DNA from: Mesobacillus subterraneus
GTDB taxonomy: Bacteria > Bacillota > Bacilli > Bacillales > Cytobacillaceae
Direction: 5' to 3'
Assembly: GCF_000934845.1 (NCBI RefSeq)
Contig: NZ_JXIQ01000086.1
Span: 1 to 51,284, forward strand
Length of the DNA stretch: 51,284 nt
This document shows positions 1 to 51,284 of the stretch, piece after piece (position 1 is the stretch's first letter; each line of letters starts with the position of its first letter). A program made the position numbers and the translations under genes. Under the pieces are notes generated by a model. It was not told where the DNA came from. It made no database searches and saw nothing but the letters and a program-made list of their open reading frames with translations.

Positions 1-25
1 CACAGGACGTGGCGTTTTAGGCGGG

Positions 26-65
26 CAGCGCTTGTCGGGGCTGTTCGAGGCGCTTGCGCTTTTTG
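26..65. repeat. Dispersed intergenic repeat, copy 1
   Basis: The element reads CAGCGCTTGTCGGGGCTG, then a variable short middle, then GGCGCTTGCGCTTTT. The same arrangement recurs at 18281-18323, and a related head (AGCTCCAGCGC) occurs at 51261. AGCGC at 27-31 can pair with GCGCT at 56-60 and a T-run follows, so it may act as a weak terminator for an upstream gene outside the window. Function is inferred; the recurrence is seen directly. Confidence 0.7.
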
Positions 66-224
66 TTATCCAGTATTTTCTAGAGGTTGAGAAAAATGAA
101 AAAAGTGCAACCCTCGAAATTTGTTGTTTTTGATCGTTTAAGGGAAAAATTCGATCTTTATCTCTTTTTCTCTCTGTTTTTTAATAATTTTCATGTTTGA
201 CAAAATAAAGTTCTTTTGGCCTTA

Positions 225-273
225 ACACCATATATAGTATTGTCGAAAATAAAAAATACACTACATATTGATT
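225..273 (+). promoter_or_regulatory. Pair of NrdR-box-like operators upstream of nrdJ
   Basis: Two 16-bp sites, ACACCATATATAGTAT (225-240) and ACACTACATATTGATT (258-273), resemble the NrdR consensus ACACTATATATAGTGT. They start 33 bp apart, about three helical turns, and NrdR boxes normally occur as such pairs on one face of the helix. NrdR is the (d)ATP-sensing repressor of ribonucleotide reductase genes, so nrdJ is its logical target. A TTGACA lies at 197-202, but no good -10 follows at 17 bp, so the promoter itself is unclear. I see no cobalamin riboswitch and no gene in the rest of 66-383. Confidence 0.65.
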
Positions 274-383
274 TTTGGTGTTTCGATATGATAACGTTAG
301 GGTAATTCAAAAAAGTAGCTAGAGTTTCTTTCTGCTAGTTTCACTGTAAAGAATAGTTTTAAAATCTTGAAGGAGTTGTAGAA

Positions 384-1823
384 ATGTCTATTACTATTGG
401 CGAAAAAAGGACTTTGAATGTGGAGAGTCTGAACGAGGATATTAAGTTGTTTCCTCCGGTTCACCCCATTACACCTGATATGAAACTCACCCACAAAGGG
501 GTCTCTCGGCTAGTGATGCTAGACCGCTATACTTTTAAAGACACAGAAAAAATCACTCTGTCAAATGGAGATTTTGTTGTCCTCACCATTAAGGAGGATC
601 CGAAATTCCCGGCACGCGGACTTGGATTCATACAAGCTATTGATTGGGAAAACAAGACAGCGACTGTGCTTGTAGAAGAAGAGTTTCGCGGAGTGCTTGA
701 TGATCCCGAAGAATCCACTACGGGGATTATCAAACGTTCACTGGACGTGATGGAAAAGCCGCTCGAACTGTTTTACGAGCAGATCGCAAAACGAAATGCC
801 ACAGGACTTGCAGCAGTTGAAAAAACAGAACAAAAGCGCAAGGAATGGTTCGAAAAGTTTTATCAAGAGCTAGTATCCATGAATTTCATCCCAGCAGGAC
901 GAGTCCTTTATGGAGCGGGAGCTGGCACAGATGTTACCTACTTCAACTGCTATGTCATGCCTTTCGTTAAGGATTCCCGTGAAGGTATCTCCGAGCACCG
1001 CAAGCAGGTCATGGAAATCATGAGCCGCGGCGGCGGGGTAGGGACGAACGGTTCTACATTAAGACCGCGCAACACTCTAGCCAGAGGCGTAAACGGAAAA
1101 TCATCCGGATCGGTTTCATGGCTTGATGACATCGCCAAGCTCACGCATCTAGTCGAGCAGGGCGGGTCAAGACGCGGTGCTCAGATGATCATGTTAGCGG
1201 ACTGGCATCCTGACATTGTAGAGTTCATCATTTCAAAAATGCAAAACCCTAAAATCCTTCGTTTCCTGATTGAAAACACAAACGACGAGTCAATCAAGAA
1301 AACGGCAAAAGAAAAATTGAAATTCACGCCGCTAACCATTCAGGAAGAAGCAATGTACCAGGGGATCGTCAACTATAAGAGCATTCCTGGCTACGGTGGT
1401 TTTAGCGCAGATATCATTAGATCAGCAGAAGAAAAACTCGCAACAGGCGGAACTTATACAGTCCATAACTCAGAATTCTTAACGGGTGCAAATATCTCAG
1501 TCACATTGACAAAAGATTTCATGGATGCAGTCGAAAATAATGCTGAATATGAACTTCGCTTCCCGGACGTTGAAAGCTATGATGCTGAAACAATGAAAGT
1601 TTATAACGAAGAGTGGCATAAAATCGGGGACGTACGTGAGTGGGAAAAGCTCGGCTATAAAGTACGCACCTACAGAAAGATCAAAGCGAAAGAACTCTGG
1701 AACCTGGTCAATATCTGTGCGACATACTCAGCAGAACCCGGCATTTTTTTCATCGACAATGCCAACGACATGACGAACGCACAGGCATATGGACAGAAGG
1801 TTGTAGCGACAAACCCGTGTGGT
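384..1823 (+). CDS. nrdJ: NrdJ, adenosylcobalamin-dependent (class II) ribonucleotide reductase, 5' exon (residues 1-480)
   Basis: Class II reductases convert ribonucleotides to deoxyribonucleotides using adenosylcobalamin to make a thiyl radical, independent of oxygen. This exon codes the first 480 residues. The ATG follows AAGGAG by 9 nt. Visible landmarks are the first redox cysteine (C189, in YFNCYVMP), the SRGGGVGTNGSTLR and GGSRRGAQ segments, and the exon's last four codons NPCG (477-480), where C479 is the expected thiyl-radical cysteine. Without splicing, translation would continue three codons into the intron and stop at TAG (1833-1835), giving a dead 483-residue fragment. Joined to 3009-4127 in phase 0 it gives an 852-residue protein, a normal length for this family. 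Two NrdR-like sites lie upstream. Confidence 0.93.
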
Positions 1824-1846
1824 AGAGCAGCTTAGTTTGCCTCACG
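1816..1846 (+). other. P1 helix and internal guide sequence of the intron
   Basis: Exon bases CGTGTGGT (1816-1823) pair with guide bases GCCTCACG (1839-1846): seven of eight positions pair, with one T-T mismatch, and T1823 forms the canonical U.G wobble with G1839. The four bases just 5' of the guide, GTTT (1835-1838), can pair with the first four bases of the 3' exon, GAAC (3009-3012), as P10. Both splice sites are thus fixed to the base by pairing rather than by alignment alone. Confidence 0.82.
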
Positions 1847-3008
1847 TTAAAAATTGCGGAATAAAGCGGGAACCCTGAGATGGGAATCCGAACCGAAGGC
1901 CTTGAGTAAAAACAAGGACAGGGGCAACGCATAGATGGTGAACCTGCGAAAGCAGAATATAATCCATCCACGAGGCCGCAACATTACAACACTAAAAATA
2001 ATGGAGAGGTTTTTATGAATAGAGGCTATGCAGGTTTCTATAAAGGATTCTATTTAAGAAGTTCATATGAGTATGCATACGCCATATATCTTGACTATCA
2101 TAAGGTGAATTGGACTTATGAGGCTAAAACCTTTGATATAGGATATAAGATTTATAAACCTGATTTTTTCATTTTCGATCAAAACGGCTCTTTGTCAAAG
2201 ATTGTTGAAATAAAATCTCGGAACAAAGAAGCTAAAGAAGGCGCTAGAATGGCTTTAGAAAAAATTAAAACTCTACATGGAATAGATAATGAATTGATTT
2301 CTTATGAAGAACTTTTAAACTTTTATGAATACCTACCTTTCACTTTAAACTCTGTTATAACGAAATGGATTAAATCAAAAGATACTACTATCAACAAATC
2401 GTTATCAGGGTCATTGAATGGGCACTTTAATATAAAACATTCTCCAGCTACTAAGAGGAAAATCGGGGAGCATACAAGGCAATTATGGAATTCTAATAGT
2501 GGAGCAAAACAAAGAATGTTAGACGGGTTAAAAAAATCAGGTCTTTCACAAAAAGGCAAGATCAAAACTCCGAGGGAAAAAAGAAGATGCTTGATTTGCA
2601 ACTCCGAGTTTATAACCCTTGTAAGTTCCCCTAAGAAGTTTTGCAATAGAGTTTGTGCTGGAAAAAGTGCAATTCAAAATGCAACTAAAGTATATGTTAA
2701 CAAGAGAAAGGTTCTTCATGGAGAAATAAAGCAATTCATTATCGAATGGTCAGTTGCCAATTCAAGTTTAGTTTTAAGTACTCCCTTAAATAAAGTCAGT
2801 ACTACAATTAGTAGTATGCTTGACCAAATTGAAAATTCATTTGGAGTTAAAGATTTAAGGGTAATTTCTAAAGCTGTTTTTGGAGAAGATCGAGGAAGAA
2901 AAGATCTCCTATTATTTATGAAAAGTGTGTGTAATGAAAAGATATGCTGAACTAACGGGAAACGAACCGTTAGAACTAAGGGATAAAAAGCCTTTAGGAT
3001 AACAATTG
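1824..3008 (+). mobile_element. Group I self-splicing intron in nrdJ with an internal homing endonuclease gene
   Basis: The 1185-nt insert interrupts the N-x-C-x-E active-site motif between the GGT (Gly) and GAA (Glu) codons. Group I hallmarks are visible. The 5' exon ends in T, which can form the required U.G wobble with an internal guide, and the intron ends in G (3008). A 4-bp P10 can form with the 3' exon. The segment 1851-1970 resembles the conserved P/Q/R/S core, with AAATTGCGGA, AATCCGAACC, GGGCAACGCATAGATGG and AATATAATCCATCC. A P8-like hairpin CTGC-GAAA-GCAG lies at 1944-1955. After the internal ORF, CTAACGG/CCGTTAG and AAGG/CCTT hairpins resemble P9 elements. Splicing restores an uninterrupted NrdJ frame. 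The ORF lies 3' of the core, in the P9 region. The subgroup (IA-like) is not established by eye. Confidence 0.9.
2015..2950 (+). CDS. Intron-encoded homing endonuclease, PD-(D/E)XK-type N-terminus with NUMOD3-like and zinc-finger segments
   Basis: This 311-residue ORF lies inside the nrdJ intron, behind GGAGAGG. It is visibly more AT-rich than the flanking exons, as is usual for a mobile gene. Residues 11-69 carry the pattern R-S-S-Y-E19, then K-P-D50-F, then E65-I-K67. That is the E...PD...ExK layout of PD-(D/E)XK nucleases (Vsr/TnsA-like), and it lacks LAGLIDADG, GIY-YIG and HNH signatures. Residues 138-158 (NIKHSPATKRKIGEH) look like a NUMOD3 DNA-binding module. C192-x2-C195 and C210-x3-C214 form a probable zinc finger. 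The C-terminal third is helical and unrecognised. Inferred role: cut intronless nrdJ alleles to drive homing. It could alternatively be inactive; the nuclease residues appear intact. Confidence 0.75.
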   Translation: MNRGYAGFYKGFYLRSSYEYAYAIYLDYHKVNWTYEAKTFDIGYKIYKPDFFIFDQNGSLSKIVEIKSRNKEAKEGARMALEKIKTLHGIDNELISYEELLNFYEYLPFTLNSVITKWIKSKDTTINKSLSGSLNGHFNIKHSPATKRKIGEHTRQLWNSNSGAKQRMLDGLKKSGLSQKGKIKTPREKRRCLICNSEFITLVSSPKKFCNRVCAGKSAIQNATKVYVNKRKVLHGEIKQFIIEWSVANSSLVLSTPLNKVSTTISSMLDQIENSFGVKDLRVISKAVFGEDRGRKDLLLFMKSVCNEKIC

Positions 3009-4127
3009 GAACAGCCTCTCGCACCAAACTCTGTCTGCAACCTCGCTGCTGTCAACCTTGCAGAAATGGCGGACAAAGAAACAAAAACAGTTAACTTTGA
3101 AAAATTGAAGCATACGGTAGAAGTTGGTGTACGCATGCAGGACAATGTCATTGATGCAACTCCTTACTTCCTGGAAGATAATAAGAGACAAGCACTAGGC
3201 GAACGTCGTGTTGGTCTTGGTGTGATGGGCATGCACGATCTCCTGATTTATTGCGAAACAGAATACGGTTCAGAAGAAGGAAACAAGCTTGTTGATAAGG
3301 TATTTGAAACCATTGCTACTTCTGCCTACAGAGCATCAGTAGAATTGGGCAAGGAAAAAGGCAGCTTCCCATTCCTTCAAGGTGGAACAGAAGAAGAGAC
3401 AAACAGACTTCGCAAGGCATTCACAAATACTGGTTTCATGAAGAAAATGCCTGAAGACATCCGCGAGTCGATTCTTGAAAACGGAATTCGTAACTCACAC
3501 TTGCTGACTGTTGCTCCAACGGGATCTACTGGTACAATGGTTGGCGTTTCAACTGGCCTTGAGCCATACTTCAGCTTCTCATACTTCAGAAGCGGCCGTC
3601 TAGGTAAGTTTATCGAGGTGAAGGCAGATATCGTCCAGGAATACTTGGATCGCAATCCGGAGGCAGATCCTGAGAACCTGCCGAACTGGTTCGTATCTGC
3701 GATGGAATTGGAGCCGGAAGCCCATGCTGATGTGCAATGTATCATCCAGCGCTGGATTGACAGCTCGATCAGCAAAACGGTCAACGCACCGAAGGGTTAC
3801 AGCGTTGATCAGGTGGAAAAAGTATATGAGCGCCTATATAAAGGCGGAGCGAAAGGCGGAACCGTTTATGTGGACGGCTCCCGCGATTCTCAAGTATTGA
3901 CGCTGAAAGCAGAAGAGAACTCAATGGACGATGAAGGGGAAAAGCAAGAAAAACAAAAGCAGCACGTTGTCCTTGTCGACACGATCAATGAATTACGTTC
4001 TACAAACGTGACGATTGGCTCTGAGATCGGCAACACTTGCCCAGTCTGCCGCAAGGGTGAGGTAAAAGAAATCGGCGGCTGCAATACTTGTACAAACTGT
4101 AACGCGCAATTAAAGTGTGGTTTATAA
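3009..4127 (+). CDS. nrdJ: NrdJ, adenosylcobalamin-dependent ribonucleotide reductase, 3' exon (residues 481-852)
   Basis: This exon continues NrdJ from Glu481, the catalytic glutamate of the NPCGE motif, directly into QPLAPNSVCNLA, where C490 is the second redox-active cysteine. The rest of the barrel follows, with RRVGLGVMGMHDLL and the APTGSTGTMVG loop. The C-terminus ends in a CPVC...CNTCTNC...CGL cysteine-rich tail, typical of NrdJ, that probably binds zinc and relays reducing equivalents. The TTG at 3006 is the last intron codon and not a real start: no ribosome site precedes it, and the protein would lack half the active site. The joined product is 852 residues. A strong terminator follows at 4142. 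Confidence 0.93.
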   Translation, partial: EQPLAPNSVCNLAAVNLAEMADKETKTVNFEKLKHTVEVGVRMQDNVIDATPYFLEDNKRQALGERRVGLGVMGMHDLLIYCETEYGSEEGNKLVDKVFETIATSAYRASVELGKEKGSFPFLQGGTEEETNRLRKAFTNTGFMKKMPEDIRESILENGIRNSHLLTVAPTGSTGTMVGVSTGLEPYFSFSYFRSGRLGKFIEVKADIVQEYLDRNPEADPENLPNWFVSAMELEPEAHADVQCIIQRWIDSSISKTVNAPKGYSVDQVEKVYERLYKGGAKGGTVYVDGSRDSQVLTLKAEENSMDDEGEKQEKQKQHVVLVDTINELRSTNVTIGSEIGNTCPVCRKGEVKEIGGCNTCTNCNAQLKCGL

Positions 4128-4141
4128 GTTACACTCAATAG

Positions 4142-4172
4142 AATAGCCACGGCCCAGGCCGTGGCTATTTCT
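4142..4172 (+). terminator. Rho-independent terminator after nrdJ
   Basis: AATAGCCACGGCC (4142-4154) pairs perfectly with GGCCGTGGCTATT (4157-4169) around a CA turn. A T-rich stretch (TTTCTTCTT) follows 15 nt after the nrdJ stop. Confidence 0.88.
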
Positions 4173-4284
4173 TCTTCGTTCATTCTTATCGCCTTTCCAT
4201 GTACCCAAAATTCTATGTTCTAAATTTTAGGATTGTTCCTATATATATATAGTAAAAGAAATAGAAAAAAGGACAGGAGAAACG

Positions 4285-5295
4285 ATGATCGGGTTAATGA
4301 TTATTTTGCTGCTGGTGTTATTTTTGCCTTTTTCCGTTAAAACAATTGAACACAATTTGGAGATTTTTTTGTTCACTATGGGCCTCGCGGCAGCAACGAT
4401 TAGTGGTACGATGGATCGCCAGCTAATTGAAAAAGCGGTGACTGATCCTATTAATATCACGCTTGCGGTGTTAGCAGCTGGATTGCTGGCAAAGTGGTTT
4501 AAGGCGGAATTGGAAAAATCAATCCTCTGGAGCAGCAGATTCCTGTCTCCTAGGTTATTTTTCGGGTTGACAGTTGTTTTTCTTGGACTGGCATCTAGTA
4601 TGATAACTGCCATCATAGCAGCGCTTATCCTTGTTATGATGATAAAGGTCCTTCCGCTTGACCGTAGATCGGAAGTTCGTTTTACCATATTGGCATGCTT
4701 CTCGATTGGAATTGGTGCTGCCCTTACTCCGATGGGGGAGCCATTGGCAACGATCACCATCAGCAGACTGGACAAGGACTTCTTTTATTTATGGAGATTA
4801 ATCGGAAAAGAAGTACTTCCAGCTATCACTATTTATGGCGTGATGTCGATGATCCTTGTAAGACCCATTGTGGGAAAAAAAGCTTTAAAGTCTGCCTCCC
4901 GTCCTGAGTCGTACGAGGAAATTGCTGTTCGGTCTTTTAAAATCTATCTCTTTGTAATGGGACTTACATTCCTTGGACATGGTTTTGAGCCGCTGATCAA
5001 AGCATATGTTATCGGTCTTTCTCCAAGGCTGTTGTATTGGATAAACATGATATCCGCGATCTTAGATAATGCTACCCTTGCTGCAGCAGAAATCAGTCCT
5101 GCAATGGAATCTGGAACAATTAAGGCGGTTTTGCTTGGACTGGTCATCAGTGGAGGCATGCTGGTCCCGGGTAATATCCCGAATATTATCGCTGCCGGAA
5201 AACTAAATATAACCAGCAAGGAATGGGCGGCATTTGGGGTTCCGGTCGGATTGGTCACAATGTTCCTTTACTATATTGTCCTGTTTAGTCGCTGA
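4285..5295 (+). CDS. DUF1646 family membrane protein, predicted cation transporter
   Basis: The 336-residue protein is almost entirely hydrophobic, with roughly ten membrane segments. It has the small-residue-rich loops MITAIIAALILVMM, GIGAALTPMGEP and ISGGMLVPGNIPNI, which recall the ion-transporter (NhaD/ArsB-like) fold. I recognise it as the DUF1646 family, annotated as putative cation transporters, with no experimentally known substrate to my knowledge. The ATG follows CAGGAG. It stands alone between the nrdJ terminator and the patatin-like gene, so its context gives no pathway clue. Family assignment is fairly sure; substrate is unknown. Confidence 0.72.
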   Translation: MIGLMIILLLVLFLPFSVKTIEHNLEIFLFTMGLAAATISGTMDRQLIEKAVTDPINITLAVLAAGLLAKWFKAELEKSILWSSRFLSPRLFFGLTVVFLGLASSMITAIIAALILVMMIKVLPLDRRSEVRFTILACFSIGIGAALTPMGEPLATITISRLDKDFFYLWRLIGKEVLPAITIYGVMSMILVRPIVGKKALKSASRPESYEEIAVRSFKIYLFVMGLTFLGHGFEPLIKAYVIGLSPRLLYWINMISAILDNATLAAAEISPAMESGTIKAVLLGLVISGGMLVPGNIPNIIAAGKLNITSKEWAAFGVPVGLVTMFLYYIVLFSR

Positions 5296-5416
5296 CTGCT
5301 GGATTGTCCAGGAAACAATGGATGAAATCAAAATTTTTTACTTGTACGCTGTACTATTTTTCAAAGGAAACGCTTAAAGATGTATAGATGAGTTTACATC
5401 GACGGGAGTGACTCCT

Positions 5417-6301
5417 ATGTACATTGATGGCGTTTTTTCCGGTGGAGGAATCAAAGGATTGGCGCTGGTTGGTGCCTGTGCCGCAATTGAGGAGCAGGGG
5501 TTCCGGTTTAAAAGAGTCGCCGGAACCAGTGCTGGTTCCATAATTGCCGGCTTGCTTGCTGCCGGCTACACAAGTGCCGAGATGGCCGACATTCTGGATG
5601 GAATTGATTTAAAAAAACTCCTCGATCCAAGGAAAACGTTCTTTCCATCTGCCTTAACCAAGTGGCTCTTTGTATACTGGCGGCTCGGACTCTATAAAGG
5701 CGACGAGTTAGAATGCTGGATCGAAGAAGTCCTGGCTGCCCGAGGGCTTCGTACATTTGGCGATCTTGTTCCTGGTTGCTTACGGATTATTGCGTCAGAT
5801 CTCACAAACGGAAGAATCTTGGTCTTGCCAGATGATTTGCCAAAGTATGGCATTGATCCATTGACTTTCCCTGTCGCAAAGGCGATCAGAATGAGCAGCA
5901 GTCTCCCGTTCTTTTTCGAACCGGTTAAGTTGCGGGATCGGGTTGGTACGAATATCGTGGTGGATGGCGGAGTGCTGAGCAATTTCCCAATGTGGTTATT
6001 CGACCAGGATAAAATGTTGAAAATGCGTCCGGTACTTGGAGTCAAACTAAGCCAAAACCTGATTCAGCAGCCTAAGAAAAACATTAAAAATGCGCTGCAA
6101 TTGTTCGATGCGTTATTTGATACGATGAAGGATGCCCATGACTCCAGATACATTTCTCGAAAGCACGAAAAGAATATTATTTTCATTCCGATGGAGGAAA
6201 GTTTGACTACTGAATTTCAACTAACGGATGAGAAAAAACAAGAGTTGATCAAGCTGGGAAAAAACAGCGCGGAGAAATTTTTCAAATCATGGCATTACTG
6301 A
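5417..6301 (+). CDS. yqhO: Patatin-like phospholipase (RssA/YqhO family)
   Basis: The protein is a Ser-Asp dyad lipid acyl hydrolase of the patatin fold. It shows the oxyanion loop SGGGIKG (residues 8-14), the nucleophile elbow G-T-S38-A-G, and D183 in the DGG motif. It has no signal peptide and is probably cytosolic or membrane-associated. I chose ATG 5417, which follows CGGGAG by 8 nt, over an in-frame GTG three codons upstream that overlaps that ribosome site. At 294 residues it matches B. subtilis YqhO, and like that gene it precedes yqhP. The physiological substrate is not known. A shared terminator separates it from convergent yqhP. Confidence 0.85.
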   Translation: MYIDGVFSGGGIKGLALVGACAAIEEQGFRFKRVAGTSAGSIIAGLLAAGYTSAEMADILDGIDLKKLLDPRKTFFPSALTKWLFVYWRLGLYKGDELECWIEEVLAARGLRTFGDLVPGCLRIIASDLTNGRILVLPDDLPKYGIDPLTFPVAKAIRMSSSLPFFFEPVKLRDRVGTNIVVDGGVLSNFPMWLFDQDKMLKMRPVLGVKLSQNLIQQPKKNIKNALQLFDALFDTMKDAHDSRYISRKHEKNIIFIPMEESLTTEFQLTDEKKQELIKLGKNSAEKFFKSWHY

Positions 6302-6315
6302 TCTCTTATAACCCG

Positions 6316-6355
6316 AAAAAAATCGAGCTTTAAAAGGAAGCCCGATTTTTTTTTT
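6316..6355. terminator. Bidirectional terminator between convergent yqhO and yqhP
   Basis: AAAAAAATCG (6316-6325) plus GCTT pair with AAGC plus CGATTTTTTT around a seven-base loop, with one A-C mismatch. A-tract and T-tract flank the stem, so it works in both directions. The yqhP stop codon lies inside the stem. Confidence 0.8.
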
Positions 6356-6695
6356 TGCTTTTTTTCCCGTCTATGACTGTTAAGTGCGGAGCATCCTTCT
6401 TTTTCCGTGCTGATGCTAGGGATTTTATCTTTGACCGCTTAGCAGATGCATTTGCATCTTTTGCCTGGAAACGTTTTTTGGAACGCTTTGCTGCCTTTTG
6501 GAAAGCACGTTTTTGTTCTCTTCCAGCACTTGATCCGGACATACGAGTCACCAGGAAATAGATTGCGGCCCCAATCAAGGCAATTGTTGCGATTGTTACG
6601 AGAATACTGACAGGATCGGTAAACAGCTTAACAGCGAAACCAAAGATTGCAAGGACAATCAGTCCTAAAAATAGATACTTGAAATTTCGACTCAT
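6330..6695 (-). CDS. yqhP: YqhP, SA1362-family small membrane protein
   Basis: The protein has 121 residues, starting MSRNFKYLF. Two hydrophobic segments span about residues 5-25 and 30-50, and a long, very basic lysine/arginine-rich cytoplasmic tail follows. The start at 6695 is set by GGAGGTG 8-10 nt upstream on the reverse strand; the longer reading adds 12 codons that overlap this ribosome site. The family is conserved in Bacillales and staphylococci, with no known function. Here, as in B. subtilis, it sits beside the yqhO-type lipase, but the next expected gene, yqhQ, is missing. The charged tail could bind nucleic acid or anionic lipid; that is a guess. Confidence 0.75.
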   Translation of the reverse strand: MSRNFKYLFLGLIVLAIFGFAVKLFTDPVSILVTIATIALIGAAIYFLVTRMSGSSAGREQKRAFQKAAKRSKKRFQAKDANASAKRSKIKSLASARKKKDAPHLTVIDGKKSKKKNRASF

Positions 6696-7007
6696 AGAAG
6701 AAAGCCACCTCCCTACTAGCATCATGAGCAATTTTTCCAGCTTTTAAACTTACCAACGATTACTTTATACAAGTTCTTCAAAATTATACGCTTCTCCTGC
6801 CCTTTTTCCTTTTTAAAAGCGATTTAAACGAGAGAATGCCATTTTCATGGCTTATATGAATAGAAAAGCTTCGTTCCATTGCTGTTACTTTCATTTTACT
6901 AAATATCTGCAAAAACCTCTATATGGAGTGCAAGCATCTATAACATTTTTTCCAGAGATGCAATGGTTTTGCCGAACAGGGACATACTAACATCGGAGGT
7001 GCAACAA
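6696..7007. other. Intergenic gap between divergent yqhP and yqhR
   Basis: This roughly 310-base gap must hold divergent promoters for yqhP and yqhR, but I find no -35/-10 pair that stands out. It is AT-rich and has no ORF of note. In B. subtilis yqhQ occupies this position; no recognisable remnant of it is seen on either strand. The ribosome sites of the two flanking genes lie at its ends. Confidence 0.5.
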
Positions 7008-7523
7008 ATGGCAGAAAATCATGAAAACTTAGAACAGAATCAAAGGGAAAAACCGATGTCCTTCCTTGCAATGAGCATCGTGACAGGATTGTTCGGCGGC
7101 ATTTTTTGGAGTCTGCTCGCTTATTTGGCCTATCTATTTCATTTTACCGAAATCCGACCAAACGTAATATTGGAGCCCTGGGCTTTAGGAGACTGGAAGC
7201 AGCAGTGGCTTGGCACAGTTATATCCATCGTAGCGATTGGTATTTTTTCAGCAGGCGCAGCGATGATTTATTATGTAACCATGAGGAAGCTGAATTCCAT
7301 CTGGGCTGGGGCAGCTTACGGGATTGCACTGTTTTTCCTTGTATTTTATGTGCTCAATCCGCTGTTTCCGGGCATCAAACCATTTTGGGATCTCTCAAAG
7401 GACACCTTGGTCACTTCGCTTTGTTTTTACGTACTGTATGGTGTTTTTGTTGGCTATTCGATCTCCTACGAGGAAAATGAGAATCGCAATGAGGAGAAAA
7501 ATCGTCAGGAGATCACCTCTTGA
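7008..7523 (+). CDS. yqhR: YqhR, predicted four-helix membrane protein
   Basis: The 171-residue integral membrane protein starts at MAENHENLEQ. ATG 7008 follows GGAGGTG with ideal spacing; an upstream in-frame ATG at 6963 lacks a ribosome site. Four hydrophobic helices are visible (about residues 17-42, 65-88, 95-118, 135-150) between charged ends. The family is conserved in Bacillus next to aroQ and the M24 peptidase gene and has no known function that I am aware of. The hairpin at 7558 separates it from aroQ, so the two may be only partly cotranscribed. Confidence 0.7.
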   Translation: MAENHENLEQNQREKPMSFLAMSIVTGLFGGIFWSLLAYLAYLFHFTEIRPNVILEPWALGDWKQQWLGTVISIVAIGIFSAGAAMIYYVTMRKLNSIWAGAAYGIALFFLVFYVLNPLFPGIKPFWDLSKDTLVTSLCFYVLYGVFVGYSISYEENENRNEEKNRQEITS

Positions 7524-7557
7524 GCGAGTTAGAGTAGTTCTCGCAAATAGTTATGGT

Positions 7558-7585
7558 AGAATGTTCATAGTGAACATTCTTTTTT
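7558..7585 (+). terminator. Perfect 10-bp hairpin with T-run between yqhR and aroQ
   Basis: AGAATGTTCA (7558-7567) pairs perfectly with TGAACATTCT (7571-7580) around TAG, followed by TTTTT. It looks like a terminator for yqhR, but it sits only a few bases upstream of the aroQ ribosome site. It could therefore be an operator or attenuator instead. Confidence 0.7.
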
Positions 7586-7601
7586 ACGGGAGTTTGAAAA
7601 T

Positions 7602-8051
7602 GTGATGAAAATACTTATGCTCAATGGTCCAAACTTGAATCGTCTTGGGAAAAGAGAACCGGGAATATATGGTGTCAGTACATTGAAGAACCTGGAAGAA
7701 CGGATGATTAACCTTGGAAAGGAAAGGAAGATGGAGGTAGTCTGTTTTCAATCCAATCACGAAGGGGAACTAATTGACAAACTTCATGAGGCTGAGGACA
7801 CTGAAATAGACGGAGTAATCTTCAATCCAGGGGCATTTACGCACTATAGCTATGCCATCAGAGACGCAATAGCAGGAATTACCTGTCCGGTGATCGAAGT
7901 ACATATCTCAAATGTTTACCAGCGGGAAGAATTCAGGCACAAATCGGTCGTTGCACCTGTTGCAAAGGGGCAGATTGCCGGTTTGGGGATTCTTGGCTAT
8001 GAACTAGCACTTGAAGCTTTTAAAAGAGAAGCAGGAAAAGAGGAGGAATAG
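7602..8051 (+). CDS. aroQ: AroQ, type II 3-dehydroquinate dehydratase
   Basis: The enzyme dehydrates 3-dehydroquinate to 3-dehydroshikimate in the shikimate pathway for aromatic amino acids. The opening LNGPNLNRLGKREPGIYG carries catalytic Arg18 and Tyr23. NPGAFTHYSYAIRDAI supplies the active-site Asn, and H101 sits in VEVHISN. At 149 residues it has the usual length for this dodecameric enzyme. Either GTG 7602 or ATG 7605 could be the start; GGGAG at 7588-7592 fits GTG slightly better. It is followed after 3 nt by the M24 peptidase gene, as in the B. subtilis yqhS-yqhT pair. Confidence 0.92.
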   Translation: MMKILMLNGPNLNRLGKREPGIYGVSTLKNLEERMINLGKERKMEVVCFQSNHEGELIDKLHEAEDTEIDGVIFNPGAFTHYSYAIRDAIAGITCPVIEVHISNVYQREEFRHKSVVAPVAKGQIAGLGILGYELALEAFKREAGKEEE

Positions 8052-8054
8052 GTT

Positions 8055-9116
8055 ATGGAAAAAATACAAAAATTGCGGGAAAGTTTCCAACGGCTTGGGG
8101 TGGATGGAATGCTCGTGACTAGCGAATATAATCGCAGGTATATGACAGGGTTCACTGGCTCGGCCGGGATGGTGTTAATCAGTGCTGACAAGGCGCTGTT
8201 CATCACCGATTTCAGGTATACAGAGCAGGCTGCCAAGCAATGTGTTGGATATGAAGTTGTGTTGCAAAAAGGGTTGATTCAGGATGAGGTTGCCGAGCAG
8301 GCTAAAAAACTGGGAATTAACAAGTTAGGTTTTGAAGAAAATCATGTTACCTATTCAGCGTTCAAAACATTCGATCAGACCATAGAAGCAGAATTAGTTC
8401 CTGTGGCGGATGAAATTGAAAAGTTACGCTTGATAAAGAATGATTCAGAGATTAAGATATTAAAGGAAGCAGCAGCCATCGCGGATGCTGCATTTACACA
8501 TATACTTGAGTTTATCCGTCCTGGAAGAACAGAGCTAGAGGTATCGAATGAGCTTGAATTCTTCATGAGAAAGCAAGGGGCAACCTCATCATCATTCGAT
8601 ATTATTGTGGCATCTGGCTATCGCTCAGCCCTTCCGCACGGAGTAGCAAGTGACAAGGTGATTGAAACAGGAGACTTCGTAACCCTGGATTATGGGGCAT
8701 ATTATAATGGGTATGTATCGGATATCACTCGTACAGTAGCGGTTGGAAATGCTTCTGATAAGCTGAAGGAAATCTATGATATTGTGCTTGAAGCCCAGCT
8801 TCGTGGTATGGCGGGGATCAAACCTGGCATGACGGGCAAGGAAGCGGATGCTTTGACAAGGAACTTGATTACCGAAAAGGGATATGGCGAGTATTTTGGC
8901 CATTCTACGGGTCATGGAATCGGTCTTGAAGTACATGAAGGCCCTGGCCTCTCATTCCGCTCAGACACTATACTGGAACCAGGTATGGTGGTGACGGTCG
9001 AGCCAGGAATTTATATTGCCGGCCTTGGCGGGGTTAGGATTGAGGACGATACGGTGATTACCCTTGACCATAATGAGTCACTGACACATTCTACGAAAGA
9101 GCTCATTATATTATAA
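8055..9116 (+). CDS. yqhT: M24-family Xaa-Pro peptidase (YqhT type)
   Basis: This dinuclear metallopeptidase probably releases N-terminal residues ahead of proline. Residues 1-130 form the creatinase-like N-domain (TSEYNRRYMTGFTGSAG). The pita-bread catalytic domain carries all five metal ligands, D212, D223, H287, E316 and E330, and the typical HSTGHGIGLEVHE segment. At 353 residues it matches the family. It is cytosolic with no signal peptide. It lies between aroQ and efp in what looks like one transcription unit, ending at the terminator after efp. EF-P itself contains proline, but a functional link is not shown. Confidence 0.88.
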   Translation: MEKIQKLRESFQRLGVDGMLVTSEYNRRYMTGFTGSAGMVLISADKALFITDFRYTEQAAKQCVGYEVVLQKGLIQDEVAEQAKKLGINKLGFEENHVTYSAFKTFDQTIEAELVPVADEIEKLRLIKNDSEIKILKEAAAIADAAFTHILEFIRPGRTELEVSNELEFFMRKQGATSSSFDIIVASGYRSALPHGVASDKVIETGDFVTLDYGAYYNGYVSDITRTVAVGNASDKLKEIYDIVLEAQLRGMAGIKPGMTGKEADALTRNLITEKGYGEYFGHSTGHGIGLEVHEGPGLSFRSDTILEPGMVVTVEPGIYIAGLGGVRIEDDTVITLDHNESLTHSTKELIIL

Positions 9117-9137
9117 GACACATTAGGAGGACAAATA

Positions 9138-9695
9138 ATGATTTCAGTAAACGATTTCCGTACCGGATTAACAATCGAAGTGGACAATGGTATTTGGCGT
9201 GTACTTGATTTTCAACACGTAAAACCAGGAAAAGGCGCTGCGTTTGTACGCTCCAAGCTTCGAAACCTTCGTACAGGAGCAATCCAGGAAAAAACTTTCC
9301 GCGCTGGTGAAAAAGTAGCGAAAGCCCAAATTGAGAATCGCAAAATGCAATACCTTTATGCTAGCGGAGATCAACATGTATTCATGGACAATGAGTCCTA
9401 TGAGCAAATTGAACTTCCAGGCGCTTCGATTGAATATGAGCTGAAGTTCCTAAGAGAAAACATGGAAGTATACATCATGCAATTTGGACATGAAACACTC
9501 GGTGTCGAATTGCCGAATACGGTTGAATTGGAAGTAACAGAAACAGAACCAGGTATCAAAGGAGATACTGCTTCTGGCGGCACAAAGCCTGCAACACTGG
9601 AAACTGGTCTAACTGTACAGGTTCCGTTCTTTGTTAACCAAGGTGATAGACTCATCATTAATACAACAGACGCTTCCTATGTATCACGTGCATAA
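9138..9695 (+). CDS. efp: Efp, translation elongation factor P
   Basis: EF-P binds between the P and E sites of the ribosome and relieves stalling at polyproline stretches. The 185-residue protein shows the KOW-like N-domain with K32 at the tip of the KPGKGAAFV loop, which is the residue modified in EF-P proteins. Two OB domains follow, including the C-terminal [19 protein letters not shown] signature. ATG 9138 follows AGGAGG. B. subtilis EF-P carries a 5-aminopentanol modification on the equivalent lysine. The modification here is not determinable from sequence. Confidence 0.96.
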
Positions 9696-9702
9696 ATCAT
9701 TG

Positions 9703-9735
9703 AAAAAAACCTGCTGAAAAGCAGGTTTTTTTTAT
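9703..9735 (+). terminator. Terminator after efp
   Basis: AAAAAAACCTGCT (9703-9715), GAAA tetraloop, AGCAGGTTTTTTT (9720-9732). The symmetric A and T tracts could also serve the convergent rhodanese gene. Confidence 0.88.
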
Positions 9736-9776
9736 GCTCTGTTTCAAATATCTTTCAGTGTTTTCTAGAGGATTTC

Positions 9777-10139
9777 CTATTTCTCAATCTCAAATGTCCA
9801 CTCACTCAATCCGCCTGTCAGATTGTAGATACTCTTAAATCCGTTGCTTGCCAAAATTTTGCTGGCCTCTGTTGAGCGGTTGCCGCTATGACATACGACC
9901 AGATACTTTTCCTTTTGATCGAGCTCTGAGAGCATGCTATCGATGACTTGCAGCGGAACTAATTTTGCGCCGGGGATATGGCCAGCAGCAAACTCATCCG
10001 GTGTACGAACATCCAGCACCTGAACTTCGCCACTATCAATCAATTCTTTTGCCTTGTCGACTGAAACATCCGTATAAGAACCACCAGAACAGCCAGTGAT
10101 TAACAAGAAGAACAAGAATGCTACGAATAATTTCTTCAT
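9777..10139 (-). CDS. Rhodanese-domain lipoprotein
   Basis: The 120-residue protein has a lipoprotein signal peptide: MKKLF, a hydrophobic core and lipobox LITG-C17. It is predicted to be anchored on the outer face of the membrane. A single rhodanese domain follows (DVRTPDEFAAGHIPGA, then the active-site loop C83-H-S-G-N-R-S), a sulfur-transfer or sulfur-relay fold. The reverse-strand ribosome site AGGAGG is strong. It lies opposite to efp and spoIIIAA, in the slot where B. subtilis has yqhV, and probably follows the small gene at 10247-10399 on the same strand. Its sulfur donor and acceptor are unknown. Confidence 0.85.
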   Translation of the reverse strand: MKKLFVAFLFFLLITGCSGGSYTDVSVDKAKELIDSGEVQVLDVRTPDEFAAGHIPGAKLVPLQVIDSMLSELDQKEKYLVVCHSGNRSTEASKILASNGFKSIYNLTGGLSEWTFEIEK

Positions 10140-10246
10140 GATGAACCTCCTAAAAATACTTATAGAGGTATATTATCTTAAAAATCAAAAAGTGGATATA
10201 GACAAATTGTGTTAGGAGGAGATATTGATGAACTTGAAAAAATCAA

Positions 10247-10399
10247 TTACTCTCCGGCTCCTGGTGCTTTGTCCGTATTTTGATTGTTATTATACTTTGG
10301 GTCAGTCGATGGCGATTTACTCGGACTCCTTCCTCCTCCAAGATAAGTAGCGCGGTCTGCTCTTTGAACCTTCTGGAACTTCTGATGATCTTCATTCAT
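10247..10399 (-). CDS. Small hypothetical protein, 50 residues, polar and Gly/Asn/Pro-rich
   Basis: Read on the reverse strand, ATG at 10399 follows AAAGGAG by 9 nt and opens 50 codons to TAA at 10247. The product starts MNEDHQKFQKVQRADRATYL, then has GGGRSPSKSP, then an Asn/Gln-rich stretch, and ends KAPGAGE. It is very polar, has no membrane segment and is probably disordered. The composition recalls small spore or stress proteins of Bacillus, but I do not recognise a family. It is co-oriented with and upstream of the rhodanese gene. A 40-codon forward frame with a good AGGAGG (10228-10350) overlaps it antisense; both cannot easily be real, and this one looks more protein-like. Confidence 0.5.
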   Translation of the reverse strand: MNEDHQKFQKVQRADRATYLGGGRSPSKSPSTDPKYNNNQNTDKAPGAGE

Positions 10400-10505
10400 A
10401 TGGAACAACTCCTTTCCCTACTAGTTTTTTCATTGACAGCAAAATTTATTTGCTTTTTTCGGGTTAGAAAAATGGTGGTAGATCGGTCTCGATGGAATGT
10501 GCAGG

Positions 10506-10535
10506 TCATAAAGTGGTCAAGCAGGCATACATATT
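10506..10535 (+). promoter_or_regulatory. Sigma-E-like promoter for the spoIIIA operon
   Basis: TCATAA (10506-10511) and CATACATATT (10526-10535) match the sigma-E -35 (ATA core) and -10 (CATACA-T) elements, with about 15 bases between the cores. The B. subtilis spoIIIA operon is sigma-E dependent in the mother cell, which supports the assignment. Start of spoIIIAA is 29 bases downstream. Confidence 0.6.
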
Positions 10536-10563
10536 AAGTAAGCGAAAATCAGGAGGATCAATG

Positions 10564-11487
10564 ATGAATGATATCTTATCTTTTTTGCCGAAAAGGATTG
10601 CTGAACGGCTGAATGAAGTCCCTCCTAATGACATAGATGGAATCGAAGAGATTCGGATTCGGATCAACAGACCACTTGAAATAACGGTGAGAGGGAAACC
10701 AAACTTCCTTCCGTATATTGTTCATCCAGAGGATGCTGTCCAGCTGTTGAATAAGCTCGGACATTTTTCCATGTATACCCTGGAGGAAGAATTAAAGCGT
10801 GGTTACATTACTGTTGCTGGTGGCCATCGAGTCGGGCTTGCCGGAAAGGTGATTCTGGAAAATGGCTCTGTAAAAGCAATCAGGGACATTTCTTCTTTCA
10901 ATTTTAGAATCGCAAGGGAGAAAATCGGGATTGCAGATCCGTTGTTGCCATATTTGTACCAAAACAGCTGGAAACATACGATGATCGTCGGTCCCCCGCA
11001 AACTGGCAAAACAACCTTGCTAAGGGACATAGCTAGGATCATTTCAAGCGGTATTCCAGAAAAAAAAGTTCCGCCATTAAAAGCGGGCATTGTCGATGAA
11101 AGATCCGAAATCGCCGGATGTGTAAAGGGAGTTCCGCAGCTAACGTTTGGACCAAGGGTGGATATCCTAGACTCGTGTCCGAAAGCAGAAGGAATGATGA
11201 TGATGATCCGTTCCATGAGTCCAGATGTCCTCGTCGTCGATGAAATTGGCCGAAAAGAGGATGCCGAGGCGATACTGGAAGCTGTAAACGCAGGAATCAA
11301 GCTGATTATGACCACTCATGGGGAATCGCTGCTGGATATCCAAAAAAGACCAACCTTGAAACCAATTCTAGACATGGGTATTTTTGACCGGTTTGTCGTA
11401 CTTGGAAGAATTACTGGCCCTGGAACAATCATTTCAATTTGTGATGGGAGCGGGAAAGAAATCCGTCAAAAAGTGAGAGTGACATAA
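10564..11487 (+). CDS. spoIIIAA: SpoIIIAA, AAA-type ATPase of the SpoIIIA-SpoIIQ feeding-tube complex
   Basis: SpoIIIAA resembles the motor ATPases of type II/IV secretion. It sits in the mother cell at the base of the channel that connects it to the forespore during engulfment. Walker A is GPPQTGKT (residues 143-150), and a Walker-B-like DVLVVDEIGRKED follows. AGGAGG at 10551-10556 lies too close to ATG 10561, so ATG 10564 is preferred. This gives 307 residues, the same as B. subtilis. It is first of eight tightly packed genes; the next ATG begins immediately after its stop. Confidence 0.93.
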   Translation: MNDILSFLPKRIAERLNEVPPNDIDGIEEIRIRINRPLEITVRGKPNFLPYIVHPEDAVQLLNKLGHFSMYTLEEELKRGYITVAGGHRVGLAGKVILENGSVKAIRDISSFNFRIAREKIGIADPLLPYLYQNSWKHTMIVGPPQTGKTTLLRDIARIISSGIPEKKVPPLKAGIVDERSEIAGCVKGVPQLTFGPRVDILDSCPKAEGMMMMIRSMSPDVLVVDEIGRKEDAEAILEAVNAGIKLIMTTHGESLLDIQKRPTLKPILDMGIFDRFVVLGRITGPGTIISICDGSGKEIRQKVRVT

Positions 11488-12003
11488 ATGATAAAAATAA
11501 TGGGCGCGATATTGATCATCCTGTCAACGACCTGGACAGGTTTTGAAGCTTCACGGCATCTTAGCGAACGGCCCAGGCAACTTCGGTTGTTGAAATCAGC
11601 ATTGCAGTCGCTGGAAGCGGAAATCATGTATGGACACACACCTCTCCATGAAGCCTCGAGGAAGTTGTCTGAGCAAATGACGAAGCCGCTTTCCTGGTTT
11701 TTTAAAACATTTTCCAAAAAGCTGACTGAAACGGAGACCACAGTCCATATCGCATGGGAAGAGAGCTTAAGAGAAGTTTGGAACCTGACGGCCTTCAAAC
11801 AAGGAGAATTTGAAATTATGAAGCAATTTGGAGAAACGCTAGGTAGGCATGACAGGCATTCTCAGCAAAAACAAATTCTCCTGACGATTTCCCATCTTGA
11901 AAGAGAAGAAGCAGATGCTAGCGAGAAGCAGATGAAATACGAAAAAATGGTGAAGAGCATCGGCTTTTTATCGGGCTTATTATTAATCATCTTACTGATG
12001 TAG
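11488..12003 (+). CDS. spoIIIAB: SpoIIIAB, stage III sporulation protein
   Basis: The 171-residue protein, same length as in B. subtilis, has hydrophobic segments at both ends (about residues 2-18 and 150-170) and an amphipathic helical middle. It resembles the GspF-type platform proteins of type II secretion and would act with SpoIIIAA in the mother-cell membrane. Its start abuts the spoIIIAA stop, implying translational coupling. The ERPRQLRLL and ASRKLSEQM segments are typical of the family. Confidence 0.92.
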   Translation: MIKIMGAILIILSTTWTGFEASRHLSERPRQLRLLKSALQSLEAEIMYGHTPLHEASRKLSEQMTKPLSWFFKTFSKKLTETETTVHIAWEESLREVWNLTAFKQGEFEIMKQFGETLGRHDRHSQQKQILLTISHLEREEADASEKQMKYEKMVKSIGFLSGLLLIILLM

Positions 12004-12021
12004 CGTTTAGGAGGGGACAAG

Positions 12022-12228
12022 ATGGGTCTTGATGTGGATATCATTTTTAGAATAGCAGGCGTAGGTATAGTGGTAGCATTTTTGCATACAATTCTCGAAC
12101 AAGTAGGGAAGAAGGAATATGCCCAGTGGGTCACGTTGTTTGGATTCATCTATATCCTTTTTATGGTTGCATCTATTGTGGATGATCTTTTTCAAAAACT
12201 TAAATCGGTCTTCCTATTTCAGGGGTAA
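12022..12228 (+). CDS. spoIIIAC: SpoIIIAC, small two-helix membrane protein
   Basis: The protein has 68 residues with two transmembrane helices (about 5-25 and 38-58) and the conserved HTILEQVGKKEYAQWVTL loop between them. It follows AGGAGGGG after spoIIIAB. It is a membrane component of the SpoIIIA complex; its length equals that of the B. subtilis protein. Confidence 0.93.
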   Translation: MGLDVDIIFRIAGVGIVVAFLHTILEQVGKKEYAQWVTLFGFIYILFMVASIVDDLFQKLKSVFLFQG

Positions 12229-12242
12229 GGGAGGTCTCTGCG

Positions 12243-12632
12243 ATTGAAATTTTTCAAATAACAGGTGTAGCGTTGATTGCGACATTTCTGGCACTGATTG
12301 TCAAAGAACAAAAGCCGAACTTTGCCTTTTTGCTGATTGTGTTCACAGGAGCAGCTATCTTTCTTTTCTTGGTTGATCAAATCTATCAGATCATTGCCAT
12401 GATCCAGAAACTGGCTGCCAATGCTAGAGTGAATGTTGTGTACGTGGAAACGATCTTGAAGATCATCGGGATCGCCTATATTGCCGAATTTGCGGCCCAA
12501 ATCACGAAGGATGCAGGACAGGGTGCAATCGCCTCAAAAATTGAACTTGGCGGCAAAATCCTCATTTTGGCGATGGCCATTCCCATTCTTACGGTAATGA
12601 TTGAAACGATCATTCGTTTGATTCCAGGCTGA
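12243..12632 (+). CDS. spoIIIAD: SpoIIIAD, membrane protein of the SpoIIIA complex, probable AUU start
   Basis: The 129-residue protein reads (M)EIFQITGVALIATFLALI, with three to four membrane helices and the family-typical NVVYVETILKIIGIAYIAEF and KDAGQGAIASKIELGGK segments. The only ribosome site, GGGAGGT (12229-12235), is 7 nt before an in-frame ATT at 12243. No ATG, GTG or TTG exists in frame between the upstream stop and TTG 12273. Starting at 12273 would remove the first ten family-conserved residues and leave no ribosome site. I therefore place the start at ATT, as in infC. A substitution error (for example TTG read as ATT) is the main alternative. Confidence 0.85.
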   Translation: MEIFQITGVALIATFLALIVKEQKPNFAFLLIVFTGAAIFLFLVDQIYQIIAMIQKLAANARVNVVYVETILKIIGIAYIAEFAAQITKDAGQGAIASKIELGGKILILAMAIPILTVMIETIIRLIPG

Positions 12633-12659
12633 CTACCTGCTCGAAAGAGGTGAAAGAAG

Positions 12660-13859
12660 TTGAAGCAGCGTCTCCAGTTCCTCTTTGCAATTCTATTGTG
12701 CCAGTTATTTTTTTTTCTCCCAGATGTACAAGCTGTTGGGGAGGAACAAAAAACAACCCCAGTGATCAATCCGGACACAATCGCAAGAACCCAGCTTGAA
12801 GAATTGAATATCGATGAGCTTAAGCAGTTTTGGGAAGATATTACGACTAAATATGATGGGTATTTGCCAGAAAGTCAGAAAGGAAGCCTCTATGATTTTA
12901 TAAACGGGGAAAAGAAGTTCTCCTTAAATGGTTGGTTTAAAGGTATTATGAATTTTGCCTTTCACGAGTTCATTGTTAACGGGAAATTGCTGGGATCGTT
13001 GATTCTGTTAACTATTTTCAGCATGTTTCTTCAGGCTTTGCAAAACTCCTTCGAAAAAAGCACCGTCAGCAAGGTAGCCTATTCCATTGTGTTCATGGTT
13101 CTGATCATCATTGCGCTCAACAGCTTTCATGTAGTCGTTGAATACACGAATGACACCATCGGGACAATGATCCAGTTCATCCTTGCTCTAATCCCGCTGT
13201 TATTGGCATTGATGGCCACATCAGGGGGGCTGGTTTCAGCAGCTTTTTTTCATCCGATCATTCTGTTTATGATGAACACAAGCGGGATGTTCATTCAATA
13301 TGTCGTCCTGCCCTTATTATTCTTATCTACACTTCTGAGCATTGTCAGCATCCTGTCTGAGCATTATAAAGTCACCCAATTAGCAAGCATGCTCCGTAAC
13401 TGGAGCATCGGCTTGCTAGGAATCCTTTTAACCGTATTCCTTGGCGTCATTTCCGTTCAGGGTGCCTCAGCTGCGATAACGGATGGAGTGACTGTCAAGA
13501 CAGCAAAATTTATTACTGGAAATTTTGTTCCTGTCATTGGGCGGATTTTTACCGATGCAACCGATACGGTGATCAGTGCTTCTATGCTTTTAAAAAATAC
13601 AGTTGGAATAGCAGGAGTTGCTATTCTGCTGATGATCGCTGCCTTTCCGGCTGTGAAAATCCTCATGATTGCCTTTATCTATAAATTTGCGGCAGCCATT
13701 CTCCAGCCGCTGGGTGGCGGCCCGGTCATCACCTGTCTTGATACTATCAGTAAAAGCATCATCTATGTTTTTGCTGCATTAGGCATTGTTTCCTTGATGT
13801 TTTTTCTAACGATAACCGTTATTATTGCCGCCGGGAACTTAACGATGATGGTGAGGTAG
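12660..13859 (+). CDS. spoIIIAE: SpoIIIAE, polytopic membrane protein of the SpoIIIA complex
   Basis: TTG at 12660 follows AAAGAGGTGAAAG. The 399-residue product, the same length as in B. subtilis, starts with a cleavable-looking signal peptide (MKQRLQFLFAILLCQLFFFLPDVQA). A soluble stretch to about residue 85 is followed by six to eight membrane helices. The YTNDTIGTMIQFILALIPLLL and QPLGGGPVITCLDTISKS motifs are characteristic. It is a membrane component of the engulfment channel, spaced 27 nt after spoIIIAD. Confidence 0.93.
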   Translation: MKQRLQFLFAILLCQLFFFLPDVQAVGEEQKTTPVINPDTIARTQLEELNIDELKQFWEDITTKYDGYLPESQKGSLYDFINGEKKFSLNGWFKGIMNFAFHEFIVNGKLLGSLILLTIFSMFLQALQNSFEKSTVSKVAYSIVFMVLIIIALNSFHVVVEYTNDTIGTMIQFILALIPLLLALMATSGGLVSAAFFHPIILFMMNTSGMFIQYVVLPLLFLSTLLSIVSILSEHYKVTQLASMLRNWSIGLLGILLTVFLGVISVQGASAAITDGVTVKTAKFITGNFVPVIGRIFTDATDTVISASMLLKNTVGIAGVAILLMIAAFPAVKILMIAFIYKFAAAILQPLGGGPVITCLDTISKSIIYVFAALGIVSLMFFLTITVIIAAGNLTMMVR

Positions 13860-13871
13860 GGGGGGAGAGAG

Positions 13872-14501
13872 TTGGATTTTATAAAAGAATGGGTCACCAA
13901 TATTATCGTCTTCATTCTTCTAGCGACTGTACTTGATATGCTTCTGCCTAATTCAAGCTTCCATAAATATACAAAAATTGTAACTGGGCTAATTTTGATT
14001 GCCATCATTCTTTCTCCAGTTATGAAACTATTCAATACTGATATGGAAACAGTAATTGCAAATGTTGGCGAGCTCAACGGCCAGGAGGTTGATGAGATAA
14101 AAAGTTCAATAGAATTTCAAAAAAAAGAAATACAAGCCTCTCAGCATGCATATATTTTAGAAACAATGGCTGTCCAAATGAAAACAGCCGCAGAGGAGGA
14201 GTTGATGGAACAGCAAGGAATGGAGATTGCTCATATCGAGCTTGAAGTAAATGAACAGGATCAGCGGCCTTTCCCAGAAAACCTAAAGCATGTCATCGTT
14301 CAGTTGAGGAAAGCAGGGGATAAGGGAGTGGCTGTGGCAGTAGTAAGAGAAGTAAAAATTGATACGAATGCGCCTCTTCCATCAAAGCAATCCGCACAGA
14401 AACTAGCTGAACTATCTTCTCTTCTGTCAGAAAAATGGAATGTTCCTGAAAAGTCTATTCAGATAATGATAGAAGGAGGGAGTGAAGCGCATGGACAGTG
14501 A
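13872..14501 (+). CDS. spoIIIAF: SpoIIIAF, stage III sporulation protein
   Basis: The 209-residue protein starts at TTG behind GGGGGGAG. Two N-terminal membrane helices (about residues 8-25 and 33-52) are followed by a soluble domain of the ring-building type, placed between the two sporulation membranes. Its 3' end overlaps the start of spoIIIAG by 11 nt, consistent with coupling. Confidence 0.9.
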   Translation: MDFIKEWVTNIIVFILLATVLDMLLPNSSFHKYTKIVTGLILIAIILSPVMKLFNTDMETVIANVGELNGQEVDEIKSSIEFQKKEIQASQHAYILETMAVQMKTAAEEELMEQQGMEIAHIELEVNEQDQRPFPENLKHVIVQLRKAGDKGVAVAVVREVKIDTNAPLPSKQSAQKLAELSSLLSEKWNVPEKSIQIMIEGGSEAHGQ

Positions 14502-15150
14502 GAAAGGTCCGTTGAGCTGGCTGAAGAAACAGCTGAGCAGCAAGAATGGACCGCCGGCCAAGAAATCCGGCAAATACCAATACTTCTTAATTGTTGTCTT
14601 GTTTGGGGTAGCGATCATGCTAATCAGCAATCTAATCGGCGATCCGAAACCCGATATGGCTGTTACTGCCACGAAGGAAGCGAAGACAGAAGAGGATATA
14701 GCGGTATTCGGTCAGAAAAATTCAGCTGAGAACGATATCATTTCCAAATATGAACAAGCATATGAAGCCCAGTTGATCGAGATTTTGGAAGGCATCAATG
14801 GCGTAGGGGATGTCTCCGTTTTGGTGAACGTAGATGCTACTGAAAAGAAGATTTTAGAGAAAAATACCGTCATCCAATCACAGACGACCGATGAAACGGA
14901 CCCTGAAGGCGGCAAGCGCAAAGTCTTGGATGCATCACAAGATGAGCAGCTAGTCATCATCAAAAATGGGGAGAAAGAGGTGCCAATCGTTCTCGAGACA
15001 AAGAAACCTGAAATCAGAGGGGTGCTCGTCGTAGCGAATGGTGCGGAAAATATACAAGTGAAAAAATGGATCATTGAGGCAGTCACAAGGGCATTGGATG
15101 TTCCAAATCACCGTGTGTCTGTCATGCCTAAAAAATCTAAGGGGGAATAA
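14491..15150 (+). CDS. spoIIIAG: SpoIIIAG, ring-forming channel protein
   Basis: SpoIIIAG forms a large ring in the intermembrane space of the sporulating cell. The 219-residue protein has a short basic N-terminus, one membrane helix (about residues 29-46), then a soluble domain with the YEAQLIEILEGINGVGDVSVLVNVDATEKKI and PEIRGVLVVANGAENIQVK segments of the SpoIIIAG/YscJ-like fold. ATG 14491 is preferred over GTG 14482, since GGAGG (14475-14479) lies just 2-3 nt from the GTG. Confidence 0.92.
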   Translation: MDSEKGPLSWLKKQLSSKNGPPAKKSGKYQYFLIVVLFGVAIMLISNLIGDPKPDMAVTATKEAKTEEDIAVFGQKNSAENDIISKYEQAYEAQLIEILEGINGVGDVSVLVNVDATEKKILEKNTVIQSQTTDETDPEGGKRKVLDASQDEQLVIIKNGEKEVPIVLETKKPEIRGVLVVANGAENIQVKKWIIEAVTRALDVPNHRVSVMPKKSKGE

Positions 15151-15153
15151 TAG

Positions 15154-15699
15154 ATGTTGTTGAAAAAGCAAACAGTCTGGTTGCTGACGATGTTGAGTCT
15201 AGTGGTTGTCTTATCAGTGTATTATGTCACTGCACCAGAACAGCAGAAGTCTGATCTTGCAGCGGTTGATGAGAAGCAAGCCGAACAAAAGGAAACAATG
15301 ACGACTGAAACGAAAGATGGCACGACTGTGATTTCCGAAGTTGCGAACGATGAGAAGTTTGAAGCGCTGCGCATGAACCTGGAAGAACAGCGGACTAGAC
15401 AAAAAGAAGAGCTGCAAACCGTAGCAGCAACGACTGACTTGCCAGCAGAAAAGAGAAGTGAAGCAATCGATAAGATGAATCAGCTTGATGAGATTTCGCA
15501 AAAAGAACAGATTCTTGAAACACTGATTACATCAATGGGCTATGACGATGCACTAGTGCGTGCGGATGGTGAAAATGTCAGAATCACAGTAAAAGCCAAA
15601 GAACCTTCAGCATCTGCAGCCAATGAAATCATCCAGATGGTTCGCACAGAATTAGGTTCTTTCCAACCGGTAGCGGTCCAGTTTGATCCAGCAAATTAA
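15154..15699 (+). CDS. spoIIIAH: SpoIIIAH, forespore-facing channel protein that binds SpoIIQ
   Basis: The 181-residue protein has an N-terminal membrane anchor (residues 8-26), an acidic/coiled linker (about 30-110) and a C-terminal YscJ/FliF-like ring domain (about 115-181: LITSMGYDDALVRADGENVRITVKAKEPS). In B. subtilis this domain interlocks with SpoIIQ from the forespore across the intermembrane space. It ends the operon, with a terminator right after. Confidence 0.93.
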   Translation: MLLKKQTVWLLTMLSLVVVLSVYYVTAPEQQKSDLAAVDEKQAEQKETMTTETKDGTTVISEVANDEKFEALRMNLEEQRTRQKEELQTVAATTDLPAEKRSEAIDKMNQLDEISQKEQILETLITSMGYDDALVRADGENVRITVKAKEPSASAANEIIQMVRTELGSFQPVAVQFDPAN

Positions 15700-15709
15700 A
15701 TACATGAGA

Positions 15710-15739
15710 AAGGGAAGGCAAATGCCTTTCCTTATTTTT
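15710..15739 (+). terminator. Terminator of the spoIIIA operon
   Basis: AAGGGAAGGCA (15710-15720) pairs with TGCCTTTCCTT (15723-15733) across an AA turn, with one G.T pair, followed by ATTTTT. Confidence 0.85.
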
Positions 15740-15825
15740 GCAGTTTTTCGCTAAAATACCTGCTGTTCACATTTTTTTCAGAAAACAGTAAAATGGAGAA
15801 AGATGACCAGAAATAGTGTTAAATA

Positions 15826-15855
15826 TTGAATTTCCTCATGGTAATATCGTATAGT
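15826..15855 (+). promoter_or_regulatory. Sigma-A promoter of accB-accC-yqhY
   Basis: -35 TTGAAT (15826-15831), 18-bp spacer, -10 TATAGT (15850-15855). The expected start, near 15862, lies inside the FapR-like operator. Confidence 0.7.
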
Positions 15856-15856
15856 G

Positions 15857-15873
15857 TTAGTATCTAGTCTTAA
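15857..15873 (+). promoter_or_regulatory. FapR-like operator overlapping the accB transcription start
   Basis: TTAGTATCTAGTCTTAA is a near-match to the 17-bp FapR operator of Bacillus (TTAGTACCTRGTCTTAA-type inverted repeat). It lies 1 bp downstream of the -10, the typical repressing position. FapR represses fatty-acid and phospholipid synthesis genes and is released by malonyl-CoA, the product of acetyl-CoA carboxylase. accBC is not in the classical B. subtilis FapR regulon as I know it. Confidence 0.72.
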
Positions 15874-15898
15874 TTATTATAAGGACAAGGGGTGCCGA

Positions 15899-16405
15899 AT
15901 GGTGTTAAAAATACAAGAAATCAGAGAGTTAATTAAATTAGTAGACCAATCAAGCATTGACGAGTTTTCATACGAATACGAAGGATCAAAAATTAAAATG
16001 AAGAAGCATGGAGTCGAAAAGTCAATGGTCGAATCTGTGCAGACAGATGTACCGGTCCAAACTCCGTCCCTGCCTGCAATGCCAGGAGGACAGAACTCTG
16101 AGCCAAAAATGGACGCAGCTGCAATGAAAGAATCGAAGCAAGAGGAAGATAAGGATACTGCAAATTTACATAAGATCGTTTCCCCCATGGTCGGGACATT
16201 CTATGCATCTTCCTCACCGGAAGCAGAAGCATATGTGAAAGCGGGAACCAAAGTGAGCAAGGATTCGATTGTTTGTATTGTCGAAGCAATGAAGCTTTTC
16301 AATGAGATCGAAGCAGAAGTGAATGGAGAAATCGTCGAAATTCTTGTTAAAGATGGACAGCTTGTAGAATACGGCCAGCCTTTATTTCTGGTTAAGCCTG
16401 AATAA
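15899..16405 (+). CDS. accB: AccB, biotin carboxyl carrier protein of acetyl-CoA carboxylase
   Basis: AccB carries the biotin that shuttles CO2 from AccC to the carboxyltransferase AccAD, making malonyl-CoA for fatty-acid synthesis. The N-terminal helix-rich domain is followed by an acidic/Pro-rich linker (about residues 40-85) and the biotinyl domain. The biotinylation motif is EAMK132-L, and [16 protein letters not shown] begins the domain. ATG 15899 follows AAGGGGTG; the longer frame upstream would run through the promoter and operator. It is 168 residues long, normal for the family. Confidence 0.95.
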
Positions 16406-16417
16406 GGAGCGATATAG

Positions 16418-17773
16418 ATGATTGAAAAAGTACTAATTGCCAACAGGGGAGAAATAGCAGTCCGGGTCATCCGTGCGTGCAGAGAATTGGGCATAGAGTC
16501 CGTCGCTGTCTATTCGGAAGCTGACAAAGAATCTCTCCATGTACAGCTAGCTGATGAGGCATACTGCATCGGACCTAAGGCTTCAAGGGATAGTTATTTA
16601 AATTTCACCAATATAATCAGCGTGGCAAATTTAACAGGATGCGATGCCATTCATCCGGGATACGGCTTCCTTTCTGAAAACGCTGATTTTGCCGAGCTAT
16701 GCAGAGAGTGTAATATCATTTTCATTGGTCCATCTCCTGAAGCGATCCAAAAAATGGGAACAAAGGATGTTGCGCGAGAAACGATGAAGCAGGCGAATGT
16801 GCCAATCGTTCCTGGTTCGCAGGGAATCATTGATAGTTTAGAGGAGGCTCAAAACCTTGCAAATGACATCGGGTATCCGGTCATTATCAAGGCAACTGCT
16901 GGCGGAGGCGGGAAAGGAATCCGTGTTGCCCGGAATGAACAAGAGATGATCAAAGGAATTACGATCACCCAGCAGGAAGCAATGACAGCGTTCGGAAATC
17001 CTGGAGTATATATGGAAAAATATATAGAAGATTTCCGTCATGTGGAAATCCAGGTCCTTGCTGACAGCTACGGCCACACCATCCACCTTGGAGAGCGGGA
17101 TTGCACTATTCAAAGACGCCTGCAAAAACTGCTAGAGGAGACACCTTCTCCGGCGCTTGACGGGGAAACAAGGGCAGAAATGGGCATGGCAGCAGTCAAA
17201 GCTGCAAAAGCAGTTGATTATACTGGTGCAGGCACTGTAGAATTTATATATGACTACCACGAGCGCAAATTTTATTTCATGGAAATGAATACCCGCATCC
17301 AGGTGGAACATCCTGTAACCGAAATGGTGACAGGCGTCGATTTAATCAAGGAACAGATCAAGATTGCTTCCGGCGAAAAGCTAAGTCTTTCGCAGGAAGA
17401 CGTTCAGTTCAACGGCTGGGCGATAGAATGTCGGATAAATGCGGAAAATCCAGCAAAAAATTTCATGCCATCAGCAGGGAAAATCAAAATGTACCTCCCG
17501 CCAGGTGGGTTTGGTGTTAGAATAGATTCAGCGGCATATCCTGGTTATACAATCCCGCCCTACTATGATTCAATGATTGCAAAAGTCATTACTTATGGAA
17601 GTAGCAGAGAAGAAGCAATTGATCGCATGAAGAGGGCGCTCGGTGAATTTTTGATTGAGGGAATCCATACTACCATCCCGTTTCATCTCAAGCTGCTGAA
17701 CCATGAAAAATTCGTGGAAGGTCAATTCAATACGAAATTCCTGGAAATGTATGATGTAATGTCAGAAGAATAA
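16418..17773 (+). CDS. accC: AccC, biotin carboxylase of acetyl-CoA carboxylase
   Basis: AccC carboxylates biotin on AccB using bicarbonate and ATP. At 451 residues it has the standard architecture: N-terminal domain ([15 protein letters not shown]), ATP-grasp domain with the glycine loop [25 protein letters not shown] and catalytic [15 protein letters not shown], and the C-terminal domain (ECRINAENP). It follows accB by 12 nt and precedes yqhY by 15 nt, so all three share the promoter at 15826. Confidence 0.97.
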
Positions 17774-17788
17774 TAGGAGGGTCTAGCT

Positions 17789-18199
17789 ATGAATGAACAG
17801 CAACACACATTGGAAATGAGCCATGACGAAAACGGATTAGGAAAAGTAGAAATTGCACCTGAAGTAATTGAAGTGATCGCAAGCATTGCTGCATCCGAAG
17901 TAGAGGGTGTTATGCAAATGCGCGGCAGCTTTGCTGCTGGGGTAGTCGAAAGACTCGGAAAAAAAAACCACGGCAAAGGTGTAAAAGTGGAGTTAGTCGA
18001 AGATGGAATCAAGGTTGATGTTTATTGCGTTATGAAGTTTGGTGTATCCATTCCTGTCGTTGCACAGAGGATTCAGGATAACATCCGTCAGGCATTATTA
18101 AACATGACCGCGCTTGATGCAACAGAAGTCAATATCCATATAGTCGGCATTCAATTCGAAAATCAAAAACCAGAAACAGAAGTCGACCAGGAAGTGTAA
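17789..18199 (+). CDS. yqhY: YqhY, Asp23/Gls24-family protein (DUF322)
   Basis: The 136-residue protein has the Asp23 core: GKVEIAPEVIEVIASIAASEVEGVMQM, KGVKVELVEDGIKVDVYC and the terminal VNIHIVGIQFE. It is soluble and behind TAGGAGG. In B. subtilis yqhY is cotranscribed with accBC, and its loss is suppressed by mutations in acetyl-CoA carboxylase, so it is thought to restrain that enzyme. The conserved operon here agrees with that link. A strong terminator follows. Confidence 0.9.
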   Translation: MNEQQHTLEMSHDENGLGKVEIAPEVIEVIASIAASEVEGVMQMRGSFAAGVVERLGKKNHGKGVKVELVEDGIKVDVYCVMKFGVSIPVVAQRIQDNIRQALLNMTALDATEVNIHIVGIQFENQKPETEVDQEV

Positions 18200-18204
18200 T
18201 CACC

Positions 18205-18243
18205 AAAACCAAAGGCATAAAGATACATGCCTTTGGTTTTTTT
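18205..18243 (+). terminator. Terminator after yqhY
   Basis: AAAACCAAAGGCAT (18205-18218) pairs perfectly over 14 bp with ATGCCTTTGGTTTT (18227-18240), followed by TTT. Confidence 0.9.
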
Positions 18244-18280
18244 AAGATAAAAAGTATAAAATTCACTTTGAGAATGGTCC

Positions 18281-18323
18281 AGCTCCAGCGCTTGTCGGGG
18301 CTGAACAAGGCGCTTGCGCTTTT
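18281..18323. repeat. Dispersed intergenic repeat, copy 2
   Basis: AGCTCCAGCGCTTGTCGGGG followed by CTGAACAAGGCGCTTGCGCTTTTC. It is nearly the same as copy 1 (26-65), differing mainly at TTCG versus AACA in the middle. AGCGC (18287-18291) can pair with GCGCT (18316-18320), followed by T's. It lies between the yqhY terminator and the nusB promoter, so it is not needed to end yqhY. Confidence 0.75.
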
Positions 18324-18374
18324 CTTACTAATAAGTGAAAAATAATAGGAAACTATGCTTTATCCGATAGGATA

Positions 18375-18383
18375 TGCTATTAT
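18375..18383 (+). promoter_or_regulatory. Possible extended -10 promoter of nusB
   Basis: TGC-TATTAT forms an extended -10 element about 42 bases before the nusB start. The -35 region (ATGCTT) is poor. A small TATCC-GATA-GGATA hairpin overlaps just upstream. Confidence 0.35.
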
Positions 18384-18425
18384 TTTGTTAGCATCAGACA
18401 AGTGAAAAAGGAGCTAATGATTTCC

Positions 18426-18818
18426 ATGAAAAGAAGAACAGCAAGAGAAAAGGCACTGCAAGCCTTATTTCAGATTGATATAAGCAAGGTGGATGCAGCC
18501 GATGCGATTGAACATGTGCTGGAAGAAGAAAGCGGAGATGACTATCTGAACATGCTTGTGAATGGTACATTGAAGCATCAGCCAGAGATTGATGAGGAGA
18601 TCAAGATGTATTTGGAAAAGTGGTCCCTCGACCGCCTGGCAGCTGTTGACCGCAATCTGCTTCGCCTGGCTGTATATGAATTGAAATATTGCAATCAAGA
18701 AGTACCGGTGAATGTTGTTCTTGATGAAGCGATTGAAATTGCTAAATTATATGGAGATGACCAATCAAGTCGGTTCATTAATGGAGTTCTGTCGAAAGTG
18801 AAACAAAGTATCTCTTAA
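18426..18818 (+). CDS. nusB: NusB, transcription antitermination factor
   Basis: NusB binds boxA RNA with NusE (S10) and promotes rRNA transcription antitermination. The 130-residue all-helical protein shows MKRRTAREKALQALFQIDIS and the C-terminal EVPVNVVLDEAIEIAKLYGDDQSSRFINGVL signature. I place the start at ATG 18426 because the family begins MKRR. ATG 18417 and GTG 18402 are in frame, and the ribosome site AAAGGAG at 18407-18413 is a little far from 18426 and close to 18417, so two or three extra residues are possible. Confidence 0.93.
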   Translation: MKRRTAREKALQALFQIDISKVDAADAIEHVLEEESGDDYLNMLVNGTLKHQPEIDEEIKMYLEKWSLDRLAAVDRNLLRLAVYELKYCNQEVPVNVVLDEAIEIAKLYGDDQSSRFINGVLSKVKQSIS

Positions 18819-18872
18819 CACCATTAGAAGCATATTGATTGGCTTTTTCACGATTACATAGGGGGAGAATGT

Positions 18873-19745
18873 ATGGCTGCTACAATCATTGATGGGAAAG
18901 AAATTGCAAAAAAGAAAAGGTTAGAGATTGCGGACCAAGTCCAGGAGCTTAAAAAACAGGGGATCATTCCTGGTCTTGCTGTTATTCTTGTCGGAGAGAA
19001 CCAAGCATCAAGAACTTATGTGAACAGCAAGCAAAAAACAGCCGGAGAACTGGGTATGCACAATGTGCTGATTGAGTTTCCGGTGTCGATTACGGAACAG
19101 GAGCTATTGGCTAAAATCGATGAACTGAATCATGATGAAGCCATTCATGGCATTTTGGTACAGCTTCCACTTCCAACACATATCAGTGAAAAGAAATTGA
19201 TTGAAGCTATTTCTCCTGAAAAAGATGTGGATGGCTTCCATCCCCTTAATATTGGCCGAATGATGACCGGACAGGATGCATTTTTGCCATGTACTCCATA
19301 CGGTGTGATGGTGATGATGGAGGAAATCGGAATCGACCTTTCCGGCAAGCATGTAGTTATTGTGGGCAGAAGCAATATTGTTGGGAAGCCGGCAGGTCAA
19401 TTGTTTTTAAATGAAAATGCAACGGTTACCTATTGTCATTCGAGAACAAAAGATTTGAAGGAACAGACAAAGCAGGCAGATATCATTGTAGCTGCTGTTG
19501 GAAAAGCTGGATTGATTACAGCAGAACATATCAAGCCAGGAGCTGTGGTCATCGACGTAGGCATGAACCGGGACGAGCAAGGCAAACTTTGCGGGGACGT
19601 CGCTTTTGAGGAAGTAAAAGAAAAAGCAGGCTACATTACTCCGGTTCCTGGCGGTGTCGGTCCAATGACGATTGCCATGCTGATGTACAATACCTTGAAG
19701 TCGGCAAAAAATCATAGTAGCAAATTGCCAGATTCAAACCGTTAA
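18873..19745 (+). CDS. folD: FolD, methylenetetrahydrofolate dehydrogenase/cyclohydrolase
   Basis: FolD is bifunctional: it oxidises 5,10-methylene-THF with NADP and hydrolyses the methenyl form to 10-formyl-THF for purine and formyl-Met synthesis. The 290-residue protein carries [14 protein letters not shown] (catalytic Lys), [29 protein letters not shown], the nucleotide-binding [10 protein letters not shown] and the C-terminal [18 protein letters not shown] 18873 is behind GGGGGAGA. It lies between nusB and xseA as in B. subtilis. Confidence 0.96.
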
Positions 19746-19874
19746 AAAATGATTCTGCCTATATCTGTTCATCCACTTTGGATGGTGAGATACGAATCGG
19801 GATTCTATACTTATTATTGATATGGGCAGCTTTTTCTTATCGATTAGATCAGTCTTGCCAAAGGAGTTTTTCCA

Positions 19875-21230
19875 ATGGAGCAACAGCATTATCTTACCGT
19901 TCATGCGCTTACGAAATACATAAAACGAAAATTCGATGCTGATCCGCATTTGCAAGGTGTTTATCTAAAGGGGGAAATTTCCAACTTCAAAAGACATTCA
20001 AGCGGACACATGTATTTTACCCTCAAGGACGAGAAAGCCCGAATCCTAGCTGTCATGTTTGCTGGGTCAGCGCGAAGCATGAAGTTTATGCCCGAGAATG
20101 GGATGAAGGTACTGGTTAGAGGGGAAATCTCTGTTTATGAAGGCAGCGGCCAGTATCAAATATACATAAAAGACATGAAAACCGATGGAGTTGGCGATTT
20201 ATTTGTTGCCTATGAGCAGCTCAAGAAAAAGCTTGAACAGGAGGGGCTCTTTTCTCCAAACAATAAACAATCTATTCCCAAGTACCCAAAGGCTGTCGGA
20301 ATTGTTACATCCCCAACAGGAGCAGCGATAAGGGATATATTAACCACCATCAAAAGAAGATATCCAATAACAAAGGTACTGATCTTCCCAGCTCTTGTCC
20401 AAGGTGACCAGGGTGGCCCTTCCATCGTAAAGGCAATCGAGAAGGCAAATGAACAAGGCAATCTTGATGTGCTAATCATCGGACGCGGAGGTGGATCGAT
20501 AGAGGAATTGTGGAATTTCAATGAGGAAATGGTCGCAAGAGCGATTTTTGCCTCGCGAATACCGATCATTTCAGCAGTTGGACATGAAACAGATTTCACG
20601 ATTGCTGATTTCGTTGCAGATATGAGAGCACCGACGCCGACAGCTGCGGCTGAATTGGCTGTCCCTCATATCCAGGAATTGCTCGAGAAGATAATGAACA
20701 GAGAAACAAGACTGATGAGGGCTATGCGCGAAAAGGTGTTCTTCCAGCAGGAGCGCTACCAGCGGTTGATCAAATCTTATGCCTTTCGCTATCCGAGGAA
20801 ATTGTATGAACAAAAACTTGAACAAGTGGACAAGTTGACGGAAGCATTGACCCGCGGAGCAAAGAAGCTCTATTCCAACAGAAACGAAGCGCTTATTCAA
20901 TTAAAACGAAGATTGGAGCGCAGTCATCCAGAGGAAGTAAGGAAATTGTCAGCACAGAGATATATCAGAACAACGCGGGCATTAAACAGGGCGATGACAG
21001 CAGTTGTTTCAAAAAAAAGAAAAGAGTTCAACGGGACCCTGTCCACTCTTGAAGCATTGAGCCCCTTGAAAATAATGGACCGCGGATATAGTCTAGCCTA
21101 CACTGAGGATGGAAATTTAATCAAGACAGTGAATCAGGTGAAGCCAGAAAGAAAAATATTCGTCAAGCTTTCTGACGGAAGCCTTCAATGCGTGGTTACC
21201 GATATAAAGGAGAGTGAGATAAGTGGCTGA
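19875..21230 (+). CDS. xseA: XseA, exonuclease VII large subunit
   Basis: The large subunit of the ssDNA-specific exonuclease VII. At 451 residues it has an N-terminal OB-fold ([21 protein letters not shown]...[10 protein letters not shown]), the catalytic domain ([58 protein letters not shown]) and a C-terminal long coiled-coil that binds XseB copies. ATG 19875 follows AAAGGAG. The last 8 nt overlap the xseB start. The 130-nt gap before it holds no clear promoter. Confidence 0.96.
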
Positions 21231-21456
21231 AGAAAAAACCCTAAGCTTTGAACAGGCAATGGACCAACTGGAAAATATTGTTGAAAAATTAGAAGAGGGT
21301 GATGTGCCATTGGAGGAAGCCATTTCGTTTTATAAAGAAGGAATGGAATTATCCAAGCTTTGCCATGATAAGCTAAAGAATGTGGAAGAACAACTGGCTC
21401 AAATTATGAATGAAGATGGACGGACGGAAAGCTTCTTCATGAATGAGGAGGAATAG
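21223..21456 (+). CDS. xseB: XseB, exonuclease VII small subunit
   Basis: The 77-residue helical protein ([35 protein letters not shown]) starts at GTG overlapping the end of xseA and behind AAGGAG. Several copies wrap each XseA coiled-coil in exonuclease VII. The overlap implies translational coupling that sets subunit ratio. ispA starts 2 nt after its stop. Confidence 0.95.
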
Positions 21457-21458
21457 TA

Positions 21459-22352
21459 TTGCATCCTGTTTCATTAGAATCTTTTACAAAGAAATATAAG
21501 ACACTTCTTGAGGAGCGGCTCAGGGATGCAGTTGGTTCCCTGGAGACTCCGGAAAATCTTGCAAAAGCCATGCTCTATTCGCTGGAAGCAGGCGGGAAGA
21601 GAATCCGTCCGCTCCTGGTCTTTGCGGTGATTGACGCTTTTGGAAAAGACCCGATTCATGGACTTGATGCTGCTGCGGCAATTGAAATGGTCCATACTTA
21701 TTCTTTGATTCATGATGATCTGCCAAGCATGGATGATGACGATTTAAGAAGGGGAAAGCCGACGAATCACAAGGTTTTCGGAGAAGCAACAGCCATTCTC
21801 GCAGGAGATGCCTTATTGACCTTGAGCTTTAGCATGCTTGCGGATATGCCAGAAGAAGCGGCATTAGCAACTGTCAAGTTTTCATTAATAAAAGGACTGT
21901 CAGTAGCAGCTGGTGCTGCAGGGATGGTTGGAGGCCAAATAGCCGATATGGAAGGGGAGCACAAGCAGCTGACTCTCGAACAATTGGAATATATCCATCT
22001 TCATAAAACTGGGAAGTTGCTTGAATATAGTATCATCGCTGGAGCAGAGATTGCTGGAGCAAATGAGGTGCAAAAGAAAATGCTGGCCAAGTTTGCGTAT
22101 CATCTCGGTCTCGCTTTTCAGATACGTGACGATATCCTGGACCTAGAAGGGACAGAAGAAATGATCGGCAAACCAATCGGAAGCGATGCAATGAACGAAA
22201 AAAGCACTTACCCAGCCCTGCTTGGTCTGGAAGGAGCAAAAAAAGCCTTGCAAGATCACCTCATCCTTGCTAAAGATACTTTGAATTCAATGGGACTTCA
22301 AGTAGATGTCCTTTCACAAATTACCGATTTGATTGGGTTGAGGAACTATTAA
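21459..22352 (+). CDS. ispA: IspA, geranylgeranyl/farnesyl diphosphate synthase-type prenyltransferase
   Basis: IspA condenses dimethylallyl and isopentenyl diphosphates to farnesyl diphosphate for quinone and undecaprenyl synthesis. Both aspartate-rich motifs are present, DDLPSMDDDDLRRGKP (first) and FQIRDDILD (second), along with GGKRIRPLL. At 297 residues the length is normal. The start is TTG 21459, 7 nt after GAGGAGG. It is coupled to xseAB, and dxs, of the same isoprenoid pathway, follows. Confidence 0.95.
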   Translation: MHPVSLESFTKKYKTLLEERLRDAVGSLETPENLAKAMLYSLEAGGKRIRPLLVFAVIDAFGKDPIHGLDAAAAIEMVHTYSLIHDDLPSMDDDDLRRGKPTNHKVFGEATAILAGDALLTLSFSMLADMPEEAALATVKFSLIKGLSVAAGAAGMVGGQIADMEGEHKQLTLEQLEYIHLHKTGKLLEYSIIAGAEIAGANEVQKKMLAKFAYHLGLAFQIRDDILDLEGTEEMIGKPIGSDAMNEKSTYPALLGLEGAKKALQDHLILAKDTLNSMGLQVDVLSQITDLIGLRNY

Positions 22353-22366
22353 CAATCTGTGCGTCG

Positions 22367-22396
22367 TTGAAGACCTTTTTATCCATGTGCTATAAT
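22367..22396 (+). promoter_or_regulatory. Sigma-A-like promoter overlapping the ispA terminator
   Basis: TTGAAG (22367-22372), 18-bp spacer, TATAAT (22391-22396). The expected start near 22403 is inside the hairpin at 22400-22423, so any transcript would begin within a terminator stem. It may be real but blocked, or coincidental. Confidence 0.35.
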
Positions 22397-22399
22397 AAG

Positions 22400-22430
22400 C
22401 TGTTGGCACCTTGGTGTTGGCAGTTTTTTT
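22400..22430 (+). terminator. Terminator with tandem G.U pairs after ispA
   Basis: CTGTTGGCACC (22400-22410) folds back on GGTGTTGGCAG (22413-22423), and TTTTTTT follows. The inner CACC/GGTG and outer CTG/CAG are Watson-Crick, while the four TTGG/TTGG positions are all G.U wobbles. It ends the xseA-xseB-ispA unit. The following 200 bases to dxs hold no further gene; a TTGAAA at 22482 has no convincing -10. Confidence 0.65.
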
Positions 22431-22644
22431 ACATTTGCAATGGATCGTGTGACAAATAACCGCTGTCATCCAAGGAAAAGCTTGAAATCCGGTCTTTCTA
22501 TACTATATGGTATTACTAACACCTATTTTATTATAGCCATGTGTAACTAATTTTTCTAAAACAGCATCCCTAAACAGAAGGATCGAAAACAGCCAAAAAT
22601 AAAATGGCAGGATGATAAGTCAGAAATGAAAGTGAGTGGTCCGA

Positions 22645-24537
22645 ATGGATCTTTTATCGATAAAAGACCCTTCCTTCTTGAAGAATCTTTCGAATAAGGA
22701 ATTGGAAGAGTTAGGGAGGGAGGTTCGGCAGTTTTTAATTGAAAAATTATCGGTCACAGGCGGACATATAGGACCGAATCTCGGAGTTGTAGAATTAACG
22801 ATTGCTCTTCATAAATGCTTTGACAGCCCGAAGGATAAATTTCTCTGGGATGTTGGACACCAGTCCTATGTTCATAAAATCTTGACAGGAAGAGCATGCC
22901 AATTCGATACTTTGCGGCAATATAAAGGCCTGTGCGGTTTCCCAAAAATGGCAGAAAGTGAGCATGATGTCTGGGAAACCGGCCATAGCTCGACCTCTTT
23001 ATCGGCTGCCATGGGAATGGCAATTGCCCGAGATTTAAAGGGAGAATCTTCCTGTATCATACCGATTATCGGCGATGGTGCACTTACAGGGGGGATGGCT
23101 TTAGAGGCGTTGAACCATATCGGACATGAGAAAAAGAAGTTGATCGTGATTCTGAATGATAATGAAATGTCGATTGCACCAAATGTCGGAGCTATGCATA
23201 ATATGCTTGGACGCCTTCGCACGGCGGGCAAATACCACTGGGTAAAGGATGAACTAGAATACCTATTGAAAAAAATCCCTGCGATTGGCGGGCAGTTGGC
23301 AGCCACAGCTGAACGGATCAAAGATAGTTTAAAGTATCTTTTCGTTTCAGGAATTTTTTTCGAAGAGCTAGGTTTCACCTATCTTGGACCGGTCGATGGC
23401 CATGATTATGATGCGCTGTTCGAAAACCTTGCTTATGCGAAAAAGCAGGAAGGCCCTGTGCTGCTGCATGTCATCACCAAAAAGGGAAAGGGATACAACC
23501 CTGCTGAAAGTGATAAAATCGGAACCTGGCATGGAACCGGTCCTTATAAAATGGAAACAGGTGATTTTGTTAAACCAGATTTGTCGCCGCCTGCTTGGAG
23601 CAAGCTTGTTAGCGAAACGGTAAGGAAAATGGCCAGGGAAGACGAACGGATCGTCGCGGTAACACCAGCAATGCCTGTTGGATCAAAATTGGAGGGATTC
23701 GCTAGTGAATTCCCAGATCGGATGATTGATGTTGGCATTGCAGAGCAGCATGCAGCTACTTTTGCTGCGGGTTTGGCGACACAAAAAATGAAGCCATTTC
23801 TCGCGATCTATTCCACCTTCCTCCAGCGTGCTTACGATCAGGTGGTCCATGATATTTGCCGTCAAAATCTAAATGTGTTTATTGGCATTGATCGGGCAGG
23901 CCTTGTAGGAGCGGATGGAGAAACGCATCAAGGTGTATTCGATATTGCTTTTTTAAGACATTTGCCAAATATGGTTTTGATGATGCCGAAGGATGAAAAT
24001 GAAGGACAACATATGGTAAACACTGCCATTCATTATGATGATGGACCAATTGCAATGCGATATCCTAGAGGCAATGGTCTCGGCGTCCCTTTGGATGACG
24101 AACTGAAGCTGATACCGATTGGCAGCTGGGAAGTGCTTCGAAAAGGAGAAGATGGAGCGATCCTCACGTTCGGTACCACGATTGCAATGGCAATGGAAGC
24201 GGCAAATATTCTTCAAAAACAAGGCATATCCATCAAGGTTGTCAATGCCCGTTTTATCAAGCCGCTTGATGAAAAAATGCTCACAGAGATTCTCAACAAA
24301 AATATGCCAATCTTGACGATCGAAGAAGCTGTTCTTCAGGGCGGATTCGGGAGCTTCGTGCTTGAAACAGTGCATGACCTTGGCTTTGGGCACGTTGAGA
24401 TCGACAGAATGGGCATTCCGGACAAGTTTATAGAACATGGCAGCGTGGACAAACTGCTTCAGGAAATTGGCATGACAACAGAAGATGTAGTTTTAAGGAT
24501 GCAAAAGCTTGCAAGAAAGAAACAAAAAAGGGCGTAA
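22645..24537 (+). CDS. dxs: Dxs, 1-deoxy-D-xylulose-5-phosphate synthase
   Basis: Dxs condenses pyruvate with glyceraldehyde 3-phosphate, using thiamine diphosphate, in the first step of the MEP isoprenoid pathway. The 630-residue protein starts [17 protein letters not shown]. It shows [18 protein letters not shown], the TPP motif [16 protein letters not shown]...NDNEMSI, the transketolase-like [12 protein letters not shown]...[13 protein letters not shown] domain, and the C-terminal [13 protein letters not shown] 22645 fits the family start; an in-frame GTG at 22636 adds three residues. It is followed after 3 nt by the TlyA-type gene. Confidence 0.97.
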
Positions 24538-24540
24538 GCA

Positions 24541-25389
24541 ATGAAAATGAAAAAAGAACGTTTAGACGTACTGCTAGTAGAACGCGGCCTTGCCGAAACA
24601 AGAGAAAAAGCGAAAAGGACCGTGATGGCAGGACTTGTGTACTCAAACGAATCCAGACTTGACAAGCCAGGTGAAAAGATTAGCGTCGACCTGCCGTTGA
24701 CGGTAAAAGGAAACCCTCTCCCATATGTAAGCCGCGGCGGATTAAAATTGGAAAAGGCTTTGGCAATTTTTGAACTTGATGTCAAAGGGAAAACGCTGCT
24801 CGATATTGGAGCTTCCACTGGAGGATTCACTGATTGCGCCCTGCAAAATGGTGCTAAAATGTCTTATGCCCTTGATGTTGGCTACAATCAGCTCGCCTGG
24901 AAGCTTCGCCAGGACGAAAGGGTTGTCGTGATGGAGCGGACAAATTTCCGTTATGTGAAACGAGAAGACTTTGCAAAAGGGATGCCTGATTTTGCGAGTA
25001 TTGATGTTTCGTTTATTTCCCTTCGTCTCATCTTGCCGGTCCTTAAAACACTGATCGTAACTGGAAGTGATATCGTGGCGCTCGTAAAACCGCAGTTCGA
25101 GGCAGGAAGAGATCAGGTAGGCAAAAAAGGAATCATCCGTGACAGGAAGATTCACGAACAGGTTTTAAACAGAATCCTCTCTTTTTCCATGGAAGAAGGC
25201 TATGACGTCCTCAACTTAAGCTTCTCGCCAATTACCGGTGGCGACGGCAATATTGAATTCCTGCTCCATCTCCAGTGGAACAATCGTGAAGAAAAACCAG
25301 GGAAATTGATGGCAAAGCTCCTGCCTGAAGAAGTCGTGACGAATGCACATGATCAATTAAAATCAAAACAAACTAGTAGCGAAGAATAG
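24541..25389 (+). CDS. yqxC: TlyA-family rRNA 2'-O-methyltransferase (YqxC)
   Basis: The 282-residue protein has an S4 RNA-binding domain (residues 5-62: KERLDVLLVERGLAETREKAKRTVMAG) and an FtsJ-type SAM methyltransferase domain with motif I DIGASTGGFTDCAL and the VSFISLRLILP and ALVKPQFEAGR segments. TlyA proteins methylate ribose in 16S and/or 23S rRNA, and some of their homologues were called hemolysins. The target here is not determinable. It is cotranscribed with dxs and stops inside a terminator stem. Confidence 0.9.
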   Translation: MKMKKERLDVLLVERGLAETREKAKRTVMAGLVYSNESRLDKPGEKISVDLPLTVKGNPLPYVSRGGLKLEKALAIFELDVKGKTLLDIGASTGGFTDCALQNGAKMSYALDVGYNQLAWKLRQDERVVVMERTNFRYVKREDFAKGMPDFASIDVSFISLRLILPVLKTLIVTGSDIVALVKPQFEAGRDQVGKKGIIRDRKIHEQVLNRILSFSMEEGYDVLNLSFSPITGGDGNIEFLLHLQWNNREEKPGKLMAKLLPEEVVTNAHDQLKSKQTSSEE

Positions 25390-25413
25390 ACTGAAACGTC
25401 TGTTCTTTTTTTC
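25383..25413 (+). terminator. Terminator overlapping the yqxC stop codon
   Basis: AGAATAGAC (25383-25391) pairs with GTCTGTTCT (25398-25406), with one G.T pair, around a six-base loop, then TTTTTTT. The TAG stop (25387-25389) lies within the stem. Confidence 0.78.
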
Positions 25414-25491
25414 TGAAAGATTGTACATTTTATTAAAATCGGCTAACATAAGGGTATAGGAATGTTCGGATTTTTCCCAGAGGTGATAGGA

Positions 25492-25941
25492 ATGAATAAA
25501 GGACAACGACTAATTAAAATCCGTGAACTGATTGCGAGCAGAGATATCGAGACTCAGGATGAACTCGTCGACCGTTTAAAGTCAGCGGGTTATAATGTAA
25601 CACAGGCCACAGTTTCCCGTGATATTAAAGAGCTGCATCTAGTAAAGGTGCCGTTGAGTGACGGACGATATAAATATAGCCTCCCCGCTGACCAGCGATT
25701 CAACCCATTGCAAAAATTAAAGAGAGCGCTAAAGGATGCTTTTACGCGTATCGATCAAGCTGGACATCTGTTAGTCATGAAAACCTTGCCAGGCAACGCA
25801 AATGCAATTGGCGCGCTGATAGACAATTTGGATTGGGATGATATATTAGGGACGATTTGTGGGGACGATACGATCTTGATTATTTGCCGGACTCCGGAGG
25901 ATACAGAGCGAGTCACAAATCGTTTTCTAGAGATGCTGTAA
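25492..25941 (+). CDS. ahrC: AhrC/ArgR, arginine repressor
   Basis: This arginine-binding hexameric regulator represses arginine synthesis and uptake genes and activates catabolism. The N-terminal winged helix ([46 protein letters not shown]) ends in the recognition TVSRD, and the C-terminal arginine-binding domain has [32 protein letters not shown] 25492 gives 149 residues, same as B. subtilis AhrC; the longer reading adds ten residues that run through GAGGTGATAGG, its ribosome site. ARG-box-like sites occur before artP in this window. Confidence 0.95.
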
Positions 25942-25958
25942 ATAGAGGTGACGTTTGC

Positions 25959-27650
25959 TTGTTAACTGAATTATCAATACGTAATTTCGCGATTATTGAA
26001 TCTTTATCTGTTTCTTTTACGAAAGGATTAACTGTTCTCACCGGAGAAACAGGTGCCGGCAAATCGATTATTATCGACGCCATCCACTTGCTGGTCGGCG
26101 GGAGAGGATCAGCTGAATTTGTCCGGCATGGCGAGGATAAGGCGGAGATCGAAGGATTGTTTTTTATTGAAGACCCGAATCATCCAAGTAAAGCGAAAGC
26201 AGCAGAATTCGGCATCGAAATAGAGGACGGAATGATCGTTTTAAGAAGGGATATTGCAGCCAATGGGAAAAGTGTGTGCAGAATCAATGGGAAACTTGTC
26301 ACCATTGCTGTCTTGAGAGAAGTTGGTTCCACACTGATTGATATCCATGGACAGCATGAACATCAGGAACTCATGGATGAAACTAGGCATATCAACCTTC
26401 TCGACCAGTTTGGCTCCGAGGAGATCTTGCCAGCGATCCAGGAGTATCGTCAAGTGTATAGATCGTTCGAACAAACACTCAAAAAGCTTAATAGTCTCAA
26501 GTTAAATGAGCAGCAAATGGCACACAGATTAGACCTAATCCAATTCCAGCATGATGAAATCCTGTCCGCAAACTTGATGATGAATGAGGACGTGGAATTG
26601 CTGGAAGAGCGACGGAAGCTTGCCAATTTTGAACGAATTTTTGAAAGCATCCAGATGAGCTATAATGCACTGCACGGCGATCAGCAAGGTCTGGATTGGA
26701 TTGGTCTCGCCATGGATAATCTCCAAACAGCTGCGGAGTTGGATTCTGAGTATAAAACTGTTGCAGAAGCAGTCGCGAATAGCTTCTATATGATTGAGGA
26801 TGCTGCGAGAACGATCAGGAATCACCTTGATTCTCTTGAGTATGACCCTCAGCGCTTGCTGGAGATAGAAGACAGATTGAATGAAATGAACCAGCTTAAG
26901 CGAAAATATGGAAAAACGATTGAAGAAATTCTTGAATATGCCTCAAAAATAGAAGAAGAAATCGAAACTTTGCAAAATAAAGAAGTCCATATTGACCAGA
27001 TGGAAAAAGAATTGGCCTCGCTCAAAAAAGATTTGCGGATTGAAGCTCATCATATAACACAAATCCGAAAAAAATGGGCCAAGAAACTGACAAAACTAAT
27101 TCATAAAGAATTAAAAGAACTTTATATGGAAAAAGCTGTATTTGAACTAAAGATCGATTCAGACCTAGACGATTTTCATAAAAATGGGGTAGATAAAGTT
27201 GAATTTTATATTTCAACGAATCCAGGTGAACCCGTAAAGCCATTATCAAAAATTGCTTCTGGAGGAGAATTGTCTAGAATCATGCTCGCACTAAAAAGTA
27301 TTTTCTCTAAACATCAGGGTGTTACGTCGATAATTTTTGATGAAGTGGACACAGGTGTCAGCGGGAGAGTAGCACAATCCATCGCCGAAAAGATCTACCA
27401 TGTATCGACTGACTCCCAGGTTCTCTGTATTTCGCACTTGCCTCAAGTAGCAGCAATGGCGGATACCCATCTTTATATCGCGAAAGTGATAAAAAACGGG
27501 CGGACAAAAACCTCTGTCACTCCCCTGTCCGCTGCTGAAAAGGTAAAGGAAATTGGCAGGATGATTTCCGGAGTCGAAATCACAGAGCTAACAAAGCAGC
27601 ATGCAGAGGAATTGCTGCAAATGGCACAGAGTATGAAGACCGTTACTTGA
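25959..27650 (+). CDS. recN: RecN, SMC-like DNA repair ATPase
   Basis: RecN gathers at double-strand breaks early in recombinational repair. The 563-residue protein has Walker A GETGAGKS (residues 29-36), two coiled-coil arms (about 150-390), the ABC signature [16 protein letters not shown] and Walker [13 protein letters not shown]. The start is TTG 25959 behind AGAGGTGA; the longer ATG reading from 25857 overlaps ahrC out of frame and is not supported by a ribosome site. It follows ahrC by 17 nt, as in B. subtilis. Confidence 0.95.
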
Positions 27651-27678
27651 AAAGCTATCCATAATGGGTAGCTTTTTT
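27650..27678 (+). terminator. Terminator after recN
   Basis: AAAAGCTATCC (27650-27660) pairs with GGGTAGCTTTT (27666-27676), one T.G pair, loop ATAAT, then more T's. Its first base is the last base of the recN stop codon. Confidence 0.82.
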
Positions 27679-27774
27679 ATTTTTATACTAGTTATAAATG
27701 AGACAAGTCAAGGCAAAATTAAAGGTGTAGCCATTTTTGATGTGTGTGAACTAGAAGCGAGGAGAGTGAATGGA

Positions 27775-29061
27775 ATGAAAAAAGATTTTCTCAGAAAATT
27801 TATTGGTGGAATTCTCCTTGTTTCATTAATTGCTCTAGGATATGCAAAACCAGTACATGAATATTTATCTATTCCAGGTGAATTGACATTGTTCGAGGGG
27901 CAAACTCTTGAGTTCCAGGCAAATGCAGCTCAAGTAACGGCTCCTTTAAAGGATTCGAGCATTACGGTTGACCAGAAAGATGAAACGGTTTCGATAGACG
28001 CCAAGAGACATGGAAAGGACGAAATGGTCCTTGAGTTAGCCGGCTTTCCAGTGAAAAAGGTCGATGTAAATGTCCTAAAGGATTTTAAGGTCAGACCGGG
28101 TGGTCAATCAATAGGCGTAAAACTTAATACGATTGGTGTCCTAGTGGTCGGGCATCATCAGGTTCAGGCAGCGGAAGGAAGGGTATCACCAGGAGAGCTG
28201 GCTGGTATTAAGAAAGGCGATATCATCACGGAAATCAATGGACAGCAAATAGAAAAAATGGCAGACGTCGGCGATCTTGTTAAACAAGCAGGAGCCAATG
28301 GAAAGGCGTTGGATGTAGTCATCAAAAGGGATAATGAAAAAATCAAAACGAAGCTTCAGCCTATGAAGGATGTAAACGAAAACACGTATAAACTTGGCTT
28401 GTATATACGTGATTCGGCAGCAGGTATTGGGACGATGACGTTTTATCATCCTCAGTCCAAAAAGTATGGCGCGCTTGGCCATGTCATATCAGATATGGAT
28501 ACTAAAAAGCCGATTGTCGTTGAAGATGGGCAAATTGTGAGGTCAACCGTTACTTCCATCGAAAAAGGCGGGAAAGGGAATCCGGGTGAAAAGCTGGCTC
28601 GTTTTTCTGCTGACAGAGAAGTAATTGGAACGATCAGCAGAAACAGCCCATTTGGGATCTTCGGGGAGTTGAACAAAGAGATTGCGAATGGGATTTTTGA
28701 TAAACCATTGTCGATTGCTCTGTCGCATCAAGTAAAGGAAGGGCCAGCAAAAATTCTTACCGTTGTCGATAATGACGAGGTGAACCTTTTTGATATAGAA
28801 ATTGTTAGCACCATCCCGCAAAAATTTCCGGCAACAAAGGGGATGGTTATCAAGATAACCGATCCTGAGCTGCTTGAGAAAACGGGCGGAATTGTCCAGG
28901 GAATGAGCGGCAGTCCGATCATACAAGACAACAAACTTGTCGGGGCTGTCACGCATGTGTTCGTAAATGATCCAACAAGCGGATATGGAGTCCATATCGA
29001 ATGGATGCTAAATGAAGCCGGAATTGACATTTATGAAAAACAAAGAGAACAGGCAAGTTAA
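27775..29061 (+). CDS. spoIVB: SpoIVB, forespore-secreted serine peptidase
   Basis: SpoIVB is made in the forespore, crosses into the intermembrane space and cleaves SpoIVFA to trigger pro-sigma-K processing. The 428-residue protein has a signal/anchor (residues 5-22), a PDZ domain (about 120-200: [17 protein letters not shown]...[16 protein letters not shown]) and a C-terminal trypsin-like domain with H236 in GALGHVISD and S378 in GMSGSP. Those positions equal the catalytic residues numbered in B. subtilis. ATG 27775 follows AGGAGAGTG; the longer reading begins in the recN terminator. No sigma-F/G promoter is obvious by eye. Confidence 0.95.
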
Positions 29062-29070
29062 CAGAAATTT

Positions 29071-29099
29071 GGCGGCGATATAATGCCGCCTTTTCTTTG
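29071..29099 (+). terminator. Terminator after spoIVB
   Basis: GGCGGC (29071-29076) and GCCGCC (29085-29090) form a GC-rich stem, followed by TTTTCTTTG. Confidence 0.78.
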
Positions 29100-29111
29100 T
29101 TTAAAAGGATA

Positions 29112-29118
29112 TTCGACA
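29112..29118 (-). promoter_or_regulatory. 0A box upstream of spo0A
   Basis: TTCGACA is the exact reverse complement of the Spo0A binding core TGTCGAA. It lies about 190 bases before spo0A, where B. subtilis has auto-regulatory 0A boxes. Confidence 0.6.
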
Positions 29119-29222
29119 AAATCCTCCTCTCCTTATTGTCAACTATCGAAATGAGTCGAAAAACAAAGGAAAAGGAAGAAAACATAAGAAAATATTACTT
29201 TTTTAAGAAAAAATTAAAAATA

Positions 29223-29251
29223 AAAGGAATATCTGTTGCATTGTCGAATTA
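29223..29251 (+). promoter_or_regulatory. Sigma-H promoter of spo0A with overlapping 0A box
   Basis: AAAGGAATA (29223-29231) matches the sigma-H -35 (RnAGGAwWW). After 11 bp, GTCGAATTA (29243-29251) matches the -10 (RnnGAATww). A perfect 0A box TGTCGAA (29242-29248) overlaps the -10, so Spo0A~P can regulate its own sigma-H promoter, as known in B. subtilis. Confidence 0.82.
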
Positions 29252-29302
29252 GTTATTTAGAATAGAATTTAGAGAACAGATTGATTGAGGAGGAACTAAG
29301 CA

Positions 29303-30097
29303 GTGAGCAAAATAAAAGTATGCATTGTAGATGATAACAGAGAACTAGTCGATCTTTTGGAAGAATTTATTTCATCACAGGAGGATATGGAAATCGTCGG
29401 TGTCGCCCATAACGGCCAGGAATGTTTGGAAATGCTGGAAGACACGGATCCTGATGTCCTGCTTTTAGATATTATCATGCCTCATCTTGATGGACTCGCG
29501 GTGTTAGAGAGACTCCGTGATATGAAAAAAGCAATCATCCCGAATGTCATCATGCTGACAGCCTTCGGACAAGAAGATGTGACGAAAAAAGCAGTAGAGC
29601 TTGGAGCATCCTACTTTATTCTGAAACCATTCGATATGGAGCAACTCGCTGTGCATATCCGTCAGGTAAGTGGCAAGGCAAAAATGGTAGCAAGAAAGCC
29701 TTCTTCCCTCAATTATGGAAGGGCTAATGCAGAACAAAAGCCCAAAAATCTAGATGCTAACATTACTAGCATTATCCATGAAATTGGAGTTCCTGCTCAT
29801 ATTAAAGGTTATATGTACTTGCGTGAAGCTATTTCCATGGTATACAACGATATTGAACTCCTTGGATCAATCACAAAAGTTCTCTATCCAGATATTGCAA
29901 AGAAATTCAATACAACGGCCAGCAGGGTAGAACGTGCAATCCGACATGCGATTGAGGTAGCGTGGAGCAGAGGGAATATTGAATCCATTTCTTCCTTATT
30001 CGGCTATACAGTAAGCATGTCAAAAGCAAAGCCTACGAATTCCGAATTCATTGCAATGGTCGCCGACAAGCTGCGTCTAGAGCATAAAGCCTCTTGA
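29303..30097 (+). CDS. spo0A: Spo0A, master response regulator of sporulation
   Basis: Phosphorylated through the phosphorelay, Spo0A binds 0A boxes to start sporulation. The 264-residue protein has a receiver domain with acidic D10/D11, phospho-acceptor D56 (DVLLLD56-IIMP) and a LKPF lysine, then the Spo0A C-terminal DNA-binding domain (about 140-264: [24 protein letters not shown]...[20 protein letters not shown]). GTG 29303 is behind GAGGAGGA. It follows spoIVB, as in B. subtilis, and has its own promoter. Confidence 0.98.
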
Positions 30098-30187
30098 AGG
30101 AGTTAGAAAAGATTTCGCTATTTTTCCATACATCATAACAAATCTTACTTGATTTCTTTTTAAGTCGGAGTCAAGGATAGAAAATAA

Positions 30188-30222
30188 AACACAGGCCAGA
30201 TCATCATGGCCTGTGTTGCTTT
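30188..30222. terminator. Hairpin shared by convergent spo0A and yqzF
   Basis: AACACAGGCCA (30188-30198) pairs perfectly with TGGCCTGTGTT (30207-30217), then GCTTTTTATT on the + strand and an A/T-rich run on the other. The last codons of yqzF lie within it. Confidence 0.82.
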
Positions 30223-30467
30223 TTATTGCTATCCGGAATGCGGAAAAATGCCTGTACTTTATTTCTCTTACGGTCCCGATGCAGAATGAAACCAGCGATG
30301 AATCCAAGTCCCGCCAGAAAAAAGAGTAGTCCAGACAGGAACTGAAGCCATAAATAGGGAAAAGGGACCTGTAAAATTCCGAAAACCATATCACGCATTA
30401 GTTTTACCCCTAAAGCAGCAATAACACCTGGTATTACCATGATGAGTAACGCGACAATTCTGATCAT
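30204..30467 (-). CDS. yqzF: YqzF, DUF2627 small membrane protein
   Basis: The 87-residue protein has two membrane helices (about residues 3-22 and 38-62) and a basic, Gln/Lys-rich tail. It is preceded on the reverse strand by GAGGGGA. I recognise it as DUF2627, found between spo0A and bkdR in Bacillus. Function is unknown. Its 3' end runs into the terminator stem it shares with spo0A. Confidence 0.78.
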   Translation of the reverse strand: MIRIVALLIMVIPGVIAALGVKLMRDMVFGILQVPFPYLWLQFLSGLLFFLAGLGFIAGFILHRDRKRNKVQAFFRIPDSNKKQHRP

Positions 30468-30680
30468 TTGAAAATCCCCTCATTAAGGTTGTCCTCTTTA
30501 GAAAGTATACTTCAACATAAGCTTTTTCCGCAATATTTGTTGTTTGCAATTAGCTGCAGAAAAAGTGGACACGAAAGAAATTTGTCAGTTTGTTTAAAAA
30601 CCATTACAATGAAATTGAAAGATATTGCAGGCTGTAAAGGAAGATTCATGAAATATATTTCCAACATGTGGTGAATAATT

Positions 30681-32741
30681 ATGCAAAAAATAATGATTGT
30701 AGGTGCAGGCAAGGGTGGAATAGCGATCCTTGATATTTTTAAACAAACGGCCTCTATAGCTGCGGTTATTGACATTAATCCAAATGCTCCCGGAATACTA
30801 GCTGCGCAGGAAGCAGGTATCCCTACAGGGGTAGACTGGCAAGCGTATTTGTCCGCTGAATTGGATATCATTATCGAAGTGACCGGGGATGAAAAAGTTT
30901 TCCAGGAATTGAGAGATGCTCGCAGTAAAAGCACGGTACTGATCCCGGGAAGCGTCGCATTTCTTCTTGCAACTTTGTTACAAGAAAAGGAAGAACTAAT
31001 CAAGACTCTTAGAAAAATTACATATGAACATGATTTAATCTTTAATTCCTCTGGAGACGGCATGGTCGTTATTAATACAGAAGGAATAATAACTTTATTC
31101 AATAAGAGCGCTGAAAAAATTATTGGGAACAAGAGGGAGCGCGCTGAGGGCCGGCATGTTCTGGAGATCATTCCGACCAGCAAACTTCCGAGAGTCCTGC
31201 TTACGAGAAAGATCGAGTCTAATCAAGAATTATTGCTGTCCAATGGCTCAAAGATTATCACAACAAGAATTCCGATCATTGATGAGAATGACCAGCTGAT
31301 TGGTGCCTTTTCTGTATTCAAGGATATCACCGAAGTAGTAAATCTTGCGGAAGAAATCACAAACCTAAAAGAAATCCAGACGATGCTCCAGGCAATCATT
31401 CATTCCAGCGATGAGGCTATTTCCGTAGTCGATGAGGATGGCCGAGGGATTATGATTAATCCTGCTTACACGAGAATAACCGGGCTTAAAGAAGAAGAAG
31501 TAATCGGACAGCCAGCAACTGCAGATATTTCTGAGGGAGAAAGCATGCATATGAAGGTGCTTCAAACGAGGAGGCCTGTTCGCGGAGCAGCGATGAGGGT
31601 TGGCCCGAAAAAAAAGGAAGTAGTCGTAAATGTTGCCCCTATCATAGTGGATGGGAAATTAAAGGGCAGTGTCGGGGTTATCCATGATATGTCTGAAATC
31701 CAAAGTCTTAACCGGGAGCTCCATCGCGCAAGGCAGATCATTCGGACGCTCGAGGCGAAATATTCGTTTGAGGATATTATTGGCCAATCGGAAGAAATGA
31801 CAATCCCGATTGAACAGGCGAAGCTAGGAGCAAAAACACCTGCAACGGTCCTCCTCCGCGGCGAATCAGGTACAGGGAAGGAGCTTTTTGCTCATGCAAT
31901 TCACAATGCCAGTGACCGCAAGTTCAACAAATTCATTCGAGTCAATTGTGCCGCGCTTTCAGAGTCTCTGCTAGAAAGTGAACTTTTTGGTTATGAAGAA
32001 GGGGCGTTCTCAGGGGCAAAAAGAGGTGGGAAGCGCGGATTCTTTGAAGAAGCAAACAGCGGAAGTATTTTTTTGGATGAAATCGGCGATTTGCCAGCAA
32101 ATACGCAGGCTAAATTACTGCGTGTCCTGCAGGAAAGGGAAATTGTCCGTGTCGGAGGAACAAAACCTGTGCCTATCAATGTCAGGATAATTGCTGCAAC
32201 CAATGTAAATCTTGAAAAAGCGATAGCTAATGGCAGTTTTAGGGAAGATTTATATTATCGGCTGAACAGGATGCCGATCCATATCCCCCCTCTCAAAAGA
32301 AGGAAAGATGACATTCCTCTGCTTTGCGAAAGATTGATCCAGAAAATAAATCAAGACTACGGACGAAATGTTGAAGGTGTATCCAATCGTGCCCTTAAGA
32401 AGTTGATGGCATATGACTGGCCAGGGAATGTCAGAGAACTAGAGAATGTGCTCGGCCGGGCAATCATTTTTCTACATTATTCCGAGACCATCATTCAGGA
32501 AGAACATCTTCCTGAACTTCAGAAAGGCGAGGAGAAGAAAAGGGAGAGCGGCGAGACTGATCCAATCCGTTCAGAGACTTTAGCCACGCAATTGGAAAGA
32601 TACGAAGAAAGCGTGATAAAATCAACTCTTCATTCTATGAAAGGCAATAAAACTGCGGCTGCAAAAGTATTAGGGATTTCTGTTAGGAATCTCTATTATA
32701 AACTTGAAAAATATGGTATTGAAACAAATGGCATGCAATAA
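30681..32741 (+). CDS. bkdR: BkdR, sigma-54-dependent activator of the bkd operon
   Basis: BkdR activates the sigma-L (sigma-54) dependent branched-chain amino acid catabolic operon that lies just downstream. The 686-residue protein has an N-terminal Rossmann-like domain ([16 protein letters not shown], 1-110), two PAS domains (about 115-230 and 235-350), an AAA+ domain with Walker A GESGTGKE (about 394-401), the sigma-54 contact loop GAFSGA (about 440-445) and Walker [10 protein letters not shown] (about 463-471), and a C-terminal Fis-type helix-turn-helix ([24 protein letters not shown]). The contact loop has Ser where GAFTGA is usual. The Rossmann domain may sense a cofactor; that is inference. 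Confidence 0.92.
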
Positions 32742-32753
32742 CCTTCATAGTAC

Positions 32754-32765
32754 GCAAAATTTTGC
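32754..32765. promoter_or_regulatory. 12-bp palindrome, candidate BkdR upstream activating site
   Basis: GCAAAATTTTGC is a perfect palindrome 13 bp past the bkdR stop and about 43 bp upstream of the sigma-54 -24 element, a plausible place for an enhancer bound by BkdR. No second copy is evident. Confidence 0.4.
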
Positions 32766-32784
32766 AGAATATTTTTCAGCAAGA

Positions 32785-32798
32785 GTAAAACGTTTTCA
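32785..32798. promoter_or_regulatory. cre-like site between the palindrome and the sigma-54 promoter
   Basis: GTAAAACGTTTTCA matches 12 of 14 positions of the CcpA consensus type TGAAAACGTTTTCA. It lies 10 bp upstream of the -24 element and would allow glucose repression of branched-chain amino acid catabolism. Confidence 0.5.
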
Positions 32799-32808
32799 TG
32801 TTTTTTGA

Positions 32809-32825
32809 TTGGCATGCTTCTTGCA
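32809..32825 (+). promoter_or_regulatory. Sigma-54 (sigma-L) promoter of the ptb-bkd operon
   Basis: TTGGCATGCTTCTTGCA has the -24 GG and -12 GC separated by exactly 10 bp, the required spacing. It follows bkdR and precedes ptb, as in B. subtilis. Confidence 0.88.
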
Positions 32826-32876
32826 ATAAGATACTAATGGGTGATGTGCAAACGAAAGAAAGGATGGACTAAAAAC

Positions 32877-33776
32877 ATGAAGCTTGACTCGCTGATTAGC
32901 ACGGCCTCTCAAAATGGCAAAAAAACCATCGCAGTAGCAGCGGCAGAAGATCCACGTGTATTAGAAGCAGTTGCCGGGGCTGTTGAAAGAAACCTTGCAG
33001 ATTTTTTTCTCTATGGAGATGAAGAGGAAATCAATAGAATCATCGCTGCACAATACCCTGTTCTCGCGAATCATCAAGGAATTGAAATTTTCTCTGCATC
33101 AAATAATAATGCAGCCGAGCTGGCAGTGAAAGCTGTAAATGCGAATGAAGCTCAGGTAGTGATGAAGGGGAATATCCCGACTGCTGCAATCTTGAAGGCA
33201 GTCCTGAATAAAGAATATGGTCTCAGAGCAGGAGCAGTATTATCGCATGTAGCTGTGTTTGAAGTGCCTGGGTATGACAGATACTTAATCGTTACCGATG
33301 CTGGGATGAATATCGCGCCGGACCTTGAACAAAAGGCACAAATAATTACGAATGCCGTCAGGGTAGCTCATTCAATCGGTATTGATATGCCAAGAGTAGC
33401 GCCTCTGGCAGCGGTGGAAGTAGTCAATCCTACTATGCAAGCCACCACGGATGCAGCGGCATTGACGGTCATGAATCAAAGAGGGCAAATTTCCGGTTGT
33501 ATTGTCGATGGCCCGCTTGCGCTCGACAATGCGGTATCACAGCTTGCTGCAGAGCACAAGGGAATCAAGAGCGACGTCGCCGGGAAGGCTGATATCCTTT
33601 TAGTGCCTGCAATCGAAGCCGGTAATGTATTGTATAAATCATTAGTTTACTTCGCCAATGCAAAAGTTGGCGCAGTCATAGCTGGGGCAAAAGCTCCAAT
33701 CGTGTTGACATCCAGGGCAGATACAGCGGAAAGCAAGCTATATTCTCTTGCACTGGCATTATGCTCTACTAACTAA
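32877..33776 (+). CDS. ptb: Ptb, phosphate butyryltransferase (branched-chain acyl)
   Basis: Ptb converts butyryl- or branched-chain acyl-CoA plus phosphate to the acyl phosphate and CoA; Buk then makes ATP from it. ATG 32877 follows AAAGGATGG and gives 299 residues, the B. subtilis length; an upstream in-frame ATG at 32841 precedes the ribosome site. It has the phosphate acyltransferase fold, with VVMKGNIPTAAILKAVLN, TDAGMNIAPDLEQK, CIVDGPLALDNAVS and DILLVPAIEAGNVLYKSL. First gene of the sigma-54 operon. Confidence 0.94.
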   Translation: MKLDSLISTASQNGKKTIAVAAAEDPRVLEAVAGAVERNLADFFLYGDEEEINRIIAAQYPVLANHQGIEIFSASNNNAAELAVKAVNANEAQVVMKGNIPTAAILKAVLNKEYGLRAGAVLSHVAVFEVPGYDRYLIVTDAGMNIAPDLEQKAQIITNAVRVAHSIGIDMPRVAPLAAVEVVNPTMQATTDAAALTVMNQRGQISGCIVDGPLALDNAVSQLAAEHKGIKSDVAGKADILLVPAIEAGNVLYKSLVYFANAKVGAVIAGAKAPIVLTSRADTAESKLYSLALALCSTN

Positions 33777-33811
33777 CAAATAACCTACATAAGTAAAAGG
33801 GGGAACTAGAA

Positions 33812-34906
33812 ATGGAAATCTTCAAGTATCTTGAACAGTATGATTATGAGCAGGTAGTGTTTTGCCAAGATAAGCAATCAGGGTTGAAGGCGATTATTGC
33901 CATACATGATACAACTTTAGGTCCAGCTTTGGGAGGTACCCGTATGTGGACTTACGCTTCAGAAGAAGCAGCGATCGAGGATGCTCTTCGACTTGCAAAG
34001 GGGATGACTTATAAGAATGCTGCAGCTGGTCTTAATCTTGGCGGAGGAAAAACGGTCATCATCGGCGACCCGCGCAAGGATAAGAACGAAGAATTGTTCC
34101 GTGCATTCGGCCGGTATGTCCAGGGCTTAAATGGCAGGTACATCACCGCTGAAGATGTAGGTACGACAGTGGCTGATATGGACTTGATCCATGAAGAAAC
34201 AGATTATGTAACTGGTATTTCTCCAGCATTCGGTTCTTCTGGTAATCCTTCACCTGTAACTGCTTACGGTGTATACAGAGGAATGAAGGCCGCTGCAAAG
34301 GAAGCATTTGGCACAGATTCTCTTGAGGGGAAGACAATCGCAGTGCAGGGTGTAGGAAATGTCGCCTTTCATCTATGCCGTCATCTTCATGAAGAAGGAG
34401 CGAACCTGATCGTAACGGACATCAATAAAGAAGCAGTGCAGAGAGCGGTCGAAGCATTCGGGGCCAAGTCTGTAGCCCCAGAGGAAATCTATGGAGTAGA
34501 CTGTGATATTTATGCTCCTTGTGCCTTAGGTGCAGTTATTAATGATGAAACGATTCCACAAATCAAAGCAAAGGTTATTGCAGGTGCAGCAAACAACCAG
34601 CTGAAGGATGCCAAACATGGGGATATCATCCATCAAATGGGGATCGTTTACGCTCCTGATTACGTCATCAATGCTGGCGGAGTAATTAACGTAGCAGATG
34701 AGCTATATGGCTACAATGCTGAAAGAGCGATGAAAAAGGTTGAAACGATTTATAATAATATTGAAAAAGTAATTGAAATTGCCAAGCGGGACGGGATTCC
34801 TACCTATAAAGCAGCAGACCGTATGGCGGAAGAACGTATTGAAAGAATGCGCAATTCTCGCAGTCAGTTCCTGCAAAATGGCCAACATATCTTAAGTCGC
34901 CGTTAA
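33812..34906 (+). CDS. bcd: Bcd, leucine (branched-chain amino acid) dehydrogenase
   Basis: This NAD-dependent enzyme oxidatively deaminates leucine, valine and isoleucine to the 2-keto acids that feed the BkdA/BkdB complex. The 364-residue protein shows [12 protein letters not shown], catalytic lysines in [22 protein letters not shown], and the NAD-binding [13 protein letters not shown]. The ribosome site is GGGGG. It sits second in the operon, after ptb. Confidence 0.96.
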
Positions 34907-35061
34907 CCTTTTTTGTCGCTTGTTTTTGTGATGAAAAGGATAAGCCTTAATCAAACATGACTACAGAGTGCGCTGAACCATTCCTTCGGCGCCTCTGCTG
35001 TTCTTCCATGCTACTGATATTACGGATTAAAGATGCTTGTAAGCAAAATGGAGGTTTAACT

Positions 35062-36147
35062 GTGCAACAAACCGAACATCGGATTCTCGTGATAAATCCA
35101 GGATCTACATCAACGAAAATAGGTGTATTTGATAACGAAGTGTCCATTTTTGAAAAAACGATCCGTCATGATTCAGCTATTATTAACTCCTATGAAACCA
35201 TCATCGATCAATACGAATTCAGGAAGAAGACGATTCTTGAGTCGCTTGATACGGAAGGCATTAATATTTCGAAACTAAGTGCAGTTTGTGGGCGCGGAGG
35301 TCTTTTACGGCCGATTGAAGGTGGAACATATAAGGTTAACAAAAAAATGCTGGAAGATCTGCGGGCAGGATTCTCTGGCCAGCACGCATCAAATTTAGGT
35401 GGTATTTTAGCGTTTGAAATTGCTTCAGGTTTGAACATTCCGTCGTTTATTGTGGATCCAGTCGTGGTCGATGAACTAGAGCCAATTGCCCGTGTATCTG
35501 GATTCTCGCTCATTGAACGCAAGAGCATTTTCCATGCTCTCAACCAAAAGGCGGTTGCGCGAAGGGTCGCGAGGGACCTCGGTAGGAAATATGAAGAGCT
35601 GAACCTCATCATTACCCATCTCGGTGGCGGGATCACCGTGGGTGCTCATAAAGGAGGAAGGGTGGTGGATGTCAACAATGGTCTGCATGGAGATGGTCCA
35701 TTTAGTCCGGAACGTGCAGGCACCGTACCAGCTGGAGATCTTGTTCAGCTTTGCTTTTCTGGAGATTACTTTCGGGATGAAATCATGAGAATGCTTGTCG
35801 GAAGAGGAGGTCTTGTTGGCTATCTGGGCACAAATGATGCAGTCAAGGTTGAAAAGATGATCAAGCAAGGGAATGAAAAGGCGAAACGAGTTTATGATGC
35901 GATGGCATACCAGGTGGCAAAGGAAATCGGTTCTGCCAGCGCAGTCCTGGCTGGAAAGGTTGATGCGATTGTTCTTACTGGGGGACTTGCTTACGGCAAG
36001 GAATTTGTCCAGAAAATTTCTGAACGCATCAATTGGATTGCGGATGTTCTTGTTCATCCGGGAGAAAACGAATTGCAAGCTCTTGCTGAAGGAGCTCTTC
36101 GAATTTTACGAGGCGAGGAAGATGTCAAAGAATACCCAGGCAGTTAA
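35062..36147 (+). CDS. buk: Buk, butyrate (branched-chain fatty acid) kinase
   Basis: Buk transfers phosphate from the Ptb product to ADP, conserving energy from branched-chain acyl-CoA. The acetokinase-family signatures are [18 protein letters not shown] near the start and [28 protein letters not shown] 35062 follows TGGAGG and gives 361 residues. A longer ATG reading from 34957 adds 35 non-conserved residues without a ribosome site. Confidence 0.95.
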
Positions 36148-36210
36148 ATCCTGCAAGACAAGGATGGTTCTTTTTAATCCAATTTCATTCCTATTAGAGG
36201 AGGGGTACAG

Positions 36211-37632
36211 ATGACTCAAGAATATGATTTGGTCATTCTTGGTGGCGGTACAGGCGGATATGTAGCAGCAATCAGGGCTTCACAGCTTGGCCTGAAAACT
36301 GCCATTGTTGAAAAAGGAAAGCTGGGCGGAACTTGCCTGCATAAAGGCTGTATACCAAGTAAGGCATTGCTCAGAAGTGCTGAAGTTTATGCGACTGCAA
36401 AGAATAGTGAAACCTTCGGTATTACTGTCGGTGAGGTCACCGTGAATTTCACCAAGGTTCAGGAGAGAAAAGAAAAGATTGTCGAACAGCTACATAAAGG
36501 TGTCCATCACTTGATGAAACAGGGGAAAATCGATGTTTATGAAGGGTTGGGAAGAATCCTCGGACCTTCGATATTTTCGCCTATGCCGGGAACCATTTCC
36601 GTTGAAATGAACAATGGGGAAGAGAATGAGATGCTTCTGCCTAAGAATGTCATCGTTGCAACTGGATCCCGTCCGCGTACGCTTCCAGGGCTTGAAGCTG
36701 ACGGCCAATATGTCATGACTTCTGATGAAGCGCTTGTCATGGAAGAACTTCCTAAATCGATCATCATCGTCGGCGGAGGAGTCATCGGAATAGAATGGGC
36801 GTCGATGCTCGCGGATTTCGGGACAGAAGTTACTGTCATTGAGTATGCTGATCGCATCGTTCCAACGGAAGATAAAGAAGTCTCTAGGGAAATGCAGCGC
36901 GCGATGAAGAAAAAAGGCGTGAAAATCATAACGAGTGCCAAAGTCCTTTCGGAAACATTGAAAAAGGGTGATGGTGTCAGCATTGGTGCTGAAGTGAAGG
37001 GTGAAACGAAAGAATTTTTTGCTGAAAAATTACTTGTTTCTGTTGGACGTCAAGCGAATGTGGAAGGAATTGGACTGGAGAATACAGAAATCGAGCTAGA
37101 AAAAGGCTATCTTCAGACAAACGAGTTTTTCCAGACAAAAGAGTCCCATATTTATGCAATTGGGGATGTCATCGGCGGTCTGCAGCTTGCTCACGTAGCT
37201 TCACATGAAGGAATCGTAGCAGTGGAGCATATTGCCGGAGGAAACCCGGATCCAATCGATTATACGCTTGTTTCTAAATGCATCTATAGCTCTCCTGAAG
37301 CTGCAAGCGTAGGGCTGACAGAGGATGAAGCGAAGGAAAAAGGTTTTGAAGTAAAGACTGGAAAGTTCTCTTTCAAAGCTATAGGAAAAGCACTTGTATA
37401 TGGAGAATCAGATGGTTTTGTAAAAATCATAGCTGACAAGGCAACGAACGACATTCTTGGGGTGCATATGATCGGTCCGCACGTAACGGATATGATTTCG
37501 GAAGCAGGCCTTGCAAAAGTACTGGATGCGACACCTTGGGAAGTTGCGCATACAATCCATCCGCATCCGACATTATCGGAAGCTATTGGAGAAGCCGCCT
37601 TAGCTGTTGAAGGAAAAGCAATCCATTCTTAA
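36211..37632 (+). CDS. lpdV: LpdV, dihydrolipoamide dehydrogenase (E3) of the branched-chain keto acid complex
   Basis: This FAD enzyme reoxidises the lipoyl groups of BkdB with NAD. It shows the FAD-binding LVILGGGTGGYVAAIRA, redox disulfide GGTCLHKGCIPSKAL, NAD-binding IIIVGGGVIGIEWASML, and C-terminal HTIHPHPTLSEA with the catalytic His. At 473 residues it is normal length. It is specific to this operon, distinct from the pyruvate-complex E3 expected elsewhere. Confidence 0.95.
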   Translation: MTQEYDLVILGGGTGGYVAAIRASQLGLKTAIVEKGKLGGTCLHKGCIPSKALLRSAEVYATAKNSETFGITVGEVTVNFTKVQERKEKIVEQLHKGVHHLMKQGKIDVYEGLGRILGPSIFSPMPGTISVEMNNGEENEMLLPKNVIVATGSRPRTLPGLEADGQYVMTSDEALVMEELPKSIIIVGGGVIGIEWASMLADFGTEVTVIEYADRIVPTEDKEVSREMQRAMKKKGVKIITSAKVLSETLKKGDGVSIGAEVKGETKEFFAEKLLVSVGRQANVEGIGLENTEIELEKGYLQTNEFFQTKESHIYAIGDVIGGLQLAHVASHEGIVAVEHIAGGNPDPIDYTLVSKCIYSSPEAASVGLTEDEAKEKGFEVKTGKFSFKAIGKALVYGESDGFVKIIADKATNDILGVHMIGPHVTDMISEAGLAKVLDATPWEVAHTIHPHPTLSEAIGEAALAVEGKAIHS

Positions 37633-37686
37633 ATTTTTTAGAACAAGAACTATTTTTCGAAGGAAAAAAGCATGGGAGGAATAAAC

Positions 37687-38682
37687 ATGGCAGAAAATCG
37701 TCACGCTGCAGTTGGCTTAAGTGATGAAAGGGTTATGGAAATGTATGAAACAATGCTGTTGGCCCGCCGCCTCGATGAGCGGATGTGGTTGTTGAACCGC
37801 TCCGGGAAAATTCCGTTTGTAATTTCCTGTCAGGGGCAGGAGGCAGCACAGGTGGGAGCTGCTTTTGCGCTTGATCGCGACAAGGACTATGTGCTTCCTT
37901 ATTATCGTGATATGGGAGTTGTCTTAACTTTTGGCATGACAGCAAAGGATTTGATGCTTTCTGGTTTTGCCAAGGCGGAAGACCCTAACTCTGGTGGGCG
38001 CCAAATGCCAGGGCATTTTGGACAAAAGAAAAACAGGATCGTTACAGGTTCTTCACCGGTAACAACGCAGGTTCCTCATGCTGTCGGCATTGCTCTCGCG
38101 GGGAAAATGGAGAAGAAAGACATTGTTACATTGGTTACATTTGGTGAAGGATCATCCAATCAGGGTGATTTCCATGAAGGGGCTAACTTTGCTGGAGTTC
38201 ATAAGCTTCCTGTTATCTTTATGGTTGAAAATAATAAGTATGCAATCTCAGTCCCTTATGAAAGGCAGGTTGCTGCCGAGAAGGTATCTGATCGAGCGAT
38301 CGGATATGGAATGCCTGGCGTAACCGTTGATGGGAATGATCCGCTCGAAGTATACAAAGCGGTCAAGGAAGCTGCAGACCGCGGACGCCGTGGCGAAGGC
38401 CCGACGCTGGTCGAAGCGGTTTCGTACCGTCTGACACCACATTCTTCTGATGATGACGACAGAAGCTACCGTACGTCCGATGAAGTTGCAATAGCGAAGA
38501 CAAAAGATCCAATCATCACGTTTGGTGCTTATCTGAAAGAGAGTGGCCTAATGGATGAGGAGAGCGAAAAAGCGATCAATGACAAGATCATGAAATTGGT
38601 GAACGAAGCAACAGATTACGCTGAAAACGCTCCGTATGCAGAGCCTGAACATGCATTAAAATACGTTTATGCTGAAGAGTGA
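37687..38682 (+). CDS. bkdAA: BkdAA, branched-chain 2-oxo acid dehydrogenase E1 alpha
   Basis: The thiamine-diphosphate-binding alpha subunit decarboxylates the keto acids of Leu, Val and Ile. The TPP motif reads GEGSSNQGDFHEGANFAGVHKLPVIFMVENNKYAIS, and the SRP-site segment YRLTPHSSDDDDRSYR is present. ATG 37687 follows GGGAGGA and gives 331 residues; ATG 37672 overlaps the ribosome site. bkdAB follows after 12 nt. Confidence 0.95.
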   Translation: MAENRHAAVGLSDERVMEMYETMLLARRLDERMWLLNRSGKIPFVISCQGQEAAQVGAAFALDRDKDYVLPYYRDMGVVLTFGMTAKDLMLSGFAKAEDPNSGGRQMPGHFGQKKNRIVTGSSPVTTQVPHAVGIALAGKMEKKDIVTLVTFGEGSSNQGDFHEGANFAGVHKLPVIFMVENNKYAISVPYERQVAAEKVSDRAIGYGMPGVTVDGNDPLEVYKAVKEAADRGRRGEGPTLVEAVSYRLTPHSSDDDDRSYRTSDEVAIAKTKDPIITFGAYLKESGLMDEESEKAINDKIMKLVNEATDYAENAPYAEPEHALKYVYAEE

Positions 38683-38694
38683 GGAGGAACGAAA

Positions 38695-39678
38695 ATGGCG
38701 GTAATTTCTTATATAGAGGCTGTAACAATGGCAATAAAGGAAGAAATGGAAAGAGATCCGAGAGTTTTTGTTCTCGGGGAAGACGTTGGAAGGAAAGGCG
38801 GAGTGTTCAAAGCAACGCAAGGCCTGTACGAGAAGTTTGGCGATGATCGGGTTATTGATACTCCTCTTGCAGAGTCAGCAATCGCTGGAGTCGGTATTGG
38901 TGCAGCAATGTATGGCATGCGCCCAATTGCTGAAATGCAGTTTGCTGATTTCATCATGCCTGCTGTCAACCAGATCATTTCTGAAGCTGCGAAGATACGG
39001 TACCGATCTAACAACGACTGGAGCTGTCCGATGGTCATTCGTGCTCCTTACGGCGGCGGCGTCCACGGTGCGCTTTACCATTCACAGTCGGTGGAGGCGG
39101 TTTTCGCGAATCAGCCTGGTTTGAAAATTGTCATGCCATCCACACCTTATGATGTGAAAGGACTGTTGAAGGCGGCGATCAGGGATGAGGATCCAGTATT
39201 GTTCTTTGAACACAAGCGTGCTTATCGATTGATTAAGGGAGAAGTTCCAGAAGATGATTATGTTTTGCCAATCGGTAAAGCAGATGTGAAGCGTGAAGGG
39301 GAAGACATCACTGTTATTACATATGGCCTCGCTGTTCATTTTGCACTACAGGCTGCTGAAAAGCTCGCAAAGAATGGAATTTCTGCTCACATCCTCGACC
39401 TTCGCACTGTATACCCATTGGATAAGGAAGCTATCATGGAAGCTGCTTCTAAAACAGGAAAAGTTCTTTTGATAACGGAAGACACGAAAGAAGGCAGCAT
39501 TATTAGTGAAGTATCTGCGATTATAGCGGAAAACTGCTTATTCGAACTTGATGCTCCGATCAAGAGACTGGCTGGCCCGGATGTTCCTGCTATGCCATAT
39601 GCTCCTACAATGGAAAAATACTTCATGATCAACCCGGATAAAGTGGAAAAAGCAATGAGAGAGCTTGCTGAATTTTAA
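38695..39678 (+). CDS. bkdAB: BkdAB, branched-chain 2-oxo acid dehydrogenase E1 beta
   Basis: The 327-residue beta subunit completes the E1 heterotetramer. It has the transketolase-type GEDVGRKGGVFKAT, GIGAAMYGMRPIAEMQF and RAPYGGGVHGALYHSQSVEA segments and a C-terminal LLITEDTKEGSIISEVSAI. The start is ATG behind GAGGAGG. Confidence 0.96.
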   Translation: MAVISYIEAVTMAIKEEMERDPRVFVLGEDVGRKGGVFKATQGLYEKFGDDRVIDTPLAESAIAGVGIGAAMYGMRPIAEMQFADFIMPAVNQIISEAAKIRYRSNNDWSCPMVIRAPYGGGVHGALYHSQSVEAVFANQPGLKIVMPSTPYDVKGLLKAAIRDEDPVLFFEHKRAYRLIKGEVPEDDYVLPIGKADVKREGEDITVITYGLAVHFALQAAEKLAKNGISAHILDLRTVYPLDKEAIMEAASKTGKVLLITEDTKEGSIISEVSAIIAENCLFELDAPIKRLAGPDVPAMPYAPTMEKYFMINPDKVEKAMRELAEF

Positions 39679-39699
39679 ATCCAGAAGGAGGGTCTATCT

Positions 39700-40995
39700 G
39701 TGGCGATCGAACAAATCAAAATGCCTCAATTAGGTGAGAGTGTTACAGAAGGAACGATCAGCAAATGGCTGGTCTCTGTTGGTGATAAAGTAAGTAAATA
39801 CGATCCGCTTGCCGAAGTCATGACCGACAAGGTAAATGCTGAGGTACCATCTTCCTATACGGGGACAATTAAAGAATTGATTGCAAATGAAGGAGATACT
39901 TTTGCAATTGGTGAAATTATTTGCACTATGGAAGTAGATGGCGGCAGCACCGACGAAGCTCCAGTGGCAGAGGAGTCTGCAGCAGAAGCTTTAATAGAGA
40001 ACGCTGCACCTGCTGCTGTCGGCGGCAAGGAAGGAAATAAAGCAAGATATTCACCAGCCGTCTTAAAGCTTGCTCAGGAACATGCTATCGACTTGACTAT
40101 GGTGAATGGAACCGGGGCAGACGGAAGAATTACGCGGAAGGATCTTCAGCAAATCATTCAATCCGGAAACATCCCTCAGCCAGCTGCCGATGCACCTAAG
40201 GTTCAAGCTTCTGAAAACACAGATGCTCCAGCCAAGCCGGCAGCACCATCTCAGCCAGTAGCACCGGAAGCTCCTTCTGTACCAGTTGCTGCTGGTGACA
40301 TCGAAATTCCGGTGACTGGAGTTCGCAAGGCGATTGCTGCGAATATGCTACGCAGCAAGCATGAAGTTCCGCATGCTTGGACTATGGTCGAAGTGGACGT
40401 TACGAATCTTGTGGAATACAGAAATAGCCTAAAGGATCATTTCAACAAAAAAGAAGGTTTCAACCTTACGTTCTTTGCCTTCTTCGTAAAAGCTGTCGCC
40501 CAGGCATTGAAGGAATTCCCACAAATCAATTCGATGTGGGCTGGCGACAAGATTATCCAGAAAAAAGAGATTAATCTTTCCATCGCGGTTGCGACGGATG
40601 ATGCGTTGTTCGTACCTGTCATAAAAAACGCAGACGAAAAAACAATTAAAGGCATTGGTCGCGAAATCAATGAACTTGCCCAAAAGGTACGTACTGGAAA
40701 GCTTCGTTCCGAGGATATGCAAGGCGGAACCTTTACCGTCAACAACACAGGCTCGTTCGGTTCCGTTCAGTCAATGGGTATTATCAATTACCCACAGGCT
40801 GCGATTCTTCAGGTAGAATCAATCGTTAAGCGCCCTGTCGTGATGAACAATGGCATGATCGCAGTTCGCGATATGGTGAATTTATGCCTGTCCCTTGACC
40901 ATCGTGTCCTGGATGGCCTTGTTTGCGGACGATTCCTGGCAAGGGTAAAAGAAATCCTGGAAAATACATCAAAAGAGACGACTTCCATCTATTAA
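39700..40995 (+). CDS. bkdB: BkdB, dihydrolipoamide acyltransferase (E2) of the branched-chain complex
   Basis: The 431-residue core subunit has one lipoyl domain (1-80; lipoyl lysine K44 in VMTDKVNAEV), a Pro/Ala-rich linker, a peripheral-subunit-binding domain (about 112-150: RYSPAVLKLAQEHAIDLTMVNGTGADGRITRKDL), another linker and the catalytic domain ending in the DHRVLDG active-site motif. The start is GTG behind AGGAGGG. It is the last gene before a perfect terminator. Confidence 0.95.
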   Translation: MAIEQIKMPQLGESVTEGTISKWLVSVGDKVSKYDPLAEVMTDKVNAEVPSSYTGTIKELIANEGDTFAIGEIICTMEVDGGSTDEAPVAEESAAEALIENAAPAAVGGKEGNKARYSPAVLKLAQEHAIDLTMVNGTGADGRITRKDLQQIIQSGNIPQPAADAPKVQASENTDAPAKPAAPSQPVAPEAPSVPVAAGDIEIPVTGVRKAIAANMLRSKHEVPHAWTMVEVDVTNLVEYRNSLKDHFNKKEGFNLTFFAFFVKAVAQALKEFPQINSMWAGDKIIQKKEINLSIAVATDDALFVPVIKNADEKTIKGIGREINELAQKVRTGKLRSEDMQGGTFTVNNTGSFGSVQSMGIINYPQAAILQVESIVKRPVVMNNGMIAVRDMVNLCLSLDHRVLDGLVCGRFLARVKEILENTSKETTSIY

Positions 40996-41005
40996 TTCAG
41001 CTCTA

Positions 41006-41040
41006 AAAACGCCCAGAACTAGTTCTGGGCGTTTTCCTAT
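41006..41040 (+). terminator. Terminator of the bkd operon, perfect 30-bp palindrome
   Basis: AAAACGCCCAGAACT (41006-41020) is followed immediately by its exact inverse AGTTCTGGGCGTTTT (41021-41035). A/T tracts on both ends make it potentially bidirectional. Confidence 0.88.
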
Positions 41041-41173
41041 GTAAATAGGAAAAAGTCATTCGTTGCTAGAAAAGCATTCGTATACTAAAATAAAAGAGAA
41101 ATTAAAAATTAGAATTTTATCACAATTCCAAGTGAAGGAGGGAAGACTGTCTGAACGATAGACAGGGAATTAT

Positions 41174-43129
41174 ATGACAATCGAGAGTATGAAGGCTGCT
41201 GCATTTCATAAGGCAGAATTAGATGATTGGCAAAAAAAAGTTGCTGCTTCACTTAAAGAGAAATCAATTCAATCGCTTTATACCGATACATATGAAGAGA
41301 TCATTCTTAAACCTCTTTATACAAAAGCCGATTTACCTGACGGATGGACCGGAGCACTTCCCGGCACACCAGACTACAGGCGCGGAATCGAACCATTAGG
41401 ATACCAATCTGTAACCTGGCATATAGCAAATCGTCTTTCTTACAAGGATGTAACGGAACTGAAAGAAAAAATGCACGCTGCTTTAGCAAAGGGTCAAACC
41501 GCGATTTCCTTTGAAGTAAAGCCCAATTTGTTCATGGACCCTCGTGGATTGGCAGAATTCTTCGCTTCTTTTAAAAATAACTACCCTTTAAGTTTGAATG
41601 CAGGATTGCTTCAAACACCGCTTCTTGCGGCATTGTCTGTTGCTTGCCAAGAGGAAGGGACTTCAAGGAAGGTTTCAGGATTTGTCGCGGCGGATCCTGT
41701 TGCTGAAGCAAGTCTAAATGGGGGATTGCCAAAAAAAGAAAAGATATTTTTTGCTGAATGGGCAAGGATGCTGAAGGAAGCAGACCAGCAATGGCCACAA
41801 CTAAAAACAGTGCTCGTCCATACCGTTCCTTATCATGACAGCGGTGCAAGTGCGGTGCAGGAACTCGCTGCCAGCATTGCTACTGGGGCATACTTGCTGC
41901 AGCAATTGCTTGACCAGGGCTGGGAATCGAAGAAAGCGTTGTCAAAATTTGTGTTCCATTTTGCGATCGGCTCGAACTTCTTCATGGAAACAGCCAAGCT
42001 CAGGGCTGCCAGGATTGTATGGAGTAAAATAGCGGAAGCATACGGTGCTGAACCTGAAGACCAGAAAATGGTTCTATCAGCTGAGACTTCAACGTATACG
42101 AAAACGATTTTTGATCCGTATGTAAACATGCTCAGGACTGGGAATGAAGCTTTTGCTGCAGTGCTGGGCGGCATACAGTACCTGCACACAGGAAGCTTCG
42201 AGGAAGCAATGGGAACCGTCAGCACCTTCTCTGAAAGGGTGGCCCGCAACACACAACTAATCCTGAAAGCAGAGGCGCATCTCGAAAAAGTAGCCGATCC
42301 TGCTGGAGGATCTTGGTACTTGGAATCCTTGACTAATGAACTAGCTGAAAAAGCATGGGATCTATTCCTTGAGTTGGATAGCAGGGGAGGCATTTATCAG
42401 GCCTTGAAGTCCGGTTGGCTTCATGAACAGATTGACAAGACGGCACATGCTAGGGAAGAGGATCTGTTTAAACGGAAAACGAGCATCGTCGGGACAAATG
42501 TGTATGCCAATCTATCAGAAACAGTTCGCCAGCCAGAAGTACAGAACAGTAATCGTCCATATTTTGGAGGCACACTTCGTGACTGTAAAAAAATGATTGA
42601 ATCAGAAGAGCCGCTATTAACAGGGTTTGAAGACATTGAACAAAGTTTTACACGACTAGAACCGAAACGTTTATCACAACCATTTGAGAAACTAAGATTC
42701 AGGGCAAAGGTTCTGGAGAAAATAGGGCAGCGTCCAGTAGTTGGTTTACTCTGTCTTAACCAGTTGAAAAAACATAAGCCAAGGGCCGATTTCATTACTG
42801 GTCTTTTATCAGCGGGTGGAATTTATACGCTAAAGAGCGACGAGATCTATACAGTTCAGGAAGCGCTGGATTTCATTAAAGCATCGAGTGTAAAACAATT
42901 TGTCATCTGTGGGGACCAGGCTTCCTATCACTCATTTGGTCCCAAGCTGGCGCTTGAGATCATGAAGAAATATGATGTAAAGCTTTATCTCGCAGGTATC
43001 CCGGAGAAAAAAGCAAGCGAATGGAACACTGCTGGAATCGGGGATTTTCTGCATGTAAGAAGCAATGCTTACCAGTCCCTATCATCGATTCTTCAAGAAA
43101 TGGAGGAAGGCAACAATGCGAAAGCCTGA
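41174..43129 (+). CDS. mutA: MutA, methylmalonyl-CoA mutase small (beta) subunit
   Basis: MutA pairs with the catalytic MutB. The 651-residue protein has the mutase barrel ([76 protein letters not shown]) and a decayed C-terminal cobalamin-like domain, where the DxHxxG motif is absent ([12 protein letters not shown]). This is the known pattern for small subunits, which do not bind B12. ATG 41174 has only AGGGAA nearby, whereas a better AAGGAGG at about 41134 is too distant and is cut off by an in-frame TAG. mutB overlaps its end by 14 nt. Confidence 0.93.
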
Positions 43130-45296
43130 TTTCACAAAAATCACCTTATTTGCTGATGAAAAAAAGGAAGGCAAGGAGCAGGTTGACACTCCTATTAAAG
43201 AAAAGCTTGAAGACTTGTTGTTTGAGACAAATGAACAAATCAAGGTAAAGGGTGTATATACAAAAGAAGATGTTGAATCTGTTAAGCATCTGGATGGCAT
43301 GCCTGGTCTTCCGCCTTACACAAGGGGGCCATATCCAGCGATGTATGTAAACCGCCCATGGACGGTAAGACAGTATGCGGGCTTTTCCACTGCGGAAGAA
43401 AGCAACGCATTTTACAGACGGAACCTTGCGATGGGACAAAAAGGTTTGTCTGTTGCCTTTGACCTTGCCACTCATAGGGGATATGATTCGGATCATCCGC
43501 GGGTGGAAGGGGACGTTGGAAAGGCAGGTGTCGCGATTGACTCCATCCTGGATATGAAAATTCTGTTTGATGAAATTCCGCTTGACCAGATGTCTGTGTC
43601 AATGACAATGAACGGAGCAGTCCTGCCGATCATGGCATTTTTTATCGTTACAGCCGAGGAACAAGGTGTGACGCAGGAACAATTATCCGGCACGATCCAA
43701 AATGATATTTTGAAGGAGTACATGGTCAGAAACACCTATATTTACCCGCCGGAAATGTCCATGAAAATCATCGCTGATATTTTTGAGTACACATCCCAAT
43801 ACATGCCTAAATTTAATTCAATCAGTATTTCAGGCTATCATATGCAGGAAGCCGGAGCGCCGGCGGATATTGAACTTGCTTATACCCTGGCTGATGGCCT
43901 TGAATATGTGCGGACAGGTTTGAAAGCTGGCATTGATATCGATTCATTCGCCCCGAGATTAAGCTTCTTCTGGGCGATCGGCATGAACTATTTTATGGAA
44001 GTCGCCAAAATGAGGGCGGCGAGATACATTTGGGCAAAAATGATCAATACGTTCCATCCCAAAAATGAAAAGTCAATGGCTTTGAGGACCCATTCCCAGA
44101 CTTCAGGATGGAGCCTGACTGAGCAGGACCCCTATAATAATGTCATCCGAACATTAGTGGAGGCACATGCAGCAGCAATGGGCCATACACAATCCCTGCA
44201 TACCAATGCGCTTGATGAAGCGATTGCGCTGCCAACAGATTTCTCGGCCCGCATTGCCCGCAACACCCAATTGTTTTTGCAGGAAGAGACCGGAATCACA
44301 AAAGTGATTGATCCATGGGCGGGTAGCTATTATGTAGAAAGCCTGACAGATGCGCTGATTGAGAGAGCTTGGGCGCATATCGAAGAGATTGAGAATCTTG
44401 GCGGGATGGCCAAAGCAATCGAAACTGGTTTACCAAAGATGCGCATTGAAGAAGCAGCTGCAAGACGTCAGGCCCAGATTGACTCTGGCAAAGAAATAAT
44501 TATCGGCGTGAATAAATACAGGCTTGACCAGGAGGATCCGCTTGAAATCCTCGATATTGATAACTCTGCTGTTCGCGCAAAACAGCTCGAAAGGCTCAAG
44601 CAGCTGAAAGAAAATCGTGATAGTGAAAGAGTTGCAGTTGCTTTAATGGATTTGGCTGCTGTAGCTGAAACTGGGGAAGGCAATCTTCTGGAGTATGCTG
44701 TAAGGGCCGCTCGGGCACGGGCGACGCTTGGAGAGATTTCAGATGCCATTGAAAAAGCGGCAGGAAGGCATAAAGCAGTCATTCGGTCAGTGAGCGGCGT
44801 ATACAGTGCCGCCTTCACAAATGAAGAAGAAATTTTAGAAGTCCAGCAAATGACAAAGGAATTCCTCGAAAATGAGGGGCGCCGACCGAGAATTATGGTA
44901 GCAAAGATGGGGCAGGATGGCCATGACAGGGGGGCTAAAGTCATTTCAACCGCATTTGCAGACTTAGGCTTCGATGTCGATATCGGCCCGTTGTTCCAGA
45001 CACCGGAAGAAACAGCCATCCAGGCAGTGGAAAACGATGTCCACGCCATAGGGATCAGCTCGCTGGCAGCAGGACATAAAACGCTGTTGCCCCAGCTCGT
45101 TCATGAACTGAAAAAGCTGGGCCGTGAGGATATTGTTGTCCTAGTCGGCGGAGTCATCCCTGCACAGGACTACCAGTTTTTATATGACAACGGAGCCAGC
45201 GCGATTTTTGGGCCAGGAACAATCATACCGATTGCAGCCCAAAAAGTGTTGCGGACAATCTATGAACGCTTGGGCTATGAGGAAGTGTCCCAATAA
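43116..45296 (+). CDS. mutB: MutB, methylmalonyl-CoA mutase large (alpha) subunit
   Basis: MutB converts (R)-methylmalonyl-CoA to succinyl-CoA with adenosylcobalamin. The 726-residue protein has the barrel with [25 protein letters not shown] and SHTQ-type [24 protein letters not shown] motifs (here [12 protein letters not shown]), and a C-terminal B12 domain whose lower-ligand motif is [14 protein letters not shown] 43116 follows GGAGGAAGG. It is coupled to mutA by overlap and to meaB by a TAATG junction. Confidence 0.96.
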
Positions 45297-46426
45297 TGAA
45301 GGACGAAAAAAGGCCAGAATGGTATGAACCGAAAAAGGCTGATTTCTTTTCAAGCACCTTGAAGCCCGGTGTTTCAGGGAATGATCCTGGGGACGAATAT
45401 CCTGTTAAAACAGGACGTTTCGTTAAGAAAACAGCAAACCGTAAAATAGATCCTTATACCCTTGCAGTGGAAATCAGAGGCGGAAACAGAACCGCGCTGG
45501 CAAAAGGAATCACCTTGATTGAAAGCAACGCAGAACGTGATTTTCAATACGCCCAATTGCTATTGCAACATCTCCTACCTGATTCGGGAAATTCCATTAG
45601 GATAGGCATTACAGGTGTTCCGGGAGCTGGGAAGAGTACGTTTATTGAGAGTTTCGGCAGCTATCTATGCGACCTAGGACACAAGGTTGCAGTACTTGCC
45701 GTGGACCCTACCTCAACTGTAACGGGCGGAAGTATCTTAGGAGATAAGACAAGGATGGAAAAGCTTGCAAGAAATCCACGAGCTTTCATCCGTCCCTCCC
45801 CATCCGGAGGGAAACTTGGAGGAGTACACCGGAAAACGAGGGAAACGATGTTAATCTGTGAAGCAGCAGGCTTCGATGTGATCCTCGTTGAAACGGTCGG
45901 GGTCGGACAGAGCGAAGTCATCGTCAGGGATATGGTCGATTTCTTCCTGCTGCTTGTCCTCACCGGTGCAGGGGACGAACTTCAAGGCATGAAAAAAGGA
46001 ATCATGGAACTTGCGGATTGTGTTATAGTCAATAAAGCAGATGGTCAAAATGAACAGGCGGCCAAAAAGACAAAAGAAGAATATAACCGAATTCTTCCTT
46101 TCCTGCAGCCGGCAACAAAGGGTTGGCAAACGACCGCTTTAACGAGCTCAGCGTTGCACGACAAAGGGAACGACGAAATATGGAATAGGATCTCAAACTT
46201 CAAGAGCCTTACTAAGGAAAGCGGTGTTTTTGAGGAGAGAAGAAGGTTTCAGATAAAGGAATGGCTGAATGATCTAATCATCGACCAGCTTCAGATGAAT
46301 TTTTTTCAGCACCCTGCTGTCAAAAGTTTGCTTCCAAAAATTAAAAATGAAGTGATATCAGGTAACACGCCCGTTGCCTCTGGCGTCGACGAGTTATTCA
46401 AAGCCTATTTTGAAGCCAGAAAATAA
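45296..46426 (+). CDS. meaB: MeaB-type G-protein chaperone of methylmalonyl-CoA mutase
   Basis: MeaB GTPases gate cofactor loading and protect the mutase from inactivation. The G1 loop is GVPGAGKST starting at residue 107, followed by DPTSTVTGGSILGDKTRM, ETVGVGQSE (switch/G3 region) and VNKADG (G4). The ATG shares its A with the mutB stop. The 376-residue length exceeds the usual ~310-340 because roughly 50 charged residues precede the family core. The function is backed by the mutA-mutB-meaB order. Confidence 0.93.
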   Translation: MKDEKRPEWYEPKKADFFSSTLKPGVSGNDPGDEYPVKTGRFVKKTANRKIDPYTLAVEIRGGNRTALAKGITLIESNAERDFQYAQLLLQHLLPDSGNSIRIGITGVPGAGKSTFIESFGSYLCDLGHKVAVLAVDPTSTVTGGSILGDKTRMEKLARNPRAFIRPSPSGGKLGGVHRKTRETMLICEAAGFDVILVETVGVGQSEVIVRDMVDFFLLLVLTGAGDELQGMKKGIMELADCVIVNKADGQNEQAAKKTKEEYNRILPFLQPATKGWQTTALTSSALHDKGNDEIWNRISNFKSLTKESGVFEERRRFQIKEWLNDLIIDQLQMNFFQHPAVKSLLPKIKNEVISGNTPVASGVDELFKAYFEARK

Positions 46427-46448
46427 TAGAGCATGATTCAAAAAAAGC

Positions 46449-46472
46449 GGACAACAGCATATGCCGTTGTCC
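46449..46472. terminator. Inverted repeat after meaB
   Basis: GGACAACAGCAT pairs with ATGCCGTTGTCC with one A-C mismatch. There is no good T-run, so termination here is only possible. Confidence 0.45.
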
Positions 46473-46548
46473 TCCATTTAGGGAGTTTAGGGGTATGGAT
46501 CTAGCTGTGTTGTTACCTTTCCCGGATTTTCGGAAAGTTAAACTTACT

Positions 46549-46576
46549 TTGAAAAATTTACGTTAGTTGGTATCAT
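46549..46576 (+). promoter_or_regulatory. Candidate sigma-A promoter of brxB
   Basis: TTGAAA (46549-46554), 16-bp spacer, TATCAT (46571-46576), about 40 bases before brxB. Confidence 0.42.
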
Positions 46577-46617
46577 TAGTGAAGTACTAAATAATTCCTA
46601 GCAGAGGAGAGATTTCA

Positions 46618-47055
46618 ATGAGCATGGATTTTAATTTTTTCATGAATGATGTAGTCCGTCAGGCACGCCAGGAAATTGTGGCAGCTGGATATACAGAACT
46701 GACCACTAGCGAAGATGTAGAACAGGCTATTGCTAAAAAGGGGACAACGCTGGTCATGGTGAATTCCGTTTGCGGATGTGCTGGAGGCATCGCTCGTCCA
46801 GCGGCCACGCATGCGCTGCACTACGATAAGCGTCCTGACCAACTTGTTACTGTTTTTGCCGGCCAGGATAAAGAAGCGACAGAAAAGGCCCGCAGCTATT
46901 TCACCGGATTTCCGCCTTCCTCTCCTTCCTTTGCCCTTTTGAAGGATGGAAAGCTTTGCAGAATGATCGAGCGCCACGAAATTGAAGGCCACGATCCAAT
47001 GCAGGTAGTAAATAAACTGCAAGAAGCATTCGAAGATTATTGCGAAGAAGTATAA
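46618..47055 (+). CDS. brxB: BrxB-type bacilliredoxin
   Basis: Bacilliredoxins remove bacillithiol from S-bacillithiolated proteins after oxidative stress. The 145-residue protein has a thioredoxin-like fold with the C52-G-C54 active site ([15 protein letters not shown]), the second conserved segment [18 protein letters not shown], and the conserved [11 protein letters not shown]. The start is ATG behind AGAGGAGAG. In B. subtilis brxB (yqiW) lies near the bkd region as well. Confidence 0.92.
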
Positions 47056-47058
47056 ATG

Positions 47059-47089
47059 AAAAAGGATCTCGGTTTTCCGGGGTCTTTTT
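47059..47089 (+). terminator. Terminator after brxB
   Basis: AAAAAGGATCTCGG (47059-47072), loop TTTT, CCGGGGTCTTTTT (47077-47089). The stem contains three G.T pairs and ends in a T-run. Confidence 0.72.
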
Positions 47090-47126
47090 CACTAAAAAAA
47101 CAGTTAATTAATAAAGAAAAATATTA

Positions 47127-47177
47127 TTGCATAATTATTAATATGTGTTAAAATACACTTTAGTTAATAAATATTAG
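47127..47177 (+). promoter_or_regulatory. Promoter and ARG-box-like operators of artPQR
   Basis: -35 TTGCAT (47127-47132), 16-bp spacer, -10 TAAAAT (47149-47154). TGCATAATTATTAA (47128-47141) matches 12 of 14 positions of the ArgR box core TGAATAATTATTCA and overlaps the -35. A weaker 10-of-14 match, TTAATAAATATTAG, sits at 47164-47177. AhrC with arginine is known to regulate this transporter in B. subtilis. Confidence 0.62.
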
Positions 47178-47250
47178 TTCGATCGCTTAGAGAAATAGAT
47201 TGAACAGTAGTATATTGATAAAATATCTGTTATAAATAGGGGGAAGACAA

Positions 47251-48042
47251 GTGAAAAAGACAGTTGCAATAGGAATCATTGGCATGTTGATGATGGCAGT
47301 TCTTGCTGCATGCGGAACAAGCCCTGAAAACACTTCAGGTAGCGGCGGAGAAGAAAAGAAGATCTTGAAAATGGGAACGTCAGCGGATTACCCGCCATTT
47401 GAATACGTGGACACAGCAAAAAGCGATGAAATCATTGGGTTTGACGTGGATTTAGCTAACCTGATCGCAAATGAGTTAGGCTATAAAATTGAAATCAAGG
47501 ACATGGATTTCAACGGCCTTATTGGTGCAATCCAGGCAGATAGCGTAGACTTTGTCATGGCAGGTATGACTCCTACTCCGGAACGGAAAAAGAGCGTCGA
47601 CTTCTCGGATGTTTACTATACAGCACAGCATATGATCGTTTCTGCAAAAGACAGCAATATTAAATCAATCGAAGACCTAGCAGGAAAGACCGTTGGAGTT
47701 CAGCTATCCTCCGTTCAGGAAGAAGAAGCTGGAAAAATTGCGGAAACAGTCGATATCAAAATCGAAAAGCGGACAAGAATTCCTGAACTCGTTCAGGAAA
47801 TCAAAGCTGGACGCATCGACGCAGCGATTATTGAAGATACTGTAGCGAAAGGATATTTTGACAATAATCCTGACTTGGAAGGATTCACACTGGAAGGTGG
47901 AAGCGAAGAAGAAGCAGGTTCAGCTATTGCATTCCCTAAAGGAAGCAAACTGACCGCGGATTTCAACAAGGTTCTGAAAGAAAAGATGGAGAATGGGGAA
48001 GTAGACAAGTTGATCGTTAAATGGTTTGGCGGAGAAAAGTAA
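47251..48042 (+). CDS. artP: ArtP, arginine-binding lipoprotein of an amino acid ABC transporter
   Basis: The extracellular solute-binding protein has a lipoprotein signal ending in the lipobox LAAC (Cys21) and then a Ser/Gly-rich linker. The SBP_bac_3 domain follows (GTSADYPPFEYVD...IIGFDVDLANLIANELGYKIEIKDMDFNGLIGAIQADSVDFVMAGMTPTPERKKSVDFSDVYY). The start is GTG behind AGGGGGAAG. Arginine specificity rests on similarity to YqiX/ArtP and the ARG-box-like sites. A partial terminator separates it from artQ. Confidence 0.9.
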   Translation: MKKTVAIGIIGMLMMAVLAACGTSPENTSGSGGEEKKILKMGTSADYPPFEYVDTAKSDEIIGFDVDLANLIANELGYKIEIKDMDFNGLIGAIQADSVDFVMAGMTPTPERKKSVDFSDVYYTAQHMIVSAKDSNIKSIEDLAGKTVGVQLSSVQEEEAGKIAETVDIKIEKRTRIPELVQEIKAGRIDAAIIEDTVAKGYFDNNPDLEGFTLEGGSEEEAGSAIAFPKGSKLTADFNKVLKEKMENGEVDKLIVKWFGGEK

Positions 48043-48052
48043 AAAGCAAAAC

Positions 48053-48093
48053 AGGCGTTCAGAATGCTTATGTCTTCTGGGCGCCTTTCTCCT
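48053..48093 (+). terminator. Leaky terminator between artP and artQ
   Basis: AGGCGTTCAGA (48053-48063) pairs with TCTGGGCGCCT (48076-48086), with two G.T pairs, followed by a weak T-rich tail (TTCTCCTT). Such attenuation keeps binding-protein levels above permease levels. Confidence 0.6.
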
Positions 48094-48125
48094 TCATGAA
48101 TTAGACAGAGAGGGCTGTTAACAAT

Positions 48126-48785
48126 ATGGATCTTGATTTTACCGCCATCCTCCCTTCATTGCCTTATATTTTAAAGGGAATCGGCGTGACACTGAAAATC
48201 GTTTTAGTAGCAGGTCTTCTGGGCTTTGCGTTCGGTATCATCCTTGCGATTTTTAAAATCAGCAAATACAAGGCGCTCCATTGGTTTGCGGATATTTATA
48301 CATCCATCTTCAGAGGGACTCCGCTCATCCTGCAATTGATGATCATTTATTACGGAGCTCCGCAGATCATCGGCTTTGAAATATCATCTTACTATGCTGC
48401 TGTTGCTTCCTTCTCTTTGAACTCTGCCGCCTATATTTCCGAAATCATTCGCGCCGGTATTTTAGCCGTGGACAAGGGGCAAAAAGAAGCAGCGCAGGCT
48501 CTTGGTGTACCTGGAAATCGCATGATGTGGGACATCATCCTGCCCCAGGCATTGAAAAATATCCTGCCAGCATTGATGAATGAATTTATCACCCTGACGA
48601 AGGAATCGGCAATCGTAACGGTTATTGCTGCAAATGATATTATGCGGAGAGCATATATTGTCGGTGGAGACCAATACCGATTTTTCGAGCCGATGATTTT
48701 TGCCGGTATGATCTATTATCTTATGGTCATCTCCTTGACATTCGTTGGGAAGCTAGTGGAAAGGAGACTGAGACAAAGTGATTAA
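48126..48785 (+). CDS. artQ: ArtQ, arginine ABC transporter permease
   Basis: The 219-residue HisM-type permease has about five membrane helices and the EAA loop ([29 protein letters not shown]) that docks on ArtR. An [17 protein letters not shown] segment is typical. Its end overlaps artR by 8 nt. Confidence 0.93.
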
Positions 48786-49500
48786 CGTACAAAATCTTCA
48801 TAAATCATTTGGCCGTCTTGAAGTTCTGAAAGGAATCTCAACGTCAATCAAGAACGGAGAGGTTGTTGCCATCATTGGTCCTTCAGGTTCTGGAAAATCG
48901 ACCTTTCTCCGCTGTCTCAATTTACTGGAACAGCCAACAAGCGGCAAAATTATAATAGGCGCAGATAATATTACTGATAAAAAAACGAATATCATGAAAG
49001 TCCGCGAGAATGTTGGCATGGTGTTTCAGCACTTTCATCTATTCCCGCATATGACCGTGCTGCAAAACATCACCTATGCACCATTAAAGGTGAAAGGCAT
49101 TAGCAAGTCAGAAGCAGAAAAACATGGTCTAGAACTGCTGAAAAAAGTTGGGCTATCCGAAAAAGCAAATGAATATCCAAGCAGATTGTCAGGTGGCCAA
49201 AAACAGCGAGTAGCGATCGCTCGGGCGCTTGCGATGGACCCTGGTGTTATGCTGTTCGATGAGCCTACTTCCGCACTGGATCCAGAAATGGTCAAAGAGG
49301 TATTAGAGGTCATGAAGTCGCTGGCTCATACCGGTATGACGATGGCCATTGTCACACATGAAATGGGCTTTGCACGCGAGGTGGCGGACCGCGTTCTATT
49401 CCTCGATGGCGGAGTTCTGGTAGAAGATGCGCCACCAGCTGAATTTTTCAGCAGTCCGAAGAGCAGCAGGGCTAAAGAGTTTCTTGATAAAATGCTATAA
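48778..49500 (+). CDS. artR: ArtR, arginine ABC transporter ATPase
   Basis: The 240-residue polar amino acid ATPase has Walker [11 protein letters not shown]-loop [13 protein letters not shown], signature [16 protein letters not shown], Walker [15 protein letters not shown] and the switch H in [12 protein letters not shown] 48778 overlaps artQ, consistent with translational coupling. Confidence 0.95.
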
Positions 49501-49554
49501 AAAAAACCGGCAGCTTGCTTTTCATAACAATGATATATCTGATAAACTATGAAT

Positions 49555-49585
49555 GATCATATCCTGAATGGTATGATCTTCTTTT
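49555..49585 (+). terminator. Terminator-like hairpin between artR and yqjA
   Basis: GATCATA (49555-49561) and TATGATC (49572-49578) enclose a 10-base loop, followed by TTCTTTTT. Confidence 0.5.
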
Positions 49586-49632
49586 TATTAAGTTTTAAGT
49601 TGAGAAAAGTTGGTTTGATAGGAGAAATTACT

Positions 49633-50622
49633 GTGAAATTCAGAATTGGTTATCGGACTTTAAAAACAGCACTTGGTACGGCGCTCTCCATTATCATTGC
49701 CCAGTTTTTTGGCTTCGAGAATTTTGTTTCGGCAGGCATTTTGACGATTCTCTGCATCCAGGTGACAAAAAAGAGGTCGCTACAAGCATCATGGCACCGG
49801 TTTATCGCCTGTATTATTGCGATGGCTTTCTCTGCGGTGTTTTTTGAGGGCATTGCCTACCATCCAGTTGTGATTGGACTGCTGCTGCTGTTTTTCATCC
49901 CGACCGTTGTCATGTTTGGGGCAAAAGAGGGAGTAGTGTCGAGCAGCGTCATCATCATGCATCTCTACTCGGCTGGAAATGTAACAGGCAGTCTTTTATT
50001 CAATGAATTAGGAATCATCACCATTGGAATTGGGGTAGCGTTGATCATGAATCTTTATATGCCAAGTGTCGATTACAAGCTTGAGCATTACCAAAGTGAA
50101 ATAGAGGCGTTGTTCAAGAAAATTTTCAACGAAATTTCCAAATATCTCCGAAACAATGATTCCACTTGGGATGGCAGGGAATTGACGGAAACATCCATTT
50201 TGCTTGATAAAGCAATTGGTCTGGCGATTCTTGATGTCGAAAACAATATTTTGAGAGATGAGAACTTATACTATCAGTATTTTAAAATAAGAGAAAAGCA
50301 ATTTGAAATTATTGAGCGAGTGTTGCCATCGATCACGTCCATTCCTCAGCACGTTGCGCAGGCTAATATGGTTGCTGAGTTTATCGAGGATTTGGGAAAA
50401 GGCATCCACCCGGGGAATACGGTTGTATTTTATCTGGAAAAATTATTGAGGATGAGAGCTGAATTTGAAAATATGGAGTTGCCGAAAACAAGGGAGGAAT
50501 TCGAGGCGCGGGCTGCCCTGCTTCATTTCGTCAATGAAATGGAACAATTTCTTTTGTTAAAACGGTCATTTAAAGGTATGAATACGGGGAAGAATAAAAG
50601 TCAGCCGGCTGCGGCAAACTAA
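49633..50622 (+). CDS. yqjA: YqjA-type aromatic acid exporter family (DUF939/ArAE) membrane protein
   Basis: The 329-residue protein has four to six N-terminal membrane helices (about residues 5-150), with LGTALSIIIAQFFGFENFVSAGILTILCIQVTKKRSL typical of the family, and a soluble helical C-terminal domain. GTG 49633 follows TAGGAGAA; the longer ATG reading from 49549 covers the hairpin at 49555. The family is related to E. coli AaeB and proteins linked to membrane-stress functions; substrate is unknown. Confidence 0.82.
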   Translation: MKFRIGYRTLKTALGTALSIIIAQFFGFENFVSAGILTILCIQVTKKRSLQASWHRFIACIIAMAFSAVFFEGIAYHPVVIGLLLLFFIPTVVMFGAKEGVVSSSVIIMHLYSAGNVTGSLLFNELGIITIGIGVALIMNLYMPSVDYKLEHYQSEIEALFKKIFNEISKYLRNNDSTWDGRELTETSILLDKAIGLAILDVENNILRDENLYYQYFKIREKQFEIIERVLPSITSIPQHVAQANMVAEFIEDLGKGIHPGNTVVFYLEKLLRMRAEFENMELPKTREEFEARAALLHFVNEMEQFLLLKRSFKGMNTGKNKSQPAAAN

Positions 50623-50650
50623 CGGAAAAAAAGACAACGGAGGGATCAGC

Positions 50651-51172
50651 ATGCCGATGTTTATCTCCATGCTTCTTGCAGTTTTCATTTTTTCTCCTGT
50701 CTGGCCGTTGGGAACAAATCCACTGCCGGGGGACCCATTTGTGATTGTAAATAAAAAAACGAACGAGGTCGCTTTGATCAATGAGAACAGAGTGCAGACG
50801 GTTGTCAGCGCAGCAACAGGCAAATCAGCGGACCTGACACCTGAAGGTCTTTTCACCATAACAGTCAAGGCTGCTAACCCGTATTATCGAAAGCTTGATA
50901 TTCCAGGAGGGGACCCTCGAAATCCGCTGGGTAGCAGATGGATCGGTTTTGACGCGGAAAACACAGATGGCCGAACCTATGGAATACATGGAACAAACGA
51001 CCCCTCCAGTATAGGAAAAAAAGTATCGAAAGGCTGTGTCAGACTGCAAAATGAGGCGGTTGATTCCCTCTATGAGTATATTCCATTGGGAACAAAAATC
51101 CTGATTACTTCCACTGAGAAAAGCTTCCTCCAGCTGGGCCAAGAGCACGGGGCGATCAGAACAAAAAAATGA
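50651..51172 (+). CDS. YkuD-family L,D-transpeptidase
   Basis: L,D-transpeptidases form 3-3 peptidoglycan cross-links or attach other groups to muropeptides. The 173-residue protein has an N-terminal hydrophobic export segment (MPMFISMLLAVFIFSPVWPLG), then a minimal YkuD domain with H113 in YGIHGTND and catalytic C129 in SKGCVRL. No LysM domain precedes it, unlike B. subtilis YkuD. The ATG follows GGAGGGATC. The wall substrate and sporulation role are not determinable here. Confidence 0.88.
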   Translation: MPMFISMLLAVFIFSPVWPLGTNPLPGDPFVIVNKKTNEVALINENRVQTVVSAATGKSADLTPEGLFTITVKAANPYYRKLDIPGGDPRNPLGSRWIGFDAENTDGRTYGIHGTNDPSSIGKKVSKGCVRLQNEAVDSLYEYIPLGTKILITSTEKSFLQLGQEHGAIRTKK

Positions 51173-51199
51173 GGACTGTCAGACGACAGCCCTTTTCTT
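51173..51199 (+). terminator. Terminator after the L,D-transpeptidase gene
   Basis: GGACTGTC (51173-51180) pairs with GACAGCCC (51185-51192) at seven of eight positions around AGAC, then TTTTC. Confidence 0.7.
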
Positions 51200-51260
51200 G
51201 CTGTTTAGGAAATTATTAAATTATTTAGTTGTGGATAACTACTTGTGGTTTTCTTAATCC

Positions 51261-51284
51261 AGCTCCAGCGCCTAGCCCCTCGAG
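51261..51284. repeat. Dispersed intergenic repeat, copy 3, cut by window end
   Basis: AGCTCCAGCGCCTAGCCCCT then CGAG. The first 11 bases equal the head of copy 2, and the following CCTAGCCCCTCGAG is a variant of the CTTGTCGGGG segment. The rest lies outside the window. Confidence 0.62.

Follow-up and report, generated by a model that had tools for sequence, protein, structure and literature searches.

The nrdJ gene of Mesobacillus subterraneus is interrupted within the codons of its N-P-C-G-E motif, and this locus raises the question of what the insert is and how it came to be there. The window analysed was a stretch of 51,284 nucleotides (contig NZ_JXIQ01000086.1), and all features below lie on its + strand. 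Exon 1 (384..1823, codons 1-480) ended in N-P-C-G and matched positions 2-481 of 858 of the B12-dependent ribonucleotide reductase (RNR) model NF005991 with an E value of 1.8e-285 (tblastn 1-480). Exon 2 (3009..4127) started with E481-Q-P and matched positions 481-858 (tblastn 481-852). Together, the two halves covered the model end to end. The insert of 1185 nt occupied 1824..3008 and was flanked by GGT for Gly480 (1821-1823) and GAA for Glu481 (3009-3011). A first-pass annotation had placed it exactly between these two codons, which was borne out by the coordinates and by the meeting of the NF005991 halves at 481. Precise, in-frame empty sites were found in relatives, and the same codon boundary was occupied by inserts in 81 distinct RNR sequences. 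The nrdJ intron counts excluded 8 of 48 loci that had no NPCG site, and four weak matches to R1, a model built in this analysis, were excluded from the locus set (G445, the second match of G473, G532 and G540).

The signals at both splice sites were consistent with a group I intron. P1 was formed by the exon strand CGUGUGGU (1816..1823) and the internal guide strand GCCUCACG (1839..1846). In the window it consisted of six Watson-Crick pairs, one U-U mismatch and a terminal U.G pair. The first-pass count of seven of eight pairs plus the wobble was therefore correct if the wobble was counted within the seven, and incorrect if it was counted in addition to them. The Pro-codon wobble base of the exon strand paired with its guide base in 81/81 introns, with 72 G-C, 8 A-U and 1 U-A pairs among these distinct introns. 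Phylogenetically independent contrasts gave 6/6 in agreement (p 0.031). None of the 81 introns was dropped for want of a guide, and the U.G pair at the 5' splice site was present together with the internal guide sequence, GGT and the pairing wobble base being found in 81/81. The covariation of wobble base and guide was comparative evidence suggesting that P1 is used in cells. P10 was present with the four pairs that had been claimed, between GUUU (1835..1838) and GAAC (3009-3012), one of them being G.U. At least four consecutive pairs were found in 66/81 introns, and 15/81 fell short of four. The terminal G that had been described was present at 3008..3008, and the intron ended in G in 81/81 cases when the exon-2 protein set the end. 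When a G was not required, the count was 78 G and 3 T at the first match; the T rows were chance EQG frames inside the intron, and their true ends were G.

An in-frame TAG (1833..1835) ended the translation of exon 1 ahead of the core. In-frame stops upstream of the guide were found in 72/81 introns, compared to 24 and 3 for the two alternative frames. This bears on whether the insert is of another kind, namely a group II intron, an IStron or an in-frame intein. An intein was excluded because an in-frame stop lay within 12 nt of the insert start. Group II introns do occur elsewhere in the nrdJ of relatives (L043; L059 had a reverse-transcriptase-like ORF), but no group II match was found in the window. 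The 311-aa ORF of the window gave no Pfam transposase match at E values up to 1, and the IS605-type transposase of an IStron was thus not seen. Since the helices of the insert also followed the group I order, we considered these other kinds the least probable of all the readings.

In the core, the P3 5' strand UUGCGG (1854..1859) paired with CCGCAA (1976..1981). All six pairs were formed in 78/78 introns read by pattern, with five sequence variants; three of these pairs were imposed by the search patterns themselves, and 3/81 introns were unreadable by the anchors used. P3 was read by eye in two further introns, L238 and L288, which had one G.U each. P4 (1867-1870/1887-1890) and P5 (1873-1875/1882-1884) lay within 1867..1890. 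The invariant P6 (1893-1894/1921-1922) and P6a (1898-1904/1913-1919) followed within 1893..1922, with one P6a mismatch in the window. Both regions were covered by the comparison of 14 relatives. The P7 5' strand (1927..1933) was A, a bulged C and GCAUA, which paired with UAUGC-U (2943..2948). P7 was nearly invariant within the nrdJ set, where one intron had an A-C mismatch in the first pair. Its support therefore came from two loci, L244 and L288, in which the first pair and the bulge changed together, and from a recA relative (GCGUA/UACGC). P7.1 (1934-1938/1964-1968) and P7.2 (1944-1947/1952-1955) lay within 1934..1968 and showed two-sided changes in 7/9 pairs. Such extra hairpins between P7 5' and P3 3' are a mark of group I subgroup IA, and they were present in the lineage of the window intron. 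The P8 5' strand CAUUAC (1982..1987) paired with GUAAUG (2931-2936), and the ORF was located in the P8 loop. All six P8 pairs were formed in 64/74 introns at the best of four small offsets, and P8 was unreadable in 7/81 introns by the anchors used. P9 (2952-2958/2967-2973) and a second hairpin (2976-2982/2991-2997) completed the 3' end (2952..2997), and exactly two hairpins were found in 68/76 folded tails.

Two-sided changes were observed in 14/31 pairs among the 14 relatives. Six helix blocks were compared in the 5' half, and 98.4% of their cells were paired in these relatives; none of 500 shuffles was as high, and slid controls gave 26-49%. One of the five covariation measures, that of further pair types, was matched by 8/500 shuffles. 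The long-range P3 and P7 enclosed P8, and the order P3-P4-P5-P6-P7-P3'-P8-P7'-P9 was that of group I introns. The earlier claim of a group I intron with fixed splice sites was thus supported by the covariation, the empty sites and the 81 inserts at one boundary.

The Rfam model RF00028 (Intron_gpI) matched neither the window intron nor two naturally ORF-less relatives. The first-pass annotation had proposed this Infernal check and had regarded the lack of a covariance-model match as refuting a group I intron, and taken literally this was the outcome. We rejected the miss as a disproof of group I identity because the same model at its gathering threshold also missed the relatives of this lineage in recA and in phage AR9 gyrA. 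In our view the miss reflects this particular model, and a match to it does not define the ribozyme class. P7 of the lineage was GCAUA/UAUGC, whereas the RF00028 consensus is GACUA/UAGUC. R1 scored the window at 179 bits, the window being included in the R1 alignment, and the lineage was matched in 58/397 sampled genomes of the order.

Related introns were found in other genes. The recA introns matched R1 in three genomes at 48-52 bits, and the one with the P7 given above was read among them; they were named by eye from flanking ORFs and may not be the published recA intron (Ko 2002). In the case of the jumbo phages AR9/PBS1, two R1 matches of 86.5 and 83.1 bits lay inside an AR9 gyrA CDS annotated as three joined pieces, and the stretch read had a GCAUA-type P7, but the host is a phage gene. 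The text of PMC5312081 contains "splic" at 0 places and "intron" at 1, concerning another gene. The review PMC3984707 names group I introns in recA and nrdE/nrdF of Bacillus species and their phages, which are likewise introns of protein genes. They differ from the window intron in gene and site, the window host being a class II RNR. Split phage nrdJ genes also differed: in the portion of the source available, there were two cases, with a 12-nt gap or with an overlap between the parts, and these were not bacterial chromosomal NPCG|E introns.

The P8-loop ORF (2015..2950) encoded 311 aa, and its stop codon overlapped the 3' strand of P7. The sequence GGAGAGG (2003..2009) ahead of it was a likely ribosome-binding site. 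In 12 aligned proteins P49, D50 and E65 were invariant and K67 nearly so, isoleucine replacing it in L009. The N-domain predicted by AlphaFold2 had the order alpha-beta-beta-beta-alpha-beta, which fits the PD-(D/E)xK fold order, with a pTM of 0.44. Pfam PDDEXK_14 matched the window ORF weakly (E 0.14, under the cut-off) and was matched in 2/12 members. The best Foldseek match had an E value of 0.01, none reaching 0.001, and the endonuclease profile gave 0 matches against the sequences of solved structures. HNH PHROG 1271 also matched 12/12 members, the window weakly at residues 150-219. The IS66 model was matched by 1/12 members at E 0.1, which was taken as noise. The product is probably a PD-(D/E)xK-type homing endonuclease, although this assignment is weak. 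According to the review PMC3943268, I-Ssp6803I (PD-(D/E)xK) and I-Bth0305I (EDxHD) are intron homing enzymes with active sites like those of type II restriction enzymes. In contrast to these enzymes, the window ORF matched none of the solved structures by sequence, and its nuclease-like domain was followed by NUMOD3-like and zinc-finger-like stretches. Another nrdJ intron, L236, carried an HNH-like ORF instead. No relatives of the endonuclease were found among the viral contigs. Among phages there were only three matches, which were partial and weak and did not cover 80% of the query, and the ORF could thus not be traced to a phage donor.

Comparison among congeners pointed to movement. The endonuclease dS was 0.10-0.24 among G000, G014, G012 and G009, and the dS of the nrdJ exons in the same six pairs was 0.44-0.85. 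The endonuclease value was thus 2.4-8 times below that of the host gene in these four congeners, which suggested that the intron had moved recently. The endonuclease dN/dS was 0.08-0.24 in 32/45 pairs, the other 13 being saturated; 10 of the 12 aligned endonucleases were used, with L007 and L226 left out. Of the 81 introns at the site, 24 were 1150 nt or longer, 9 were 400-1149 nt and 48 were shorter, an example of a natural intron lacking the ORF being that of L042 with 249 nt. Endonuclease homology was found in 31/81, in 11 of these as separated or partial pieces, and intact, broken and absent ORFs thus coexisted at the nrdJ site. The intron might also be splicing-competent but immobile in this strain, with an ORF protein that is inactive or that acts as a maturase aiding folding. 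The ORF appeared dispensable for the persistence of the intron because the 48 introns under 400 nt are too short for it and yet keep P1. However, the window ORF was intact and conserved with low dN/dS, and the low endonuclease dS pointed to recent transfer; we therefore consider immobility unlikely. The homing nature proposed by the first-pass annotation was supported by the empty sites, the horizontal spread and the conserved endonuclease-like ORF. The review PMC3984707 states that there is little evidence for horizontal movement of bacterial introns; our comparison showed spread of this intron between species.

The codon for Gly480 was GGT in 41/41 intron-bearing genes (81/81 in the larger set) versus 4/41 intron-less genes. 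About 12 independent contrasts supported the association and 0 were against it (p 0.0005-0.002); the tree used was made without L238, and one genome is present twice (L022, L046) among its 42 intron-less rows. Four recent carriers diverged less from one another over approximately 40 codons downstream of the site and over the 5 codons immediately upstream of it. This was suggestive of a co-conversion tract around the site, although P1 constraint alone could explain the upstream part.

It had also been claimed that nrdJ is essential and that its splicing is needed for dNTP supply. Neither claim was supported, because class I-type large and small subunit genes (adjoining, C162) and an NrdD-family gene (C68) coexist in the same genome. 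Nor was there support for nrdJ as the sole RNR of the genome. These genes, and the lack of an RF00028 match, would fit an nrdJ pseudogene backed up by other RNRs and carrying a degenerate mobile element. In contrast, both exons were intact with a full NF005991 match, their dN was 0.01-0.04 against a dS of 0.44-0.85 among five intron-bearing congeners, and the P1 wobble pair was kept in 81/81. A pseudogene was thus considered very improbable.

Taken together, we are highly confident that the insert is a mobile group I intron, predicted from comparative data to self-splice and to home by means of its P8-loop ORF. In the folded nrdJ pre-mRNA, the guide (1839-1846) would pair with the end of exon 1 to form P1. 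The first attack, after U1823 at the U.G pair, would be made by a guanosine that sits in P7. The freed end of exon 1 would in turn attack after G3008 while P10 keeps exon 2 in place. The joined exons would be in frame and encode a continuous NPCGE site. The TAG at 1833 may halt ribosomes ahead of the ribozyme core. The endonuclease would cut intron-less nrdJ near NPCG|E, and repair from the intron-bearing copy would install the intron. This repair may convert adjoining exon bases and make the Gly codon GGT, supplying the base needed by the 5' splice site. Over time, the ORF would decay and be lost, until introns of about 250 nt remain.

This kind of element is already well known; the lineage has spread among many Bacillus relatives and goes with fixed synonymous codons in the host gene. 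With slightly more doubt than conviction, we propose that a broad lineage invisible to Rfam, with the rearranged P7, is common to bacterial nrdJ and recA, megaplasmid nrdJ, and jumbo-phage gyrase and RNA polymerase genes, and that homing into nrdJ has been so frequent that TGT GGT became fixed in the RNR catalytic motif wherever the intron sits, so that the invasion would be recorded in single bases. Because the standard Rfam model misses the tested members of the lineage, interrupted RNR genes may be mistaken for broken ones. The nrdJ introns form a well-sampled natural bacterial series of empty site and of intact, decaying and lost endonuclease, and sequences may reveal past invasion through the codon footprint.

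The nrdJ gene was found in two parts, at 384-1823 and 3009-4127, on contig C25 of a 3.9-Mb genome. Both parts matched a single B12-dependent ribonucleotide reductase (RNR) model, NF005991, and their products covered positions 2-481 and 481-858 of its 858 positions. The insert at 1824-3008 (1185 nt) was placed by the first-pass annotation at the Gly480/Glu481 boundary of the N-P-C-G-E motif, and this location was read directly from the window sequence. From RNR biochemistry, we take this boundary to be flanked by the radical cysteine and the catalytic glutamate. The proposal that dNTP supply hung on the intron was unsupported, since the same genome carried adjoining class I-type large and small subunit genes (C162) and an NRDD-family gene (C68).

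Splice-site pairing was followed in 81 distinct introns at the NPCG|E boundary, with exact duplicates removed. Three of these were on megaplasmids and one (L238) was in a distant RNR. The P1 helix drawn for the window stood for six Watson-Crick pairs and a U.G, and one of its positions was a U-U mismatch. The P10 and terminal G seen in the window were borne out by the relatives, where P10 had at least four pairs in 66 of the 81 introns and the last base was G in all 81. At the Pro codon (CCG, CCA or CCT), the third base paired with the guide base in 81/81 introns (72 G-C, 8 A-U and 1 U-A), no row being dropped for a missing guide. Each of these two bases required 8 changes on the best tree. 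On the upstream-exon tree, which held 80 of the 81 rows, all six well-supported independent contrasts were concordant (p 0.031). The Glu codon showed a like tendency in P10, with a facing C in 4/8 GAG exons vs 0/73 GAA exons. An in-frame stop occurred within 51 nt in every intron, and ahead of the guide sequence in 72/81, compared to 24 in one of the alternative frames and 3 in the other. Early in-frame stops are known from many group I introns, according to a review (PMC3984707).

Recognition by the Rfam Intron_gpI model (RF00028), to which the first-pass annotation had looked for confirmation, did not follow. No match was obtained in the whole window at the gathering threshold or in 1750-3100 at E up to 10. 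The same was true of two natural ORF-less introns of relatives (E up to 10) and of L204, a locus with the window's own intron (E up to 5). RF00028 did detect other nrdJ introns in relatives and an intron in a flagellin-like gene of the window's genome, which indicated that the search itself works. The latter intron (2905-3253 of locus L040, contig C65; 90.6 bits) was near the 3' end of the gene and was followed by a 319-aa ORF on the opposite strand. Elsewhere in the window, the Listeria sRNA sbrA (RF01489) matched 46442-46510 on the minus strand at 53.9 bits (gathering 45). At gathering, RF00028 gave no match to the recA relatives L239 and L240 or to L252, the gyrA relative in the Bacillus jumbo phage AR9, and AR9 gyrA was still without a match at E up to 5. 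The P7 consensus of RF00028 is GACUA/UAGUC, whereas P7 was GCAUA/UAUGC in the nrdJ-intron lineage; it was GCGUA/UACGC in L239. The failure of RF00028 was taken as a gap in the model.

The helices were drawn by hand from the window, and the 5' half was tested on 14 relatives. Standard pairs made up 98.4% of 432 cells, and two-sided changes were found at 14/31 pairs. The observed percentage of pairs and covariation score were not reached in any of 500 shuffles, and the count of further pair types was reached in 8/500. When one strand was shifted by 1-3 columns, pairing fell to 26-49%, a comparison biased in favour of the structure because it was derived from the tested sequences themselves. In the larger set, P3 was fully paired in 78/78 introns read (L227 left out), with five variants; the read-out patterns fixed three of its six pairs, so that the test bears on the remaining three. 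By eye, all six P3 positions were paired in L238 and L288, with one G.U each. P8 was paired at 6/6 positions in 64/74 introns read, at the best of four small offsets. P7 was nearly invariant, 77/81 introns being identical where it was read. Its first pair changed from A-U to G-C in L244 and L288, and the bulged base changed along with it; the other exceptions were an A-C mismatch in one intron and L238, which lay outside the reading pattern. Extra hairpins were located between P7 5' and P3 3', a feature of subgroup IA. The P8 loop contained the ORF (2015-2950, 311 aa), the stop codon of which overlapped P7.

In the product of this ORF, a putative endonuclease, P49, D50 and E65 were invariant and K67 was nearly so (I in L009). 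The AlphaFold2 model (mean pLDDT 78, pTM 0.44) gave the N-domain order alpha-beta-beta-beta-alpha-beta. Foldseek returned no match at E 0.001 or better; from E 0.01 upward, the R2 retrotransposon protein, Bax1 and PspGI appeared among unrelated proteins. We take these three to be carriers of PD-(D/E)xK nucleases. PHROG 21138 (unknown function) and PHROG 1271 (HNH endonuclease) each matched 12/12 proteins, the latter only over residues 150-219 of the window protein (E 0.025). NUMOD3 and PDDEXK_14 each gave a weak match in 2/12, and a PDB sequence search gave no match. Endonuclease dN/dS was 0.08-0.24 in the 32 of 45 pairs that were computable, many of them at high dS.

Further insertions were observed in nrdJ of relatives. 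Group I introns recognised by RF00028 occurred at more than one position around codons 263-281 (L041, L042, L056, L057, L060 and others), with an HNH-like ORF in L056. A third site, at about 652|653 in an APTG|S/T motif, was occupied in L045 (3380-4531), L007 (5515-6653), L052, L055, L243 and L245. By eye, the L045 and L007 inserts each encoded an HNH-like protein of about 277 aa; RF00028 at gathering had no match in either locus, and R1, a half-intron covariance model built here, had none at this site in L045. Group II introns were present around codon 526 in L043 (RF02004 and RF00029 matches) and after about codon 482 in L059, roughly two codons away from where the group I intron sits; in L059, a 610-aa reverse-transcriptase-like ORF was seen by eye. 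Among relatives, nrdJ is a hotspot for introns. Titles and abstract starts of the literature on nrdJ, RNR and Bacillus introns, with subscription papers mostly outside this coverage, mentioned no NPCG|E intron in a bacterial chromosomal nrdJ. RNRdb (PMC2795772) curated >100 group I introns and may include one at this site.

The codons at the boundary were TGT GGT in 41/41 distinct intron-bearing genes, and 41 intron-less genes had TGT in 30 and GGT in 4. Both codons were retained in 81/81 of the larger intron-bearing set. Within the genus, GGT occurred in 9/9 carriers vs 0/12 non-carriers. Independent contrasts of GGT against the intron were concordant in a mean of 11.7 of 12, with 0 discordant (p 0.0005-0.002). 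The U at the splice site is accounted for by selection through splicing, by conversion during homing, or by the two together. GGT was absent from intron-less congeners, which speaks against recent clean loss having been frequent.

An R1 search of 193 family genomes matched 41, 36 of them at nrdJ NPCG|E; the other five matched in recA, phage-like genes or a second RNR (recA and phage-like assigned by eye from ORFs). Among 397 order genomes, a draw overlapping the family search, 58 matched, in 40/135 genera. Intron presence required at least 37 changes on the best tree (122 rows, of which 80 carried it and 42 lacked it), in which many branches were weak. In L238 (contig C168 of G154), whose RNR is distant (25-41% identity over tblastn pieces), a same-lineage intron lay at the identical codon boundary, and its guide base fitted the CCT codon of that gene. 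In Rossellomorea, Pontibacillus and Priestia, megaplasmids of 0.6-1.1 Mb (L228, L229, L230) had an nrdJ of their own, interrupted at NPCG|E by this intron, and a cobalamin riboswitch lay upstream of nrdJ in L230. These megaplasmids are possible vehicles for the intron.

In the congeners G000, G014, G012 and G009, endonuclease dS was 0.10-0.24, whereas the corresponding nrdJ exon pairs had values of 0.44-0.85. The copy in G013 was much older, with a dS of 1.4-1.5 to those of the other four. These values indicated a recent transfer of the intron between species in one group and its membership of a separate lineage in another. Intron lengths in the 81 were 1150 nt or more in 24, 400-1149 in 9 and under 400 in 48. 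Endonuclease homology was found in 31/81, 11 of the 31 as separated or partial pieces, and the L236 intron had an HNH-like ORF in a different loop. A cycle of gain, decay and loss is described for homing introns in PMC2814812 and PMC3984707. The length classes and ORF states of the nrdJ introns were consistent with this cycle.
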